Positions 1 to 60,197 of a stretch of DNA of 60,197 bases are shown one piece after another. Source of the DNA: Specibacter cremeus (GTDB lineage Bacteria > Actinomycetota > Actinomycetes > Actinomycetales > Micrococcaceae); contig NZ_RWKQ01000014.1 in assembly GCF_003946885.1 (NCBI RefSeq), forward strand, positions 6,463 to 66,659, in the 5' to 3' direction. The notes below the pieces were generated by a model that saw nothing but the letters and a program-made list of their open reading frames with translations, had not been told where the DNA came from and ran no database searches. Within the stretch, counting starts at the first letter, position 1. Every line of letters starts with the position of its first letter. The position numbers and the translations under genes were made by a program.

Positions 1-147
1 TGGGCCCTCGGGCGCTCCCTGGCCTCGTACCTCGGCCAGGGGCCCTCGCGCCTGTGGGCCCACCTGGGCCCGACCCAGACCGTGACGCATGAATTGAGGG
101 TGACCGCTCACAGCGGTCACCCTCTTTTCATGCGAGCACTCGGATAG
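1..147 (+). CDS. 3' end of an unidentified gene
   Basis: Frame 1 is open from the window edge to a TAG at 145-147. The first 29 codons end almost without exception in G or C, the codon signature of real genes in this genome, so this is probably the C-terminus of a protein (it reads ...[19 protein letters not shown]...). I do not recognise the family. After about base 90 the codon bias collapses and the frame runs through a perfect terminator hairpin. Either the terminator lies inside the last codons, or the true gene ends earlier through a frameshift: other-frame stops lie at 83-85 and 90-92. In related genomes tsf often precedes pyrH, but these residues do not look like the end of EF-Ts. Confidence 0.35.
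96..128 (+). terminator. Rho-independent terminator upstream of pyrH
   Basis: A perfect 13-bp inverted repeat (GAGGGTGACCGCT at 96-108 and its complement at 112-124) closes a 3-nt loop and is followed directly by TTTT. This is a textbook intrinsic terminator. It separates whatever lies to the left from pyrH. Confidence 0.85.
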
Positions 148-248
148 GATCTTGCTGGGCGCCGACGCGCGCCGGAGGCGAGACGACCGCACAGCAACAA
201 GCATGCGGGGCCCGGCCTCCTCAAGGATCGGCTCCCACGGAAGGCATC

Positions 249-1010
249 ATGACAATCCAAGACACCGAAACCCGGCCGACCACCACCCCCTGCAACAGCC
301 CCGCCCCGAAGCGTCGGCGCGTCCTGCTCAAACTCTCCGGGGAGGTGTTCGGCGGTGGCAGCATCGGCCTGGACACCGCCACCGTTCGTGGCATCGCCAA
401 GCAGATAGCCGGCACCATTGGCCAGGTGGAGGTCGCCGTTGTGGTTGGCGGGGGCAACTTCTTCCGTGGCGCCGAACTGTCGGCCTCCGGCATGGACCGG
501 TCACGTGCCGACTACATGGGCATGCTCGGCACGGTCATGAACTGCCTGGCCCTGCAGGACTTCCTCGAACAAGAAGGCGTCAACACGCGCGTGCAGAGCG
601 CCATCACCATGGGCCAGGTTGCGGAGGCCTACATTCCGCGCCGCGCCATCCGCCACATGGAGAAGGACCGGGTCGTCATCTTCGGTGCCGGGGCCGGGCT
701 GCCCTACTTCTCCACGGACACGGTCGCCGCCCAACGTGCCCTGGAGGTCCACGCCGACATCGTGCTCGTGGCCAAGAACGGGGTCGACGGCGTGTACACG
801 GCCGATCCGAAGAAGGACCCGACGGCGCAGAAGCTCGCCACCCTGACCTACGACGAGGCCATGCGCCGCGACATCCGGGTCATGGACCAGACGGCCTTCA
901 GCCTGTGCAAGGACAACAACGTGACCATGCTCGTTTTCGGCATGGAGGGCGAGGGGAACGTGGCCCGCGCCATCCTGGGCGAGAAGCTCGGCACCCTCGT
1001 CACCCCGTAA
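249..1010 (+). CDS. pyrH: UMP kinase
   Basis: Uridylate kinase of the amino-acid-kinase fold converts UMP and ATP to UDP in cytosolic pyrimidine nucleotide synthesis. Visible motifs are the phosphate-binding KLSGE at residues 28-32, the glycine loop GGGNFFRG at 67-74, the UMP-binding segment around [17 protein letters not shown] (89-105), and the ATP-site stretch [15 protein letters not shown] at 176-190. Length is 253 aa, with about 20 extra polar residues at the N-terminus compared with enterobacterial PyrH. The ATG is preceded by GGAAGG. A -10-like TAGGAT at 145-150, just after the upstream terminator, is a possible start of transcription. frr follows 92 bp later, the order seen in most bacteria. 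Confidence 0.97.
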
Positions 1011-1102
1011 CAGGTGGGCGCGGCGCACCACGGTAGGATGAACCAAGGACCGCCGCGGACCCGGGCCGCGGATCAGCCGCGCGTACTTACAGAGGAGAGA
1101 CC

Positions 1103-1660
1103 GTGATCGAAGATACCTTGCTCGAGGCCGAGGAAAAGATGGACAAGGCCCTTGAGGTTGCCAAGGAGGATTTCGCCGCCGTGCGCACCGGCCGGGCCAG
1201 CCCGGGCCTGTTCGCCAAGGTCATGGTCGAGTACTACGGCGCCCCTACCCCGCTCCAGCAGCTCGCATCCTTCGCCGTGCCCGAAGCCCGCACCCTGCTC
1301 ATCACGCCGTTCGACAAGACCGCGCTCAGCGACATCGAGCGCGCCCTGGGCGCCTCGGAGGTGGGCGCCAACCCGTCCAATGACGGCAACGTCATCCGTG
1401 TCATCATGCCGGAACTGACGGAGGAACGCCGCAAGGAGTACGTGAAAATCGTGCGCGGCAAGGGCGAGGATGCGAAGGTCTCCATCCGCAACATCCGTCG
1501 CAAGGCCAAGGACGAGCTGGACAAGCTCGTCAAGGACGGCGAGGCCGGCGAGGACGAGGGCACCCGGGCTGAGAAGGAGCTTGACAGCCTCACGAAGTCC
1601 AAGACGGACTCCGTCGACGAACTCCTCAAGCGCAAGGAAATCGAGCTGCTCGAGGTCTGA
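1103..1660 (+). CDS. frr: Ribosome recycling factor
   Basis: RRF releases the 70S post-termination complex together with EF-G and IF3. The 185-aa length is the family norm. The ends of the three-helix domain are evident ([14 protein letters not shown] near the N-terminus; [21 protein letters not shown] in the middle; a C-terminal helix rich in Lys and Glu), with the beta-rich domain between them. The GTG start is chosen because AGAGGAGA lies a few bases upstream. A TAGGAT at 1034-1039 in the pyrH-frr gap could be a second promoter -10. The stop codon overlaps the cdsA start by one base, so the two are probably translationally coupled. Confidence 0.97.
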
Positions 1661-2757
1661 TGAGCGACCCCCAACCGGCGGAGGCCGGGCGGGACGAACC
1701 GGACCCGGCGGCGGAAAGCGCCGGGAGCCCGCTCAAACCCGACGACCTCCAGTTCCCCAGCCGCAAGTCGCGCCGCCTGGCGGAGACGACGGGCACGATC
1801 CCGACCGTCCCGCCACCGCGGCGTGCCTACGTGCCCGCCGTGCCCACACCGCCGGCGCCCATCGCACCGATTCCCGCCGCGGCGGTGGAGGTTCCGGCCC
1901 GCCCGTCCAAGGCCGGACGCAACCTGCCGGCGGCCATCGGCGTCGGCTTGGCGCTGCTGGTGCTCGTGATCGGCAGCCTCTTGCTGTACCCGGCCGCGTT
2001 CATCGTGCTGGCCGCCGCCTTTGCGTGTATCGGCGTGTGGGAGGTGACCCGGTCGATCGCCCGCCGCGGGATCGTCGCGCCCATGCCGCCGATCTACATC
2101 GGGGCCGCCGCGATGCCCGCGGCCGCCTACCTGGCCGGCGCCGAGGGCCTGCTGTTCGCGTTTGTGGCCAGCTGCGCGGCCGTGCTCCTCTGGCGCTGCC
2201 TGGACTCCACACCCGGAGCCGTGCACAGCATCCTGGCGGGCATCTTCGCGCTGACCTGGATCCCGTTCCTGCTCGGTTTCGTGTCCTTGATGCTGCGCGA
2301 CAGCAGGGCGCCGACGCTGGGCTGGACGCTGGAGTTCAGCGACATCAACCCCGGTGTCCTGCAAATCGTGATCACGCTGCTGCTCGTCGTCGCCAATGAC
2401 ACGTTCGGCTACCTGGTCGGCGTGCTGTTCGGCAAGCACCCGATGGCGCCGAAGATCAGCCCGAAGAAGTCCTGGGAGGGCTTCGCCGGGTCCGTGGGCG
2501 GCGCCGTCGCCGTCGGCATCCTGGCCACCGTGTTCCTGCTCCAGGAGAACTGGTGGGTGGGCCTGGTGCTCGCCGTCGGGATCGTGCTGGCCGGCACCGG
2601 CGGAGACTTCGCCGAATCCATGATCAAGCGCGAACTCGGCGTCAAGGACATGAGCAACATCCTGCCCGGCCATGGCGGCATGATGGACCGGCTCGATTCC
2701 ATTCTCTTCTCCGCCCCCATCGCCTTCATGACGTTCTCCGTCCTCGGGCGAATCTGA
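1660..2757 (+). CDS. cdsA: Phosphatidate cytidylyltransferase
   Basis: CDP-diacylglycerol synthase makes CDP-DAG from phosphatidate and CTP, the branch point to all membrane phospholipids. The first 85 residues or so are a Pro/Arg-rich cytosolic extension, common in Micrococcales. About eight hydrophobic segments follow, and near residues 320-347 the family signature is complete (KRELGVKD, then LPGHGGMMDRLDS), carrying the Mg-binding Asp residues. The ATG overlaps the frr TGA (TGATG), so no separate ribosome site is needed. Placement after pyrH-frr is conserved across bacteria. Confidence 0.95.
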   Translation: MSDPQPAEAGRDEPDPAAESAGSPLKPDDLQFPSRKSRRLAETTGTIPTVPPPRRAYVPAVPTPPAPIAPIPAAAVEVPARPSKAGRNLPAAIGVGLALLVLVIGSLLLYPAAFIVLAAAFACIGVWEVTRSIARRGIVAPMPPIYIGAAAMPAAAYLAGAEGLLFAFVASCAAVLLWRCLDSTPGAVHSILAGIFALTWIPFLLGFVSLMLRDSRAPTLGWTLEFSDINPGVLQIVITLLLVVANDTFGYLVGVLFGKHPMAPKISPKKSWEGFAGSVGGAVAVGILATVFLLQENWWVGLVLAVGIVLAGTGGDFAESMIKRELGVKDMSNILPGHGGMMDRLDSILFSAPIAFMTFSVLGRI

Positions 2758-2773
2758 CAGACAAGGAATGACA

Positions 2774-3358
2774 GTGACCGTGGAAGACAAGCAGCCGTCG
2801 GTGGCGCCCTTCAAACGCGTGGGCGCCAAGGAGATCGGCTACAACGTCAAGCAGGTGGACCAATTCCTTGGGCGCGCCCGCGCGTTCTACACGAACGCCG
2901 ACGCCCCGGAGAAGGCGCTCACCAGCAATGATGTCCGGACGGTGTCGTTCGACCCGGCGAAGGGCGGTTACAACGCCCATGCCGTCGACGCGGCCCTGGA
3001 CCGGCTCGAGGACGTCTTCGTCCAGCGCGAGCGCGACGCCCTCGTGGCCGAGCGCGGCGAGGACGCCTGGCTGAAGGAGATCGGTGACGCCGCCGTCGTG
3101 CTGCGCGGGCGACTGCACCGCCGGGACGGGGAACGCTTCCGCCGTCCGGGCAAGCGCACCGCGCAAAGCTACAACGTCGAGGACGTTGATGCGCTGTGCC
3201 GCGAGCTGCTGCAGTACTTCGAGCACGACAAGCCGATGAGCGTTGACGTGGTCCGCCGCTCCGTGTTCGCCCCGGCGAAGGGCGACGCCGGGTATGAGGA
3301 ACGCCAGGTCGACGCGTTCCTGGACAAGGTCATCGAACTCATGGCCGCCATCGACTGA
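2774..3358 (+). CDS. DivIVA-domain repeat protein
   Basis: A small soluble protein of about 194 aa built from repeats of the DivIVA-type motif. Copies read IGYNVKQVDQFLGRA, GGYNAHAVDAALDRL, QSYNVEDVDALCREL and AGYEERQVDAFLDKV, with matching lead-ins of the form V(S/F)xPAKG. DivIVA-domain proteins of actinobacteria act in polar growth and septum positioning, but this one lacks the long coiled coil of Wag31 and is better called DivIVA domain-containing. GTG at 2774 is preferred over ATG at 2768 because AAGGA at 2763-2767 is 6 nt upstream of the former and touches the latter. It follows cdsA closely, so is likely cotranscribed. Confidence 0.8.
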   Translation: MTVEDKQPSVAPFKRVGAKEIGYNVKQVDQFLGRARAFYTNADAPEKALTSNDVRTVSFDPAKGGYNAHAVDAALDRLEDVFVQRERDALVAERGEDAWLKEIGDAAVVLRGRLHRRDGERFRRPGKRTAQSYNVEDVDALCRELLQYFEHDKPMSVDVVRRSVFAPAKGDAGYEERQVDAFLDKVIELMAAID

Positions 3359-3432
3359 CGGTCGCCGGTGCAAGGCCGGTGCAAGGGAGGCACGACGGCG
3401 GGACGTCGCCGGGGGTGCCGCCGGCGCCAGTC

Positions 3433-4911
3433 TCAGCCGCGCGGCACGCCCAGCGACCGTTCGGGCACGTGCAGCTTGGCCATGAACCGGCCGAGGTGGG
3501 CGTTCCGCCGCCCGGGGGTGGCCAGCGACACGAGCACCATGACGGTGAACGCGGCCGGCACCGTCCAGGCGGCCGGCTGGGTCAGCAGTGCCACGCCCGG
3601 CGTGCCCGGATCGAGCCGGGACCCCCACAGGAGCGCCCCGGCGCACAGCAGCCCGCCGGTGACCATCCCGGCGATCGCGCCCACATCCGTCAGACCGCGC
3701 CACCAGATGCCGAGCAGCAGCAGCGGGCACACGGTTGAGGCGGTAAATGCGAAGACCAGGCCCACGCTGCCGGCCAGCGCCAGCGAATCGGTCAGCATGG
3801 CCACTGCGAACGGCACGATCGCCGCGCCTGCGGCCGCGATGCGGAACCCGCGCACCCCGCCGCCGAGCAGGTCCTGGCTGATCACCCCGGCCAGCGACAC
3901 CACCAGCCCGGACGTCGTCGACAGGAACGCCGCGAACGCGCCGGCCACGACGAGCGCGGACAACACCTCGCCGACGGGCCCGCCCAGCAGCCGGCCCGGC
4001 AGCAGCAGCACGGTCGCATCGGTGGAGCCGGTCCGCGCCAGCCCCGGCAAGAACGCCCGGCCCAGCACCCCGTAGATCGTCGGGAACAGGTAGAACACGC
4101 TCAGCAGGCCGAGCACGATCAGCGTCGTGCGGCGGGCCGTCGCGCCATCCGGATTCGTGTAGAAACGCACCAGCACGTGCGGCAGCCCGAGCGTGCCGAA
4201 CAGGAGGGCGACCATCAGCGAGACGGTTTGGTACGCGCCCAACCGGCTGCCGCCGTCGTCCGCGCCGAACAACACGGTTCCGGCCGGCACCGCGCCCGGC
4301 GTCATGCCAAGATGCCACAGCAGGATGACGGCGGGCACCGCCAGCGCCGTGAGCTTGAGCCAGTACTGGAACGCCTGCACGAACGTCATGGAGCGCATGC
4401 CGCCGGTGACAACGGTCGTGCCGACGATCACGACGACGGCGGCCGCCCCCACCCACGACGGCAGGCCGGTCGTCGTCCGGATGGTCAACGCGGCGCCGTG
4501 CAGCTGCGGCACGATGTAGAACCAGCCGACGAACACGACCAGAAGGCTTGTCACGTACCGGGCGCGGCGCGAGGCGAGCCGGGCCTGCGCGAAGTCGGGG
4601 ATCGTGTACGCGCCCGAGCGGCGCAGCGGCGCGGCGACGAAGAAAAGCAGCATCAGGTAGCCGGCCGTGTACCCCACCGGGAACCACAGCCCGTCGAGCC
4701 CGGAGATGACGATCAGCCCGGCCACGCCCAGGAAACTGGCCGCGGACAGGTACTCGCCGCCGATCGCCGAGGCGTTCCACCACGGCGGCACCGTGCGGGA
4801 GGCGACATAGAAGTCGCTGGTGGTGCGCGAAATGCGCAGGCCGTAGACACCGATCAGCACGGTGGCCGCGGACACCAGGAGCAGGGCAAGGAAGGCGACG
4901 GCGGGGCTCAC
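3433..4911 (-). CDS. Sodium:solute symporter (ActP/MctC-like)
   Basis: A 492-aa transporter of the SSS family with about 13 hydrophobic segments. N-terminal marks are DFYVASRTVPPWWNASAIGGEYLS and ASFLGVAGL, as in acetate/pyruvate permeases; LPHVLVRFYT in the centre is also typical. The family couples Na+ or H+ entry to uptake of monocarboxylates; the substrate here is inferred, not seen. The GTG start at 4911 is set by GGAGG just upstream and a 4-nt GTGA overlap with the preceding small membrane gene. It is last in a tightly coupled leftward group: kinase, regulator, small protein, symporter. It is paralogous to the symporter at 7854-9503 but clearly diverged. Confidence 0.88.
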   Translation of the reverse strand: MSPAVAFLALLLVSAATVLIGVYGLRISRTTSDFYVASRTVPPWWNASAIGGEYLSAASFLGVAGLIVISGLDGLWFPVGYTAGYLMLLFFVAAPLRRSGAYTIPDFAQARLASRRARYVTSLLVVFVGWFYIVPQLHGAALTIRTTTGLPSWVGAAAVVVIVGTTVVTGGMRSMTFVQAFQYWLKLTALAVPAVILLWHLGMTPGAVPAGTVLFGADDGGSRLGAYQTVSLMVALLFGTLGLPHVLVRFYTNPDGATARRTTLIVLGLLSVFYLFPTIYGVLGRAFLPGLARTGSTDATVLLLPGRLLGGPVGEVLSALVVAGAFAAFLSTTSGLVVSLAGVISQDLLGGGVRGFRIAAAGAAIVPFAVAMLTDSLALAGSVGLVFAFTASTVCPLLLLGIWWRGLTDVGAIAGMVTGGLLCAGALLWGSRLDPGTPGVALLTQPAAWTVPAAFTVMVLVSLATPGRRNAHLGRFMAKLHVPERSLGVPRG

Positions 4912-5318
4912 GGCTCCTCCACCAGGTCCCGGTAGCGGGCCTCGTTGCGGGCGGCGGCGCGCACATACAGCCACGCGCACAGGCCGATGACGGGGTACAT
5001 GCCCACGCCCAGCAGCAGCCAGGCGGCGGGGACGCCCAGGATCCGCCAGTCCGCGACGGCCGGCACCCAGCGCACCAGGACCCAGCAACCGGCCAGGGCC
5101 AGCACGAACCCGGCCGACGCGATGAGGGCCAGCCGCAACTGCGAGCGGATCAACGACCGGACGAACACCTCGCCGACGGCCGACTGCTCGGCCACCTCTT
5201 GGGTGACGCTGGTGCGCCCGGGCACGCGGCGCGCCGTCGAGCGGGGCGCCGTGACCCGCACACGGCCGGGCCGGGCGGGCGGCAATCCCTCGGGTGAATC
5301 GGCGTTGGAGGCACTCAT
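4908..5318 (-). CDS. DUF485-like small membrane subunit
   Basis: A 136-aa protein with a basic, disordered first half, two transmembrane segments (about residues 66-88 and 95-118) and a C-terminal tail WLYVRAAARNEARYRDLV that resembles the end of DUF485 proteins, the small partners of ActP-type symporters. It overlaps the upstream response regulator by ATGA and the downstream symporter by GTGA, so the three are translationally coupled. This argues for a stoichiometric partner of the symporter, as with C. glutamicum cg0952/mctC. The match to DUF485 is weaker than for the gene at 7491-7850. Confidence 0.7.
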   Translation of the reverse strand: MSASNADSPEGLPPARPGRVRVTAPRSTARRVPGRTSVTQEVAEQSAVGEVFVRSLIRSQLRLALIASAGFVLALAGCWVLVRWVPAVADWRILGVPAAWLLLGVGMYPVIGLCAWLYVRAAARNEARYRDLVEEP

Positions 5319-6040
5319 GGTCCGGGCCGCACCCGGGTGGCCTGCAGGCGTTCGCGCAGAACCGGCAGATGGCGTCGGCTGACCGGCAGTTCGGCGCCGC
5401 CGACGGACACCGACGGCTTGGCCGAACCGAGTTTCAGCGACGTCACGAACGGCATGCAGACCAGGTAGGAGCGGTGGATGCGCAGGAAGCCGGCCTCCGC
5501 CCAACGCTGCTCCAGGTCGGCCAGCGGCACCCGGATCAGGTAGCTGGCCTCGGCCGTGTGCAACCGGGCGTAGTCGCCCTGGGCCTGGATGAAGCGCACC
5601 TCGTCGAGCCGGATGATCCGGCTCACCCCGCCCTGGTCGACGGTGATCATCTCCACCGGGGCGGCGCCGGCGGGGGCCGCGACCAGCTCGGCGACGCGGC
5701 CCACCGTCACGGCCAGCCGCTCGGTGCGCACGGGCTTGAGCAGGTAGTCGACGGCGGCCAGCTCGAACGCCTCCAGCGCGCAGTCCTCGTCGGCGGTCAC
5801 GAACACGACGGCGGGCGGGTGCGGCCGGGCGGCGATGCGGCGGGCCAGCTGCAGCCCGGACAGGCCGGGCATGTGGATGTCCAGGAACAGCGCGTCGACG
5901 TCGTGTTCGGCCAACACGGCCAACGCACCCTGCCCGCTCGTGGCCCGGTGGACGGTGCCGATGCGCGGGTCCCGACCCAGCAGGAAGGCCAGTTCCTCGA
6001 CGGCGGGCAACTCGTCGTCGGCGACAAGGACGGTCAACAT
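5315..6040 (-). CDS. LytTR-family response regulator
   Basis: A 241-aa regulator. The receiver domain occupies about residues 1-115, with acidic pair D8/D9, phospho-acceptor D54 in DALFLDIHMPG, and the LLKP lysine motif. A LytTR DNA-binding domain follows (about 140-235; EVRFIQAQGDYARLHT and FLRIHRSYLV are diagnostic). Such regulators bind pairs of 9-bp direct repeats spaced about 12 bp; candidate sites lie at 7382-7413. The gene pairs with the LytS-type kinase upstream and is coupled by ATGA to the small membrane subunit. Relatives (BtsR, YpdB) respond to pyruvate and switch on uptake genes, which fits this context. Confidence 0.93.
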   Translation of the reverse strand: MLTVLVADDELPAVEELAFLLGRDPRIGTVHRATSGQGALAVLAEHDVDALFLDIHMPGLSGLQLARRIAARPHPPAVVFVTADEDCALEAFELAAVDYLLKPVRTERLAVTVGRVAELVAAPAGAAPVEMITVDQGGVSRIIRLDEVRFIQAQGDYARLHTAEASYLIRVPLADLEQRWAEAGFLRIHRSYLVCMPFVTSLKLGSAKPSVSVGGAELPVSRRHLPVLRERLQATRVRPGP

Positions 6041-6095
6041 GGGTACCAGCTTAACGGCCGCGGGGCCCCGGGCGAGCGGAGCGAGGCTGGGGAGG

Positions 6096-6121
6096 CCGTT
6101 GGGCGCTAACGGCCGTTGGGT
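6096..6121. promoter_or_regulatory. CCGTTGGG repeats between kinase and regulator
   Basis: The 82-bp gap between the kinase stop and the regulator start is unusually long for this tight group. It holds two copies of CCGTTGGG (from 6096 and from 6113, period 17) plus an AACGGCCGTT palindrome. The same octamer makes up the LytTR-like boxes at 7382-7413. The spacing is not the canonical 21, so a regulatory role is only suggested. Confidence 0.3.
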
Positions 6122-6122
6122 G

Positions 6123-7334
6123 TCAGGCGTCGTGGTCCGGCTGGTTCTTGGGCACAGTCATGGTGATCAGCGTGCCCTCGCCGACGGCCGTGTCCACGAC
6201 CAGCCCGTGGTCGTCGCCGTACACCTGGCGCAGCCGGGCGTCGACATTGCGAAGCCCCACATGGTGCCCGTCCTGCTGGCCGGCCAGCACGCGGCGCAGG
6301 TGCTCCGGATCGATGCCGACCCCGTCGTCCTCGATGGTGACGCGCGTGGTGGCGCCCACGTCATTGGCGGTGATCTGGATCAGCCCGGGGCCCTCCTTGG
6401 CCTCGAGCCCGTGCCGCACGGCGTTCTCCACCAGCGGTTGCAGGCTCAGGAACGGGATGACCGTGCTCAGCGACTCCGGGGCGACCTGCAGGCTCACGTG
6501 CAACCGGTCGCCGAACCGGGCCCGTTCCAGCAGCAGGTACCTGTCGATGCTGCGCAGTTCCTCCGCCAAGGTGGTGAAGTCCCCGTGCCGGCGGAACGAG
6601 TACCGGGTGAAATCGGCGAACTCGACAACCAGGTCCCGGGCGCGCTGCGGGTCGGTGTTGATGAACGACGCGATCGCGTTGAGCGAGTTGTAGATGAAGT
6701 GCGGGCTGATCTGCGCCCGCAGCGCGCGCACCTCCGCCTCCATGAGCAGGGTGCGGGAGGCGCTCAGCTCGGCCAGCTCCAGTTGCGCGGAGATCCACGC
6801 GGCCACCTCGTTGGTGGCGCGCACCAGTCCCGCACCGGGTTGCCTGACAACGACGACGACGACGGCGCCCACCACCCGGGCATCGACCTTCAGCGGCGCC
6901 ACCACGGCGGCCTTGGCCTCCTGCTCCTGTCCGTCCAGGCGCAGTGCCGTGCGCAGTGCGGGCGTCATCACGGACACGGTCGTGCGGCCGTTGGCCAACG
7001 CGCGGCCGGCCAGGGCCATGACCTCGGCCGTGTCCGGGGTGGCGGAGCCGGCCCCGTCCCACGCCAGGAGCTCCTCCGTGTTGCACAGCGCCAAGGCCAC
7101 GCAGTTGAGCAGTGGCCGCAGCTGCCGGCTGGCCTTCAACGCCGCCGCCGGTTCCAGGCCGTTGCGCAGGTACTCCCCGGCCACGGCGGCCGAATGCAGG
7201 GCGTGGTAGGTGGCACGTTCGGCGTCGGTGCCCAGCTCACGGTGTGAGCGGGAAAACCGCAACCCGAGCACGCCGATGACGGCGGCGGCCACGGCCGCCA
7301 GCACAACGATGATGAGCAGCGTCGACTCGGGCAT
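6123..7334 (-). CDS. LytS-type sensor histidine kinase
   Basis: A 403-aa kinase with one N-terminal membrane helix (residues 4-26), a GAF-like sensory region (about 40-185, with A-rich and V-rich beta strands), then the His_kinase domain QISPHFIYNSLNAI with phospho-acceptor H212, and the ATPase domain (QPLVENAVRHGLE N-box; DDGVGI G-box; HHVGLRNVDARL). The single short membrane anchor, without a 5TM-LYT domain, suggests cytosolic sensing. It precedes its cognate regulator. A TAATGT at 7341-7346 lies exactly 6 nt before the ATG with no Shine-Dalgarno sequence, so the mRNA is probably leaderless. Confidence 0.92.
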   Translation of the reverse strand: MPESTLLIIVVLAAVAAAVIGVLGLRFSRSHRELGTDAERATYHALHSAAVAGEYLRNGLEPAAALKASRQLRPLLNCVALALCNTEELLAWDGAGSATPDTAEVMALAGRALANGRTTVSVMTPALRTALRLDGQEQEAKAAVVAPLKVDARVVGAVVVVVVRQPGAGLVRATNEVAAWISAQLELAELSASRTLLMEAEVRALRAQISPHFIYNSLNAIASFINTDPQRARDLVVEFADFTRYSFRRHGDFTTLAEELRSIDRYLLLERARFGDRLHVSLQVAPESLSTVIPFLSLQPLVENAVRHGLEAKEGPGLIQITANDVGATTRVTIEDDGVGIDPEHLRRVLAGQQDGHHVGLRNVDARLRQVYGDDHGLVVDTAVGEGTLITMTVPKNQPDHDA

Positions 7335-7340
7335 GCCCCA

Positions 7341-7346
7341 ACATTA
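7341..7346 (-). promoter_or_regulatory. -10 of kinase operon, leaderless
   Basis: TAATGT on the minus strand, followed by six bases and the kinase ATG. No ribosome site is present. No good -35 is visible, which would fit a promoter that needs an activator bound at 7382-7413, about 48-79 bp upstream of the start. Confidence 0.45.
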
Positions 7347-7381
7347 GCGTCCGGCGGGATGCCGCGACCCGGCGATGCCCG

Positions 7382-7413
7382 CCGTTGGGCGCAGTTCGGC
7401 GACCGTTGGGCGC
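7382..7413. promoter_or_regulatory. Paired LytTR-type boxes
   Basis: CCGTTGGGCGC occurs twice in direct orientation, at 7382-7392 and 7403-7413, period exactly 21 bp. The second copy with its preceding A gives ACCGTTGGG, which fits the published LytTR consensus [TA][AC][CA]GTTN[AG][TG]; the first differs at one position. It lies between the kinase operon and the DUF485/symporter operon, placed to act on either promoter (for the rightward one, a weak CATAGT -10 is at 7455-7460). Confidence 0.6.
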
Positions 7414-7490
7414 GGCACCGCCCCGTCGTCGTCGTGAGGCGAGGCGGGACACGCCATAGTGAATGACATCACATCACCCAAGGAGGAATG

Positions 7491-7850
7491 ATGGGTCATT
7501 CTGACCAATCGCATGGTGTGGATTTCGTCGAAGTCCAGGCCACGGAGGAATTCAAGAACCTCCGGAAAACCCACCGCAGTTTCGTTTTTCCCGTCGCCAT
7601 TGCATTCCTGCTCTGGTATTTCCTTTATGTGCTTTTGGCCGACTACGCGCACGACTTCATGTCGACGAAGGTATTCGGTTCCATCACCCTGGGCCTCATC
7701 CTGGGCCTGCTGCAATTCGTCACCACCTTCGGCATCACGGCGTGGTACGTCAGCTACGCCAACCGCAGGATCGACCCCAAGGCGGTGGTGATCCGCGAGC
7801 GTCTCGAGGCGGAACTTGCCGAATCCGATACCCAGAAGGAAGGGGTGTAG
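7491..7850 (+). CDS. DUF485 domain membrane protein
   Basis: A 119-aa protein of the family found next to acetate/pyruvate symporters (E. coli YjcH type). It shows the conserved core FVFPVAIAFLLWYFLYVLL, the loop ADYAHDFMSTKVFG, and a second helix ending in WYVSYANRRID, giving two transmembrane helices with both termini probably cytosolic. AAGGAGG at 7480-7486 favours the second ATG (7491) over the first (7488), which is almost in contact with it. Three bases separate its stop from the symporter GTG. Confidence 0.92.
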   Translation: MGHSDQSHGVDFVEVQATEEFKNLRKTHRSFVFPVAIAFLLWYFLYVLLADYAHDFMSTKVFGSITLGLILGLLQFVTTFGITAWYVSYANRRIDPKAVVIRERLEAELAESDTQKEGV

Positions 7851-7853
7851 CCC

Positions 7854-9503
7854 GTGAACCCGACCACCGTGCTCCACCAGCTTGCCCCGTTTGCGACGCT
7901 GGGCGAGCAGACGAAGTCCACGTCGTGGATCAACATGCTGATCTTCGGGGCGTTCATCGCCATCACCATGGTCGTGGTGTTCCGGGCCAGCCGGAACAAC
8001 AAGACGGCTGCCGACTACTACGCGGCCGGGCGCTCCTTCTCCGGCGGCCAGAACGGCACGGCCATCGCCGGCGACTACCTGTCCGCGGCCTCCTTCCTGG
8101 GCATTTGCGGCGCCATCGCCATCAACGGCTATGACGGCTTCCTGTACTCGATCGGCTTCCTCGTCGCCTGGCTGGTGGCGCTGCTGCTCGTGGCGGAGCT
8201 GCTGCGCAACACGGGCAAGTTCACCATGGCGGACGTGCTCTCCTTCCGGCTCAAGCAGCGCCCCGTGCGCATCGCCGCGGCCATCACCACGCTGGTCGTG
8301 TGCTTCTTCTACCTGCTGGCCCAGATGGCCGGCGCGGGTGGCCTCGTGTCGCTGCTGCTCGGCCTGGACAGCCACGACAAGCTCGGCCAGTCCGTCGTCA
8401 TCACGGTCGTGGGCGCCCTCATGATCCTGTATGTCCTGGTTGGCGGCATGAAGGGCACCACGTGGGTGCAGATCATCAAGGCCTGCCTGCTGATCGCCGG
8501 CGCGGCCGTCATGACGGTGATCGTGCTCGGCATGCACGGGTTCAACTTCTCCACGCTGCTGGATGCGGCCGTCACCAAGGCCGGCGACGGCGGGGCGGCC
8601 CTGCTCAACCCGGGCAAGGCGTACGGGGCCACCGGCACCTCGCGGCTGGACTTCATCTCCCTGGCGCTCGCCCTGGTGCTTGGCACCGCAGCCCTGCCGC
8701 ACGTGCTGATGCGCTTCTACACGGTCCCGACCGCCAAGGAAGCCCGCCGGTCCGTGGTGTGGGCGATCTGGCTGATCGGCATCTTCTACCTGTTCACCTT
8801 GGTGCTCGGCTACGGTGCCGCCGCCCTGGTCGGCAAGGAGGAGATCCTCGGCGCCCCGGGCGGCGTCAACGCGGCCGCCCCGCTGCTGGCCTTCGTGATC
8901 GGCGGGCCCGTGCTCCTCGGGTTCATCTCCGCCGTCGCCTTCGCCACCATCCTGGCCGTCGTGGCCGGCCTGACCATCACGGCGGCCGCCTCGTTCGCCC
9001 ATGACATCTACGCGAACGTGATCGCCAAGGGCAAGGCCAACCCGGCCACCGAGGTCAAGGTGGCCCGGCGCACGGTCGTCGTGATCGGCATCGTGGCCAT
9101 CGGCGGCGGCATCCTGGCCAACGGCCAAAACGTCGCGTTCCTTGTGGCCCTCGCGTTCGCCGTGGCCGCGTCGGCCAACCTGCCGACCATCCTGTTCTCG
9201 CTGTTCTGGAAGCGCTTCACCACCAAGGGCGCGCTGTGGAGCATGTACGGCGGGCTGGCCGCGGCCATCGTGCTGATCGCGTTCTCCCCGGTGGTGTCCG
9301 GCAACGCGAAGGCCATGATCCCCGGTGCAAGCTTCGACTGGTTCCCGTTGGCCAACCCGGGCCTGATCTCCATCCCGTTCGCGTTCTTCCTGGGCTGGTT
9401 GGGCACCGTGCTCGACAAATCCACCGAGGACCCGGCCACCCAGGCCGAGATGGAAGTCCGCTCACTGACGGGTGTCGGCGCCGAAAAGGCCTCCGTGCAC
9501 TGA
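7854..9503 (+). CDS. actP: Cation/acetate symporter
   Basis: A 549-aa SSS-family transporter with about 13 transmembrane helices. Hallmarks are DYYAAGRSFSGGQNGTAIAG, DYLSAASFLGICG, LPHVLMRFYTVPTAKEARRS and the long periplasm-facing loop with GAPGGVNAAAPLLA, all typical of ActP/MctC proteins that import acetate, propionate or pyruvate with a cation. GTG start follows the DUF485 stop. The substrate cannot be fixed from sequence. Expression is probably set by the LytTR system encoded divergently to its left. Confidence 0.9.
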   Translation: MNPTTVLHQLAPFATLGEQTKSTSWINMLIFGAFIAITMVVVFRASRNNKTAADYYAAGRSFSGGQNGTAIAGDYLSAASFLGICGAIAINGYDGFLYSIGFLVAWLVALLLVAELLRNTGKFTMADVLSFRLKQRPVRIAAAITTLVVCFFYLLAQMAGAGGLVSLLLGLDSHDKLGQSVVITVVGALMILYVLVGGMKGTTWVQIIKACLLIAGAAVMTVIVLGMHGFNFSTLLDAAVTKAGDGGAALLNPGKAYGATGTSRLDFISLALALVLGTAALPHVLMRFYTVPTAKEARRSVVWAIWLIGIFYLFTLVLGYGAAALVGKEEILGAPGGVNAAAPLLAFVIGGPVLLGFISAVAFATILAVVAGLTITAAASFAHDIYANVIAKGKANPATEVKVARRTVVVIGIVAIGGGILANGQNVAFLVALAFAVAASANLPTILFSLFWKRFTTKGALWSMYGGLAAAIVLIAFSPVVSGNAKAMIPGASFDWFPLANPGLISIPFAFFLGWLGTVLDKSTEDPATQAEMEVRSLTGVGAEKASVH

Positions 9504-9553
9504 TCCCACACCCTGCCACGCCCTCGAGCGCAGAACGGCTGGCGGATCCTGTG

Positions 9554-10135
9554 TCAATCCGGGTCCGGCAGGAAGCGGCGGTTCCTGATCCGCGATGCGC
9601 CGAAGTCGACGGCCAACGGCCCAACCTCCCACGGGCCGGCGTGCCTGGTCATCGGCCGGCCCACGGCGATGTGCGGTGTCCACCGGGGGTACTTGAAGCC
9701 AAGCGCGGGCGAGCCGAGGATGAAGTCGTCGACGTTGTCCACGAGCAGGCCGTCGAGCAGCGCGTGCAGGGACTGCACGAGCGCCACTTGGTGGTCGCGG
9801 ACTGCCTGGGGCACGTCCACCTCCAGGGCGCACACACCGCCCCCGCCCATGGTCGCCAACCGTGTGGCGCCGCCGGTGAAGCCGTCCAGGACGGGCAGCG
9901 CCTTGAGCCATGCGGCCGTCCGGGCGGCGGCTGCCGCGGCGCTCGTCCTGCCCTTGGTCCACTCGGCCACATCGCGTGAGAAGTCCGCGAGTATGCCGAT
10001 GTGCAGCAACGTCAGGTGCAGGCCCTCCCGCTTGCGCAGGGACCGGACGTGGCCGCCGAGGTCCTCGTAGTCGGCTGTGCCGGAGCCGATGCTGAGCACG
10101 GGCATCTCAACCGTGATGCGTGGAAGCGCTTCCAT
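9554..10135 (-). CDS. 2H phosphoesterase (2'-5' RNA ligase family)
   Basis: A 193-aa protein with the two histidine motifs of the 2H superfamily: GLHLTLLHIG (about residues 38-47) and TPHIAVGR (about 153-160). Members are cyclic phosphodiesterases or 2'-5' RNA ligases; the natural substrate here is unknown. The insert DGFTGGATRLATMGGGGVCALEVDVP between the motifs is normal for actinobacterial members. GGGAGGG precedes the ATG. The gene is convergent with the symporter, with only 50 bp between them and no obvious hairpin. A perfect palindrome overlaps its start codon. Confidence 0.75.
   Translation of the reverse strand: MEALPRITVEMPVLSIGSGTADYEDLGGHVRSLRKREGLHLTLLHIGILADFSRDVAEWTKGRTSAAAAAARTAAWLKALPVLDGFTGGATRLATMGGGGVCALEVDVPQAVRDHQVALVQSLHALLDGLLVDNVDDFILGSPALGFKYPRWTPHIAVGRPMTRHAGPWEVGPLAVDFGASRIRNRRFLPDPD
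10121..10134. promoter_or_regulatory. LacI-type palindrome at a start codon
   Basis: TGGAAGCGCTTCCA is a perfect 14-bp palindrome with the central CG of LacI/GalR-family operators (compare TGGGAGCGCTCCCA of CebR). It covers codons 1-5 of the 2H phosphoesterase gene. It may be an operator, or chance within coding sequence. Confidence 0.3.
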
Positions 10136-10222
10136 ACGACCCTCCCGGTGACCTCGTGAACCGTCCGCCCCGCGGCGGACGGGCCCAGCAGTGGACAGGC
10201 CCGGTGGTGAGAGGCCCTGCCA

Positions 10223-10756
10223 TCATGCGCCCGTGCCTCTCACGCCGGGGCCTCCCACGCCCGTGCCTCCCACGCCCGCGCCTCCCACGGCGGGCAGGGC
10301 ACGGCGCAGCAGCGGTTCCACCCGGAACGGCACGAGTTCGCTCATGGCCAGCGACGTCTCGGTCCGTTCCACGCCGTCGCAGGCGAGGATCTTGCCATTG
10401 ATCCGGAACAGGTCCTCGGCGCCGGTGGACACAACCCGGACCAGCAGGTCGGCCCGGCCGCTGAGCCCGTGGGCCTCCAGCACCTCCGGGATGGCCGCCA
10501 GTTCCGTGGCCAGGCTGTCCAGTTTCTGCTGCTGGACGTGGACGGAGATGAACGCCGTCAGCGGGTAGCCGAGCACGGCGGGGCTGATGCGGTGGTCGTA
10601 GCGCAGGAATGCGTTCCGGCGTTCCAGTGACGCCATGCGCGCCTGCACCGTGTTGCGGGAGAGCCCAAGCCGCTGCGCCATGGCCACCACGCTCTGGCGT
10701 GGATCGTCCAGCAGGGCCAACAGGATGCGTGCGTCGGTGCCGTCCAAATCGTGCAT
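10223..10756 (-). CDS. Lrp/AsnC-type regulator (BkdR-like)
   Basis: A 177-aa feast/famine regulator. The N-terminal winged HTH (LDGTDARILLALLDDPRQSV, then AQRLGLSRNTVQARMASLER) is followed by the ligand-binding RAM domain (FISVHVQQQKLDSL... GLSGRADLLVRVVS). Lrp proteins bind branched-chain amino acids; the divergent position to a branched-chain oxoacid dehydrogenase operon matches bkdR of Streptomyces and Pseudomonas. The ATG at 10756 is preferred because homologs start near MHDLDG; a TAGCGT 8 nt upstream suggests a leaderless mRNA. Oddly, the C-terminus carries a tail of four VGGxG pentapeptides encoded by a 15-bp tandem repeat. Confidence 0.88.
   Translation of the reverse strand: MHDLDGTDARILLALLDDPRQSVVAMAQRLGLSRNTVQARMASLERRNAFLRYDHRISPAVLGYPLTAFISVHVQQQKLDSLATELAAIPEVLEAHGLSGRADLLVRVVSTGAEDLFRINGKILACDGVERTETSLAMSELVPFRVEPLLRRALPAVGGAGVGGTGVGGPGVRGTGA
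10229..10288. repeat. 15-bp tandem repeat, 4 units
   Basis: Four consecutive 15-bp units (10229, 10244, 10259, 10274), consensus GCCCGTGCCTCCCAC on the plus strand. On the minus strand they encode VGGAG, VGGTG, VGGPG and VRGTG at the C-terminus of the Lrp regulator. A 15-bp period keeps frame whatever the copy number. Confidence 0.9.
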
Positions 10757-10841
10757 AGTGCGCAACGCTAGCACGGTCGCCGGCACCATCACAGGGCAGT
10801 CTGCGCAGTCTGCAGGCTACCAGTTGTGCCACCTGCCCCCT

Positions 10842-10857
10842 GTGAGTAGTGTCACAA
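10842..10857. promoter_or_regulatory. CRP/GlxR-type operator upstream of bkd operon
   Basis: TGTGA at 10842-10846 and TCACA at 10853-10857 with 6 nt between them match the TGTGA-N6-TCACA consensus of CRP/GlxR proteins exactly. A second dyad (AGTTGTG at 10823-10829, CACAACT at 10854-10860) overlaps it and may be an Lrp site. The region lies 120 bp before the E1alpha start and 86 bp before the regulator gene. Confidence 0.6.
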
Positions 10858-10976
10858 CTAGGCGGGCGGTGACGTTCGCCGGCGGTGCGCCACGACCCGG
10901 ATTGCGCCCGCGTGGACCACCCGCACAACGGGACCGGTCCCTAACTTTGGTGACGAACCACAAGGAGGTGGCGGGG

Positions 10977-12110
10977 ATGAACGCTTACGACGGCGAATCC
11001 CTCGACCCGGCGGATTGGCATGCGGTCGAACAACTCATCACGGCGGACGGCACGCCGGTGGACAACCCCGAGCTGGCCGGCTGGGTCGGCGACGTGACGG
11101 ACTACGAGCTGGCGGACCTGTACGAGGACATGGTCGTCATTCGCCGCATCGACACCGAGGCCACCGCCCTGCAGCGCCAGGGTGAATTGGCGCTGTGGCC
11201 GCCGCTGCTCGGCCAGGAGGCGGCCCAGGTGGGCTCCGTCCGGGCGCTGCGCCAGGACGACTTCGTCTTCCCCAGCTACCGCGAGAACGGCGTCGCCTAC
11301 TGCCGCGGCGCCAACGTGGCGGACATGATGGCCGTGTGGCGCGGCAACACGAACTCCGGCTGGGACCCGCACGGCATCAACGTCGCCACACCGCAGATCA
11401 TCATCGGCGCACAGACGCTGCACGCCGTCGGCTACGCCATGGGCATCACGTTCGACGGCACCGATTCCGCCGCCATCACGTACTTCGGCGACGGGGCCAC
11501 GAGCCAGGGCGACGTGAACGAGGCCATGGTGTTCGCCGCCAGCTTCCAGGCGCCCGTCGTGTTCTTCTGCCAGAACAACCACTGGGCCATATCCGAACCG
11601 GTCGGCGTGCAGGCGCACATCCCGATCGCCGCCCGCGCGCCCGGCTTCGGCATCCCCAGCCGGCGCGTGGACGGCAACGACGTGCTCGCAGTCATGGCCG
11701 CCACCCGGTGGGCGCTGGACCGGGCCCGGCGCGGCGGCGGCCCCAGCTACATCGAGGCCGTCACCTACCGCATGGGTCCGCACACGACGGCGGACGACCC
11801 CACCCGCTACCGGGACCCGAATGAACTGGAGGACTGGGCGCAACGGGACCCGATCGAACGGCTGGGCACGCTGCTGGAGACCCGCGGGGTGCTCACCGAG
11901 GACCGGGCCGCCGCCGTCGCCGCCAAGGCCGACGCGGTGGCCCGCGAACTGCGCGCCGGCGTCATCAACCGGCCCGACCCGGGTCCCCTGGACGTCTTTG
12001 CCAACGTCTACGCCACGCCCAACGCGGCCGTGGACCGCCAACGGGACCGCTACGCCCGCTACCTGGCCGGATTCGGGGCCGGCACCGAGACCGAAGGGAG
12101 CCTGTCATGA
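10977..12110 (+). CDS. bkdA: Branched-chain 2-oxoacid dehydrogenase E1 alpha
   Basis: A 377-aa thiamine-diphosphate-dependent E1 subunit that decarboxylates branched 2-oxoacids from Leu, Ile and Val. The ThDP motif is clear (GDGATSQGDVNEAMVFAASF, closing with QNNHWAIS), as is the substrate segment FPSYRENGVAYCRG. The phosphorylation-loop-like stretch YRMGPHTTADDPTRYRD is the form seen in BCKDH rather than in PDH. AAGGAGG is 8 nt before the ATG. It overlaps E1 beta by ATGA. Pyruvate dehydrogenase cannot be fully excluded, but the neighbours (Lrp, leucine-degradation genes) favour BCKDH. Confidence 0.88.
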   Translation: MNAYDGESLDPADWHAVEQLITADGTPVDNPELAGWVGDVTDYELADLYEDMVVIRRIDTEATALQRQGELALWPPLLGQEAAQVGSVRALRQDDFVFPSYRENGVAYCRGANVADMMAVWRGNTNSGWDPHGINVATPQIIIGAQTLHAVGYAMGITFDGTDSAAITYFGDGATSQGDVNEAMVFAASFQAPVVFFCQNNHWAISEPVGVQAHIPIAARAPGFGIPSRRVDGNDVLAVMAATRWALDRARRGGGPSYIEAVTYRMGPHTTADDPTRYRDPNELEDWAQRDPIERLGTLLETRGVLTEDRAAAVAAKADAVARELRAGVINRPDPGPLDVFANVYATPNAAVDRQRDRYARYLAGFGAGTETEGSLS

Positions 12111-13117
12111 CCACCATGACATTCAGCCAGGCCATCAACGCCGGCCTGCGCCAGGCCATGGACGACGACCCGAAGGTCCTGCTCATGGGGGAGGACATCG
12201 GCAAGCTCGGCGGCGTCTTCCGCATCACCAACGGCCTGCAGAAGGACTTCGGCGCGCACCGGGTCATCGACACGCCGCTGGCCGAATCCGCCATTGTGGG
12301 CACGGCCGTCGGGCTGGCGTACCGCGGCTACCGGCCGGTGTGCGAGATCCAGTTCGACGGGTTCATCTACCCGGGCTTCGACCAGATTGTGTGCCAGGTC
12401 GCCAAGCTGCATTACCGCACCGGCGGTGCCGTGAAGATGCCGCTGACCATCCGGGTCCCGTTCGGCGGAGGCATCGGCTCGCCCGAACACCACTCGGAAT
12501 CACCCGAGGCGTACTTCACGCACACCTCCGGGCTGCGCGTCATCGCCGTCTCCAACCCGCAGGACGCGTACACCATGCTCCGCCAGGCCATCGCCTGTGA
12601 CGACCCCGTGCTCTACTTCGAGCCGAAGCGCCGCTACCACAGCAAGGGCGACGTCGACCTGGGCGCCTCGCTCGGCGACGCGCCCGCCATGGAGAGCGCC
12701 GCCGTCGTCCGCCCCGGCGCCGACGCCACACTCGTCACCTACGGCCCGCTCGTCGCGACCGCGCTCGACGCCGCCACGGCCGCCCAGGATGAGGGCATCT
12801 CGCTCGAGGTGATCGACCTGCGGTCGCTGGCGCCGGTCGACTATGCGCCCATCGAGGCCTCGCTGCGCCGCACCGGCCGGCTCGTGATCACGCACGAGGC
12901 CGGGCTGACCGGCGGACTCGGTGCCGAGATCGCCGCGCAGCTGACCGAACGCTGTTTCGACTACCTGGAAACCGCCCCCGTGCGCGTCACCGGCTTCGAC
13001 GTGCCCTACCCGCCGTCGAAGATGGAGAAGTACCACCTGCCCGACCTGGACAGGATCCTCGACGGCGTCGACCGGGCGCTCGGCCGCCCCAACTCCCTCA
13101 CCGGGCTGGAAGGATGA
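12107..13117 (+). CDS. bkdB: Branched-chain 2-oxoacid dehydrogenase E1 beta
   Basis: A 336-aa transketolase-type partner of E1 alpha. Diagnostic segments are LLMGEDIGKLGGVFRIT, DTPLAESAIVGTAVGLA, FDGFIYPGFDQI, RVPFGGGIGSPEHHSES and the C-terminal VTGFDVPYPPSKMEKYHLP. Start ATG overlaps the E1 alpha stop, and its own stop overlaps the E2 start in the same way, so E1 alpha, E1 beta and E2 are made in step. Length is standard. Confidence 0.9.
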   Translation: MTTMTFSQAINAGLRQAMDDDPKVLLMGEDIGKLGGVFRITNGLQKDFGAHRVIDTPLAESAIVGTAVGLAYRGYRPVCEIQFDGFIYPGFDQIVCQVAKLHYRTGGAVKMPLTIRVPFGGGIGSPEHHSESPEAYFTHTSGLRVIAVSNPQDAYTMLRQAIACDDPVLYFEPKRRYHSKGDVDLGASLGDAPAMESAAVVRPGADATLVTYGPLVATALDAATAAQDEGISLEVIDLRSLAPVDYAPIEASLRRTGRLVITHEAGLTGGLGAEIAAQLTERCFDYLETAPVRVTGFDVPYPPSKMEKYHLPDLDRILDGVDRALGRPNSLTGLEG

Positions 13118-14448
13118 CCATGATCAAGGAATTCAGGCTGCCCGACCTCGGCGAGGGACTGACCGAATCCGAGATCCTCGCCTGGCGCGTGGCCGTCGGC
13201 GACACCGTCTCCCTCAACCAGGTCATCGCCGAGGTGGAGACCGCCAAGGCCGTCGTCGAGCTACCGTCGCCCTACGACGGCGTCGTCACGGCCATCCTCG
13301 AGCAGCCCGGCACGACCGTCGAGGTGGGCTCCCCGATCATCGCGTTCGAACTGGCGTCGGACAGTGCGGCAGGGCCGGCCGGGGGATCCATCGCCGCCAC
13401 TGCCCCTGCCATGGGTTCCGTGTCGGCTGAGGTCGAGGCGAAGCGGGTTCCCACGCTCGTCGGGTACGGCGCTGAGCCGGACTCGACGGGGCGGCCGGCA
13501 CGACGACGGCGCACCGCGGCCGGGGCGGCGACGTCACCGGAGCCGGTGGTCGCCGAACCCGTGGCCACCGCGCCGGCGGCGGAGCGGCCGCGGTCAACGC
13601 CGCCGGTGCGCAAGCTCGCCCGCGACCTGGGCGTCGACCTGGCCACCGTGCCGGGCACGGGGGAGCGCGGGCTGGTGACCCGGGAGGATGTACTGGGCGT
13701 GCGCGGGGCGCCGGCCACGACGGCCCCGGTGCCGGCCGGTGACTCGGCCCGTGAGGTGCGCACCCCCATCAAGGGCGTCCGCAAGTTCACGGCCGAGGCG
13801 ATGGTGGCCAGCGCGTTCACGGCGCCGCACGTCACCGAGTTCCTCACCGTGGACGTCACCGACGGCATGGCGTTCCTGGACCGGTTGCGTGCCTCACGCG
13901 ACTTCGCCGACCTGAAATTGACGCCCCTGACACTCGCGGCCCGTGCCGTGTGCGTGGCCCTGGCCCGCACCCCGGAGCTGAACTCCCGCTGGGACGGGGA
14001 GCGAAACGAGATCGTGACCATGAAATACGTCAACCTGGGCATCGCGGCGGCCACCCCGCGCGGCCTCATGGTCCCCAACATCAAGGACGCCCACCTGATG
14101 GACCTGCGGGCCCTGTCCGGCGCGCTGTCCGAGCTGGCGCAGACGGCCCGGGCGGGCAGGACGGCGCCGTCGGACCTGGCGGGGGGCACCTTCTCCATCA
14201 CCAACGTCGGCGTCTTCGGCATCGACGCCGGCACGCCCATCCTGAACCCGGGCGAGGCCGGCATCCTGGCCATGGGCGCCGTGCGCCGCCAACCCTGGGA
14301 GCACGACGGAGCCATTGCGCTGCGCCAGGTGCTGACGCTGAGCTTGTCCTTCGACCATCGCCTGGTCGACGGGGCACAGGGCGCCCGTCTCCTGACGGAC
14401 GTGGCGGCGATCATGGCCGACCCGGCCATGGCGTTGGCGCTCGCCTAG
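13114..14448 (+). CDS. bkdC: Dihydrolipoamide acyltransferase E2
   Basis: A 444-aa core subunit of the complex. A lipoyl domain (residues 4-80) has lipoylated K45 in ETAKA; an Ala/Pro/Arg linker follows; the peripheral subunit-binding domain is near 165-200 (VRKLARDLGVDLATVPGTG); the CAT domain (about 215-444) ends with the catalytic SFDHRLVDGAQ. One lipoyl domain is normal for BCKDH E2. Another in-frame ATG lies 6 nt downstream. No E3 (lipoamide dehydrogenase) gene is present in the window, so E3 must be shared with other complexes. Confidence 0.92.
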   Translation: MTMIKEFRLPDLGEGLTESEILAWRVAVGDTVSLNQVIAEVETAKAVVELPSPYDGVVTAILEQPGTTVEVGSPIIAFELASDSAAGPAGGSIAATAPAMGSVSAEVEAKRVPTLVGYGAEPDSTGRPARRRRTAAGAATSPEPVVAEPVATAPAAERPRSTPPVRKLARDLGVDLATVPGTGERGLVTREDVLGVRGAPATTAPVPAGDSAREVRTPIKGVRKFTAEAMVASAFTAPHVTEFLTVDVTDGMAFLDRLRASRDFADLKLTPLTLAARAVCVALARTPELNSRWDGERNEIVTMKYVNLGIAAATPRGLMVPNIKDAHLMDLRALSGALSELAQTARAGRTAPSDLAGGTFSITNVGVFGIDAGTPILNPGEAGILAMGAVRRQPWEHDGAIALRQVLTLSLSFDHRLVDGAQGARLLTDVAAIMADPAMALALA

Positions 14449-14485
14449 TTCCAGACAACTGCGGCCGTAACGTAACAGGTGCCTC

Positions 14486-14514
14486 TGGTCAACGTTTGGG
14501 GGCGGACGTATATT
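14486..14514 (+). promoter_or_regulatory. Promoter of SPW gene
   Basis: TGGTCA at 14486-14491 and TATATT at 14509-14514, spaced 17 bp, form a reasonable housekeeping promoter in an AT-richer stretch 60 bp before the SPW-repeat start codon. Confidence 0.5.
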
Positions 14515-14574
14515 TGAACTGACCCCCGCTTTGGGAGCCAACTGAAAGGTTGAACCTTAAGGAGGTTGGTATCA

Positions 14575-14943
14575 ATGAAGAGGTGGAACCGCTGGCAAGA
14601 TTACGTTGCCGTGGCTGCCGGACTTTACGCGGCCCTGGCGACGCTGTGGACAACCCAGCAGACCAGTTCCATGATCATGATGATCGGTTGTGGTGTTCTC
14701 CTCATCGCCGCCGGAGTCTTTAACCTGGCGAGCCCAGGCACCCCGGTCGCCGAATGGGTCCTGATGGTGCTCGGCGCCCTGTTGTTCATCTCTCCGTGGA
14801 TCACCGGCTACACGGCGCACACCGCGGCGGCTTGGACATCATGGATCGCAGGTGGCGTTGCACTGATTGCAGGCGTGCTGGCCGTCCAGCCAAGCATGCA
14901 CAACCATGCCGTGGGTCACGACCACGGCGCGACGGCGCACTAG
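14575..14943 (+). CDS. SPW-repeat membrane protein
   Basis: A 122-aa protein with four transmembrane helices arranged as two SPW-type repeats: WQDYVAVAAGLYAALATLW, then a hydrophobic helix, and EWVLMVLGALLFISPWITGY, which contains the SPW core. It ends in a His-rich tail (HNHAVGHDHGATAH) that might bind metal. The molecular function of the family is unknown. AAGGAGG at 14559-14565 sets the ATG at 14575; the upstream TTG at 14566 touches the ribosome site. It has its own promoter and terminator, so is probably a single-gene unit between two catabolic operons. Confidence 0.85.
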   Translation: MKRWNRWQDYVAVAAGLYAALATLWTTQQTSSMIMMIGCGVLLIAAGVFNLASPGTPVAEWVLMVLGALLFISPWITGYTAHTAAAWTSWIAGGVALIAGVLAVQPSMHNHAVGHDHGATAH

Positions 14944-14960
14944 CCGCAACTTGGGCTAGC

Positions 14961-15004
14961 AAGGGAGCCTCGCAAGGGAGTCTCGGGAACGAGGCTCCCT
15001 TTTC
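14961..15004 (+). terminator. Terminator after SPW gene
   Basis: A 12-bp perfect stem (AAGGGAGCCTCG at 14961-14972 with its complement at 14990-15001) and a run of T to 15004. The loop contains a partial repeat of the first arm. Confidence 0.85.
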
Positions 15005-15018
15005 GCGTGCCGGGCCCG

Positions 15019-15648
15019 TCAAGTGCCCGCGGTCAGCCCGGCCCACGCCATCGACTCGAGCACCGGGCGGGCCGTGGCCGCCGCCACGCGCCGGCCATGC
15101 ATCTGCACGCTGTGCGGGGTGGAGTTGATGAGGCCGAACACCGCATGCGCCTTGACCCGCAGCACGGTCGCCTCCTGGTCCGGCAACAGCCGGCCGAGCA
15201 GCTCCACCCACAGCTCCACGTAGCCGCGCTGCAGCGACCGCACCTGCCGGCGGTCCGCGTCCGACAGGTTGTCCAGGTCCCGGTCCTGGACGCGGATGAC
15301 GTCCGGCTTGGCGAGCGCGAAGTCGACGTGGAAGGCGACAAGGCCGCGCAAGGCGGCCTCGTCGTCGTCGTTCGCGGCGATCACCGCCCGGCCGCCGGCG
15401 AGCAGGTCCTCGCTCACTCCCACCAGCAGGGCGCCCAGCAGTGCCTGCTTGCCGCTGAAGTGTCGGTACATCGCCGGCCCGCTCACGCCGGCGGCGGCGC
15501 CAAGGTCCTCGATCGAGACGCCGTTGAAGCCGCGCCGGGCGAACAGCTGCGCGGCCGCGCCGAGCATGGCCGTGCGCCGCGTCGCCTTGGCCCGGCCGCG
15601 CGCCGTGGCCGGTTCGGCGGGCTCCGCGGGGCCGGGGGATTCGCTCAT
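15019..15648 (-). CDS. TetR regulator (BkaR-like)
   Basis: A 209-aa repressor. The HTH lies at about residues 25-70 (AAAQLFARRGFNGVSIEDLGAAAG, then VSGPAMYRHFSGKQALL). It is divergent from the acyl-CoA carboxylase operon, as Rv2506 (bkaR) is in M. tuberculosis, where the regulator represses the equivalent branched-chain catabolic genes. A 7-bp inverted repeat in the intergenic region is a likely operator. The ATG at 15648 is preferred to the GTG/ATG at 15672/15669 because the HTH distance is then normal. The likely inducer is a branched-chain acyl-CoA (inference). Confidence 0.85.
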   Translation of the reverse strand: MSESPGPAEPAEPATARGRAKATRRTAMLGAAAQLFARRGFNGVSIEDLGAAAGVSGPAMYRHFSGKQALLGALLVGVSEDLLAGGRAVIAANDDDEAALRGLVAFHVDFALAKPDVIRVQDRDLDNLSDADRRQVRSLQRGYVELWVELLGRLLPDQEATVLRVKAHAVFGLINSTPHSVQMHGRRVAAATARPVLESMAWAGLTAGT

Positions 15649-15698
15649 GGTGGGCCTTGTGCTAGACATCACAGTGCTGACAGACTAGCCTAAATTCC

Positions 15699-15716
15699 AG
15701 TTAGTCACCACTAACT
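15699..15716. promoter_or_regulatory. TetR operator candidate
   Basis: AGTTAGT and ACTAACT form a perfect inverted repeat with a 4-nt spacer in the 106-bp region between the TetR gene and the carboxylase operon, about 40 bp before the latter's start. The unusually AT-rich surrounding is consistent with overlapping divergent promoters. Confidence 0.6.
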
Positions 15717-15754
15717 AAAGTAACTATTAAGCCCCCGATTGGACACACTGGCCG

Positions 15755-17362
15755 ATGGAGACCTTGCACAGCAGGACGGAACCGGGCAGCGCCGCATTCG
15801 ACCTGTTCGACGCGGCGCAGCGCCGCCTGGTCGACGAGTTGCGCGACCGACTGCGCAGGACCGAGCGGGGCGGGCCCGAGCACGCCCGCGAACGCCACAC
15901 GGCCCGCGGGAAGCTGCTGCCGCGCGAGCGCGTGGACCGACTGCTCGACGACGGCAGCCCGTTCCTGGAGATCGCGCCGCTGGCCGCCAACGGCATGTAC
16001 GACGACGACAGCCCGGGCGCCGGGCTCATCACCGGGATCGGGCTGGTGCACGGGCGCCAGGTCATGGTCGTGTGCAACGACGCGACCGTCAAGGGCGGCA
16101 CGTACTACCCGGTGACTGTCAAGAAGCATCTGCGCGCGCAGGAGATCGCGATGGAGAACCGGCTGCCCTGCGTCTACCTGGTCGACTCGGGCGGGGCGTT
16201 CCTGCCCAAACAGGACGAGGTGTTCCCCGACAAGGAGCACTTCGGCCGGATCTTCTACAACCAGGCGCGCATGTCGGCGGCCAAGATCCCGCAGATCGCG
16301 GCCGTGCTGGGGTCGTGCACCGCCGGCGGGGCGTACGTGCCGGCGATGAGCGACGAGACCGTGATCGTGCGCAACCAGGGCACCATCTTCCTGGGCGGCC
16401 CGCCGCTGGTGAAGGCGGCCATCGGGGAGATCGTCACGGCCGAGGAACTCGGCGGCGGCGACGTGCACGCGCGCATCTCCGGCGTCGTCGACCATCTGGC
16501 CGAGAACGACGACCACGCCCTGGCCATCGTCCGGGACATCGTCGCCACGCTGCCGCCGCCGGCCGAGCCCGCGTGGGCCGTGGAAGCCACGGTAGACCCG
16601 TCGGTGGACCCGGATGAGCTGTACGGCGCCGTGCCGACCGACGTGAACGCCCAGTACGACTGCCGCGAGGTCATCGCCCGGCTCGTGGACGCCAGCCGGT
16701 TCCACGAGTTCAAGAAGGACTACGGGACAACCCTGGTGACCGGGTTTGCCCGGCTGCACGGGCACCCGGTCGGGATCGTCGCCAACAACGGCGTGCTGTT
16801 CAGCGAGTCGGCCCTCAAGGGCGCGCACTTCATCGAATTGTGCGACCAGCGCGGGGTCCCGCTCATCTTCCTGCAGAACCTGTCCGGTTTCATGGTCGGC
16901 AAGGACTACGAACAGGGCGGCATCGCCAAGCATGGGGCCAAGATGGTCACGGCCGTGGCCACTGCCCGGGTGCCGAAGCTGACGGTCGTGGTGGGCGGGT
17001 CGTTCGGCGCCGGCAACTACTCCATGTGCGGGCGCGCGTACGGGCCCCGGTTCCTGTGGATGTGGCCGGCCGCGCGGATCTCCGTCATGGGCGGCAACCA
17101 GGCGTCCTCGGTGCTCGCCACGGTCAAGCGAGAGCAGATCGAAAAGCGCGGCGGCACGTGGACCGTGGAAGAGGAGGACGCGTTCACGGCGCCCATCAAG
17201 GCCCAGTACGAGGACCAGGGCAGCCCGTACTATTCGACTGCCCGGCTGTGGGACGACGGCGTCATAGACCCGGGCGACACGCGCACCATCCTGGGCCTGG
17301 CCCTCGACGTGTGCGCCCAGGCGCCGCTGCCCGAAACCGCCTTCGGCCTGTTCAGGATGTGA
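15755..17362 (+). CDS. accD1: Acyl-CoA carboxylase, carboxyltransferase subunit
   Basis: A 535-aa carboxyltransferase of the 3-methylcrotonyl-CoA carboxylase type. Visible features are the N-terminal [20 protein letters not shown], the acyl-CoA-binding segment [16 protein letters not shown] and the oxyanion/biotin-binding stretch [20 protein letters not shown]. The reading [12 protein letters not shown]-type (here [12 protein letters not shown]) and length favour MCC (LiuB/AccD1) over propionyl-CoA carboxylase. It carboxylates 3-methylcrotonyl-CoA in leucine breakdown together with the biotin subunit that follows 6 bp downstream. First gene of the operon. Confidence 0.9.
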
Positions 17363-17368
17363 GGACCC

Positions 17369-19450
17369 ATGTTCAACACCGTCCTCGTCGCCAACCGCGG
17401 CGAGATCGCCTGCCGCGTCATCCGCACGCTGCGCGCCCTCGGCGTCCGCTCCGTGGCCGTCTACTCGGAGGCCGACGCCGGCGCCCGGCACGTGGCCGAG
17501 GCGGACACGGCCGTGTGCATCGGCCCGGCGCCCGCGGTCGACAGCTACCTCAACATCGCCGCCGTGCTCGACGCCTGCCGCCGCACCGGGGCGCAGGCCG
17601 TCCACCCCGGCTACGGCTTCCTGAGCGAGAACGCCGACTTCGCCCGGGCCCTCGCCGACGCCGGCATCGCGTTCATCGGCCCGCCCGTGGGGGCGCTGGA
17701 TGTCATGGGAGACAAGATCCGCTCCAAGAACCACGTGGCCGCGGCCGGCGTGCCGGTCACCCCCGGCATCAGCCGGCCCGGCCTGACCGACGCGGACCTG
17801 CTGGCCGCGGCGGACGGCATCGGCTACCCGCTGCTGATCAAGCCGTCGGCCGGCGGCGGCGGCAAGGGCATGCACGCCGTGCACGCCGCGGCCGACCTGC
17901 CCGCCGCACTGGCCACGGCCCGCCGCGTCGCCGCCGCCGCGTTCGGCGACGACACGCTGTTCCTGGAGCGGCTCATCACCGCGCCCCGGCACATCGAGGT
18001 GCAGGTGCTCGCGGACGGCCAGGGCAACGTCATCCACTTGGGCGAGCGCGAATGCTCGCTGCAGCGCCGCCACCAGAAGGTCATCGAGGAGGCGCCGTCG
18101 CCGCTGCTCGATGGGTTGGCCGACGACGGCGCCACGCGCCGCCGCATCGGGGCCGCGGCGTGCGCCGTGGCCGCCAGCGTGGGCTACACGGGCGCCGGGA
18201 CCGTCGAGTTCCTGGTCTCGGACGACGCCCCGGAGGAGTTCTTCTTCATGGAGATGAACACCCGGCTGCAGGTGGAACACCCGGTGACGGAACTGGTGAC
18301 GGGCATCGACCTGGTCGAGTGGCAGGTGCGCATCGCCGCCGGCGAGGAACTGACCCTGCGCCAGGACGACGTGGTGCTGAACGGCCACGCCGTCGAGGCC
18401 CGGGTCTACGCCGAAAACCCCGAGCACGGGTTCCTGCCGACCACGGGCACCATCGCCGTGCTGGACGAGTCCGTGGCGCACCGCCCGGGCGTGCGCGTGG
18501 ACAGCTCCCTGCTGCCCGGGCTGGAGGTGTCGCCGCACTACGACCCGATGCTGGCCAAGGTGGTCGCGTGGGCACCCGGTCGCGCCACCGCCCTCGACAC
18601 CCTCGACGCCGCCCTGGCCGACTACGTGGTGCTCGGCGTGGACACCAATATCGAATACCTGCGCCTGCTGCTGGCCGACCCCGACGTGCGCGCCGGCCGG
18701 CTGGACACGACCCTGATCGAACGCAAGCTGCCCGGTTTCGCATTCCGGCACACCGGGGACGCCGACCACGTGCTCGCGGCGCTGCTGCTGCGCGATCATG
18801 GGCTGCACGGTCATGGGGTGCGGGATCATGGACGGCCCGGGGACGCCGCCGGGCCGGCCGGACCGTGGCGGCGCCGGGACGGCTGGCGGCTGGGGGATCG
18901 TGCACGGTGGCACGTCCACCTGGACGGGGCCGGCCGCGGCAAGGTGGTGACGGTCGGCGGCACCGATGACGACGACGGGACCGGACGGACCGGCGTCGTG
19001 CGCGTGGGCGACGGACCGGACCGGCCGGCCACGCTGACCCGCCGCGGCGACGCCGCCGACCTCGACCTGGCCGGCGTGCACCACGGCTACCGGGTCGCCG
19101 TCGACGGCCAGACCGTGCTGCTGGGCGCCGGCGGCTGGTCGACCCGGCTGGCCTGGCTGGACCGGGACGAGGTGACGGCCCGCATGCTCGCCGCCCTGGA
19201 GCGCGACGACGCCGCGGCCGACCCGCAGGTCCGCTCGCCCATGCCGGGCACCGTCGTCTCCGTCTCCGTCACCAGCGGGGAGGCCGTCGCGGCCGGGACG
19301 GTGCTGCTGGCCGTCGAGGCCATGAAGATGGAGCACCAACTCGTTGCCGCGCTCGACGGCACCGTCCAGCTTTCCGTCGGCGTTGGCGCGCTGGTCAAGG
19401 CCGACCAGGTCGTCGCCGTCATCCACCCCACCGTAGAAGAACAGGCGTAG
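17369..19450 (+). CDS. accA1: Acyl-CoA carboxylase, biotin carboxylase/BCCP subunit
   Basis: A 693-aa alpha subunit. The biotin carboxylase N-domain opens with [19 protein letters not shown]-grasp shows [14 protein letters not shown]; the catalytic region has [14 protein letters not shown] (about 290-305). A variable BT domain rich in Gly/Asp (about 470-600) follows, and the C-terminal BCCP domain carries biotinylated K653 in EAMKMEH. It uses bicarbonate and ATP to load biotin and pairs with the upstream carboxyltransferase, most likely as 3-methylcrotonyl-CoA carboxylase. Confidence 0.9.
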
Positions 19451-19460
19451 GAGCACAGGA

Positions 19461-20624
19461 ATGACCGATTTTGGCTTGACCGAGGAATACCAGGACCTCT
19501 CCGACACCGTGCGGGACTTCGCCGACGAGGTCGTCGCCCCCGTGTCGGCGCGGCATGACGAGGAGCACAGCTTCCCGTATGAGATCGTGAAGCAGATGGC
19601 CGAGATGGGCCTGTTCGGGCTGCCGTTCCCGGAGGAATACGGCGGCATGGGCGGGGACTACTTCGCGCTGGCGTTGGCGCTGGAACAACTGGGCCGGGTG
19701 GACCAGTCCGTGGCCATCACGCTCGAGGCCGGCGTGTCGCTCGGCGCCATGCCCGTGTACCGGTTCGGCACCGAGGCGCAGAAGCGGCGGTGGCTGCCGC
19801 CGCTGGCCGCCGGCGAGGCGCTCGCCGGGTTCGGGCTGACCGAGCCGGAGGCCGGCTCCGACGCCGGCGGCACCCTCACGAAGGCGCAGGTGGCCGACGG
19901 GCAGTGGGTCATCAACGGGCAGAAGCAGTTCATCACGAACTCTGGTACGGACATCACCCGGTTCGTCACGGTCACGGCCGTCACCGGCACGCGGGAACGG
20001 GCCGACGGGAGTGTGAAGAAGGAGATCTCCGCCATCATCGTCCCGAACGGTACACCCGGGTTCACCGTCGAGAAGCCGTACAACAAGGTGGGCTGGAACG
20101 CCTCCGACACGCACCCGCTCAGCCTCGTCGACGTGCACGTGCCGGAGGAGAACCTGCTCGGCGCGCGCGGGCGCGGCTACGCGAACTTCCTGTCCATCCT
20201 CGATGAGGGCCGCATCGCGATCGCCGCGCTGGCCACCGGCGCCGCCCAGGGCTGCGTGGACGAGGCACTGAAGTACGCGAAGGACCGGCACGCCTTCGGC
20301 CACGCGATCGGCCACTACCAGGGCGTGTCGTTCAAGATCGCACGCATGCAGACCCGCGCCCACACGGCCCGGCTTGCCTATTACGACGCGGCCGCCCGGA
20401 TGCTGGCCGGCAAGCCGTTCAAGGCGCAGGCCGCCATGGCTAAGATGGTCGCAGGCGAGGCCGCCATGGACAACGCCCGGGACGCCACCCAGATCTTCGG
20501 CGGCTACGGGTTCATCAACGAGTTCCCGGTGGCCCGGCATTACCGCGACTCGAAGATCCTGGAGGTGGGGGAGGGAACCACGGAGGTCCAGCTCATGCTG
20601 ATCGCCCGGAACCTGGGGCTGTAA
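19461..20624 (+). CDS. Acyl-CoA dehydrogenase (FadE19-like)
   Basis: A 387-aa FAD enzyme oxidising a short branched acyl-CoA. Motifs are GFGLTEPEAGSDAGG (flavin/substrate), ITNSGTDITRFVTVTAV, YAKDRHAFGHAIGHYQGV and QIFGGYGFINEFPVARHYRDSKI. The catalytic Glu is at the MCAD-type position (GEGTTEVQ, residues 370-377). In isovaleryl-CoA dehydrogenases the base sits elsewhere, and LDEGR here lacks it, so the substrate could be 2-methylbutyryl- or isobutyryl-CoA as well as isovaleryl-CoA. In M. tuberculosis the equivalent gene is fadE19. A repeat array follows directly. Confidence 0.88.
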   Translation: MTDFGLTEEYQDLSDTVRDFADEVVAPVSARHDEEHSFPYEIVKQMAEMGLFGLPFPEEYGGMGGDYFALALALEQLGRVDQSVAITLEAGVSLGAMPVYRFGTEAQKRRWLPPLAAGEALAGFGLTEPEAGSDAGGTLTKAQVADGQWVINGQKQFITNSGTDITRFVTVTAVTGTRERADGSVKKEISAIIVPNGTPGFTVEKPYNKVGWNASDTHPLSLVDVHVPEENLLGARGRGYANFLSILDEGRIAIAALATGAAQGCVDEALKYAKDRHAFGHAIGHYQGVSFKIARMQTRAHTARLAYYDAAARMLAGKPFKAQAAMAKMVAGEAAMDNARDATQIFGGYGFINEFPVARHYRDSKILEVGEGTTEVQLMLIARNLGL

Positions 20625-20625
20625 C

Positions 20626-20743
20626 GGTGGTCGAGCTTGTCGAGACCCGGTGGTCGAGACCCGGTGGTCGAGCTTGTCGAGACCCGGTGGTCGAGCTTGT
20701 CGAGACCCGGTGGTCGAGTTCGGTGGTCGAGCTTGTCGAGACC
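20626..20743 (+). repeat. Interspersed repeat array A (6 units)
   Basis: Six full or shortened copies of a 22-nt unit that begins GGTGGTCGAG and ends GTCGAGACC start at 20626, 20649, 20663, 20686, 20709 and 20722. Spacings of 13, 14 and 23 nt show the deletions. The array fills the gap between the acyl-CoA dehydrogenase stop and the CoA-transferase ribosome site. Confidence 0.9.
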
Positions 20744-20762
20744 CGCACAGAGAGGATCAATG

Positions 20763-21659
20763 ATGATCAACAAGGTAGTGAAATCCGCGGCCGAGGCCGT
20801 GCACGACATCCACAACGGCTCCTCCCTGGCCGTGGGCGGGTTCGGCCTGTGCGGCATCCCTGTGGCCCTCATCCAGGCCCTGCATGACGCCGGCACCCGG
20901 GAGCTGGAAACCATCTCCAACAACTGCGGCGTGGACGACTGGGGCCTGGGCATCCTGCTCGCCGACGGGCGCATTCGGCGCACCGTCTCTTCCTACGTGG
21001 GCGAGAACAAAGAGTTCGCCCGGCAGTTCCTGGCCGGCGAGCTCGAGGTCGAACTCACCCCGCAGGGCACGCTCGCGGAGAAGTTGCGCGCCGGCGGCGC
21101 CGGAATCCCCGCGTTCTATACGGCCGCCGGCGTCGGCACGCAGGTCAGCGACGGCGGGCTGCCGCGCAAGTACGACGGCGATGGGCGGGTTGCGATCGCC
21201 TCTCCCGCCAAGGAGGTGCGCACCTTCAACGGCGCCGACTATGTCCTGGAGGAATCGCTCACGCCCGACTTCGCCCTGGTCCATGCCCAGAAGGGCGACC
21301 GGCACGGCAACCTGGTCTTCCACGCCACGGCCATGAACTTCAACCCGCTGTGCGCCATGGCCGGGAAGACCACAATCGCCGAGGTCGAGGAACTCGTGGA
21401 ACCCGGCGAGCTCGACCCCGAACACGTCCACGTCCCCGGCATCTTCGTCCAGCGCGTCGTCCACATCCCCCCGGGATCGCCCGGCAGCGAGAAGCGCATC
21501 GAGAAACGCACCGTGTCGGTGGTCGAGCCTGTCGAGTCCCCGGTGGTCGAGCCTGTCGAGACCCAGTCGGTGGTCGAGCCTGTCGAGACCCAGTCGGTGG
21601 TCGAGCCTGTCGAGACCCCGGTGGTCGAGCCTGTCGAGACCCAAACGAAGGAGGCGTGA
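20763..21659 (+). CDS. scoA: 3-oxoacid CoA-transferase subunit A with repeat tail
   Basis: Succinyl-CoA:3-oxoacid CoA-transferase subunit A activates acetoacetate, the end product of leucine breakdown. The family core is intact: [55 protein letters not shown] and VPGIFVQRV. Homologs stop at about residue 250, after EKRIEKRT. This one continues for 47 residues made of five VVEPVET units encoded by the interspersed repeat. AGAGAGGA is 6 nt before the ATG at 20763 (an ATG at 20760 is the alternative). The stop overlaps the region of the scoB ribosome site, so translation through the tail may serve coupling. Confidence 0.9.
21518..21641 (+). repeat. Repeat array B inside scoA, in frame
   Basis: Five full 22-nt units start at 21518, 21542, 21569, 21596 and 21620. 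The periods are 24, 27, 27 and 24, all divisible by three, unlike the intergenic arrays. They are translated as [14 protein letters not shown] separated by P, QS, QS and P. Confidence 0.95.
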
Positions 21660-21661
21660 TC

Positions 21662-22315
21662 GTGGCACTTTCCCGCAACGAGCTGGCGGCCCGGGTGGCA
21701 CGGGAGCTGCACAACGGGCAATACGTGAATCTGGGGATCGGCATGCCGACGCTCATCCCGAACTTCATCCCCGACGGCGTCGAGGTCGTGCTCCACTCGG
21801 AGAACGGGATCCTGGGCACCGGCCCGTACCCGGCGGACGCCGACGTGGACCCGGACCTGATCAACGCCGGGAAGGAGACCGTGACCGTCAACAAGGGCGC
21901 GGCGTTCTTCGACTCGGCCACGTCGTTCGGCATGGTCCGCGGCGGGCACGTGGACGTGGCCGTGCTGGGGGCCATGCAGGTGGCCGAGAACGGCGACCTG
22001 GCGAACTGGATGATCCCCGGCAAGATGGTCAAGGGCATGGGCGGGGCCATGGACCTGGTGTTCGGGGCGAAAAAGCTCATCGTCATGATGGAACACACGG
22101 ACCGGACCGGGAACCCGAAGATCCTGCGCGAGTGCACCCTGCCGTTGACGGGCAAGGCGTGCGTGGACCTGATCGTCACCGACCTGGCCGTCATCGAGGT
22201 CACCGCGGACGGCTTGGTCCTGAAGGAGCTGGCGCCCGGCGTCAGCGTGGCGGACATCGTGGCGGCCACCGGTGCGCCGCTGAACGTAGAGATGCACGAT
22301 CTGGACAACGTATGA
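21662..22315 (+). CDS. scoB: 3-oxoacid CoA-transferase subunit B
   Basis: A 217-aa beta subunit. It carries the catalytic Glu motif [12 protein letters not shown], the N-terminal [15 protein letters not shown], and the oxyanion-region [14 protein letters not shown]. Together with ScoA it transfers CoA from succinyl-CoA to acetoacetate. The GTG at 21662 is chosen because AAGGAGG at 21648-21654 sits 7 nt upstream; the GTG at 21656 is too close. The stop overlaps the next ATG (ATGA). Confidence 0.92.
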
Positions 22316-22824
22316 GCGGGCAGGAGCCGGGGAGCGAGACCAAGGTGATCACGCAGCGCGGCCTGTACTTCGAGGAGCTGGAGCTCGACGTCATCTACGC
22401 GCACCGGCCGGGGCGCACCATGACGGAGGCGGACAACGTGCTGTTCACGACGCTGACCATGAACACCCAGGCGCTGCACCTCGATGCGGCGTGGAGTGCC
22501 GGGCAGCCGTTCGGCCAGCGGCTGGTGAACTCGATGCTCACGCTGTCCACCATGGTGGGCCAGTCCGTCACGCAGCTGACGCAGGGGACCATCGTGGCAC
22601 AGCTGGGCATGGGTGATATCGCGTTCCCGCACCCGGTGTTCCACGGCGATACGCTGTACACGGAGACGATCGTGACGGGGAAGCGGCTCTCCGCCTCCCG
22701 CCCCGGCCAGGGTATCGCCACCATGGTGCACACGGGCCGCAACCAAGACGACGTCGTCGTGGCCACGGCCAGCCGGAGCGTGCTCATGTGGCTGCGTCCC
22801 GGGGCACGGCCGACAACCGATTGA
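22312..22824 (+). CDS. MaoC-like hydratase (Rv2499c-like)
   Basis: A 170-aa hot-dog protein of the MaoC dehydratase family: [25 protein letters not shown], then [17 protein letters not shown] and [13 protein letters not shown]. Instead of the classic hydratase D-x4-H pair, the motif N-x-Q-x-L-H-x-D is the form seen in mesaconyl-CoA/3-methylglutaconyl-type hydratases. In M. tuberculosis the homolog Rv2499c adjoins the CitE-like lyase Rv2498c. No crotonase-type 3-methylglutaconyl-CoA hydratase is present here, so this gene probably fills that step (inference). It is translationally coupled to scoB. Confidence 0.8.
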
Positions 22825-22858
22825 TCCCCCTCCGACACGACTCCAAGGAGCATCCCGC

Positions 22859-23668
22859 ATGCCGTTCACCATGGGCCCGAGCTTGCTGTTCGCCCCGGCC
22901 GACCGGCCGGACCGGTTCGCGAAGGCCGCCGGCCGGGCGGACGCCGTCATCCTCGACCTGGAGGACGCCGTCGCCCCCGAGGCAAAGGCCGCGGCACGCG
23001 AACACCTGGTCAATACGCCGCTCGACCCGGCCACGACCATGGTGCGCATCAACGCGCTCGGCACGGACGATGCCGCCCGTGACCTCGAGGCACTGGCCAA
23101 CACCTGCTACCGGACCATCATGGTGGCCAAGTCGGAGAACCCGGCCGCGGTGGCGGCGCTCGCGGGCTTCCACGTGGTCGCCTTGTGCGAGACGGCGTCC
23201 GGCGTGCTGGCTGCACCGGCGCTGGCCGGGCTGCCCAACGTGGTGGCGCTGATGTGGGGCGCCGAGGACCTGGTTGCCTCATTGGGCGGCACGGCGAGCC
23301 GACACGTGAACGGCGCCTACCGGGACATCGCCAAGCATGCCCGGGCCACGGTGTTGCTGGCCGCCGGTGCGCACGGCAAGGCGGCCATCGACGCGATCTA
23401 CGCGAACATCCCGGACCTGGCCGGGCTGGCGGCGGAGGCGGGGGACGCCGTCGCCAGTGGGTTCGGTGCCACGGCCTGCATCCACCCGTCACAGGTCGCC
23501 GTCATCCGCGACGCGTACCGCCCCACGCCGGGCCAGGTCGCAGATGCCACGGCCCTGCTCGCCGCGGCCGAAGCCGCCGGCACGGGCGTATTCGTCTACA
23601 ACGGCAAGATGGTGGACGGGCCCATCCTCAAGCATGCCGAGGCAACGTTGCGCCGCGCCGGTAGCTGA
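22859..23668 (+). CDS. CitE-like CoA-ester lyase (Rv2498c-like)
   Basis: A 269-aa TIM-barrel protein of the HpcH/HpaI-CitE family. It shows SLLFAPADRPDRFAKAAG, the metal-binding DLEDAVAPEAK, ALCETASGVL, MWGAEDLVASLGG and the C-terminal ACIHPSQVAVIRDAY. There is no partner citrate lyase alpha or gamma subunit, so it is not citrate lyase. The M. tuberculosis homolog Rv2498c cleaves (R)-3-hydroxy-3-methylglutaryl-CoA and citramalyl-CoA, and here it would give acetyl-CoA and acetoacetate for ScoAB. AAGGAG precedes the ATG. Last gene of the operon; an array of repeats follows. Confidence 0.85.
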   Translation: MPFTMGPSLLFAPADRPDRFAKAAGRADAVILDLEDAVAPEAKAAAREHLVNTPLDPATTMVRINALGTDDAARDLEALANTCYRTIMVAKSENPAAVAALAGFHVVALCETASGVLAAPALAGLPNVVALMWGAEDLVASLGGTASRHVNGAYRDIAKHARATVLLAAGAHGKAAIDAIYANIPDLAGLAAEAGDAVASGFGATACIHPSQVAVIRDAYRPTPGQVADATALLAAAEAAGTGVFVYNGKMVDGPILKHAEATLRRAGS

Positions 23669-23675
23669 GCCCGTC

Positions 23676-23798
23676 GGTGGTCGAGCCCCCGGTGGTCGAG
23701 CCTGTCGAGCCCCCGGTGGTCGAGCCTGTCGAGACCCCCGGTGGTCGAGCCTGTCGAGACCCCGGCGACCGACCCCGGTGGTCGAGCCTGTCGAGACC
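23676..23798 (+). repeat. Interspersed repeat array C
   Basis: Five units of the 22-nt family (GGTGGTCGAGCC form) begin at 23676, 23691, 23715, 23740 and 23777. The spacings 15, 24, 25 and 37 do not keep a reading frame. The array starts 8 bp after the CitE-like gene stop and leads into the GIY-YIG gene. Confidence 0.9.
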
Positions 23799-23895
23799 CC
23801 GGCGCCAGTCCTCCACAAACCGAATCACAACCGATTTATTCACAACTCGTCCTTGTGGCGTTGCCACCAACGCGAAGCTGGACAAATGTCTGCCT

Positions 23896-24210
23896 ATGCC
23901 ACACGTATACATCTTGAAGTGCAGCGATGGGTCCTACTATGTCGGAAGTACTTGGGATTTGGAACGTCGCTTGTCCCAACACAATTCTGGAGACGGCGCC
24001 GCATACACTCGTCGGCGGCGCCCGGTAGTTTTGGTGTGGGCGCAAGAGCACGATCGAGTTGAAACCGCGTTCACCCTGGAAAAGCAAATACAGGGCTGGA
24101 GTCGGGCGAAACGGGAGGCCTTGATCGAAGGAAGACTCCAAGACTTGCCGGCGCTCTCCCGATCCAAGGACAAAGGGCGGTCACGGGAGACCGAACACCG
24201 CCAGCGGTGA
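23896..24210 (+). CDS. GIY-YIG nuclease domain protein
   Basis: A 104-aa stand-alone GIY-YIG domain of the YhbQ/UPF0213 type. The motifs are all present: HVYILKCSDGSYYVGST (the VYI and YVG strands), the catalytic Arg in LERRLSQHN, YTRRRRPVVLVW, and the metal-binding Glu in EKQIQGWSRAKREALI. The biochemical role of such short proteins is unsettled. The ATG at 23896 gives a normal N-terminus; no strong ribosome site precedes it. Its base composition is less GC-rich than the neighbours, and it sits exactly between two arrays of the interspersed repeat, which suggests arrival as a separate piece. Confidence 0.85.
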   Translation: MPHVYILKCSDGSYYVGSTWDLERRLSQHNSGDGAAYTRRRRPVVLVWAQEHDRVETAFTLEKQIQGWSRAKREALIEGRLQDLPALSRSKDKGRSRETEHRQR

Positions 24211-24228
24211 TTGAGCTTGTCGCCGGTG

Positions 24229-24420
24229 AGGTCACCCGGTCTAGACGGGGCTCGACCGCCGGGGGTCTCGACGGGGCTCGACCACCGGGCGGGTCTCGAC
24301 GGGTTCGACCACCGGGGGGTCTCGGCGGGGCTCGACCACCGGGGTCTCGACGGGTTCGACCACCGGGGGGTCTCGACGGGGCTCGACCACCGGGGGGTCT
24401 CGGCGGGGCTCGACCACCGG
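24229..24420 (-). repeat. Interspersed repeat array D (inverse orientation)
   Basis: About eight copies of the same family in the opposite direction (GGTCTCGAC, then GGGCTCGACCACCGG or GGGTTCGACCACCGG), covering nearly the whole 229-bp gap between the GIY-YIG gene and dxr. Array C on the other side of the GIY-YIG gene points the other way, so the gene is framed by inverted arrays. Confidence 0.88.
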
Positions 24421-24426
24421 GTGCGG

Positions 24427-24432
24427 AATACT
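24427..24432 (+). promoter_or_regulatory. -10 of dxr, probably leaderless
   Basis: AATACT ends 7 nt before the dxr ATG, so transcription would start at or next to the start codon. The upstream sequence is the repeat array and offers no clear -35. Confidence 0.45.
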
Positions 24433-24439
24433 TGGAGGC

Positions 24440-25657
24440 ATGCAGCAACGCAACGTCATCATCCTCGGCTCCACCGGTTCCATCGGCACCCAGGCGATGG
24501 ACGTCGTCGACCGCGCGCAACTGCCCGACGGCAGCCCGCGCTTCCGCGTCACGGCACTGTCCGCCGGTGGCGGGAACCTGGCGCTGCTGGCCCGCCAGGC
24601 CGTGCACGCGCGCGCGGCGGCCGTCGGCGTCGCCACGGACGACGCCGGGGCGTTGCGTTCGCTGATCGACGCGGCGGCCGGTGCCGCGGGACTGCCCGGC
24701 TACATGCCCGAGATCGTGGCCGGCCCGGATGCGTCGACGATCATCGCGGACTGGGGCGCCGGCACGGAGGACGCCGCCGACGTCGTGCTCAACGGCATCA
24801 CCGGCTCGATCGGCCTGGCCCCCACGTTGGCCGCGCTGCGAACCCCGGCACTGCTGGCGCTGGCCAACAAGGAATCGCTCATCGTCGGCGGGCGGCTCGT
24901 CAAGGACGCCGCCGCGCCCGGCCAGCTGGTGCCCGTCGACTCGGAGCACTCCGCTTTGGCGCAGGCGCTGCGCTCCGGCAGCCCCGCGGAGGTGGACAGG
25001 CTCATCATCACGGCCTCCGGCGGCCCGTTCCGGGGCAAGACCCGCGCCGAGCTGGGGGACGTGACACCCGCCCAGGCCATGAAGCACCCCACCTGGGACA
25101 TGGGCCCCATGGTCACCACCAACTCCGCCACCCTCGTCAACAAGGGCCTGGAGGTCATCGAGGCGCACCTGCTCTTCGACGTGCCGCTGGACCGGATCGA
25201 GGCCGTCGTGCACCCGCAGTCGATCGTGCACTCCATGGTCCAATTCACCGACGGATCCACGCTGGCCCAGTGCTCCCCGCCCGATATGCGCCTGCCCATC
25301 GCCCTGGGACTGGGCTGGCCCGAACGCGTGCCCGGTGCCGGCGTCGCCTGCGACTGGACACAGGCCGCGACCTGGACGTTCGAGCCGCTCGACAACGACG
25401 CGTTCCCGGCCGTGGAACTGGCCAAGCACGCGGCAGCGCGCGGGGGCACCTGCCCGGCCGTGTACAACGCCGCCAACGAGGAGGCCGTGCACGCGTTCCA
25501 CGCCGGCCGGATCGGCTTCCTCGACATCGTCGACATTATCGAGGTAGTCCTCAGCAAACACTCACCGGAGCTGGAGCTCACGCTAGGCTCCGTGTTGGAC
25601 GCTGAACAGTGGGCACGTACCCGCACCCACGAACGTTTAGCGTTGAAGAGCCGCTAG
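24440..25657 (+). CDS. dxr: 1-deoxy-D-xylulose 5-phosphate reductoisomerase
   Basis: DXR makes 2-C-methyl-D-erythritol 4-phosphate with NADPH in the MEP route to isoprenoids. It shows the NADPH loop GSTGSIG (10-16), [12 protein letters not shown] (140-151), metal ligands D167 and E169 in VDSEHSA, and substrate loops ASGGPFRG and [21 protein letters not shown] (split over about 206-232). The 405-aa length is normal. ispG of the same pathway lies 3.5 kb downstream, with the intramembrane protease between, an order conserved in actinobacteria. Confidence 0.97.
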
Positions 25658-25678
25658 GGAAGCGAAAGACAAACCACA

Positions 25679-27007
25679 GTGACCGTATTGCTATTCATCG
25701 CCGGCGTCGTGTTCGTCGCGCTGGGCATCGCCGTGTCCATCGCGCTGCACGAGGTGGGCCACCTGCTGCCCGCGAAGCTGTTCAACGTCCGCGTCACCCG
25801 CTACATGATCGGGTTCGGGCCCACCCTGTGGTCGCGGAAGAGGGGCGAGACCGAATACGGGGTCAAGGCCATCCCGGCCGGCGGCTACGTGGCCATGATC
25901 GGCATGTACCCGCCCAACCCCGACGACGGCAGCGTCCGCCCGTCCAGCACCGGCATGTTCCAGACGCTGGCCACCGAGGCACGCAGCCAGGCCCACGAGG
26001 ACGTCGGCCCGGCCGACGTGGGCCGCGTGTTCTACGCGCTGCCGGTGTGGAAGAAGATCATCATCATGCTCGGCGGGCCGACCATGAACCTGCTGATCGG
26101 CATCGTCCTCACGGCCGTGCTGCTCATGGGGTTCGGCGTCCCCGTGCCCACGACCACGCTGGCCGAGGTCAACGCCTGCCAGGTGGCCTACGGCAAGCCC
26201 GCGCCGACGGACCTGACCACCTGCACGAAGACGCCCGCGGCGGCCGCCGGCCTGAAGCCGGGCGACACCATCCAGACCTTCGACGGACGCCAGGTCACGG
26301 ACTGGAACACGCTGACCGACTGGATCCGGGCCGCCGCCGGCAAGACCGTGGAACTGTCCTACCTGCGCGACGGCGTCCTGCACGCGACGAACGTGACGCC
26401 CGTGCTGACGGCACGTCCGGTGCTCACCTCGGCCGGGCAAGCGGTCACCGATTCCTCCGGCGCCGCGAAGACCATCGAGGCCGGTTTCCTCGGCATCGGT
26501 GCGACGACGGCGACAGTGCGGCAGCCGGCGTCGGCCGTCCTCCCCATGGTCGGGCAGAACATCGCGCAGGTCGGCGGCATCGTGTTCAACCTGCCGGCGA
26601 AACTGGTGGGCGTGGCGAAGGCCGCGTTCAGCTCGGAGCCGCGCGACCCGAACGGGCCGATCTCCGTGGTGGGCGTCGGGCGCGTGGCCGGGGAGGTCGC
26701 CGCCATGGAGGATGTGCCGTTCAGTGCCCGGGCGGCCACGCTCGTGAGCCTGCTGGGCGGGGTGAACCTGGCCTTGTTCGTCTTCAACCTGATCCCGCTG
26801 CTGCCGCTCGACGGCGGGCACGTGCTGGGCGCGCTGTATGAGGGGGCGCGGCGGCGCATCGCGAAACTGTTCAAGCGCCGCGACCCGGGTCCCTTTGACA
26901 TCGCCAAGATGCTACCGGTCACGTACGTCGTGGCCAGCGTTTTGATCGTCATGAGCGTGCTGTTGATCTACGCGGACATCGTGAAGCCGGTCAACATCTT
27001 CGGCTAA
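25679..27007 (+). CDS. rip: Site-2 intramembrane metalloprotease (RseP/Rip)
   Basis: A 442-aa M50 peptidase. The zinc motif HEVGH is at residues 24-28 in the first membrane helix, a PDZ domain lies in the middle (about 185-275: AAAAGLKPGDTIQTFDGRQV), and the third catalytic residue is in PLLPLDGGHV near residue 380. It cleaves membrane-spanning anti-sigma factors or similar substrates, as Rip1 does in mycobacteria. The GTG start lies 21 bp after dxr. Its position between dxr and ispG is conserved, though there is no direct metabolic link. Confidence 0.92.
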   Translation: MTVLLFIAGVVFVALGIAVSIALHEVGHLLPAKLFNVRVTRYMIGFGPTLWSRKRGETEYGVKAIPAGGYVAMIGMYPPNPDDGSVRPSSTGMFQTLATEARSQAHEDVGPADVGRVFYALPVWKKIIIMLGGPTMNLLIGIVLTAVLLMGFGVPVPTTTLAEVNACQVAYGKPAPTDLTTCTKTPAAAAGLKPGDTIQTFDGRQVTDWNTLTDWIRAAAGKTVELSYLRDGVLHATNVTPVLTARPVLTSAGQAVTDSSGAAKTIEAGFLGIGATTATVRQPASAVLPMVGQNIAQVGGIVFNLPAKLVGVAKAAFSSEPRDPNGPISVVGVGRVAGEVAAMEDVPFSARAATLVSLLGGVNLALFVFNLIPLLPLDGGHVLGALYEGARRRIAKLFKRRDPGPFDIAKMLPVTYVVASVLIVMSVLLIYADIVKPVNIFG

Positions 27008-27056
27008 CAATCAATCGATAAAGATTGATTGAAGATAGTCAACGGTTTATGGTTGA
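27008..27056 (+). promoter_or_regulatory. Twin palindromic operators over a leaderless promoter
   Basis: Two related 18-bp palindromes lie 28 bp apart. The first, TCAATCGATAAAGATTGA at 27011-27028, extends to 9-bp arms from 27008 to 27031. The second, TCAACGGTTTATGGTTGA, is at 27039-27056. They agree at 12 of 18 positions. TTGATT at 27025-27030 and TATGGT at 27048-27053 (17-bp spacing) form a promoter whose start would fall at the ATG at 27060, so one palindrome covers the -35 and the other the -10. Confidence 0.7.
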
Positions 27057-27059
27057 TTC

Positions 27060-27665
27060 ATGTTTGTCGTGACGATTGACCAGCGGGACAGCCGCACGGG
27101 CGCCGACCGTGTGCCGGAACTGCTGGCGCAGTTCTCGGCGGTGCCCGTGGCGTTGCCATTCGAACGGACCGTGGGCGATGAGATCCAAGGTGTTCTCACG
27201 GACGCGGCCGCCGTCGTGGCCGCGGCCATGACGGCGTTGCGCGCCGGCCGCTGGTACGTCGGCGTGGGCGTGGGGCCCGTGGACGAGCCGTTGGCGGCAT
27301 CCAGCAGCGCGTCCGGCGGGCCGGCGTTCATCGCCGCACGGGCCGCCGTCGACCGGGCCAAGAAGATGGGGGAACGCGTCCCGCTGGCCGTCAGGTCCGG
27401 TCGAGGGGGTGCCGCCAGGGCGCGTGCATCGGCCGCGGAGGCCGTTCTGGTGCTCATTGGTGCGCTCGTGGCCCATCGCAGCGATGCCGAATGGCGGGTC
27501 GTGGACCTGCTGGTTCCCGGTGTCCGCGGCGGCCAAGTCGAGGCCGCTGCCACGCTGGGCATCTCCCCGCAGGCCGTCAGCCGGGCCGTCTTGCGCTCGG
27601 GCTGGCAGGAGGAACATGCCGGGCGTGTCGCCGCCGCCATGCTGCTCGAGCTCGCCGACGCCTGA
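27060..27665 (+). CDS. SatD-like DNA-binding protein
   Basis: A 201-aa soluble protein. The N-terminal half (FVVTIDQRDSRTGADRVPELL, then PFERTVGDEIQGVLTD and WYVGVGVGPVDEPL) resembles the SatD family. The C-terminal 60 residues contain a helix-turn-helix (VEAAATLGISPQAVSRAVLRSGWQEE). The physiological role is not known to me. There is no ribosome site, and the start codon is immediately downstream of a promoter covered by two palindromes, so autoregulation through this HTH is likely (inference). A GTG-started small membrane gene at 28345 may be its usual partner, with a degraded toxin gene in between. Confidence 0.65.
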   Translation: MFVVTIDQRDSRTGADRVPELLAQFSAVPVALPFERTVGDEIQGVLTDAAAVVAAAMTALRAGRWYVGVGVGPVDEPLAASSSASGGPAFIAARAAVDRAKKMGERVPLAVRSGRGGAARARASAAEAVLVLIGALVAHRSDAEWRVVDLLVPGVRGGQVEAAATLGISPQAVSRAVLRSGWQEEHAGRVAAAMLLELADA

Positions 27666-27677
27666 CTCGGCGCAGGC

Positions 27678-28068
27678 TCAGCCATGCAGTACGTCGCGTG
27701 CGAGGCCGTGCGATGCCTTCGCGAGGCGGGCGTCGTTGGTCCACAGCGCGTCGCATCCGTTCAGCTGGGCGGTGGCGAGGTGCGGCGCGTCGGGGGCTCG
27801 GATGCCATGCCGCGCGCAACTCGGCCGCACGGCGGTATGCCTTCGGGTCGAGGTCGAGCACGCGGAACTGTTCGAAGAGTTGCTCGTAGTGGTCGCGGAG
27901 CACGAGATTGTCATCGCGGAGCGGCCCCACAAGGCACTCGAGGATCACGAGCGGACTGATCGCCACTATCGCCTCCCCCGCTTCGACCAGCCGACGCCGC
28001 ACGGCGTCCCCGCTCGGCCCGCCATCCTCCGCCGCGTAGATGACGATGCAGGAGTCGAGATAGATCAC
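27678..28068 (-). pseudogene. VapC-type PIN toxin, frameshifted
   Basis: A PIN-domain ribonuclease gene split over two frames. Frame one starts at the GTG at 28068 (MIYLDSCIVIYAAEDG with the first Asp, then ISPLVILECLVGPL with the conserved Glu) and runs to RAAELRA. The rest (GIRAPDAPHLATAQLNGCDALWTNDARLA, with the C-terminal acidic residues) continues in another frame to 27678. The break is in a CG-repeat near 27811-27817, consistent with loss of one CG dinucleotide. The toxin is therefore probably inactive, unless the shift is a sequencing error. It is convergent with the SatD-like gene. Confidence 0.75.
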
Positions 28069-28210
28069 TCCCAGCCCGTACGCTCGCCGACGATCTGCAC
28101 CTCGAGATCCGCAGGGCTGCGACGGCCGACCGCGGGTGGCGGGTTCTCAGCGAGCCAGCGAGCCGCCCGGGCCGCCGACGCGTAGCGAGGCGGGTTGCCG
28201 CCGCAGCGTC
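28065..28210 (-). pseudogene. Possible antitoxin remnant upstream of vapC
   Basis: On the minus strand an open frame with strong G/C third positions (RYASAARAARWLAENPPP, then DLEVQIVGERTGWE) ends in TGA overlapping the toxin GTG (GTGA), the usual coupling of antitoxin to toxin. Toward the N-terminus the coding signal moves to another frame (WDHKNWLVLHDAA near 28220-28260), so this gene also looks frameshifted. I do not recognise the family; antitoxin is inferred only from position. Confidence 0.35.
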
Positions 28211-28344
28211 GTGAAGCACCAGCCAGTTCTTGTGGTCCCAGCCAATTGGGTGGGCTATCGGGAATTGGGTAGGTTTTCGGCGGTGCAAGTGCGAACCATG
28301 GGCCTCCCAGGTCCCGTCGCACCGCCGCGCTAGGCTGTGGAATC

Positions 28345-28701
28345 GTGAACGCACTCTGGATCATCGTGACGGTACTGGTCGGCGTGCTGGGCGGCTGGCC
28401 GGTGGCCGCCGGCATCCTGCGCTGGGCCCGCTCTGCCGCCAAGCCCAAGGCCCGGAAGATCCCCGAGGGCGTGCTGCGCGGCGGGCTGGTGATCGGAATG
28501 CTCGAGCGCGCCGCCGTCGTGCTGTGCATCCTGGCCAACGAGCCGGTGGCCATCGCCTACGTCGTCGCCATCAAGGGCCTGGGCCGGTATCCGGAGCTGA
28601 AGCAGGCTCCGGCGGCCAGCGAGGCGTTCATCATCGGAACCCTCGCCTCCATGCTGTGGGCGGCCGCGATCGCCGTGCTGGCCAAAATGCTCCTGCTATA
28701 G
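28345..28701 (+). CDS. Small three-helix membrane protein
   Basis: A 118-aa hypothetical protein with three hydrophobic helices (about 3-26, 46-73 and 93-117) and a basic loop AKPKARKIPEG. The stretch IAYVVAIKGLGRYPELKQ between helices two and three appears conserved-looking but is not a domain I can name. The GTG start lies 8 nt after TAGGCT (28331-28336), so the mRNA may be leaderless. It might be a partner of the SatD-like gene. It is followed 9 bp later by the YciI-like gene. Confidence 0.7.
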   Translation: MNALWIIVTVLVGVLGGWPVAAGILRWARSAAKPKARKIPEGVLRGGLVIGMLERAAVVLCILANEPVAIAYVVAIKGLGRYPELKQAPAASEAFIIGTLASMLWAAAIAVLAKMLLL

Positions 28702-28710
28702 GGTGAGACC

Positions 28711-29004
28711 ATGAGTGTTTTCGCTGTTGAATACGTTTACGGTGCCGATGGTGCCGCCGCCCGCGACGCCCACCGCCCCGCCCACCGGGCCTGGCTGTCC
28801 TCCCTGCTGGAGTCCGGCCAGCTGCTCGCCTCCGGACCGTTTGCCGATGGTGCCGGCGCGCTGCTCATCTTCCAGGAGGCGGACCAGGGCGCCCTGGCCG
28901 AACTGCTCAAGGCCGATCCCATGAACAACGACGGCGGCATCAGCGGCCTGAAGATCACCGAGTGGAACCCGGTGACCGGGCACCTCGCGGCACTGGTCAG
29001 GTAA
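28711..29004 (+). CDS. YciI family protein
   Basis: A 97-aa dimeric alpha-beta barrel protein. The YciI pattern is visible: FAVEYVYG at the start, AHRPAHRAWLSSLLESGQLLASGPF with the conserved His and the LASGP loop, then ALLIFQEAD and an acidic helix. Members may act as small hydrolases or monooxygenase-like enzymes; the substrate is unknown. The stop codon is inside the first of three GGTCAGGTAA repeats. Confidence 0.85.
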   Translation: MSVFAVEYVYGADGAAARDAHRPAHRAWLSSLLESGQLLASGPFADGAGALLIFQEADQGALAELLKADPMNNDGGISGLKITEWNPVTGHLAALVR

Positions 29005-29029
29005 TACGGTCAGGTAACCGGTCAGGTAA
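28995..29029 (+). repeat. Triplicated GGTCAGGTAA
   Basis: Three direct copies at 28995, 29008 and 29020 (periods 13 and 12). The first contains the YciI stop codon. Probably local duplication; each copy supplies an additional TAA. Confidence 0.8.
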
Positions 29030-29092
29030 CCCGCCACGCAACAGGCCGGGCCGCCGGCGCCGGACCCCGCCGCCCAGCCCGGGCAAACCGGC

Positions 29093-29098
29093 CTACAA
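29093..29098 (+). promoter_or_regulatory. -10 of ispG promoter
   Basis: TACAAT, a near-consensus -10, lies 76 bp upstream of the ispG start in a very GC-rich stretch. No convincing -35 is present. Confidence 0.45.
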
Positions 29099-29173
29099 TT
29101 CTAGAGGGCGCCGCGAGCAATACCCGCGGTCACCGGTCACGGGACGGCGCCGCCACGATGCAAGGAGCACATT

Positions 29174-30340
29174 TTGACCTCGGTCAGCCTCGGAATGCCG
29201 GAAGCGCCCCCGCCAGTACTCGCGCCGCGGCGCAAGACTCGACAGATCAAGGTTGGCTCGGTCGGCGTCGGCTCGGACTCGCCCATCAGCGTCCAGTCCA
29301 TGACGACCACGCCCACCACCGACATCAATGCCACATTGCAGCAGATCGCGGAGCTGACCGCGTCCGGATGTGACATCGTGCGTGTCGCGTGCCCGTCCGC
29401 GGATGATGCCGAGGCGCTGCCGATCATCGCGAAGAAGTCGCAGATCCCGGTCATCGCGGACATCCACTTCCAGCCGAAGTACGTGTTTGCCGCCATCGAG
29501 GCCGGTTGTGCGGCCGTGCGCGTGAACCCGGGCAACATCCGCAAGTTCGACGACCAGGTGAAGGAGATTGCCCAGGCCGCCAAGGACCATGGCACGTCGA
29601 TCCGCATCGGTGTCAATGCCGGTTCGCTCGAGCCGTCCATCCTGAAGAAGTACGGCAAGGCCACGCCGGAGGCGCTCGTCGAGTCGGCCGTGTGGGAGGC
29701 GTCGCTGTTCGAGGAGCACGGCTTCCACGACTTCAAGATCTCCGTCAAGCACAACGACCCGGTCATCATGGTCCGCGCCTACGAGCTGCTGGCGGAGAAG
29801 GGCGACTGGCCGCTGCACCTGGGCGTCACCGAGGCCGGCCCGGCATTCCAGGGCACCATCAAGTCCGCCGTGGCGTTCGGGGCGCTCCTGTCCCAGGGCA
29901 TCGGCGACACCATCCGGGTGTCCCTGTCCGCCCCTCCGGTGGAGGAGATCAAGGTCGGCAACCAGATCCTGCAATCGCTGAACCTGCGCCCGCGCAAGCT
30001 GGAGATTGTGTCCTGCCCGTCCTGCGGTCGCGCCCAGGTGGACGTGTATACGCTGGCCGAGCAGGTCACGGCCGGGCTCGAGGGCATGGAGATCCCGTTG
30101 CGGGTGGCCGTCATGGGCTGCGTCGTCAACGGCCCGGGCGAGGCCCGCGAGGCCGACCTCGGTGTCGCGTCCGGCAACGGCAAGGGCCAGATCTTCGTGA
30201 AGGGCCAGGTCATCAAGACTGTTCCCGAGGACCAGATTGTTGAGACACTCATTGAGGAAGCCATGAGGATTGCCGAAGAGATGGGTGAGTCGGATGGCGA
30301 AGATGCTGTCTCGGGTGGCCCCGTGGTTACCGTCTCGTAG
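29174..30340 (+). CDS. ispG: 4-hydroxy-3-methylbut-2-enyl diphosphate synthase
   Basis: The iron-sulfur enzyme of the MEP pathway that reduces the cyclodiphosphate to HMBPP. The N-terminal TIM barrel shows [15 protein letters not shown] and RVNPGNIR; the C-terminal domain holds the [4Fe-4S] ligands in [13 protein letters not shown] and [15 protein letters not shown] start is taken because AAGGAG at 29162-29167 is 6 nt upstream and no ATG or GTG fits. The 388-aa length is usual for bacteria. The downstream GNAT overlaps its 3' end. Confidence 0.96.
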
Positions 30341-31187
30341 GGCGGCCGCCGGGGGACCGGTGCGCGTGCTGGCCCACGAGGACTCGGACGCGCTCCGGGC
30401 CCTTGTCGCGCGCGACCCGGTCGCCAACGTGTTCATGGAGGCGCTGCTGGCGCAGTCGCCAAGTGCGGTGCCTCGTGTCGCCGGCGCGTACGTGCTCGGC
30501 TTTTTCGACGACGACGACGTCCTCGCCTCGGCTTGTTGGGTCGGCTCCAACGTGGTCCCCATCGAGGCGTGCCCGGACCATGCCGTGCTTTTCGGCCGGT
30601 GGATCGCTGCCAATTGGCGCTCCCACGCCTCCATCTTCGGCCCCCGCGAGGCGGTCCTCGCCATCTTCGACGCGCTCGGGGATGCGAATATCGCCGCGCA
30701 CGAGGTGCGGGCCAACCAGCCGCTGCTGGCCATGGACCGCACGCCGACCGTCGCCGCGAACCCGTTGCTCGGTGTCAGCCGGAGCCGCCAGTTCACGCAG
30801 ATCCTCACGGCCGCCGCCGCCATGTTCGAGGAGGAGGTCGGCTACTCGCCGTACCTCGGCGGCGAGGAGAGCTACCGGCGCAGGGTGGCCGGCCTGATCC
30901 AGCAGGGTCATTCGCTCAGCCATTGCGACGTGGACGGGAAGGTCATTTTCAAGGCCGATCTCGGTGCCGTGTCCCGCCGTGCCACCCAGATCCAGGGCGT
31001 GTGGCTCGACCCCGCGTTCCGCGGGCTGGGCCTGAGTGCCGGGTACATGGCCGCCGTCGTCGGGTTCTCCCGGTTGCGCGCACCCATCGCCAGCCTGTAC
31101 GTCAACGACTACAACGTCCGGGCCCGTGCCCTGTATGAGCGCGTCGGCTTCGAGCAGGTCGGCACGTTCGCCACCGTGCTGCTGTAA
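30294..31187 (+). CDS. GNAT acetyltransferase with DUF4081
   Basis: A protein of about 297 aa: an N-terminal DUF4081-type region ([30 protein letters not shown]) and a C-terminal GNAT fold with acetyl-CoA signature [19 protein letters not shown] and the strand [20 protein letters not shown]. The gene regularly follows ispG in actinobacteria; its substrate is unknown. The ATG at 30294 (MAKMLSR) overlaps ispG by 47 nt; a GTG at 30360 directly before VRVLAHED, preceded by GGGGGA, is a shorter alternative. Confidence 0.85.
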
Positions 31188-31196
31188 GTCGCTGGT

Positions 31197-31420
31197 CGAG
31201 CCTGGCGAGACCCTCGGCGGTCGAGCCTGTCGAGACCGGATTTCGACAAGCTCAATCACCGGCGGTCGAGCCTGTCGAGACCGGATTTCGACAAGCTCAA
31301 TCACCGGCGGTCGAGCCTGGCGAGACCCGGGATTTCGACAAGCTCAATCACCGGTGGTCGAGCCTGGCGAGACCCGGGATTTCGACAAGCTCAATGATTT
31401 CGACAAGCTCAACCACCGGG
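31197..31420. repeat. Interspersed repeat cluster E (mixed orientation)
   Basis: Alternating forward units (GGTCGAGCCTGTCGAGACC and GGTCGAGCCTGGCGAGACC) and reverse diverged units (ATTTCGACAAGCTCAATCACC) fill the 276-bp gap between the GNAT and the reductase. Forward and reverse neighbours can pair, so the transcript would form several stem-loops that could act as a terminator for the ispG operon. Confidence 0.9.
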
Positions 31421-31463
31421 TGCGTTAGGGTTGATGCAACTTGTTGCGCAAAGGAGTGCCTGA

Positions 31464-33491
<2,028 letters not shown>

Positions 33492-33504
33492 GCGGGTCCG
33501 CACG

Positions 33505-34035
33505 ATGTCATTGCCGCATGCGCTGCTGACGTCGCTGCTGGAGCAGCCCGGCTCCGGGGCGGAACTGGCCCGCCGGTTCGACAAGTCGATCGGCTACTTC
33601 TGGGCGGCCACCCACCAGCAGATCTACCGGGAACTGGCCAAGATGGAGCGCCGCGGGCTCATCGCCGGTGCCGAGCGCGACGGCGGGCGCGGCCGGGCAC
33701 GGCATTACACCGTGCTGGCGGCCGGGCGGCGGGAGCTCGTCGACTGGGCCGGAGCGGCGGCCGAGCCGCGCCCGCCGCGCGATGACTTCATGGTGCGGCT
33801 GCGCGCGGCGGCCGTGCTGGGCGACGTGGACCTGCGCCCGGAGGCGGTGCGCCACCGCGACGTGCACAGGCGTCGGCTGGAGAACTACCTGGACATCGAG
33901 GCCCGGGACTTCCCGGCCGGTGCCGGGCGGGAGGGACAGTTGCGGTTGCAGCACGCCGTGTTGCGCGCCGGCATCGCGTTCGAGCGGGCGTGGCTCGAAT
34001 GGTGCGACGAACTGCTGGGCGACGGTTCGGCCTGA
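33505..34035 (+). CDS. PadR family regulator
   Basis: A 176-aa regulator: the N-terminal winged HTH (ALLTSLLEQPGSGAELARRFDKSIGYFW, then QQIYRELAKMERRGLIAG with the DNA-recognition wing) and a C-terminal helical region of the Vir type (residues 90-170) for dimerisation. PadR proteins generally repress nearby detoxification or catabolic genes; being 13 bp after fadH it may control that gene. The ATG at 33505 has no strong ribosome site, so translation may be coupled to fadH. Confidence 0.88.
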   Translation: MSLPHALLTSLLEQPGSGAELARRFDKSIGYFWAATHQQIYRELAKMERRGLIAGAERDGGRGRARHYTVLAAGRRELVDWAGAAAEPRPPRDDFMVRLRAAAVLGDVDLRPEAVRHRDVHRRRLENYLDIEARDFPAGAGREGQLRLQHAVLRAGIAFERAWLEWCDELLGDGSA

Positions 34036-34051
34036 GCGCGCCTTCCCACGC

Positions 34052-34112
34052 GTTGATTCCTCGGCAAGGGTGGGTGTCGTGCTCCCACACCCACCCTTGC
34101 CGAAGAATCAAC
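34052..34112. terminator. Bidirectional terminator: long imperfect palindrome
   Basis: Arms of 26 nt with one mismatch (GTTGATTC, then TCGGCAAGGGTGGGTGT on the left; the complement from 34087 to 34112 on the right) enclose a 9-nt loop. It lies between the convergent PadR and TetR genes and covers the TetR stop codon. No T-run follows on either strand, so termination would depend on the stem alone or on Rho; a mobile or repeated element is an alternative. Confidence 0.65.
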
Positions 34113-34713
34113 CGGGCAGCGGCCCCGTCAGGTAGCGCTGGATGGTGGGTCCGGCCAGGGCCGCCAGCTGGTCCGTGGAGGCGTGCGCCAGCGGTTCAAC
34201 GCGGAACAGGTACCGGGTCATCACCAGGCCCATGATCTGGCTGGCCACGAGCGTGCCGCGCAGCCGCAGTTCCGCCGCATCTCCGGGCAGCCCGGCCATC
34301 GCCTTGGACAGGATGCGCCGGAACACGGTCTCGCGGAACAACGCCGCCGTCGTCTGTGACGTTGCCGCCCCCCGCAACAGGGCCAGCAGCGCCGGCTGGG
34401 CGGGGGAGTCCCACAGCCCCAGAATGGTGCGCAGGATCGCCTCGCCGCGTTCCTCGGCCGGAACCTCGGCCATGCCGGCAAACACCTCGTCCGGGTTCGC
34501 CGGCAGCTCGACGCACGAGTTGAACAGGTCCTCCTTGCCGTCAAAATAGTGGTGCACCATGGCCGGGTCCACGCCGGCCGTGCGGGCGATCTCGCGCAGG
34601 CTCGTCGCCTCGAACCCCTGCCGGGCGAACAGCGTGCGGGCCGCGGCCAGGATGCCCTGGCGCGTGTCCGGGGCGCCCGTGCGCCGGCCGCGGCGGCCGG
34701 CGCCGGTGTTCAT
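34108..34713 (-). CDS. TetR regulator of ABC exporter
   Basis: A 201-aa repressor with HTH GILAAARTLFARQGFEATSLREIARTAG followed by VDPAMVHHYFDGKEDLF, and a C-terminal ligand domain of the TetR_C type (QIMGLVMTRYLF). Its ATG overlaps the stop of the ABC permease (ATGA), so it is last in a three-gene operon and probably feeds back on it through the palindrome at 36312-36331. Ligand unknown; likely a toxic compound exported by the transporter. Confidence 0.9.
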   Translation of the reverse strand: MNTGAGRRGRRTGAPDTRQGILAAARTLFARQGFEATSLREIARTAGVDPAMVHHYFDGKEDLFNSCVELPANPDEVFAGMAEVPAEERGEAILRTILGLWDSPAQPALLALLRGAATSQTTAALFRETVFRRILSKAMAGLPGDAAELRLRGTLVASQIMGLVMTRYLFRVEPLAHASTDQLAALAGPTIQRYLTGPLPG

Positions 34714-35465
34714 GCCGTCTTCCGGCGCAGGGTCAGCGAGGCCAGCAGCAGCCCGGCGACCACGAAGCACGCCACGACGATCAGATCCGCCACCAGGGCC
34801 GAGGTGACGACAGTGTTCTTGGCAACCTGCTGCAAACCGTCCACGGCGTAGCTGAGCGGCAGGAGGTTGGAGAGACCCTCGAGCACCGAGTTCATGGCGT
34901 CGCGTGCCACGAACAGGCCGCACAACAGGATCTGCGGGATCACGACGACGGGCATGAACTGCACCGCCTGGAACTCGGTGGTGGCGAACGCCGAACACAA
35001 CAGCCCAAGTGCCACGCCCAGCACGGAGGTCAGCACGGAGATCAGCACGACCCAGCCCGTGGCGCCCTCGATGGTCATGCCGAAAACCCAGTAGGCGACC
35101 CCCGTGGCGACGAGCGACTGCAGGGCGCCCATGATCGAGAACGCCAACGCGTAGCCGAACAGCAGGTCGCCCTTGTGGATGGGCGTGGTCAGCAGCCGCT
35201 CCAGCGTGCCGGAGGTGCGTTCGCGCAGCATCGTGATCGAGGTGACAAGGAACATGACGACGAACGGGAAGATGCCCAGCATCATCAGGCCCACCCGGTC
35301 GAAGGTGCGCGGCACCCCCGGCGGCAGCGTCTCGTTCTGGAACAGCCAGTAGACGAACGCCAGCAGGATCGCCGGCACCACCAGGATCAGTGCGATGCTG
35401 CGTGGATCGCCCTTGAGTTGCTGGAGCACCCGCGTCGTCGTCGCCCACATCATCCGCCCGTTCAT
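34710..35465 (-). CDS. ABC-2 type permease
   Basis: A 251-aa membrane subunit with six transmembrane helices and the ABC-2 signature region MLRERTSGTLERLLTTPIHKGDLLFGY (residues 79-105) between helices two and three. NLLPLSYAVDGLQQVAKN before the last helix is typical of daunorubicin/NodJ-type drug exporters. Coupled by ATGA overlaps to the ATPase upstream and the TetR gene downstream. Confidence 0.92.
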   Translation of the reverse strand: MNGRMMWATTTRVLQQLKGDPRSIALILVVPAILLAFVYWLFQNETLPPGVPRTFDRVGLMMLGIFPFVVMFLVTSITMLRERTSGTLERLLTTPIHKGDLLFGYALAFSIMGALQSLVATGVAYWVFGMTIEGATGWVVLISVLTSVLGVALGLLCSAFATTEFQAVQFMPVVVIPQILLCGLFVARDAMNSVLEGLSNLLPLSYAVDGLQQVAKNTVVTSALVADLIVVACFVVAGLLLASLTLRRKTA

Positions 35466-36292
35466 GGCCGCGCCCCTTCCGTCTCCGCGCCGCTGGTGTC
35501 CGTCGGCGCCTCCGCCGCCTGGATCAGGCGCAGGAAGGCCAGCTCCAGGTCGTCCGTCCTACCTTGCGAACGCAGCTCGCCCGGCGTCAGCTGCGCCAGC
35601 AAATGGCCGTCACGCAGCAACAACAACGTGTCGCAGTGCGATGCCTCCTCCATGACGTGGCTGGAGATGACCAGTGACGTTCCGGCCGCGGCCATGGTCG
35701 CGAACCGGTGCCACAGGTCGGCCCGCAACACCGGATCCAGGCCCACGGTCGGTTCGTCGAGGACCAGCAGTTGCGGCTTGGACACGAGGGCGCAGGCCAG
35801 TGACACCCGGTTGAACTGCCCGCCGGACAGATCGCCCGCCTTGCGCCGCTCGAACCCGGCCAGGCCGACCGCCTCCAGCGCCGCCGCCGCATCGGATCGG
35901 CCCTTGCCGTGCATGGCGCCGAAGTACCTGACGTTGTCCACGACACTCAGGTCGCGGTAGACGCTGGGCGCCTGGGTGAAGTAGCCGACGTCGTGCCGCA
36001 GCGTTGCGTCGCCGGCCGGCCGTCCCAGCACCCGCACCTGCCCGGCGGTGATGCGCTGCACGCCCACCACGGCCCGGATCAGTGTCGTCTTGCCGCTGCC
36101 CGACGGTCCCAGCAACCCGGTGATGCGGCCGGCCGGGATGCTGCATGACACGTCCTCCAGGACCAGGTTCTTGCCGCGCTTGACGGCAAGGTTCTCGACG
36201 ACGACCGCGGCTTCCTGGACGTCGCCGCCGGGTTGTCGCGCCGGGGTTCCGCCCGCCGGGTTCGTCGGTGGAGGTGCTGCACGGTGGGACAT
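35462..36292 (-). CDS. ABC transporter ATP-binding protein
   Basis: A 276-aa ATPase: Walker A GPSGSGKTT (about residues 55-63), Q-loop in YFTQAPSVY, signature LSGGQFNRVS, Walker B LLVLDEPTVGLDP, and H-loop SSHVMEEASHC. It energises the permease encoded next, probably exporting a drug or lipid. GGAG 5 nt upstream supports the ATG at 36292; an ATG at 36304 is the alternative. The first 35 residues are a Pro/Gly-rich linker. Confidence 0.92.
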   Translation of the reverse strand: MSHRAAPPPTNPAGGTPARQPGGDVQEAAVVVENLAVKRGKNLVLEDVSCSIPAGRITGLLGPSGSGKTTLIRAVVGVQRITAGQVRVLGRPAGDATLRHDVGYFTQAPSVYRDLSVVDNVRYFGAMHGKGRSDAAAALEAVGLAGFERRKAGDLSGGQFNRVSLACALVSKPQLLVLDEPTVGLDPVLRADLWHRFATMAAAGTSLVISSHVMEEASHCDTLLLLRDGHLLAQLTPGELRSQGRTDDLELAFLRLIQAAEAPTDTSGAETEGARP

Positions 36293-36311
36293 GGTGTGCT
36301 CCATATGCCGT

Positions 36312-36331
36312 AATTCATCACTTGATGAATT
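36312..36331. promoter_or_regulatory. TetR operator before ABC exporter operon
   Basis: A perfect 8-bp inverted repeat, AATTCATC and GATGAATT, separated by ACTT, lies 20 bp upstream of the ABC ATPase start. It is markedly AT-rich for this genome and is the natural site for the operon's own TetR protein. Confidence 0.65.
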
Positions 36332-36476
36332 CAAGGTTAGGTCCCGGCCGACACGATGTCCATACGTTGCGTGGACTCTTGAAACAGCCCGGCCGCGCGC
36401 ATAGGTTGAACCGTAGCCGCTACGGCTGGTTGCGGCCTCCACACCGTGGAGCGAAGGTCTATGAAAGGAAAGAAGC

Positions 36477-36701
36477 ATGGCTGTTTCCGTTGATCTGGCA
36501 AAGGCACTCGACAAGGACTTCGAGGACAAGTCGCTGAAGGAAATCCTGGACGCCTCACCCGCCGCGCTGGCCGGCATCACCGATGCGACCGCCGCGGCGC
36601 TGCAGCAAGCCCTCGGCGTCAAGACCATCCGCGAACTGGGCAGCAACAAGTACTTCGCCGTGGCCGGGGTCCTCGTGGCGCTGGAGGGCAAGGCGGGCTA
36701 G
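36477..36701 (+). CDS. Small helix-hairpin-helix-like protein
   Basis: A 74-aa soluble protein: an N-terminal amphipathic helix (SVDLAKALDKDFEDKSLKEIL), then SPAALAGITDATAAALQQALGVKTIRELGSN (split at about residue 43), which has the look of a helix-hairpin-helix domain as in RecA/Rad51 N-terminal regions. Function unknown. GAAAGGAAAG precedes the ATG. Single gene between the divergent ABC exporter and proS. Confidence 0.75.
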   Translation: MAVSVDLAKALDKDFEDKSLKEILDASPAALAGITDATAAALQQALGVKTIRELGSNKYFAVAGVLVALEGKAG

Positions 36702-36872
36702 GGCCGGGTCGCCCGACCAGGCCCGCCGACCGTTTGACACGGCCGGCGGGCACGGTCGTGTCACGGCCGCCGCACGGCCCCGACTGAGCGTCCGCACGAT
36801 CGACCCGGTAGATTGGTAGGTGCCCGTCCACCGGCGATGGGCGTCTCCCTGCTCAAGAAATGGAAAATCCGC

Positions 36873-38666
36873 GTGGCTCTTCGCCTTTCCACCCTGTTCC
36901 TTCGTACCCTGCGTGAGGATCCTGTCGACGCGGAGGTGGACAGCCACAAGCTGCTGCTTCGGGCCGGCTACATCCGCCGCGCCGCCCCGGGCATATACAC
37001 GTGGCTGCCGCTGGGCCTGAAGGTGCTGCGCAAGGTCGAGGCGATCGTGCGCGAGGAGATGGACGCGATCGGCGCCCAGGAGGTCCACTTCCCGGCGCTG
37101 CTGCCCAAGGAACCCTACGAGGCCACGAACCGCTGGACCGAGTACGGCGACGGGATCTTCCGCCTGCAGGACCGCAAGGGCGCCGACTACCTGCTGGCCC
37201 CCACGCACGAGGAGATGTTCACGCTCCTGGTCAAGGACCTGTACTCGTCGTACAAGGACCTTCCGCTGTCCATCTACCAGATCCAGAACAAGTACCGCGA
37301 CGAGGCCCGTCCGCGCGCCGGGCTGCTGCGTGGGCGCGAGTTCATCATGAAGGACTCCTACTCCTTCGACCTCGACGACGCCGGACTCGTCGCCAGCTAC
37401 CAGGCCCACCGCGGCGCTTACCTGCGCATCTTCGAACGCCTCGGCCTGGAGGTCGTCCCCGTCGCCGCCACCTCCGGTGCCATGGGCGGGTCCATGAGTG
37501 AGGAATTCCTGCACCCGACGGCCATCGGCGAGGACACGTTCGTGCGCTCCGCCGGCGGCTACGCGGCCAACGTGGAAGCCGTCACCACCGTGGTGCCCGC
37601 GGACATCGACTACGCGAACGCGCCGGCCGCCGTCGTCCTCGACACGCCCGACACGCCGACCATCGCGACCCTCGTGGACGCCGCCAACCAGCTGGCGCCC
37701 CGGACCGAGGGAGAGTGGACTGCAGCGGACACGCTTAAGAACGTCGTGCTGGCCCTGGACCTGCCCACGGGTGAACGCCAGCTCGTCGCAATCGGCGTCC
37801 CCGGCGATCGGGCCGTGGACCTGAAGCGCATCGAGGCCAACATCGGCGCCCATTTGCCGCACGGCGGCGAGATCGGCGTGGAACCGGCCCATGACGACGA
37901 CCTGAAGAAGCACCCCGGACTCGTCAAGGGCTACATCGGTCCCGGGCTGTCCCTTGACGCGCCCGTCCTCGGTGCCGGGGGCAGCACCAAGGTGCTGTAC
38001 CTGGTGGACCCGCGCATCGTGTCCGGCACCGCATGGATCACCGGCGCGAACGAGGCCGGCAAGCACGTGTTCGGGCTCGTTGCCGGGCGCGACTTCGGCT
38101 GGGACGGCACCATCGAGGCGGTCGAGGTCCGCGCCGGCGACGAAGCCCCGGACGGCTCCGGCCCGCTCGAGGCGGCCCGCGGCATCGAGATGGGCCACAT
38201 CTTCGCCCTGGGCCGCAAGTACGCCGAGGCGCTGGACCTGAAAGTGCTCGACGCGAACGGCAAGCTGACCGTCGTCACCATGGGCTCCTACGGCATCGGC
38301 GTCACGCGTGCCGTGGCCGCCCTGGCCGAGTCCAACCACGACGAGAAGGGCCTGGTCTGGCCGGCCAACGTCGCACCCGCCCACGTGCACGTCGTCGCCG
38401 TCGGCCGCGGCGAGGAAATCTTCGCCGCCGCGGCCAAGCTCACCGACGAACTCGAGGCCGCCGGGCTCGAGGTCATCTACGACGACCGCCCCAAGGTCTC
38501 CCCGGGCGTCAAGTTCGGCGACGCGGAACTGCTCGGCGTGCCGACCATCCTGGCCGTGGGCCGGGGACTGGTCGACGGGCTCGTCGAGATCAAGGACCGC
38601 GCCACCGGCGAGGCCGCCAGCGTGCCGGTCGACGAGGCCGTCCAGTTCATCCTCGACCGCCAATAA
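36873..38666 (+). CDS. proS: Prolyl-tRNA synthetase
   Basis: A 597-aa bacterial-type class II synthetase. Motif 1 is in the N-terminal third ([15 protein letters not shown]), motif 2 reads [16 protein letters not shown], an editing insertion domain (INS) occupies about residues 225-400, motif 3 is [16 protein letters not shown], and the anticodon-binding domain includes [10 protein letters not shown]. The GTG at 36873 ([16 protein letters not shown]) matches the family start; the open frame extends 60 nt upstream without family similarity. TAGATT at 36809-36814 is a likely -10, giving a leader of about 60 nt. Confidence 0.96.
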
Positions 38667-38674
38667 TTCCCGCC

Positions 38675-38951
38675 CGGTGGTTGAGCCCGCCGAAGCCCCC
38701 GGTGGTTGAGCCTGTCGAAACCTGGATCTCGACAGGCTCGATCACCGAACCGGTGGTTGAGCCCGCCGAAGCCCCCGGTGGTTGAGCCTGCCGAAACCTG
38801 GATCTCGACAGGCTCGATCACCGAACCGGTGGTTGAGCCTGTCGAAACCCCCGCTGGTTGAGCCTGTCGAAACCTGGATCTCGACAGGCTCGATCACCGA
38901 CAGGCTCGACAGGCTCGACCACCGACAGGCTCGGCAGGCTCGACCACCGAA
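38675..38951. repeat. Interspersed repeat cluster F with hairpins
   Basis: A diverged version of the repeat family (GGTTGAGCCTGTCGAAACC forward, ATCTCGACAGGCTCGATCACC reverse) fills the gap between proS and the TauE/SafE gene. Forward and reverse units pair: 38701-38718 with 38729-38746 gives an 18-pair stem (two G-U) around a 10-nt loop, and the same pattern recurs further on. It ends 8 bp before the next start codon. Confidence 0.9.
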
Positions 38952-38958
38952 GGACTGA

Positions 38959-39756
38959 ATGATTTCCGGGTTTGAGGACCTGAGTGCCGCGACGCTCCTG
39001 CTGGTCATCGTGGCCGGATTCGCCGCCGGCTGGATCGACGCGGTCGTGGGCGGCGGCGGGCTGCTGCAGTTGCCGGTCATGCTCATGCTGCCCGGCATCA
39101 CGCCGGTGCAGGCGCTGGCGACGAACAAGATGGGCTCGATCTTCGGCACGGCCACGAGTTCTCTCACGTACTACCGGCGGGTCGGCCCCGACCTGCGCAC
39201 GGCCCTGCCCATGGCCGGGGTCGCCCTCACCGGCAGTGTCGGCGGCGCGGTGCTGGCGGCCAGCCTGCCGGCGTCGGTCTTCAAACCGATCATCGTGGCC
39301 GCCCTCATCGCCGTCGCGCTCTTCACCGCGCTCAAGCCGGCCATCGGCGAGCACACGATGCTGCGCTTTGCCGGGCACCGGCACTATGTGCTGGCATGCC
39401 TCATCGGCGGCGTAATCGGGTTCTACGACGGCCTGATCGGGCCGGGCACCGGTTCGTTCCTTGTCATCGCGCTGGCCGGGCTCATGGGCTACGCGTTCCT
39501 GGAGGCCAGCGCGAAGGCGAAGATCGTCAACCTGGCCACGAACGCCGGGGCGCTCATGTTCTTCCTGCCGCACGGGTCGCTGCTGTGGGGCGTGGGCCTG
39601 GTGCTGGGTGGAGCGAACATGGCCGGCGGCTACCTGGGGGCGCGCACGGCCGTCAAGAAGGGCAACGGGTTCATCCGGATCGTGTTCCTGGTGGTGGTGA
39701 CCGTGCTGATCGTCAAACTCGGGCTGGACGTCTGGCGCGAGAACTTCGGCCGGTAG
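38959..39756 (+). CDS. TauE/SafE family anion exporter
   Basis: A 265-aa TSUP-family membrane protein with about eight helices. The two-fold repeated motif is visible: GWIDAVVGGGGLLQLPVML in the first half and GFYDGLIGPGTGSFLVIAL in the second. Members move sulfite, sulfoacetate or other organic anions; the substrate is not predictable. AAGGA at 38950-38954 precedes the ATG. It is convergent with the kinase gene; the two TAG stops lie within a short hairpin (39753-39783). Confidence 0.9.
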   Translation: MISGFEDLSAATLLLVIVAGFAAGWIDAVVGGGGLLQLPVMLMLPGITPVQALATNKMGSIFGTATSSLTYYRRVGPDLRTALPMAGVALTGSVGGAVLAASLPASVFKPIIVAALIAVALFTALKPAIGEHTMLRFAGHRHYVLACLIGGVIGFYDGLIGPGTGSFLVIALAGLMGYAFLEASAKAKIVNLATNAGALMFFLPHGSLLWGVGLVLGGANMAGGYLGARTAVKKGNGFIRIVFLVVVTVLIVKLGLDVWRENFGR

Positions 39757-39779
39757 CCGCCCATCCACGCGGCGGCGGG

Positions 39780-40769
39780 CTACACGAGGGGCTTGAGCTG
39801 GTGGGCGGCCGGCAGGCCGCGGACGGCCGAACCGGCCATCGTCGCCGCCACCCACAGCGAGCGCTGCGCGTCGGCCTCATGGTCCGGCTTGGCCAGGTAC
39901 CACAGGGCGTTCTCGACCTCCCGCACGATCGCCCATTCGGTGGCGACGCCTGCGTCCAGCCCGGCCGCCGCGCACAAGGCGTCGCAGCGGGCCCGCAGGG
40001 CGGCCTCCGGGTTGTGCCGGGGCAGCTCCAGGATCCGGTTCCACAGGCACGGGGCCACGGCGAACTCCGCCTCCCCGATCGACGCCTGCGGATCGATGGC
40101 CACGTAGCCGGGGGCGTCCAGCCTGCCCAGGATGTTCATGTAGTGCAGGTCCGTGTGGACGAGGACGTCCCGCCCGCTGCGCCGGCCGACGATGCCGCGG
40201 GTCTGGCACACCTCCAGCGCGGCCTCCAACAGCCACCGTTCGAACGGCCTGCCGAGTGTCTCCCATTGCGCGGGCAGGTCGTCCGAGTATTGCTCGGCAA
40301 CGTCGGCAACGTGGGGCAGGGCCGCCCACCCGGGCCGCCCGTCGGGGGTGATGCACAGCGACTTCATGATGGCGCCCCACGTCTCGACCGCCTCGTCCAT
40401 GGCGACGGTTTGCAGCGACCGGCCGGCGTCGAGCCTGGCCAGCAGCAGCGCGCTCGTGTCCCGGTCGTCGGCGACGAGTTCCACGGCGCCGAGGCCTCCC
40501 CACAGGTCAAGGGCGATCGGCTCCAGGGCCGCGTCCTCCAGGGGGTGGCTGATCTTCAGCGCGAGTGCGGTACCGTCGCCGCTGCGGACCGGGACCACGA
40601 TGGCCCAATGCCCGTGCCACGGTGTGGCCCCGGCCGGCAGGTCGACGGAAAGGTTCCACCGCGCCAGCGCCGAAATGATCAGGTCCGGCAAGACAGACAG
40701 CCATTTCCGGCCGGCGGGGGTGCGTTCGTGGCGTTCCCGCAGTTCCGGTGGAATGGGGGTGGTACTCAC
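39780..40769 (-). CDS. Aminoglycoside/hydroxyurea phosphotransferase-like
   Basis: A 329-aa kinase-fold protein of the streptomycin 6-kinase/hydroxyurea resistance family. The N-lobe has the nucleotide-binding LALKISHPLEDAALEP; the catalytic loop is VLVHTDLHYMNIL (Asp and Asn in place), and the metal-binding Asp is in YVAIDPQASIGE. Whether it phosphorylates an antibiotic or a metabolite is unknown. The GTG at 40769 is chosen, as the frame upstream has no family similarity. Confidence 0.85.
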   Translation of the reverse strand: MSTTPIPPELRERHERTPAGRKWLSVLPDLIISALARWNLSVDLPAGATPWHGHWAIVVPVRSGDGTALALKISHPLEDAALEPIALDLWGGLGAVELVADDRDTSALLLARLDAGRSLQTVAMDEAVETWGAIMKSLCITPDGRPGWAALPHVADVAEQYSDDLPAQWETLGRPFERWLLEAALEVCQTRGIVGRRSGRDVLVHTDLHYMNILGRLDAPGYVAIDPQASIGEAEFAVAPCLWNRILELPRHNPEAALRARCDALCAAAGLDAGVATEWAIVREVENALWYLAKPDHEADAQRSLWVAATMAGSAVRGLPAAHQLKPLV

Positions 40770-40827
40770 ACTGTCAAGTCTAGCCCCAGCTCCTCCCCGC
40801 GGAGCCGTGCAACCACCGCCCACGCGG

Positions 40828-41553
40828 CTAGACCACGCCCGCGGCACCCAGCATCGTGCCAATGCTGAAGGTGGCGGCCAGCGCGAGCGCTCCACCGAGG
40901 ACCACGCGCACCGACGCACGCGTCCGGGATCCGCCGCCGATCATGGCGCCGACGGCGCCCGTCGCGGCCAGGGCGACGAGGACGGCGACGAACGTCACCG
41001 GCACGCGCATCCCGGCCGGTGGAAGCAGGATGGCCAGCATGGGCAGCAGGGCACCGAGCAGGAAGGAGACGGCGGAGGCGAGGGCGGCGTGCCACGGGCT
41101 GGCGACCTCATCCTCATCGAGGTTGAGCTGCGCGTCCAGATGGGCCTGCAACTCGTCGTGGTCGCTCAGTTCCCGGGCCACGAGCAACGCGGTCTGCGGC
41201 GACAGCCCCTTCTGCCGGTACGCGGCGGCCAGGCCGGCGACGTGGTCGCCGGCGGACGCCAGGCGGTCGCGCATGCCCGAAATCATGGCGTGCTGGCTGT
41301 CCCGCTGGCTGCTGACGGAGACATATTCGCCCAGCGCCATGGAGATCGCACCACCGACGACGGCGGCCAGGCCGGCGGTCAGGATCGGTCCGGTGCCCGT
41401 GGTCACGCCGGCCACACCGACAACGACGGCGGCGACCGAGACAATGCCGTCGTTGGCGCCCAGCACACCCGCGCGCAGCCAATTCAGACGGGAGGCAATT
41501 TCGGCCGTGCGCGGCAGGTCGTACGTGCGTGAGAGCTGCTCCGTGTTCTTCAT
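40828..41553 (-). CDS. VIT family (iron/manganese transporter)
   Basis: A 241-aa CCC1/VIT1 family protein with five helices: LNWLRAGVLGANDGIVSVAAVVVGV (first helix, split around residues 22-46), then GAISMALGEYVSVSSQRDSQ. A charged metal-binding loop follows (about 85-145), ending in LNLDEDEVASPWHAALASA, and three more helices. Family members export or sequester Fe2+ or Mn2+. The ATG at 41553 is supported by the family N-terminus. It stands alone between the kinase and the DUF4439 gene. Confidence 0.88.
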   Translation of the reverse strand: MKNTEQLSRTYDLPRTAEIASRLNWLRAGVLGANDGIVSVAAVVVGVAGVTTGTGPILTAGLAAVVGGAISMALGEYVSVSSQRDSQHAMISGMRDRLASAGDHVAGLAAAYRQKGLSPQTALLVARELSDHDELQAHLDAQLNLDEDEVASPWHAALASAVSFLLGALLPMLAILLPPAGMRVPVTFVAVLVALAATGAVGAMIGGGSRTRASVRVVLGGALALAATFSIGTMLGAAGVV

Positions 41554-41590
41554 GAACCCAGCAAAACACCCGGGGAAATGGGGCGCCAGC

Positions 41591-41619
41591 AAGGAAAGCA
41601 TGCCCTCAAGAAGGCATGC
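41591..41619 (-). terminator. Terminator after DUF4439 gene
   Basis: On the minus strand, a 7-bp stem (GCATGCC with GGCATGC, 8-nt loop) is followed by TTTCCTT. It lies just after the stop of the DUF4439 gene. Confidence 0.5.
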
Positions 41620-41624
41620 CTTGG

Positions 41625-43529
41625 CTACGGTGCCGCCGTGGCTGGCACCGTGGTCGGCACCGTGGCCGCGGGGATGCCGGGCAGCGCGGAAACCGTCCCG
41701 CCCCACGCGACCTGGTTCAGCGTCGACTGCATCAGGCCCTCGACGGCGACCAGGCGGAGCCCGTCAACAGCGGGAGCCGGCGTGGCCGCTGCCGTCGACC
41801 GGCCGGCCGACGGCGTCGTGGCCGGGGACGGGGACGGAGACGGGCCGCCCGGCAGACTCATGGGGGAGCCGGTTGCCTGGTCGGCCACCGGCGTGGAGAC
41901 TGCGGCGAGGTCGGCGTACACGCCGGCCACCTGTTCCTCGAGCATGGCCAACGCGGACGCGGGATTCTGCGTGAACCCCGGGGCGAGGGCGAATCCGGGC
42001 ACGGTGGCCGGTGCCGGCAGGCAGCGCTGGGCCAGCTGCGTCGCCAGCTCGGCGAGCGACGCCTCGTGGACGGCCAACATGGTCGAGGCCTGGGTGAAGT
42101 TTGGTTCGGCGAATCGGGTCGTGGCGACCTGGTAGGCGTAGACGGCCTTCTGCTCCGCGGCCGCGGCGGCCGCCAACGCGCGGTCCTCGCCCATGCCCGG
42201 TGCCGGTTGGCGGGTGCCCGTGCAGGTGGGGGCGGGGTCAGGGGTCGCGGCCGCCGGCGCCAGGGAGTGCGAGGTCGGTGCCGGCAGCCTGAATGCAGCG
42301 GCCAACGACCGGGCATTGACCACCTGGTTCGTTCCCACCGAGGCGAACAGCCGGCCCATGGCTCCGTCCGCCACCCGTGCGGCGGTCAATGCGGCGGTGC
42401 CGTTCGCGGCGAGCCGGGTGACGAGGGCCTCGGCGGTGGTCGACGGCGCGACAGTCTTTGACGGCGGGGCGGTGTTTGACGGCGGGGCGGTGCCCACCGA
42501 CAGGGCCGTGACCTGGCCGGCCAGATTCGTGATCGTCCCGTTCAGCGGCCCCTGGGCGGCCGCGTCGGCGGTCGCCTGCAGGGCCGTGGCCGAGGCGAGC
42601 AGGCCGGAGGTGGCGGCCAGCATGTGTTGGCGGGCCAGCTCCGTGGCGGACGGGCCGTCCGCGCTTCGATTGTCGGCCACGACGGTGCCCATGACGATCA
42701 CCAACGCGGCGATCACGGCGAACAACGCGGCATTGCGCGCCACCGCCCATGGGCGGCGAGGGACCGGCCGCCCATTTTCATCGGGCAGCGCATCGGACAG
42801 TGCACCGGACACTGCATCGGACGGTGCCGCCGGCCGCGCCCCGGCCCGGCGTGCAGGGTGTGGGGTGTCCGGGGGCCCGGCCGCCACCTCGGTGGCACGA
42901 CGCTCGCGCCGGGTCAGCGGAACGGCGGCGTCGGCAACGGCGGTGTCGGATACGGCGGTGTCATCGGGGACGACGGCGGCGGGTCCGGCGGGTGCCGCGG
43001 GCGCGTCCGGCTCCGGCCCGGATTCGACGGATTCCGGGGTCACGGTGTCGGCTTCCGCGGGCTCGGCGACCGGCTGGGCCGTGTCGTTGGGGGCGGGGTC
43101 GTTGGCGGCGGGGTCGTTGGCGGCGGGCCTGCCAGAGTCGGGCCCGGCCTCCGCCGGCACAACCGATTCCGGCGCAACCGACGCCGGCGCTGGGACGGGA
43201 CCGTCCGCCGTCGTACCGTCAACCGGTTCCGGTGCGTCGTCACCGACCGGCGCAAGCACCGGGGAGCGCCCAGGCGCCGGCGAAACAGGATCCGCACCGG
43301 CCGCGGCATTCCGCGGCGGGCCGGCGGGGGCGCTCACCCGGCGGTGGCCGCGGCGCTTGCGCGGCGGGGTCCCTCCCGCATCCGGGGTCGGGGTTGCGAG
43401 CGGCGAGCCGTGCGCGTCCGGGACAGGGGAAGGAGAATCAGTCACAACAGACGATGATGTCACGGTGTTCGCGGCGAACGCATACCGCGAACCCCCGGTG
43501 CGGCGGGAACGCCGTGCGTTCTTGCTCAC
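41625..43529 (-). CDS. DUF4439-type protein with long disordered N-terminus
   Basis: A protein of up to 634 aa. Residues 1-265 are disordered and rich in Pro, Ala, Asp and Glu, with near-repeats such as AANDPAANDPAPND and DTAVSDTAVADAAV. A single membrane helix (about 268-290, NAALFAVIAALVIVMGTVV) follows. The extracellular part has a ferritin-like DUF4439 domain near 450-545 (AEQKAVYAYQVATTRFAEPN) and a Pro/Ser/Thr linker. Function unknown; genes of this type often lie opposite rimP in Micrococcales. The start is uncertain: GTG at 43529, or GTG at 43445 (MTDSPSPV). Confidence 0.75.
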   Translation of the reverse strand: MSKNARRSRRTGGSRYAFAANTVTSSSVVTDSPSPVPDAHGSPLATPTPDAGGTPPRKRRGHRRVSAPAGPPRNAAAGADPVSPAPGRSPVLAPVGDDAPEPVDGTTADGPVPAPASVAPESVVPAEAGPDSGRPAANDPAANDPAPNDTAQPVAEPAEADTVTPESVESGPEPDAPAAPAGPAAVVPDDTAVSDTAVADAAVPLTRRERRATEVAAGPPDTPHPARRAGARPAAPSDAVSGALSDALPDENGRPVPRRPWAVARNAALFAVIAALVIVMGTVVADNRSADGPSATELARQHMLAATSGLLASATALQATADAAAQGPLNGTITNLAGQVTALSVGTAPPSNTAPPSKTVAPSTTAEALVTRLAANGTAALTAARVADGAMGRLFASVGTNQVVNARSLAAAFRLPAPTSHSLAPAAATPDPAPTCTGTRQPAPGMGEDRALAAAAAAEQKAVYAYQVATTRFAEPNFTQASTMLAVHEASLAELATQLAQRCLPAPATVPGFALAPGFTQNPASALAMLEEQVAGVYADLAAVSTPVADQATGSPMSLPGGPSPSPSPATTPSAGRSTAAATPAPAVDGLRLVAVEGLMQSTLNQVAWGGTVSALPGIPAATVPTTVPATAAP

Positions 43530-43623
43530 AGAGCAGAGCCGGGGCCGAGATTCGTTCCCCGGGCACCGGCGAAACTCGGTACTCTTGGACGTACAACATC
43601 ATCGTCGGGAGGCGGCAGCTCTT

Positions 43624-44256
43624 ATGACCAGGCCGGATCGGTCCCATGCGTCCCACGACAGCAGGCAAGCAGCCGAAATGCACGCGGCAACGCGGGCCGA
43701 GGCGCAACGCCTTTGCGAACTTTTGGCCCCCACGGTGGAGGCTGCCGGGCTGTACCTGGAGGATGTCGTCGTCCATCTGGCCGGCATGCACCGTACGGTC
43801 CACGTCGTCGTGGACCTGCCGGAAAACGAATTGGGTGGCGTGGGCCTGGATGCGATCGCCCAGGTGTCGCACGCACTCTCCGACACCCTCGACGCGGACC
43901 CGCACGACGACGGGCGGCCCTACGACCTTGAGGTGTCCTCTCCCGGGGCCACCCGCCCGCTCACCGAGCCGCGCCACTGGCGTCGCGCCGTGGGGCGCAT
44001 GGTGACCATCAATGTCGTCCAGGGCGAGGGCGTCACGGGCCGCATCCTGCAGGTCGATGACGACGGCGTGCTGCTCCGTCCCGAACTGCCCGTGAAGAAG
44101 GGCATGAAGCCCAAGCAGGGCCCGGACGAAAGGATCTTGTTCGCCGCCATCCGCCGCGGCAAGGTCGAAGTGGAATTCAACCGCCTGGATGAGGCGGAAC
44201 TAAACCTGGAATTTGGCGGTCCCGGCGACGCCGTGGCCGATGGAGAGGAAAGCTGA
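43624..44256 (+). CDS. rimP: Ribosome maturation factor RimP
   Basis: A 210-aa factor needed for 30S subunit assembly. The N-terminal domain has [23 protein letters not shown] and [12 protein letters not shown], the family signature; the C-terminal Sm-like domain follows ([22 protein letters not shown]). The N-terminus has about 20 extra residues and the C-terminus is acidic. GGAGG lies 12 nt upstream of the ATG. First gene of the nusA-infB operon; nusA starts 1 bp after its stop. Confidence 0.93.
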
Positions 44257-44257
44257 C

Positions 44258-45229
44258 ATGGATATCGATATGAGCGCGCTTCGGCTGCTGGAGCGTGAGC
44301 GTGAGATCCCGCTCGATCTCCTGATCCCGACGATCGAGCAGGCCCTGCTGGTGGCCTACCAGAAATCGCCGGGCGCCATCGACAACGCCCGGGCCGAACT
44401 GGACCGCAAGAGCGGGCACGTCACCATCTGGGCCGTCGAGATCGACGAGGACGGTTCGCCCGTCGGCGAATTCGATGACACGCCGCAGGGTTTCGGCCGG
44501 ATCGCCGCCAGCACGGCCCGCCAGATCATCCTGCAGCGGCTGCGCGATGTCGAGGACGACAACGTGCTCGGCGAATTCCGCGGCAAGGAGGGTGAGCTGG
44601 TCGCCGGCCAGATCCAGCAGGGCACCAACCCGCACATGATCCAGGTCAACCTGGGCTCCGTCGAGGGCGTCCTGCCGCCGACCGAGCAGGTGCCCGGCGA
44701 AAGCTACCGGCACGGGAACCGGCTGCGCGCGTATGTCGTGGACGTGCACCGCGGCCTGAAGGGCCCGTCCATCACGCTGTCCCGGTCCCACCCGGGCCTG
44801 GTGCGCAAGCTGTTCGAGCTGGAGGTCCCGGAGATCGCCGACCAGGCCGTCGAGATCGTGGCGCTGGCGCGTGAGGCCGGCCACCGGACCAAGATCGCCG
44901 TGCGTGCCAACCAGCCCGGCATCAACGCCAAGGGTGCCTGCATCGGCGAAATGGGGTCGCGGGTGCGGGCCGTCATGTCGGAGCTGAACGACGAGAAGAT
45001 CGACATCGTCGACTACAGCGACGACCCGGCGACGTTCATCGCGAACTCCCTGTCGCCGTCGAAGGTCGTCAGGGCGGAGATCACCGACGCCGAAGCCCGC
45101 TCCGCCCGCGTCATCGTCCCCGACTACCAGCTGTCCCTGGCCATCGGCAAGGAAGGGCAGAATGCCCGGCTGGCCGCGAAGCTCACCGGGTGGCGCATCG
45201 ACATCGTCTCCGACGCCTCGGCGGAATAG
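44258..45229 (+). CDS. nusA: Transcription termination/antitermination factor NusA
   Basis: A 323-aa NusA of the short actinobacterial form: an N-terminal RNA-polymerase-binding domain, S1 domain (about 110-180, [20 protein letters not shown]), KH1 ([18 protein letters not shown]) and KH2 ([19 protein letters not shown]), without the C-terminal acidic repeats of enterobacteria. AGAGGAAAG precedes the ATG at 44258; an upstream in-frame ATG at 44213 would overlap rimP. It acts on RNA polymerase at pauses and rRNA operons. Confidence 0.95.
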
Positions 45230-45299
45230 GTAAGCCGTGCCCCGGCGCGGTAGACTTGCATGGACCGGGCCGTGGAGGCTGTCAACATCTTCATGAGGC

Positions 45300-45626
45300 G
45301 TGCGCGACGTGACTGGAAGCAGCAAGGCAACCGGTGACGTCGCCCTTGCAACTGTGGATGGTCCCGTGCGAACCTGCATAGGATGTCGGAAAACCGACGC
45401 CCAGTCACAGCTGGTGCGACTGGTGCGCAGCACGAATGCGGCGGGGCAACCCGCCGTCGTCGTCGATGAGCGCCGTCGCCTGCCTGGAAGGGGTGCTTGG
45501 CTGCACCCCGCCCCGGCCTGCCTGGCCAACGCCGTGAAACGCAAGGCCATTGGGCGCGCCTTTCCGGGCACCCCCGATGCCGGCGACGTCATGGCCCGCC
45601 TTGGCAGTGCCGGAACCGAACCTTAA
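45300..45626 (+). CDS. ylxR: YlxR family RNA-binding protein
   Basis: A 108-aa (or shorter) protein. The DUF448/YlxR core is RTCIGCRKTDAQSQLVRLV, VVVDERRRLPGRGAWLHP and KRKAIGRAF, with the conserved GRGAW RNA-binding motif. It usually lies between nusA and infB; in some species YlxR affects RNase P or transcription. Start is ambiguous: GTG at 45300 or 45309, or even GTG at 45366 immediately before the domain. TAGACT at 45251-45256 may be an internal promoter -10. Confidence 0.88.
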   Translation: MRDVTGSSKATGDVALATVDGPVRTCIGCRKTDAQSQLVRLVRSTNAAGQPAVVVDERRRLPGRGAWLHPAPACLANAVKRKAIGRAFPGTPDAGDVMARLGSAGTEP

Positions 45627-45815
45627 GTCGAAGAACCGAATAGTCCCTTTGTGAAAGCGGGTCTGAAAACCGATGGAAACCCAATGAGTGCCCAGCGATG
45701 AGTGCCCACTAATGAGCATGTTGCAGTGCTCTGAGACCGCCCATTCCGACATGGAATGTCGCAGTAGCAAATAGACGGTTCGTACCTGTCCGGTGCGGGC
45801 CGAGACAGGAGAAAT
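45627..45815 (+). other. infB leader, no gene seen
   Basis: This 189-bp gap has lower GC than its surroundings. A 12-nt element, ATGAGTGCCCA with one variable base before it, occurs twice (45683-45694 and 45698-45709), followed by another ATGAG. TAGACG at 45769-45774 could be a promoter -10. AGGAGA precedes the infB GTG. I see no small ORF with coding bias. Confidence 0.5.
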
Positions 45816-48683
45816 GTGGCCAAGGCCCGCGTCCACGAGCTTGCAAAAGAGCTCGGCATCACCTCGAAGGAAGCAGTCAGCAAGCTGCAGGAATTGGGCG
45901 AATTCGTTCGCTCCGCGTCATCCACCATTGAGGCCCCCGTCGTGAAGAAGCTTCGCGACGCGTTCCCGGTTGCCCCGAAGGGCGCCGACTCCGCCCTCGG
46001 CGCAAAGTCCGCGCCGACCCCCGGTCCCAAGCGTGCCCCGGCCGCCCAGGCGGAGGCTCCGGCCGCGTCTGCCACCGCGGAGGCCCCCAGCACACCGGCT
46101 GCCAGCGCACCGGCGGCTCCCGCCTCCAGCGTGCCGGCTGCTCCGGCCCCGAGTGCATCGGCGGCTCCGGCACCCGGCGCCCCGGCGGCTCCGGCCCCCA
46201 GCGCGCCGGCCGTGAGTTCGACGACGGCGGAGACGCCCGTGGCCAAGCCGGCCACGGCCCCGTCGCCGGCCGGCCCGCGCCCCGGCAACAATCCGTTCGC
46301 GACCTCGCAGGGCATGCCCCGTGCGGGTGGCCGCGGCGACGGAAACCGGGCCCCGCGTCCGGGTGCCGCCGGCCCCCGCCCGGGCAACAACCCCTTCGCA
46401 ACGTCCCAGGGCATGCCCCGTCCGGGCGCCCCGCGCTCCGGCGAGGCCGGCGCGGGTGGGCCCCGCCCGGCGGCCGGTGCGGGCGGACCCCGCCCCGGCG
46501 CGCCACGTCCCGGCGCACCACGCCCGGGCGCTCCACGTCCGGGTGCCGCGGCGGCGCGTCCCGGCGGTCCCCGGCCGACACCGGGCATGATGCCCAAGCG
46601 TGCCGAGCGTCCCGCCGCTCCCGGCCGTCCGGCCGGTGGTCCGGGCCGTGGCCGTCCGGGCGCTCCGGGTGGAGCACCCGGTGCAGGCACCGGTGGCGGC
46701 GCTCCCGCCGGCGGCGGTTTCGGCAAGGGCGGCCGCGGTCGCGGTGGCACCCAGGGCGCCTTCGGCAAGGGAGGCGCCGGTCGCGGCAAGCAGCGCAAGT
46801 CGAAGCGGGCGAAGCGGCAGGAACTGGAGCAGATGAGTGCTCCGTCGCTGGGTGGCGTGAGCGTGCCCCGCGGCGACGGCAACACCGTTGTCCGGCTGCG
46901 CCGCGGCTCGTCCATCACGGACTTCGCCGACAAGATCGAGGCGAACCCGGCCGCGCTGGTGACCGTCCTGTTCCACCTCGGTGAGATGGCCACGGCCACC
47001 CAGTCCCTCGACGAGGACACGTTTGCCGTCCTTGGCGAGGAGCTCGGCTACAAGATCCAGGTTGTCTCCCCGGAGGACGAGGAACGCGAGCTGCTGAGCA
47101 GCTTCGACATCGACTTCGAGGCCGAGCTGGAGGCCGAAGGCGACGAGGACCTCGAGGCCCGCCCGCCCGTTGTCACGGTCATGGGCCACGTCGACCACGG
47201 CAAGACCCGCCTGCTGGACGCCATCCGCAAGTCGAACGTGGTCGCCGGCGAGGCCGGTGGCATCACCCAGCACATCGGCGCCTACCAGATCGTGCACGAC
47301 CACGAGGGTACCGAGCGCCGCATCACGTTCATCGACACCCCGGGCCACGAGGCGTTCACCGCCATGCGTGCCCGTGGCGCCAAGGTCACCGACATCGCCG
47401 TGCTGGTGGTCGCCGCGGACGACGGCGTCATGCCGCAGACCGTTGAGGCGCTCAACCACGCCCAGGCGGCCAATGTGCCGATCGTCGTGGCCGTGAACAA
47501 GATCGACAAGGAAGGCTCGAACCCGGAGAAGATCCGTGGCCAGCTGACCGAGTACGGCCTGGTTCCCGAGGAGTATGGTGGCGACACCATGTTCGTGGAC
47601 GTGTCCGCCCGCGAGAACCTGAACATCGACGAGCTGCTCGAGGCCGTGCTGTTGACGGCCGACGCGGCGCTGGACATGCGCGCCAACCCGAACAAGGATG
47701 CCCGCGGCATCGCCATCGAGGCGAACCTGGACAAGGGCCGCGGTTCCGTGGCCACCGTCCTGGTGCAGTCCGGCACGCTGGAGGTCGGCGACACGATCGT
47801 CGCCGGCACCGCCCACGGCCGCGTCCGCGCCATGTTCGACGAGAACGGCGACGCCATCGCCGAGGCCGGGCCGTCGCGTCCGGTCCAGGTGCTGGGCCTC
47901 TCCAGCGTCCCGCGCGCCGGCGACACGTTCTTCGTCACCGGCGACGAGCGCACCGCGCGCCAGATCGCCGAGAAGCGCGAGGCCGCCGACCGCAACGCCG
48001 CCCTGGCCAAGCGCCGCAAGCGCATCAGCCTGGAGGACTTCGACCAGGCCGTGGCCGAGGGCAAGGTCGACACCTTGAACCTGATCCTCAAGGGCGACGT
48101 GTCCGGTGCCGTCGAGGCACTGGAGGACTCGCTGCTGAAGATCAGTGTCGGCGACGACGTGCAGCTGCGCGTCATCCACCGCGGCGTTGGCGCCATCACG
48201 CAGAACGACGTCAACCTGGCGACCGTCGACAACGCCATCATCATCGGCTTCAACGTGAAGCCGGCGGAGCGTGTCGCGGAGCTGGCCGACCGTGAGGGCG
48301 TCGACATGCGCTTCTACTCGGTCATCTACGCCGCCATCGACGACATCGAACTGGCGCTCAAGGGCATGCTCAAGCCCGAGTATGAGGAAGTCCAGCTGGG
48401 CACGGCGGAGGTCCGCGAGATCTTCCGCTCGTCCAAGGTCGGCAACATTGCCGGTTCCCTGGTTCGCTCCGGCATCATCCGGCGCAACGCCAAGGCCCGC
48501 GTGCTGCGCGGCGGCAAGGTCGTCGGCGACAACCTCACCGTGGACTCGCTCAAGCGGTTCAAGGATGACGCCACCGAGGTCCGTGACGGCTTCGAATGTG
48601 GCATCGGCCTCGGCTCGTTCAACGACCTGCAGATCGACGACGTCATCGAGACGTTCGAGATGCGCGAGAAGCCGCGCGCCTGA
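45816..48683 (+). CDS. infB: Translation initiation factor IF-2
   Basis: A 955-aa GTPase that brings initiator tRNA to the 30S subunit. The N-terminal IF2_N motif ([19 protein letters not shown]) is followed by about 300 residues of low-complexity Ala/Pro, then Arg/Gly/Pro sequence, including two copies of [15 protein letters not shown] and short RPGA repeats. The G domain begins near residue 450 with G1 GHVDHGKT, G3 DTPGHEAF and G4 NKID, and domains II-IV follow to the C-terminus. GTG start with AGGAGA upstream. A strong terminator follows. Confidence 0.97.
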
Positions 48684-48695
48684 CCTGCAACACCA

Positions 48696-48740
48696 CCGAT
48701 TGGGTGCCCGCGGACGAGCCGCGGGCACCCAATCGGCTTT
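48696..48740 (+). terminator. Terminator after infB
   Basis: A perfect 18-bp stem (48696-48713 with 48719-48736) and 5-nt loop, followed by CTTT. It separates infB from rbfA, which are otherwise often cotranscribed, so some control or partial read-through is likely. Confidence 0.85.
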
Positions 48741-48801
48741 ACCGTCAAACCGTCGGCCGGGCCGGCGGACAACCCCTTCGCTTGTACCCCGAGGAGTACC
48801 C

Positions 48802-49239
48802 ATGGCTGACTCAGCCCGTGCCGCGAAACTGGCACAACGCATCAAGGTGATCGTGGCCGAAGGGCTGCGCCGCAGCGTCAAGGATCCCCGCGTCGAGGGC
48901 ATCACCGTCACCGACGCGCGCGTGACCAACGATTTGCAGCATGCCACCGTCTACTACACCGTGTTCGGTGACGACACGGCGCAGGCCGACGCGAAGGTCG
49001 GTCTGGAGAAGGCCAAGGGCGTGCTGCGCCAGGAGGTCGGCCGGAACATCACGGTCCGGCTGACGCCGACGCTCGACTTCGTCGCGGACGAGATCCCCGT
49101 GAATGCCAGCAACCTCGAGGCGCTGCTGCGCACCGCCAAGGAGCGGGACGCGAAACTGGCCGCACTGGCCGAGGGCGCCGAGTTTGCCGGCGACTCCGAC
49201 CCGTACAAGAAGCCCGAAGCGGCCGACGACGGGGAATAG
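48802..49239 (+). CDS. rbfA: Ribosome-binding factor A
   Basis: A 145-aa KH-fold factor for late 30S maturation and cold adaptation. Diagnostic sequence: AQRIKVIVAEGLRRSVKDPR, GITVTDARVTNDLQHATVYYTV, LRQEVGRNITVRLTPTLDFV. The C-terminal 25 residues are acidic and disordered. GAGGAG is 6-11 nt before the ATG. It follows infB after the terminator; a repeat cluster starts 20 bp after its stop. Confidence 0.95.
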   Translation: MADSARAAKLAQRIKVIVAEGLRRSVKDPRVEGITVTDARVTNDLQHATVYYTVFGDDTAQADAKVGLEKAKGVLRQEVGRNITVRLTPTLDFVADEIPVNASNLEALLRTAKERDAKLAALAEGAEFAGDSDPYKKPEAADDGE

Positions 49240-49261
49240 TCCCCACGCCCGAGGGGCCAGG

Positions 49262-49418
49262 CGGATTTCGACGAGCTCAATCACCGGTGGTCGAGCCTGG
49301 GCCCACGGCCGCGAGGGGCCCCGACCGAGCTTGCGAGGGCGGGGAGCGGCTGGGGAGCGAGACCGGGGGACGGTGATTTCGACGAGCTCAATCACCGGTG
49401 GTCGAGCTTGTCGAGACC
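49262..49418. repeat. Interspersed repeat cluster G
   Basis: Two reverse-type units (ATTTCGACGAGCTCAATCACC at 49264 and 49377) each run into forward units (GGTGGTCGAGCCTGG; then a full 22-nt unit ending near 49418), with about 80 bp of unrelated GC-rich sequence between them. The copy pair can form hairpins. Its right edge forms the 3' end of the coding remnant described next. Confidence 0.85.
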
Positions 49419-49520
49419 CCGTACAGGGTGGCGGCCTCGAACAGGTTCAGGAATGCCAACTGGCGGGTCTTGCCGCGCCAGTCCAGGCTCATCAGCCGGG
49501 CCGGCTGGGCCCGCGGCGAT
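49388..49520 (-). pseudogene. C-terminal coding remnant of unknown gene
   Basis: On the minus strand a frame with almost pure G/C third positions reads RLMSLDWRGKTRQLAFLNLF, then EAATLYGV, and ends VSTSSTTGD within the repeat unit. It has the look of a genuine protein C-terminus, but upstream the coding signal breaks up over several frames (49520-49640) and no start is evident. I do not recognise the family. Probably a decayed gene whose last codons were replaced by a repeat insertion. The rest of the 49240-49690 gap shows nothing else. Confidence 0.35.
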
Positions 49521-49691
49521 CTCCCCGACGCGGGATTTGCCCGGGTGGTGCCTTCACTTGTCCTGGATGCCGTGGCCGTCATGGGGGCCGCGCTTGTCCG
49601 CCGTCTCCCGACGGACAGGACACGGCCTGGTTCCACGATTGCTGGAAGGTCAATGAAGGTTTCCCGTAGCAGCCGCGCCGCCCGGCACCGA

Positions 49692-49697
49692 TATACT
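49692..49697 (+). promoter_or_regulatory. -10 of truB, leaderless
   Basis: TATACT, a near-perfect -10, ends 7 nt before the GTG at 49705. There is no ribosome site. The -35 region (about 49669-49674) is not recognisable. Confidence 0.6.
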
Positions 49698-49704
49698 GGT
49701 GGGC

Positions 49705-50655
49705 GTGCTTTCCGGACTGGTAATCGTTGACAAACCGCAGGGATGGACCAGCCATGACGTGGTGGCCCGCCTGCGGCGCCTCGCGGGCACCCGGAAGGTC
49801 GGCCACGCCGGCACGCTCGACCCGATGGCCACCGGCGTGCTCGTCGTCGGCATCAACAAGGCCACCCGGCTGCTCACCTACATCGTCGGCACCACCAAGG
49901 CGTACGACGCCACCATCCGCCTGGGCCGCGCCACCGTCACCGACGACGCCGAGGGCGAGGTCACGCAGACGCGGACGACGGCGGCGGTCACCTTCGACGC
50001 CGTCCGCGCCGGCATCGCCGGGCTCACCGGCCCGATCGACCAGGTGCCCAGCAGCGTCAGCGCCATCAAGGTCAACGGCGAACGGGCCTATGCGCGGGTC
50101 CGGTCCGGCGAGGACGTCACGCTCGCCGCGCGCCCCGTCACCATCGACGCGTTCGACGTCCACGACCTGGTCCGCGGCACCGACGACGATGGCGAGTACC
50201 TCGACGTTGACGTCAGCGTGCGCTGCTCATCCGGCACCTACATCCGCGCGCTGGCCCGCGACCTCGGAGAGGGCCTCGGCGTGGGCGGGCACCTGACCGC
50301 GCTGCGCCGCACCGCCGTCGGACCCTACACGTTGGCGCAGGCACGCACGCTCGACGAACTGGCCGACGATTTCGTCATGCTGGACATCGCCGACGCCGCG
50401 CGGGCACTCATGCCCGTCCGGGAGCTCACCGCCGGGGAAGCCGTGGAACTGTCGTTCGGCCGGCGCATCCCGGCCAGTGAGCATGGTCGGCACACCGCAG
50501 CGGACCCGGCCGCCGCGTTCGCCCCGGACGGCACGCTCACGGCACTGCTGGCGGACCGCGGCAACTACGCCAAACCCGTGCTCGTCTTCCCGCCCGATCC
50601 CGAAATGAGACCCGAAATAGCCCCGATCAACAGCCACCGAACCCCGCGACCATGA
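49705..50655 (+). CDS. truB: tRNA pseudouridine 55 synthase
   Basis: A 316-aa enzyme that modifies U55 in the T-loop of tRNAs. The N-terminal SGLVIVDKPQGWTSHDVV and the catalytic HAGTLDPMATGVL (nucleophile D39) are clear, as are the YDATIRLGRAT strand and CSSGTYIRALARDLG. The C-terminal PUA-like region runs to 285, then a Pro-rich tail. The GTG at 49705 is preferred to the GTG at 49699 because the TATACT box puts the transcript start there. It overlaps the next gene by ATGA. Confidence 0.95.
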   Translation: MLSGLVIVDKPQGWTSHDVVARLRRLAGTRKVGHAGTLDPMATGVLVVGINKATRLLTYIVGTTKAYDATIRLGRATVTDDAEGEVTQTRTTAAVTFDAVRAGIAGLTGPIDQVPSSVSAIKVNGERAYARVRSGEDVTLAARPVTIDAFDVHDLVRGTDDDGEYLDVDVSVRCSSGTYIRALARDLGEGLGVGGHLTALRRTAVGPYTLAQARTLDELADDFVMLDIADAARALMPVRELTAGEAVELSFGRRIPASEHGRHTAADPAAAFAPDGTLTALLADRGNYAKPVLVFPPDPEMRPEIAPINSHRTPRP

Positions 50656-51071
50656 CCGTTGACGGCTGGTTCATCGCCGCACTCGTCATTGGAGTGCTGT
50701 CCACCGTCACCTGCGTCGGGGCGGCGATCCTGAAGAAGAAACCCAACGACATCACGCTGCTCGCCGTGGCCGCGGTCTGGCTGTTCACGCTCGTGTACCT
50801 GGTCGCCTCGATCGTGCGCGTGGCCACCGGATCGACCATCGCCGGGGCAACGTGGGAGTTCTGGGCCTACCTGGTCACGGCCGTCTGCATCCCCATCGCC
50901 GGGTTTTACTGGGCCATGCTGGAACGGTCGTTCTGGAGCAACTACGTGCTGGGCGCGGTCGGCGTCACGGTCGTCGTCATGATGGCCCGCATGGCGCAGA
51001 TATGGTACGGCTCGGGCGCACCGGCCGCGGCCGCGCTGCACGGCCTCACGACCATCGGATTCGGCGCCTAG
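50652..51071 (+). CDS. Four-helix membrane protein, unknown
   Basis: A 139-aa protein with four hydrophobic helices (about 6-28, 36-60, 71-92 and 98-120). The short basic loop ILKKKPND and the sequence WEFWAYLVTAVCIPIAGFYWAMLERS are its most distinctive parts; they resemble small actinobacterial membrane proteins found between truB and ribF, of unknown function. The ATG overlaps the truB stop. A similar-sized membrane gene follows 23 bp later. Confidence 0.75.
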   Translation: MTVDGWFIAALVIGVLSTVTCVGAAILKKKPNDITLLAVAAVWLFTLVYLVASIVRVATGSTIAGATWEFWAYLVTAVCIPIAGFYWAMLERSFWSNYVLGAVGVTVVVMMARMAQIWYGSGAPAAAALHGLTTIGFGA

Positions 51072-51094
51072 GCGCGCCGGTACAGGAGCGGAAC

Positions 51095-51535
51095 ATGACA
51101 CAGGAAACCCCCACCGAACCTCGCGACACGGAGCAGGCCCCCGACAACGGGCGGCGGTCCGGCGCCGGCCGGCTGCTCATCACGGTGTACGCCATCTTCG
51201 CCATCGCCGCCACCGCGAGGGCCGGCTTCCAGATCGCCACCCAGTTCGAGCAGGCGCCGCTGGCCTACCTGCTCTCCGCGTTCGCCGCCGTCGTGTACAT
51301 CGTCGCGACCGTGTCGTTGGCCAGCCGGGGCCGGACCGCGGCGCGCATCGCCGCCGCCGCCATCGTCGTCGAACTTCTCGGCGTGCTGGTGATAGGCAGC
51401 CTGAGCCTGGCCGACCCGGCCGCATTCCCGAAAGCCACCGTGTGGAGCCTGTACGGACAGGGCTACGTGTTCGTGCCGCTGGTCCTGCCCATCCTCGGCC
51501 TGTGGTGGCTGTACCGGCACCGGACGCGCGCATGA
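51095..51535 (+). CDS. Membrane protein, unknown
   Basis: A 146-aa protein: about 25 polar N-terminal residues, then four helices (about 28-50, 57-75, 85-105 and 118-140) containing YAIFAIAATARAGFQIATQF and YLLSAFAAVVYIVATVSLASRGRTA. It looks like the actinobacterial 'hypothetical membrane protein' found next to truB/ribF; function unknown. CAGGAG precedes the ATG. The stop overlaps the ATG of the tandem acetyltransferase. Confidence 0.75.
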   Translation: MTQETPTEPRDTEQAPDNGRRSGAGRLLITVYAIFAIAATARAGFQIATQFEQAPLAYLLSAFAAVVYIVATVSLASRGRTAARIAAAAIVVELLGVLVIGSLSLADPAAFPKATVWSLYGQGYVFVPLVLPILGLWWLYRHRTRA

Positions 51536-52719
51536 GCGCCCCACGGCTGGGTGACGGTCTGACCACGCTGCGCGCGTTCACGGACGACGACGCCGCGTCC
51601 TACGCCGCGATCCTCCGGGATGAGCTGAACGTCACATGGGCCGGATCCAACGCCGCCGCCACCGACGAAACGGCCCGGCAGGAGATCCGGGACGTCCTGG
51701 CCCGCGGCTGGCAGGCCGGCGACTACCTGCGCTTCGCCGTCGAGGAGGACCTTGGGGCCGGGCCGGAGGTGATCGGCACCGTCAGCCTGCAACGCGTGTT
51801 CCGCCCCGCGGGCGGCGGCGGGTCCGCGTCCGTCGGGATCAAGCTGGCCGGGGCCGGCCGCGGCCGGGGGAGCGGTACGCGCGCCGTCGAGCTGCTGTGC
51901 GGCTACGCCTACGGCACGCTCGGCGTGGACATCCTGCATTGGCAGGCCACGGTCGGCAACACGGCCAGCAGGTCGCTGGCCGAACGGGCCGGCTTCACGC
52001 TCGCCGCCACCATTCCCGGGTTCGGGCACGTGGACGGCGCCGTCGCGGACGGCTGGGTGTTCAGCCAGACCGCCTCGCATTGGCATGCCCGCGGCGACGC
52101 CCCGGCACCCGAGCTCGAGCCGGCACCCGTCGTCCCGGCACTCACGGACGGGTCCGTGGTGTTGCGCGCCCTTGACGTTGCCGACGCCGGGGCGCTGGTT
52201 GCCAACTGCCGGGACGCCGAGGCCGTGCGCTGGACCACGGTGCCGCTGGACTACACGATGGAGCACGCGCTCGGTTTCATCAACGAGATCACCGTCGACG
52301 GGTGGCGGACGGGCAAGAACCTGACGTTCGCCGTGGCCGACGCCGCAACGAACGCGCTGCTGGGCACCATCGACCTGCAGTGCAACGCACCCGGACAGGC
52401 CGCCATCGGCATCAACTTCGGCGTGGCGGCGCGCGGCACGGGCGCCGCGGAACGGGCCGTGCGGCTCCTCGTCGACTTCGCGTTCACGCAACTGAACCTC
52501 AGCTACCTGCACTGGACGGCCATGGTGCCGAACTGGGGCAGCCGGAAACTGGCCTGGAAGGTCGGGTTCGTGCTGGAAGGCACCATCCGCGGCGGCTACA
52601 GCGACCGCGGCACACCGGCCGACAAATGGGTCCTGACCCTGGCCGACGGCGACGCGCGCACACCCGCCGGTCCGTGGGACGGCCCGGCCCGGCCCACGGA
52701 CCATCAGCAGGTACTCTAG
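51532..52719 (+). CDS. Tandem GNAT acetyltransferase
   Basis: A 395-aa protein with two RimJ/RimL-type GNAT domains in a row. Domain one (about 8-185) has the CoA loop AGAGRGRGSGTRAVELL and HWQATVGNTASRSLAERAGF; domain two (about 205-375) has the matching AARGTGAAERAVRLLVDFAF and HWTAMVPNWGSRKLAWKVGF. Each pair of motifs is complete, so both domains may be active. Substrate unknown (protein N-terminus or small amine). Coupled to the membrane gene upstream. Confidence 0.85.
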   Translation: MSAPRLGDGLTTLRAFTDDDAASYAAILRDELNVTWAGSNAAATDETARQEIRDVLARGWQAGDYLRFAVEEDLGAGPEVIGTVSLQRVFRPAGGGGSASVGIKLAGAGRGRGSGTRAVELLCGYAYGTLGVDILHWQATVGNTASRSLAERAGFTLAATIPGFGHVDGAVADGWVFSQTASHWHARGDAPAPELEPAPVVPALTDGSVVLRALDVADAGALVANCRDAEAVRWTTVPLDYTMEHALGFINEITVDGWRTGKNLTFAVADAATNALLGTIDLQCNAPGQAAIGINFGVAARGTGAAERAVRLLVDFAFTQLNLSYLHWTAMVPNWGSRKLAWKVGFVLEGTIRGGYSDRGTPADKWVLTLADGDARTPAGPWDGPARPTDHQQVL

Positions 52720-52868
52720 GAAAGGTTTCCGGGCCGCCATTCCCGGTTGCCGGAAACGGCGGCCCGGAGGGGCCGCCGGCAGGCAATGCCCATCACGGCA
52801 CTGGCAATTACGGCAAGGCCAATCACAGCAATGGCAATCACGGCAAGACAAGCAGCAAAAGGCAGGTA
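52720..52868 (+). repeat. ribF leader with short imperfect repeats
   Basis: This gap first holds a hairpin (CCGGGCCGCC and GGCGGCCCGG, about 52730-52770) and then degenerate direct repeats of the form CAATCACGGCAA: GCCCATCACGGCA, GGCAATTACGGCAA, GGCCAATCACAGCAA and GGCAATCACGGCAA, between 52786 and 52845, about 15 nt apart. It lacks the conserved FMN riboswitch sequence. Function unknown. Confidence 0.6.
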
Positions 52869-52872
52869 AGCG

Positions 52873-53814
52873 GTGCAGATCTGGAACTCCCTGGCACAGG
52901 TGCCCGACGGCTACGGCCCGTCGGTCGTCACGTTGGGCAACTTCGACGGTCTGCACCTCGGCCACCAGGAAGTCCTCGGCGTCGTGCGCGACGTCGCCGC
53001 CGCGAAGGGCGCGCGGGCCGTGGCCCTCACCTTCGACCCGCACCCCGCCCAGGTGCACCGGCCCGAATCGGCGCCCGCGCAGATCATGGGACTGGCCGCG
53101 AAACTGGACGCCATGGCCGAAACCGGGCTCGACGCGGTGGTCGTCCTCGAGTACACCCTCGACTTCGCCCAACAATCACCCGAGGAGTTCGTCAAGAACG
53201 TGTTCGTCGACGCGCTCGGCGCCGGCACCGTCGTCGTCGGCCACGACGTGCGGTTCGGGCGGGGCAATTCCGGCGACCTGGCGACCATGGTGGAGCTGGG
53301 CACCCAACTGGGCTTCGACGTCGTCGTGGTTGACGACAAGGGGCGCGACCGGCGCTGGTCATCGACGTGGGTGCGCGAGGCCCTCGTCAACGGCGACGTG
53401 GCCATGGCCGCGGAGGTCCTCGGGCGGCACCACCGCGTGTGCGGCGAGGTCGTGCACGGCGCCGCCCGCGGCCGCGCGCTCGGCTTCCCGACCGCGAACC
53501 TGGCCGACGACGCCACCGGCATCATCCCGGCCGACGGCATCTACGCCGGCTGGCTGACCGACCTGAACGGGAAGGTCTGGCCGGCCGCGATCTCCATCGG
53601 CTCCAACCCCACGTTCGCCGGCGTGAGCCGCCAAGTCGAGGCGTTCGTGCTCGACCGGCCCGAGGAGCCGGTCGAGGCGTTCGACCTGTACGGCCAGCAG
53701 GTGTGCCTCGACTTCGTGGACCGGTTGCGCGGCATGGTCGCCTACACGGGCCCGGAGGCGCTCATCGCACAGATGCGCCTGGACGTGGAGCAATGCCGGG
53801 GCATCCTCGCCTGA
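52873..53814 (+). CDS. ribF: Riboflavin kinase/FAD synthetase
   Basis: A 313-aa bifunctional enzyme that makes FMN and then FAD. The N-terminal adenylyltransferase shows [16 protein letters not shown] and [17 protein letters not shown] with the ISSTWVRE-like SSTWVREAL motif; the C-terminal kinase has [18 protein letters not shown] and [15 protein letters not shown] start without an obvious ribosome site; AGGTAAG lies 6-12 nt upstream. Located between truB and rpsO as in many bacteria. Confidence 0.95.
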
Positions 53815-53834
53815 CCCACCGGGCTTCCGCCGCT

Positions 53835-53864
53835 TCGACAGAACCCGCGCCCCTGCCGTAAACT
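53835..53864 (+). promoter_or_regulatory. Promoter of rpsO-pnp
   Basis: TCGACA at 53835-53840 and TAAACT at 53859-53864 (18-bp spacing) in the ribF-rpsO gap. The leader from about 53872 to the rpsO GTG (100 nt) is GC-rich and could fold for S15 autoregulation, but I cannot identify the binding site. Confidence 0.5.
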
Positions 53865-53974
53865 GGGGGACGGGAATCCGGCTGCAGTCCGTGGTGGCTG
53901 GATTCAACTGTGTGGGGGGCGCTTCGGCACGCCGCACGGCATTCGTTTACACGGCACAAACCAAGGAGTTACCT

Positions 53975-54244
53975 GTGGCATTGGACGCCGCTGTCAAACA
54001 AGAAATCATGCAGGCCTACGCGACCCACGAGGGTGACACGGGCTCGCCCGAGGTCCAGATCGCGATGCTGTCCCGACGCATCTCCGACCTGACCGAGCAC
54101 CTCAAGTCGCACAAGCACGACCACCACACCCGTCGTGGTCTGATGGCGCTGGTGGGCCGTCGTCGTCGTCTCCTGGGTTACCTCAAGGACACCGACATCA
54201 CCCGCTACCGTACGCTCATCGAGCGCCTCGGCCTGCGCCGCTAG
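53975..54244 (+). CDS. rpsO: 30S ribosomal protein S15
   Basis: An 89-aa protein of standard length that binds 16S rRNA helices 20-22. The family sequence is unmistakable: [34 protein letters not shown] and [16 protein letters not shown] start with AAGGAG upstream. It precedes pnp, as in most bacteria, with a processing-type hairpin and a structured leader between them. Confidence 0.98.
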
Positions 54245-54252
54245 CATGACTT

Positions 54253-54293
54253 GAACGGCGGTCCCTCCTGTTCCTGGGGAGGGGCCGCCGTTC
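54253..54293 (+). terminator. rpsO-pnp intergenic hairpin
   Basis: A 16-bp stem (54253-54268 with 54278-54293, one G-U pair) and a 9-nt loop begin 9 bp after the rpsO stop. No T-run follows. In other bacteria a hairpin in this place is a partial terminator and RNase III cleavage site that starts pnp mRNA decay; the same is plausible here. Confidence 0.7.
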
Positions 54294-54354
54294 GCAGTAC
54301 CGGCCGGGGGACCCGGCCGGGCAACAATTCAACAAAGGGAAGCAGCCGGCATCG

Positions 54355-54483
54355 CGCATTCGCGGTCCTCGGTAGTGGCCTCCGGGAGCACGCCCCACGG
54401 GCGGGCCCGTGGGCCTCGATCGAAGACCGGGTGTCGTACAGGGTCTTCACCGCACCGCGGTGGAGACCCTGGGCTGAGGCCGG
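54355..54483 (+). ncRNA. Actino-pnp leader RNA
   Basis: The 316-bp rpsO-pnp gap holds a structured region. It begins with TCCTCGGTAGTGGCCTC, includes a CCCACGGG/CCCGTGGG hairpin (about 54395-54412), a two-part hairpin at 54439-54471 (CAGGGTC with GACCCTG; CACCGC with GCGGTG), and a possible long-range pair GGCCTC with GAGGCC that closes the whole. A conserved cis-acting 'Actino-pnp' RNA is known from actinobacterial exoribonuclease leaders; position and sequence fit. It probably controls PNPase synthesis. A covariance-model search would settle it. Confidence 0.65.
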
Positions 54484-54560
54484 GGGTTTCCCGCCCACCC
54501 CGCGCACGCGCACCCCACAAGGGTGCCGTGCCAGTGACAAGGAAACGGAGGTGACTCTCC

Positions 54561-56783
54561 ATGGAGGGTCCCGAAATTCAGTTCGCAGAGGCCGTCATCG
54601 ACAACGGCCGGTACGGCCAGCGCGTCGTCCGGTTCGAGACCGGGCGCCTCGCCCAGCAGGCCGCCGGTTCGGCCATGGTCTACATCGACGAGGACACCGC
54701 GCTGCTCTCGGCCACCACGGCCGGCAAGCACCCGCGCGAGGGCTTCGACTTCTTCCCGCTGACCGTCGATGTGGAAGAGCGCATGTACGCCGCCGGCCGC
54801 ATCCCCGGCAGCTTCTTCCGCCGTGAGGGCCGCCCGTCCACGGAGGCCATCCTGGCCTGCCGGCTCATGGACCGCCCGCTGCGCCCGGCCTTCGTCAAGG
54901 GCCTGCGCAACGAGGTCCAGATCGTGGTCACCGTGTTGGCGATCAACCCGGACGTGCTGTACGACGTGGTGGCCATCAACGCCTCCTCGATGTCCACGCA
55001 GCTCTCCGGCCTGCCGTTCTCCGGCCCCATCGGCGGCGTGCGCGTTGCCCTGGTCGACGACGGCAACGGCGCCCAGTGGGTTGCCTTCCCGAAGCACTCC
55101 GAGCTGCAGAACGCCGTGTTCAACATGGTGGTTGCCGGCCGCATCGCCGGTGATGATGTCGCGATCATGATGGTCGAGGCCGAGGCCACCGACAACTCCT
55201 GGAACCTGATCAAGGAACAGGGCCACACCGCCCCGACCGAAGAGGTCGTCGCCGAGGGCCTGGAGGCGGCCAAGCCGTTCATCCGCGCCTTGTGCGAGGC
55301 CCAGGCAGACCTTGCCGCCCGTGCCGCGAAGCCGACCGTCGAGTTCCCGGTCTTCCTGGACTACCAGGACGATGCGTTCGAGGCCGTCAACGCCGCGGCC
55401 GCCACGAAGCTGGCCGAGGTGTTCTCCATCGCCGACAAGCAGGAGCGCGACACCGCCTCCGACGCGCTGAAGCAGGAAGTCCTGGCCTCCCTGGCCGGCG
55501 ACTTCGAGGGTCGCGACAGCGAGCTCTCCGCCGCGTTCCGCTCCGTCACGAAGGCCGTGGTGCGCCAGCGCATCCTCAAGGACCAGATCCGCATCGACGG
55601 ACGCGGCCTGACGGACATCCGCCAGCTCACGGCCGAGGTCGAGGTGCTCCCGCGCGTGCACGGCTCCGCCATCTTCGAACGCGGCGAGACCCAGATCATG
55701 GGTGTCACCACGCTGAACATGCTCAAGATGGAACAGCAGATCGACTCGCTGTCGCCGGTGACGCGCAAGCGCTACATGCACAACTACAACTTCCCGCCGT
55801 ACTCCACCGGGGAGACCGGCCGCGTGGGCTCGCCCAAGCGCCGCGAAATCGGCCATGGCGCCCTCGCCGAGCGCGCCATCGTGCCGGTGCTGCCGTCGCG
55901 CGAGGAGTTCCCGTACGCGATCCGCCAGGTCTCCGAGGCCCTCGGCTCCAACGGCTCGACGTCCATGGGCTCCGTCTGTGCGTCCACGCTGTCTCTTCTG
56001 AACGCCGGCGTGCCGTTGAAGGCCGCCGTGGCCGGCATCGCCATGGGCCTGGTCTCCGACCAGGTCGACGGCCAGACCCGCTACGCGGCGCTGACCGACA
56101 TCCTGGGCGCCGAGGACGCGTTCGGCGACATGGACTTCAAGGTTGCCGGCACGTCCGAGTTCGTCACGGCCATCCAGCTGGACACGAAGCTCGACGGCAT
56201 CCCGGCCTCCGTGCTGGCCGCCGCGCTGAAGCAGGCCCGCGAGGCCCGCCTGCACATCCTGGGCGTGCTCAACGCCGCCATCGACGTCCCGGACGAGATG
56301 AGCGAGTTCGCCCCGCGCGTCATCGCCGTCAAGATCCCGGTGGACAAGATCGGCGAGGTCATCGGCCCGAAGGGCAAGATGATCAACCAGATCCAGGAGG
56401 ACACCGGCGCGGACATCTCCATCGAGGACGACGGCACCGTATACATCGGCGCCACCAACGGCCCGTCCGCCGACGCGGCCCGTTCGGCGATCAACGCCAT
56501 CGCGAACCCGCAGGTTCCCGAGATCGGTGAGCGCTACCTGGGCACCGTTGTCAAGACCACGACGTTCGGCGCGTTCATCTCGCTGACGCCGGGCAAGGAC
56601 GGGCTGCTGCACATCTCCGAGCTGCGCAAGCTCGCCGGTGGCAAGCGCGTGGACAACGTCGACGACGTTGTCTCCGTGGGCCAGAAGATCCAGGTGGAGA
56701 TCACCAAGATCGACGACCGCGGCAAGCTGTCCCTGGCCCCGGTCGTGGCCGAGGACGCCGAGTCCGACGAAGCTGCCGAGTAG
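54561..56783 (+). CDS. pnp: Polyribonucleotide nucleotidyltransferase (PNPase)
   Basis: A 740-aa 3'-5' phosphorolytic exoribonuclease. Two RNase PH domains flank a helical linker. The first has [20 protein letters not shown] (split at residue 66), the second carries [12 protein letters not shown] and the catalytic [14 protein letters not shown] ([18 protein letters not shown]) and S1 ([20 protein letters not shown]) domains bind RNA. ACGGAGGTGA precedes the ATG. A main enzyme of mRNA turnover in actinobacteria, which also add 3' tails with it. Confidence 0.97.
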
Positions 56784-56786
56784 TCC

Positions 56787-58139
56787 ATGGCAGTCACCCT
56801 ATTGCCGCTGAGCTCCGCCGGCCTGACCGAATCCGGTGCGGCCGTGATCTCGGGCGGGGCGGGCGGCGCCGTCGTGCGCCGTTCCGTCCTGCCCGGGGGC
56901 GTGCGGGTCCTCACCGAGTCCATGCCCGGACAGCGGAGCGCGGCAATCGGGTTCTGGGTTGGTGTTGGCTCCCGGGATGAGGCCGGGGGCCAACACGGCT
57001 CAACCCATTTCCTCGAACACCTGCTGTTCAAGGGGACCAGCCGCCGCACGGCGCTGCAGATCGCCTCCGCGTTCGACGAGGTGGGCGGCGAGTCGAATGC
57101 GGCCACCGCCAAGGAAAGCACCTGCTACTACGCCCGCGTGCTGGACACGGACCTGCCCATGGCGATCGACGTGATCGCCGACATGGTCACCTCCGCCGTC
57201 CTCGACCCGGACGAACTCGAGCAGGAACGCGACGTCATCCTCGAGGAAATCGCCATGGACGGCGACGACCCGACCGACGTCGCCCATGAAAAGTTTGTTG
57301 CGGCCGTGATGGGGGAGCACCCGCTCGGCCGCCCGATCGGCGGAACCCCCGAGGCCATCAGGGCCGTGGCACGCGGCTCCGTCTGGGAACACTACCGCCG
57401 CCACTACCGGCCCGAGACGCTCGTCATCACGGCGGCCGGCGGACTGGACCACGACACCGTGTGCCGGCTCGTCTCCGACGCCCTGCAGGCGTCCGGGTGG
57501 AGCCTCGACGCAGACGCCCAACCCGTGGCACGGCGCGCCTCCGCGGCCGCGCAGATCACCGGGCGTCCCGGGCTGGAGGTGCACTTCCGCCAGGTCGAGC
57601 AGGCGAACGTGATCGTCGGCTGCCCGGCCATCAACGCCACCGACGACCGCCGGTTCGTGATGAGCGTGCTCAACTCCGTGCTCGGCGCGGGCATGTCCTC
57701 GCGCCTGTTCCAGGAGATCCGCGAGAAGCGCGGGCTCGTCTACTCGACGTACTCGTTCGCAGCCTCGTACGCCGATGCCGGCTATTTCGGCATGTACGCC
57801 GGCTGTGCCCCGGCGAAGACGGCCCAGGTCATCGGCCTGCTCACGGCCGAGCTGGAGAAACTGGCCGCCGACGGCATTACGGACGTGGAACTGGCCAAGG
57901 CCGTCGGGCAACTGTCCGGCGGCGTCGTCCTGGCGCTGGAGGACACGGGTTCGCGCATGTCCCGGCTGGGCCGGGCCGAACTGGTCTCCGGGGAATTCCT
58001 CGACATCGACGAGACCCTCTCCCGCATCCGCTCCGTCACGGCCGGGCAGGTGTGCGAACTGGCCCGGGAGTTGGCCGCCGCGCCACGCACCGTGACCGTC
58101 GTCGGCCCCTTCGACGAAGCGGAAACCTTCGGCCTCTAG
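56787..58139 (+). CDS. M16 family zinc peptidase
   Basis: A 450-aa insulinase-family protease. The inverted zinc motif HFLEH is at residues 74-78, followed by LLFKGTSRRTA and the third ligand Glu in ESNAATAKESTCYYARV. The C-terminal half has the YRRHYRPETLVI and REKRGLVYSTYSF substrate-binding motifs. It regularly follows pnp in bacteria (YmxG/PepR type); its substrate is unknown. The ATG lies 3 bp after the pnp stop, so is probably cotranscribed. A repeat cluster follows. Confidence 0.92.
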   Translation: MAVTLLPLSSAGLTESGAAVISGGAGGAVVRRSVLPGGVRVLTESMPGQRSAAIGFWVGVGSRDEAGGQHGSTHFLEHLLFKGTSRRTALQIASAFDEVGGESNAATAKESTCYYARVLDTDLPMAIDVIADMVTSAVLDPDELEQERDVILEEIAMDGDDPTDVAHEKFVAAVMGEHPLGRPIGGTPEAIRAVARGSVWEHYRRHYRPETLVITAAGGLDHDTVCRLVSDALQASGWSLDADAQPVARRASAAAQITGRPGLEVHFRQVEQANVIVGCPAINATDDRRFVMSVLNSVLGAGMSSRLFQEIREKRGLVYSTYSFAASYADAGYFGMYAGCAPAKTAQVIGLLTAELEKLAADGITDVELAKAVGQLSGGVVLALEDTGSRMSRLGRAELVSGEFLDIDETLSRIRSVTAGQVCELARELAAAPRTVTVVGPFDEAETFGL

Positions 58140-58144
58140 TCCGT

Positions 58145-58285
58145 CGGTGGTCGAGCTTGGGCCAGTCGGTGGTCGAGCTTGTCGAGACCCGGGGATTTCG
58201 ACGGGCTCAATCACCGGTGGTCGAGCTTGTCGAGACCCGGGATTTCGACGGGCTCAATCACCGGGCGACGGGCTCAATCACCGGG
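58145..58285. repeat. Interspersed repeat cluster H
   Basis: Three forward units (GGTGGTCGAGCTTG, one cut short) and four reverse units (ATTTCGACGGGCTCAATCACC; the last two reduced to CGACGGGCTCAATCACCGGGCG). Forward-reverse neighbours can form stems. It ends 15 bp before the stop of the leftward gene. Confidence 0.88.
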
Positions 58286-58299
58286 CGCGCGGGCTCCAC

Positions 58300-58581
58300 T
58301 CAGGGCAGGGAGGTGTAGATCCCAGTCGTCGGCGCCGCGGTGAGCACCCCGGCCGCGGCGGCGCCCGGCCAGACGTCGGCGCGCAGGCGCGCCTCGAACG
58401 CCTCGGCGCGGCCCAGCTCGGCGAAGTCCAGGTCGATCGCCACGGCGGGACCGCCGTTGGCGGGTGTCCACAACCGGACGGCCAGCACACCCGATCCGAT
58501 CCGGTCGAGTGGGTCGGAATCGAAGGCGCCCCGCCAGCGGGCAAGGTCGCGAACCGGGTGTTCGATGCGCAAGGTGTACAT
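58300..58581 (-). CDS. Conserved small protein, likely alpha-beta barrel
   Basis: A 93-aa soluble protein. The pattern MYTLRIEHPVRDLARWRGAFDSDP, VRLWTPANGGPAVAIDLDF and a helix with RAEAFEARLRADVW looks like the ferredoxin-like fold of small dimeric alpha-beta barrel proteins; I cannot assign a named family or function. GGAGG lies 8 nt before the ATG. It diverges from the LuxR-type gene; the 111-bp gap holds both promoters. Confidence 0.75.
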   Translation of the reverse strand: MYTLRIEHPVRDLARWRGAFDSDPLDRIGSGVLAVRLWTPANGGPAVAIDLDFAELGRAEAFEARLRADVWPGAAAAGVLTAAPTTGIYTSLP

Positions 58582-58680
58582 GACGATCCTCCAATGTCCC
58601 GGCGGACCGGTCCGGTCCGCATATCTGGACGCTACTCACCCGCCTGGCCCGCGCCCATCCCCGGTGGCGGGGATGGACGC

Positions 58681-58686
58681 CATACT
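58681..58686 (+). promoter_or_regulatory. -10 of LuxR gene, leaderless
   Basis: CATACT ends 6 nt before the ATG at 58693, leaving no room for a ribosome site. Same layout as truB (TATACT) and dxr (AATACT). Confidence 0.45.
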
Positions 58687-58692
58687 GGTCCC

Positions 58693-59749
58693 ATGGCCGG
58701 TTCATGGGCGCGCACGCGCCTGCTCGAACGGCTCGCGGCCCTGGCCGGCGCGAGGCCCGACGACGTCACGCTGCGAGTGGAGGCGCTGGCACTGCTGCGC
58801 CCGGTGATCGGGTTCGACTTCCACGCCTGGCCGCTGGCCGACCCCGGCAGCTGGACGGGGCTGGCCGCCCACGCCGCGCCCCCGGATCCGGCCGATGTGG
58901 CCCGACTCATCCGGGCCAAGTACCTGTGCCCGGTCAACCGGTGGACGGTCCTGGGAGCCGGCGCCGCCCAATCGCTCCTGCTGGCCACCGGCGACCGTCC
59001 GGCCGCCTCCAGCCTGTGGACGTCGGTGCTTGGCGGGTATGGGGTCAGCGACGCCGCGTCGGCCTGCTTCGCCGACGCCAACGGGTGCTGGGGTTGGCTG
59101 GACCTGTGGCGGGTGGGCGGTCCGGCGTTCACCGCTGACGACGTGCGGCTGCTGGGTGCGGCCACGCTGCCGCTCACGGCCGCCCTTCGCGCGTCCCGCG
59201 CCCGTGGTTTCACGCCGGTGGCCGATGGCGGGCCGTGGTCCGGCGCCGAACCGCCGGCCCCCGCCGTCCTCCTGCTGGACGACGCACTGGATGTCATCGG
59301 CGCCAGTGCCGGGGCGGGCGAGTGGCTGGCGTTGCTGCGGCCGCCACCGGCCCCGCATGATGCGGTCCCGGCGGAGGTGCTCAATGTCGCCGCCCAGTTG
59401 TTGGCCCGGGAGACGGGCGTGGACCGCCATGCCGCGGCGGTCCGGGCGCCGCTGGGGGTCGTTGCGGGCGGCCCGCCTGGACCCGGGCGGTGGTGCGGCC
59501 ACGATCGCGGTCACCATCCAGGAGTGCCACGCTGCGGCCCGCCTCGGTGTCTTTGCCCGCAGCCACGCGCTCACGGCACGCGAACGCGAGATCGCGACGC
59601 TGCTGGCCGCCGGTGTCGCAGGATCCGCGCTGGCCGGCCGACTGGGCATCACCGGCAACACCCTCCAGGACCACTTCAAGGCCATCTACGCCAAGACGGG
59701 CGTCCACTCGCGGGAAGAACTCCTGGCCCGGGCCCTCGGTGGGGCCTAG
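58693..59749 (+). pseudogene. LuxR-type regulator, frameshifted
   Basis: A regulator gene of about 351 codons in two frames. The first frame (58693 to about 59458) has a GAF-like sensory half (LLRPVIGFDFHAWPLADPG, NGCWGWLDLWRVGGPAFTADD) and runs to AVRAPLG. The rest (RAARLDPGGGAATIAVTIQE, then the HTH HALTAREREIATLLAAGVAG, GRLGITGNTLQDHFKAIYAKTG and VHSREELLARALGG) is in the next frame and stops at 59749. The switch is at a run of five G at 59454-59458: taking out one G restores the full gene. Either a true frameshift, a slippage site, or a sequence error. Target genes unknown. Confidence 0.8.
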
Positions 59750-59870
59750 TGGACATGTCTGGCGCCCACGCTGCAGGCGTGACGTGTGACGATCGGGCCG
59801 GGGAGGGAAGGTCGGGGAGAGGTGCAGGCATGGACACGACGCGGACGCAACCCCGACGGCCGGACCTGGC

Positions 59871-60005
59871 CACGCCGACGTCGACACCGTCGTCATCGGT
59901 GCCGGACAACAGGCAGGCCTGGCCACCAGCTGCCGGCTCACCCGCGCGGGGGTCGACCGGGACGCGGCGCACGTGGCCGCACACATCGCCGGCAACCACG
60001 ACTGA
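59871..60005 (+). pseudogene. Relic of FAD-dependent oxidoreductase
   Basis: A short frame reads VDTVVIGAGQQAGLATSCRL, then TRAGVDRDAAHVAAHIAG and a stop. The first part is the FAD-binding N-terminus of flavin monooxygenase-type proteins (normally GAGQAGLATS; here one Gln is duplicated). The last part looks like the C-terminus of such a protein, so the central 300 or more codons seem to be deleted. No start codon or ribosome site is evident. The rest of 59750-60197 shows no other gene. Confidence 0.45.
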
Positions 60006-60007
60006 CC

Positions 60008-60105
60008 GGGATTTCGACGGGCTCAATCACCGGGCGGCGGGCTCAATCACCGGGCGGCGGGCTCAATCACCGGGTGGATCGGTGGTCGAGCTTGTCGAAA
60101 TCAAA
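60008..60105. repeat. Interspersed repeat cluster I
   Basis: Three reverse units (ATTTCGACGGGCTCAATCACC, then two short GGCGGGCTCAATCACCGGG copies 19 nt apart) followed by one forward unit (GGTGGTCGAGCTTGTCGAAA). Same family as clusters A-H. From 60106 to the window end I see no gene or repeat. Confidence 0.85.
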
Positions 60106-60197
60106 GGGCAATTACGCTGAGGTAGCGTCATCACGTCGAAGTAGCGGAACATATACCCACCCCGTCGGCGGCTTGGCGCTACCTCGGCACGCAATGG

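Follow-up and report, generated by a model that had tools for sequence, protein, structure and literature searches.

A dispersed, stop-free repeat read in frame at the end of ScoA and in other proteins of a free-living actinobacterium, and its association with a small GIY-YIG nuclease gene

How a short repeat that lies mostly between genes comes to be read as protein is the question raised by the scoA-scoB locus in the window analysed here, a stretch of 60,197 nucleotides that is part of contig 6 of draft genome G000 (4.3 Mb, 98 contigs), from a soil bacterium related to Arthrobacter whose genus also includes Arthrobacter wenxiniae, A. silviterrae and A. cryoconiti. The gene scoA (20760..21659, on the + strand like all features below unless stated) encodes subunit A of succinyl-CoA:3-ketoacid CoA-transferase, as identified by its CoA-transferase subunit A domain (TIGR02429, E=1.3e-73, 247 bits against a cut-off of 128.5 in a profile search) and by the scoB frame adjacent on its 3′ side. 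Its best PDB match is 3cdk (E=8.9e-87), aligned over residues 3-253, and the conserved part of the protein closes at EKRIEKRTV, residue 252, so that the CoA-transferase domain finishes before the repeat array, as the original prediction had it. Beyond this point lies a hypervariable C-terminal tail of 47 codons and a stop (21516..21659), in which the predicted reading frame runs through five copies of GTGGTCGAGCCTGTCGAGACC, one of them with a single mismatch. Full copies start at 21519, 21543, 21570, 21597 and 21621, and the periods of 24, 27, 27 and 24 nt given earlier are correct. Copy 1 (21519..21539) has one mismatch to GTGGTYGAGCYTGTCGARACC (GAGTCC, read VES) and would be translated as VVEPVES; copies 2 (21543..21563), 3 (21570..21590), 4 (21597..21617) and 5 (21621..21641) are exact and read VVEPVET. 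An open frame across the array is unremarkable by itself, since all six frames are open and it is therefore expected. A draft assembly can miscount tandem copies, yet one and two in-frame scoA copies are also present in two related genomes, G011 (assembled in 3 contigs) and G016, respectively.

The tail ends on the signal for the next gene. AAGGAGG occupies 21648-21654 and is followed by the scoA stop at 21657-21659, and the final scoA codons (K-E-A-stop, 21648..21659) double as the ribosome site of scoB (AAGGAGGC-gTGA). The GTG of scoB (subunit B, 21663..22315) follows directly, 3 nt past the scoA stop, and there is an alternative GTG at 21656. The claim that the extended frame stops on the scoB ribosome site is therefore accurate. 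A structure prediction for ScoA (28 sequences, mean pLDDT 64) places most of the tail below 50, and says little on tail disorder because the conserved residues 220-252 are also below 50.

The repeat unit is 21 nt long, has the ends GTGGTYGA...TCGARACC, contains no stop codon in any frame and occurs in 291 exact copies in G000, where the reversed control pattern has 0. Its location was classified in a sample consisting of 57 fetched stretches around repeats and the window, with genes called by a home-made codon-usage script. Of 358 copies, with up to 3 mismatches allowed, 258 are intergenic and 100 overlap called genes, short calls included. Three non-coding arrays stand near scoA: one between an acyl-CoA dehydrogenase gene and scoA (20625..20745; full copies 20627-20723, spacings 37, 23 and 36), one upstream of a GIY-YIG nuclease gene (23667..23799; full copies 23692-23778, spacings 24, 25 and 37), and one downstream of that gene, on the - strand and hence inverted relative to the upstream array (24238..24421). 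The irregular intergenic periods reported originally are thus real for full copies, and we take the shorter values listed with them to reflect partial ones. The repeat is a weak, imperfect palindrome; as a hairpin, the 24-nt unit does not score clearly above shuffles (z -0.9), and four longer subtypes gave z values from 0.22 to -1.8.

A candidate for the enzyme that spreads the repeat is encoded 2.3 kb downstream of the ScoA tail. The GIY-YIG gene (23896..24210, 104 aa), proposed here as mobiliser of the repeat, encodes a predicted nuclease with the GIY-YIG domain in residues 2-72 (PF01541, E=2.5e-20), is the single match in G000 and is boxed (window 23667-24421) by + copies upstream and - copies downstream. 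The gene after this unit (window 24440-25657) has a GSTGSIGTQ motif and presumably resembles dxr. Within the genus, a GIY-YIG match was found in 7 of 23 genomes, which have 291, 115, 71, 24, 14, 11 and 0 (G013) exact repeats, versus 0-9 in the other 16 (p=0.001), among which G009 and G002 still hold 9 and 7. Across the family, repeats were counted with the pattern GTGGTYGAN{4,28}TCGARACC, the counts being entered by hand. The gene is present in 11 of 245 Micrococcaceae genomes, and at least 14 pattern matches occur in 10 of these 11 versus 3 of the 234 without it (p=1.7e-14), the exception being G029, which has the gene and 1 match. When gene presence was permuted within genera (65 genomes, the six genera with the gene), 0 of 200,000 permutations reached the observed statistic. 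Three of the 13 GIY-YIG copies of the family look damaged: that of G005 (L176) is without residues 4-19, which include the GIY...YIG motif, that of G097 (L179) is split over two frames, and that of G013 (L175) is altered and without a normal end. G097 and G005 nevertheless have 84 and 32 pattern matches, and the damaged gene in repeat-rich G097 may reflect recent loss, a sequencing fault or a gene that is dispensable. In a sample of the order (376 genomes, 28 with a GIY-YIG match), pattern counts outside the family hardly follow the gene and stay close to background level; the exceptions are G313 (24) and G359 (31), both with the gene, and G378 (20), without it.

The association extends to the flanks of the gene. 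These were scored without reference to the motif, as inverted matches between the 600 nt upstream and the 600 nt downstream, for 42 GIY-YIG loci (two genomes contribute a second locus each, and five loci are weak homologues) and for 288 control genes, taken from stretches of three genomes in which a GIY-YIG gene is present. An inverted score of at least 16 was obtained at 31 of 42 GIY-YIG loci (28 of 35 without the seven second or weak loci) versus 2 of 288 controls, and a score of at least 20 at 21 of 42 versus 1 of 288; in a separate control of 41 scoA loci the maximum was 13. By eye, 27 of the 31 inverted matches hold GTYGAG- or TCGARAC-like repeat ends; of the other four, those at L186, L192 and L193 consist of the palindrome GTTTCACGTGAAAC, and that at L178 (G029) has a different sequence. 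Direct matches with a score of at least 16 were also found, at 20 of 42 loci versus 5 of 288 controls, and other families of the order often have direct, not inverted, matches, while 12 of the 13 loci of the Micrococcaceae score at least 21 inverted and their direct score never exceeds 13. The inner sequence of the repeat varies between lineages and matches on both sides of the gene, as with GTGGTTGAGCGGAGCGCAGCGGAGTCGAAACC near the gene in G122 and G151. In another family of the order, GTTTCACGTGAAAC palindromes, which we take to resemble parS, were observed on both sides of the GIY-YIG gene (L186, L192, L193, L198 and L211).

The GIY-YIG unit lies between the same neighbours, an isochorismatase gene and a gene with sub-threshold helicase matches, in eight genomes. 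Between those neighbours it is reversed in G005 (L176) and G026 (L182) relative to L171-L175 and L178, as if it had been flipped through the flanking repeats. It is elsewhere in G000, before the dxr-like gene, and at other sites in G179, G097 and the pair G122/G151; judged from these gene orders, the unit moves. At the site in G000 that probably corresponds to that of sister species (L161:4095-4657, contig C34) there are three repeat copies, and a tblastn search of the site gave no clear GIY-YIG remnant (best E 6.8). The site has two N positions and a duplicated stretch, and because of this assembly scar it is not called a clean excision.

We give even weight to the proposal, and to its being wrong, that a GIY-YIG nuclease mobilises REP-like repeats in Micrococcaceae and related actinobacteria, in the manner of RAYT transposases, and that the stop-free repeat entered many genes in frame, those of core enzymes among them; the association is seen in the genomes, and from it we infer the enzymatic role. 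A somewhat less probable reading, though one to be taken seriously, is that the gene is a passenger in repeat-rich spots and another enzyme moves the repeat. The evidence is indeed one of association, repeat-bearing genomes without a detectable GIY-YIG gene exist, and the copies in repeat-rich G005 and G097 are damaged. On the other hand, copy number within genera can be predicted from the presence of the gene, and where the inner sequence differs between lineages, each has its own subtype beside its GIY-YIG gene. Of the 23 congeners, just two match PF01797 (Y1_Tnp, RAYT), namely G010 with 0 exact copies of the repeat and G017 with 2. RAYT was rejected as the driver, with 0 matches to PF01797 in G000 and none in the repeat-rich congeners among the 23 genomes searched.

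Whatever its mobiliser, the repeat has entered far more than scoA. In the sampled G000 stretches it occurs in 16 strictly chosen genes (one of them, in L115, only via a copy with 3 mismatches that may be chance), and ScoA is not special, being one of about 16 repeat-bearing genes. By Pfam or NCBIfam, the hosts include RecG, diaminopimelate decarboxylase, HsdM, three 2-oxoacid dehydrogenase E2 genes, a large ATP-dependent helicase (PRK09751, with one N in the gene sequence), a tricorn-type protease, an alpha-mannosidase, a WYL/PafC-type regulator, an amidohydrolase, a luciferase-like enzyme, an S-Me-THD protein and an AAA/RNase H protein; outside the strict count, a NAD-binding/tetrapyrrole methylase protein (L138) and an oxidoreductase (L165) are hosts as well. 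Two of the insertions are internal. LysA (L160:2192-3826, contig C34 of G000) has about 65 repeat-encoded residues within its PLP domain, and PDB 2o0t, presumably the M. tuberculosis structure, aligns on both sides of the insert without a counterpart to it. RecG (L117:2343-4760, contig C4 of G000), compared with PDB 1gm5, has a repeat-encoded insert between its DEAD and Helicase_C domains. The recG and lysA gene sequences contain no N.

These genes allow the frame argument to be put on a broader footing. For all same-strand spacings up to 60 nt, genes were counted strictly if the first copy lay at least 45 nt from the called start, the body was at least 300 nt and the coding score was at least 60, leaving out stretches L137, L138 and L165 and one L161 array, which had been fetched for their likeness to the ScoA tail; two genes were thereby set aside. 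In this strict set (16 genes, 11 arrays), 33 of 33 spacings are divisible by three, compared with 55 of 109 between genes (Fisher p=1.3e-8), and without scoA the coding figure is 29 of 29 (p=6e-8). Under looser criteria (22 genes) the counts are 41 of 42 versus 56 of 113 and, by array, 14 of 15 coding arrays wholly in frame versus 32 of 70 intergenic ones (p=0.001); the sole out-of-frame spacing, 23 nt in L118, belongs to a gene whose called start is inside the repeat and is dropped by the strict filter. The unfiltered first classification, short calls included, gave 51 of 52. Coding spacings range from 24 to 48 nt, and the common intergenic spacings of 24, 45 and 48 nt are also multiples of three. 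The four scoA spacings are weak evidence alone, since half of the intergenic spacings are likewise multiples of three and four in a row would be in frame by chance with a probability of about 0.065. Hence the frame argument drawn originally from the scoA periods does not stand on those four spacings, but frame retention is strong once the confident coding arrays are pooled, and it gains again from the comparison with relatives. Within the strict genes, all 24 gene-strand copies with at most one mismatch are read in the VVEPVET frame, or 27 of 33 when those with 2-3 mismatches are counted.

The relatives of G000 bear on what is being selected at scoA. A ScoA match is present in 23 of 23 genomes of the genus (in G003 only in pieces), and the junction was examined in 22, in which scoA and scoB are separate genes in 19 (G000 included), fused in G018 and G019, and ambiguous, with an unknown base, in G006. 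Length is constant in 21 of 21 aligned genomes both for the scoA core, at 753 nt, and for the part of scoB that begins with the NELAARV motif, at 636 nt. Between them the tail has 16 different lengths, from 12 to 174 nt including the stop, and all 19 unfused tails end at the overlap of ribosome site and stop, where 17 have GGAGGC-stop and G021 and G007 have the less perfect GGGGGC and GGGAGC. G000 has the most VVEPVET copies, five including an altered one, followed by G016 with two and G011 with a single copy. The tails of G008 and G022 hold altered copies, those of G012 and G013 show traces, and that of G004 is KEA alone; A. wenxiniae and A. silviterrae, both soil species, carry one altered copy each. 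Across the 19 genomes there are 38 alternative frames: 9 terminate in the tail, and the other 29 continue beyond the scoA stop, which in 11 cases yields a ScoB fusion. Frame-breaking array lengths are therefore not as common as frame-keeping ones when compared among species, and the fixed end despite 16 tail lengths supports selection for correct termination at scoB rather than a functional tail. The selection on frame suggested originally for scoA/scoB fares well in so far as in-frame retention with termination at scoB is favoured; coupling of translation is the part that we infer. The site itself is hypervariable, tolerant and repeatedly filled, with a peptide that is unconserved and an end of translation that is conserved.

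Other sequences occupy the same position. An unrelated CTCGCAAGCTCGGC element was observed in the ScoA tails of G005 (L008), G002 (L014), G007 (L019) and G010 (L021), and a related-looking element in that of G017. The CTCGCAAGCTCGGC element is low-copy, with 0-3 exact matches per genome; it was considered as a RAYT product and rejected on this ground and because its core is absent from the 1.5 kb flanks of both RAYT loci. In the near-identical G019 (L022) and G018 (L023), scoA and scoB form one frame of 493 codons with a Pro/Ala-rich linker at the position of the tail.

The comparison speaks to the remaining explanations of the array. If selection had favoured the VVEPVET tail for what it does in ScoA, for instance as an acidic/Pro spacer or a partner-binding segment, the uniform VVEPVET reading of the 24 near-exact copies and the retention of five in ScoA would follow. 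We consider this unlikely, and the original idea of a domesticated, useful acidic/Pro tail is not supported, in that sister species have 0-2 copies, only KEA, or either the unrelated element or a different sequence. Moreover, the tails that follow a recognised domain end in named loci have 1-42 residues in 78 of 80 cases and no common sequence by eye, and the same peptide is found in unrelated enzymes. It is similarly improbable that the array works as DNA or RNA (a hairpin, terminator or protein-binding site) and is translated incidentally; the repeat is weakly palindromic and mostly intergenic, as such a role would have it, but its unit does not fold clearly better than shuffled sequence, its copy number and even its presence in scoA vary among congeners, and the RecG and LysA copies sit inside the reading frame. 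That the scoA frame is accidental, with no selection and with common spacings that happen to be multiples of three, is very unlikely, for although half of the intergenic spacings are in frame and the four at scoA could be so by chance, the pooled coding spacings are in frame throughout and 19 of 19 congeners end at the same site with 16 lengths.

The explanation that we regard as probable is as follows. A cluster of copies of the dispersed repeat would have landed in the tolerant C-terminal stretch of ScoA upstream of the scoB ribosome site, and the array would then have altered its copy number. Its insertion leaves ScoA untruncated, since none of the repeat's frames contains a stop. The ribosome would, however, reach the stop codon that overlaps the scoB ribosome site only if the total length of the array keeps the frame; after a frameshift it would mostly read on into scoB, and one of the shifted frames would often give a ScoA-ScoB fusion. 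Selection on right ScoA termination and on scoB expression would thus keep the frame, as the comparison of species suggests, and the VVEPVET sequence itself is most likely just tolerated. Translational coupling at such stop/start spacings is established in general, as outlined in PMC12548453. Termination or coupling as the selective reason, and the neutrality of the tail, are suggested by these sequence comparisons. The repeat itself was probably spread by, or along with, the small GIY-YIG nuclease boxed by inverted copies. The central claim of the original prediction, that a dispersed repeat, found for the most part between genes, has turned into coding sequence at the C-terminus of ScoA, is supported at the level of the genome sequences.

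These findings offer a countable case, from free-living actinobacteria and not from Rickettsia, in which non-coding repeat DNA becomes protein while selection acts on the frame, and they name a testable enzyme for the repeat. They also mean that C-terminal tails and internal inserts of this type in Arthrobacter-like proteins are repeat-derived and not conserved domains. Among the papers listed in a literature search, none describes, by title and opening of the abstract, a link between GIY-YIG genes and such a repeat. Small mobile repeats with open frames inside annotated genes are known from the enterobacterial RU-1, RU-2 and RU-3 elements, which at 103-168 bp are longer and whose abstract mentions no linked nuclease (Delihas 2007, PMC2759123). 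By analogy, the repeat appears to be of a known kind, its closest known parallels being the Rickettsia palindromic elements (RPE), the mycobacterial MIRU and the REP elements.

RPE were reportedly worked on by Ogata and colleagues in 2000 and 2002. They are described as dispersed repeats inserted in frame in unrelated protein genes (in the relevant part of PMC10969869). The G000 repeat is likewise in frame in several unrelated genes, as in the 16 strict genes and the LysA and RecG inserts. RPE, to which it is likened by description and not by sequence, are about 150 bp long, whereas the G000 unit is 21 nt with coding spacings of 24-48 nt, is stop-free in all frames and has a linked GIY-YIG gene. 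MIRU, whose original paper is said to be that of Supply and co-workers in 1997, are a second parallel. They are short interspersed repeats at operon junctions with close stop and start codons, where they are tolerated as translation reaches a coupled stop (as outlined in PMC12548453). The G000 repeat, too, is at an operon gene junction with a stop near the next start. MIRU, on that same outline, insert at the start codon and bring their own ORF coupled at -4 nt, whereas the G000 repeat is upstream of the ribosome site and lengthens ScoA before an existing overlap of ribosome site and stop.

REP elements are linked with RAYT transposases. The G000 repeat resembles them in its tens to hundreds of short units, in its inverted pairs and arrays and in flanking one enzyme gene, and perhaps in the partly palindromic form of the unit. 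REP-like sequences have been counted in Arthrobacter livingstonensis, and REPs by definition seldom overlap coding regions, in the part of PMC12306157 that deals with them. By that definition the G000 repeat differs in being often translated, with over a quarter of the sampled copies overlapping called genes, and it differs further in that G000 has no RAYT match and the flanked gene encodes a GIY-YIG nuclease. If the link with this nuclease is causal, the two would form a second kind of enzyme-repeat partnership beside that of RAYT and REP.
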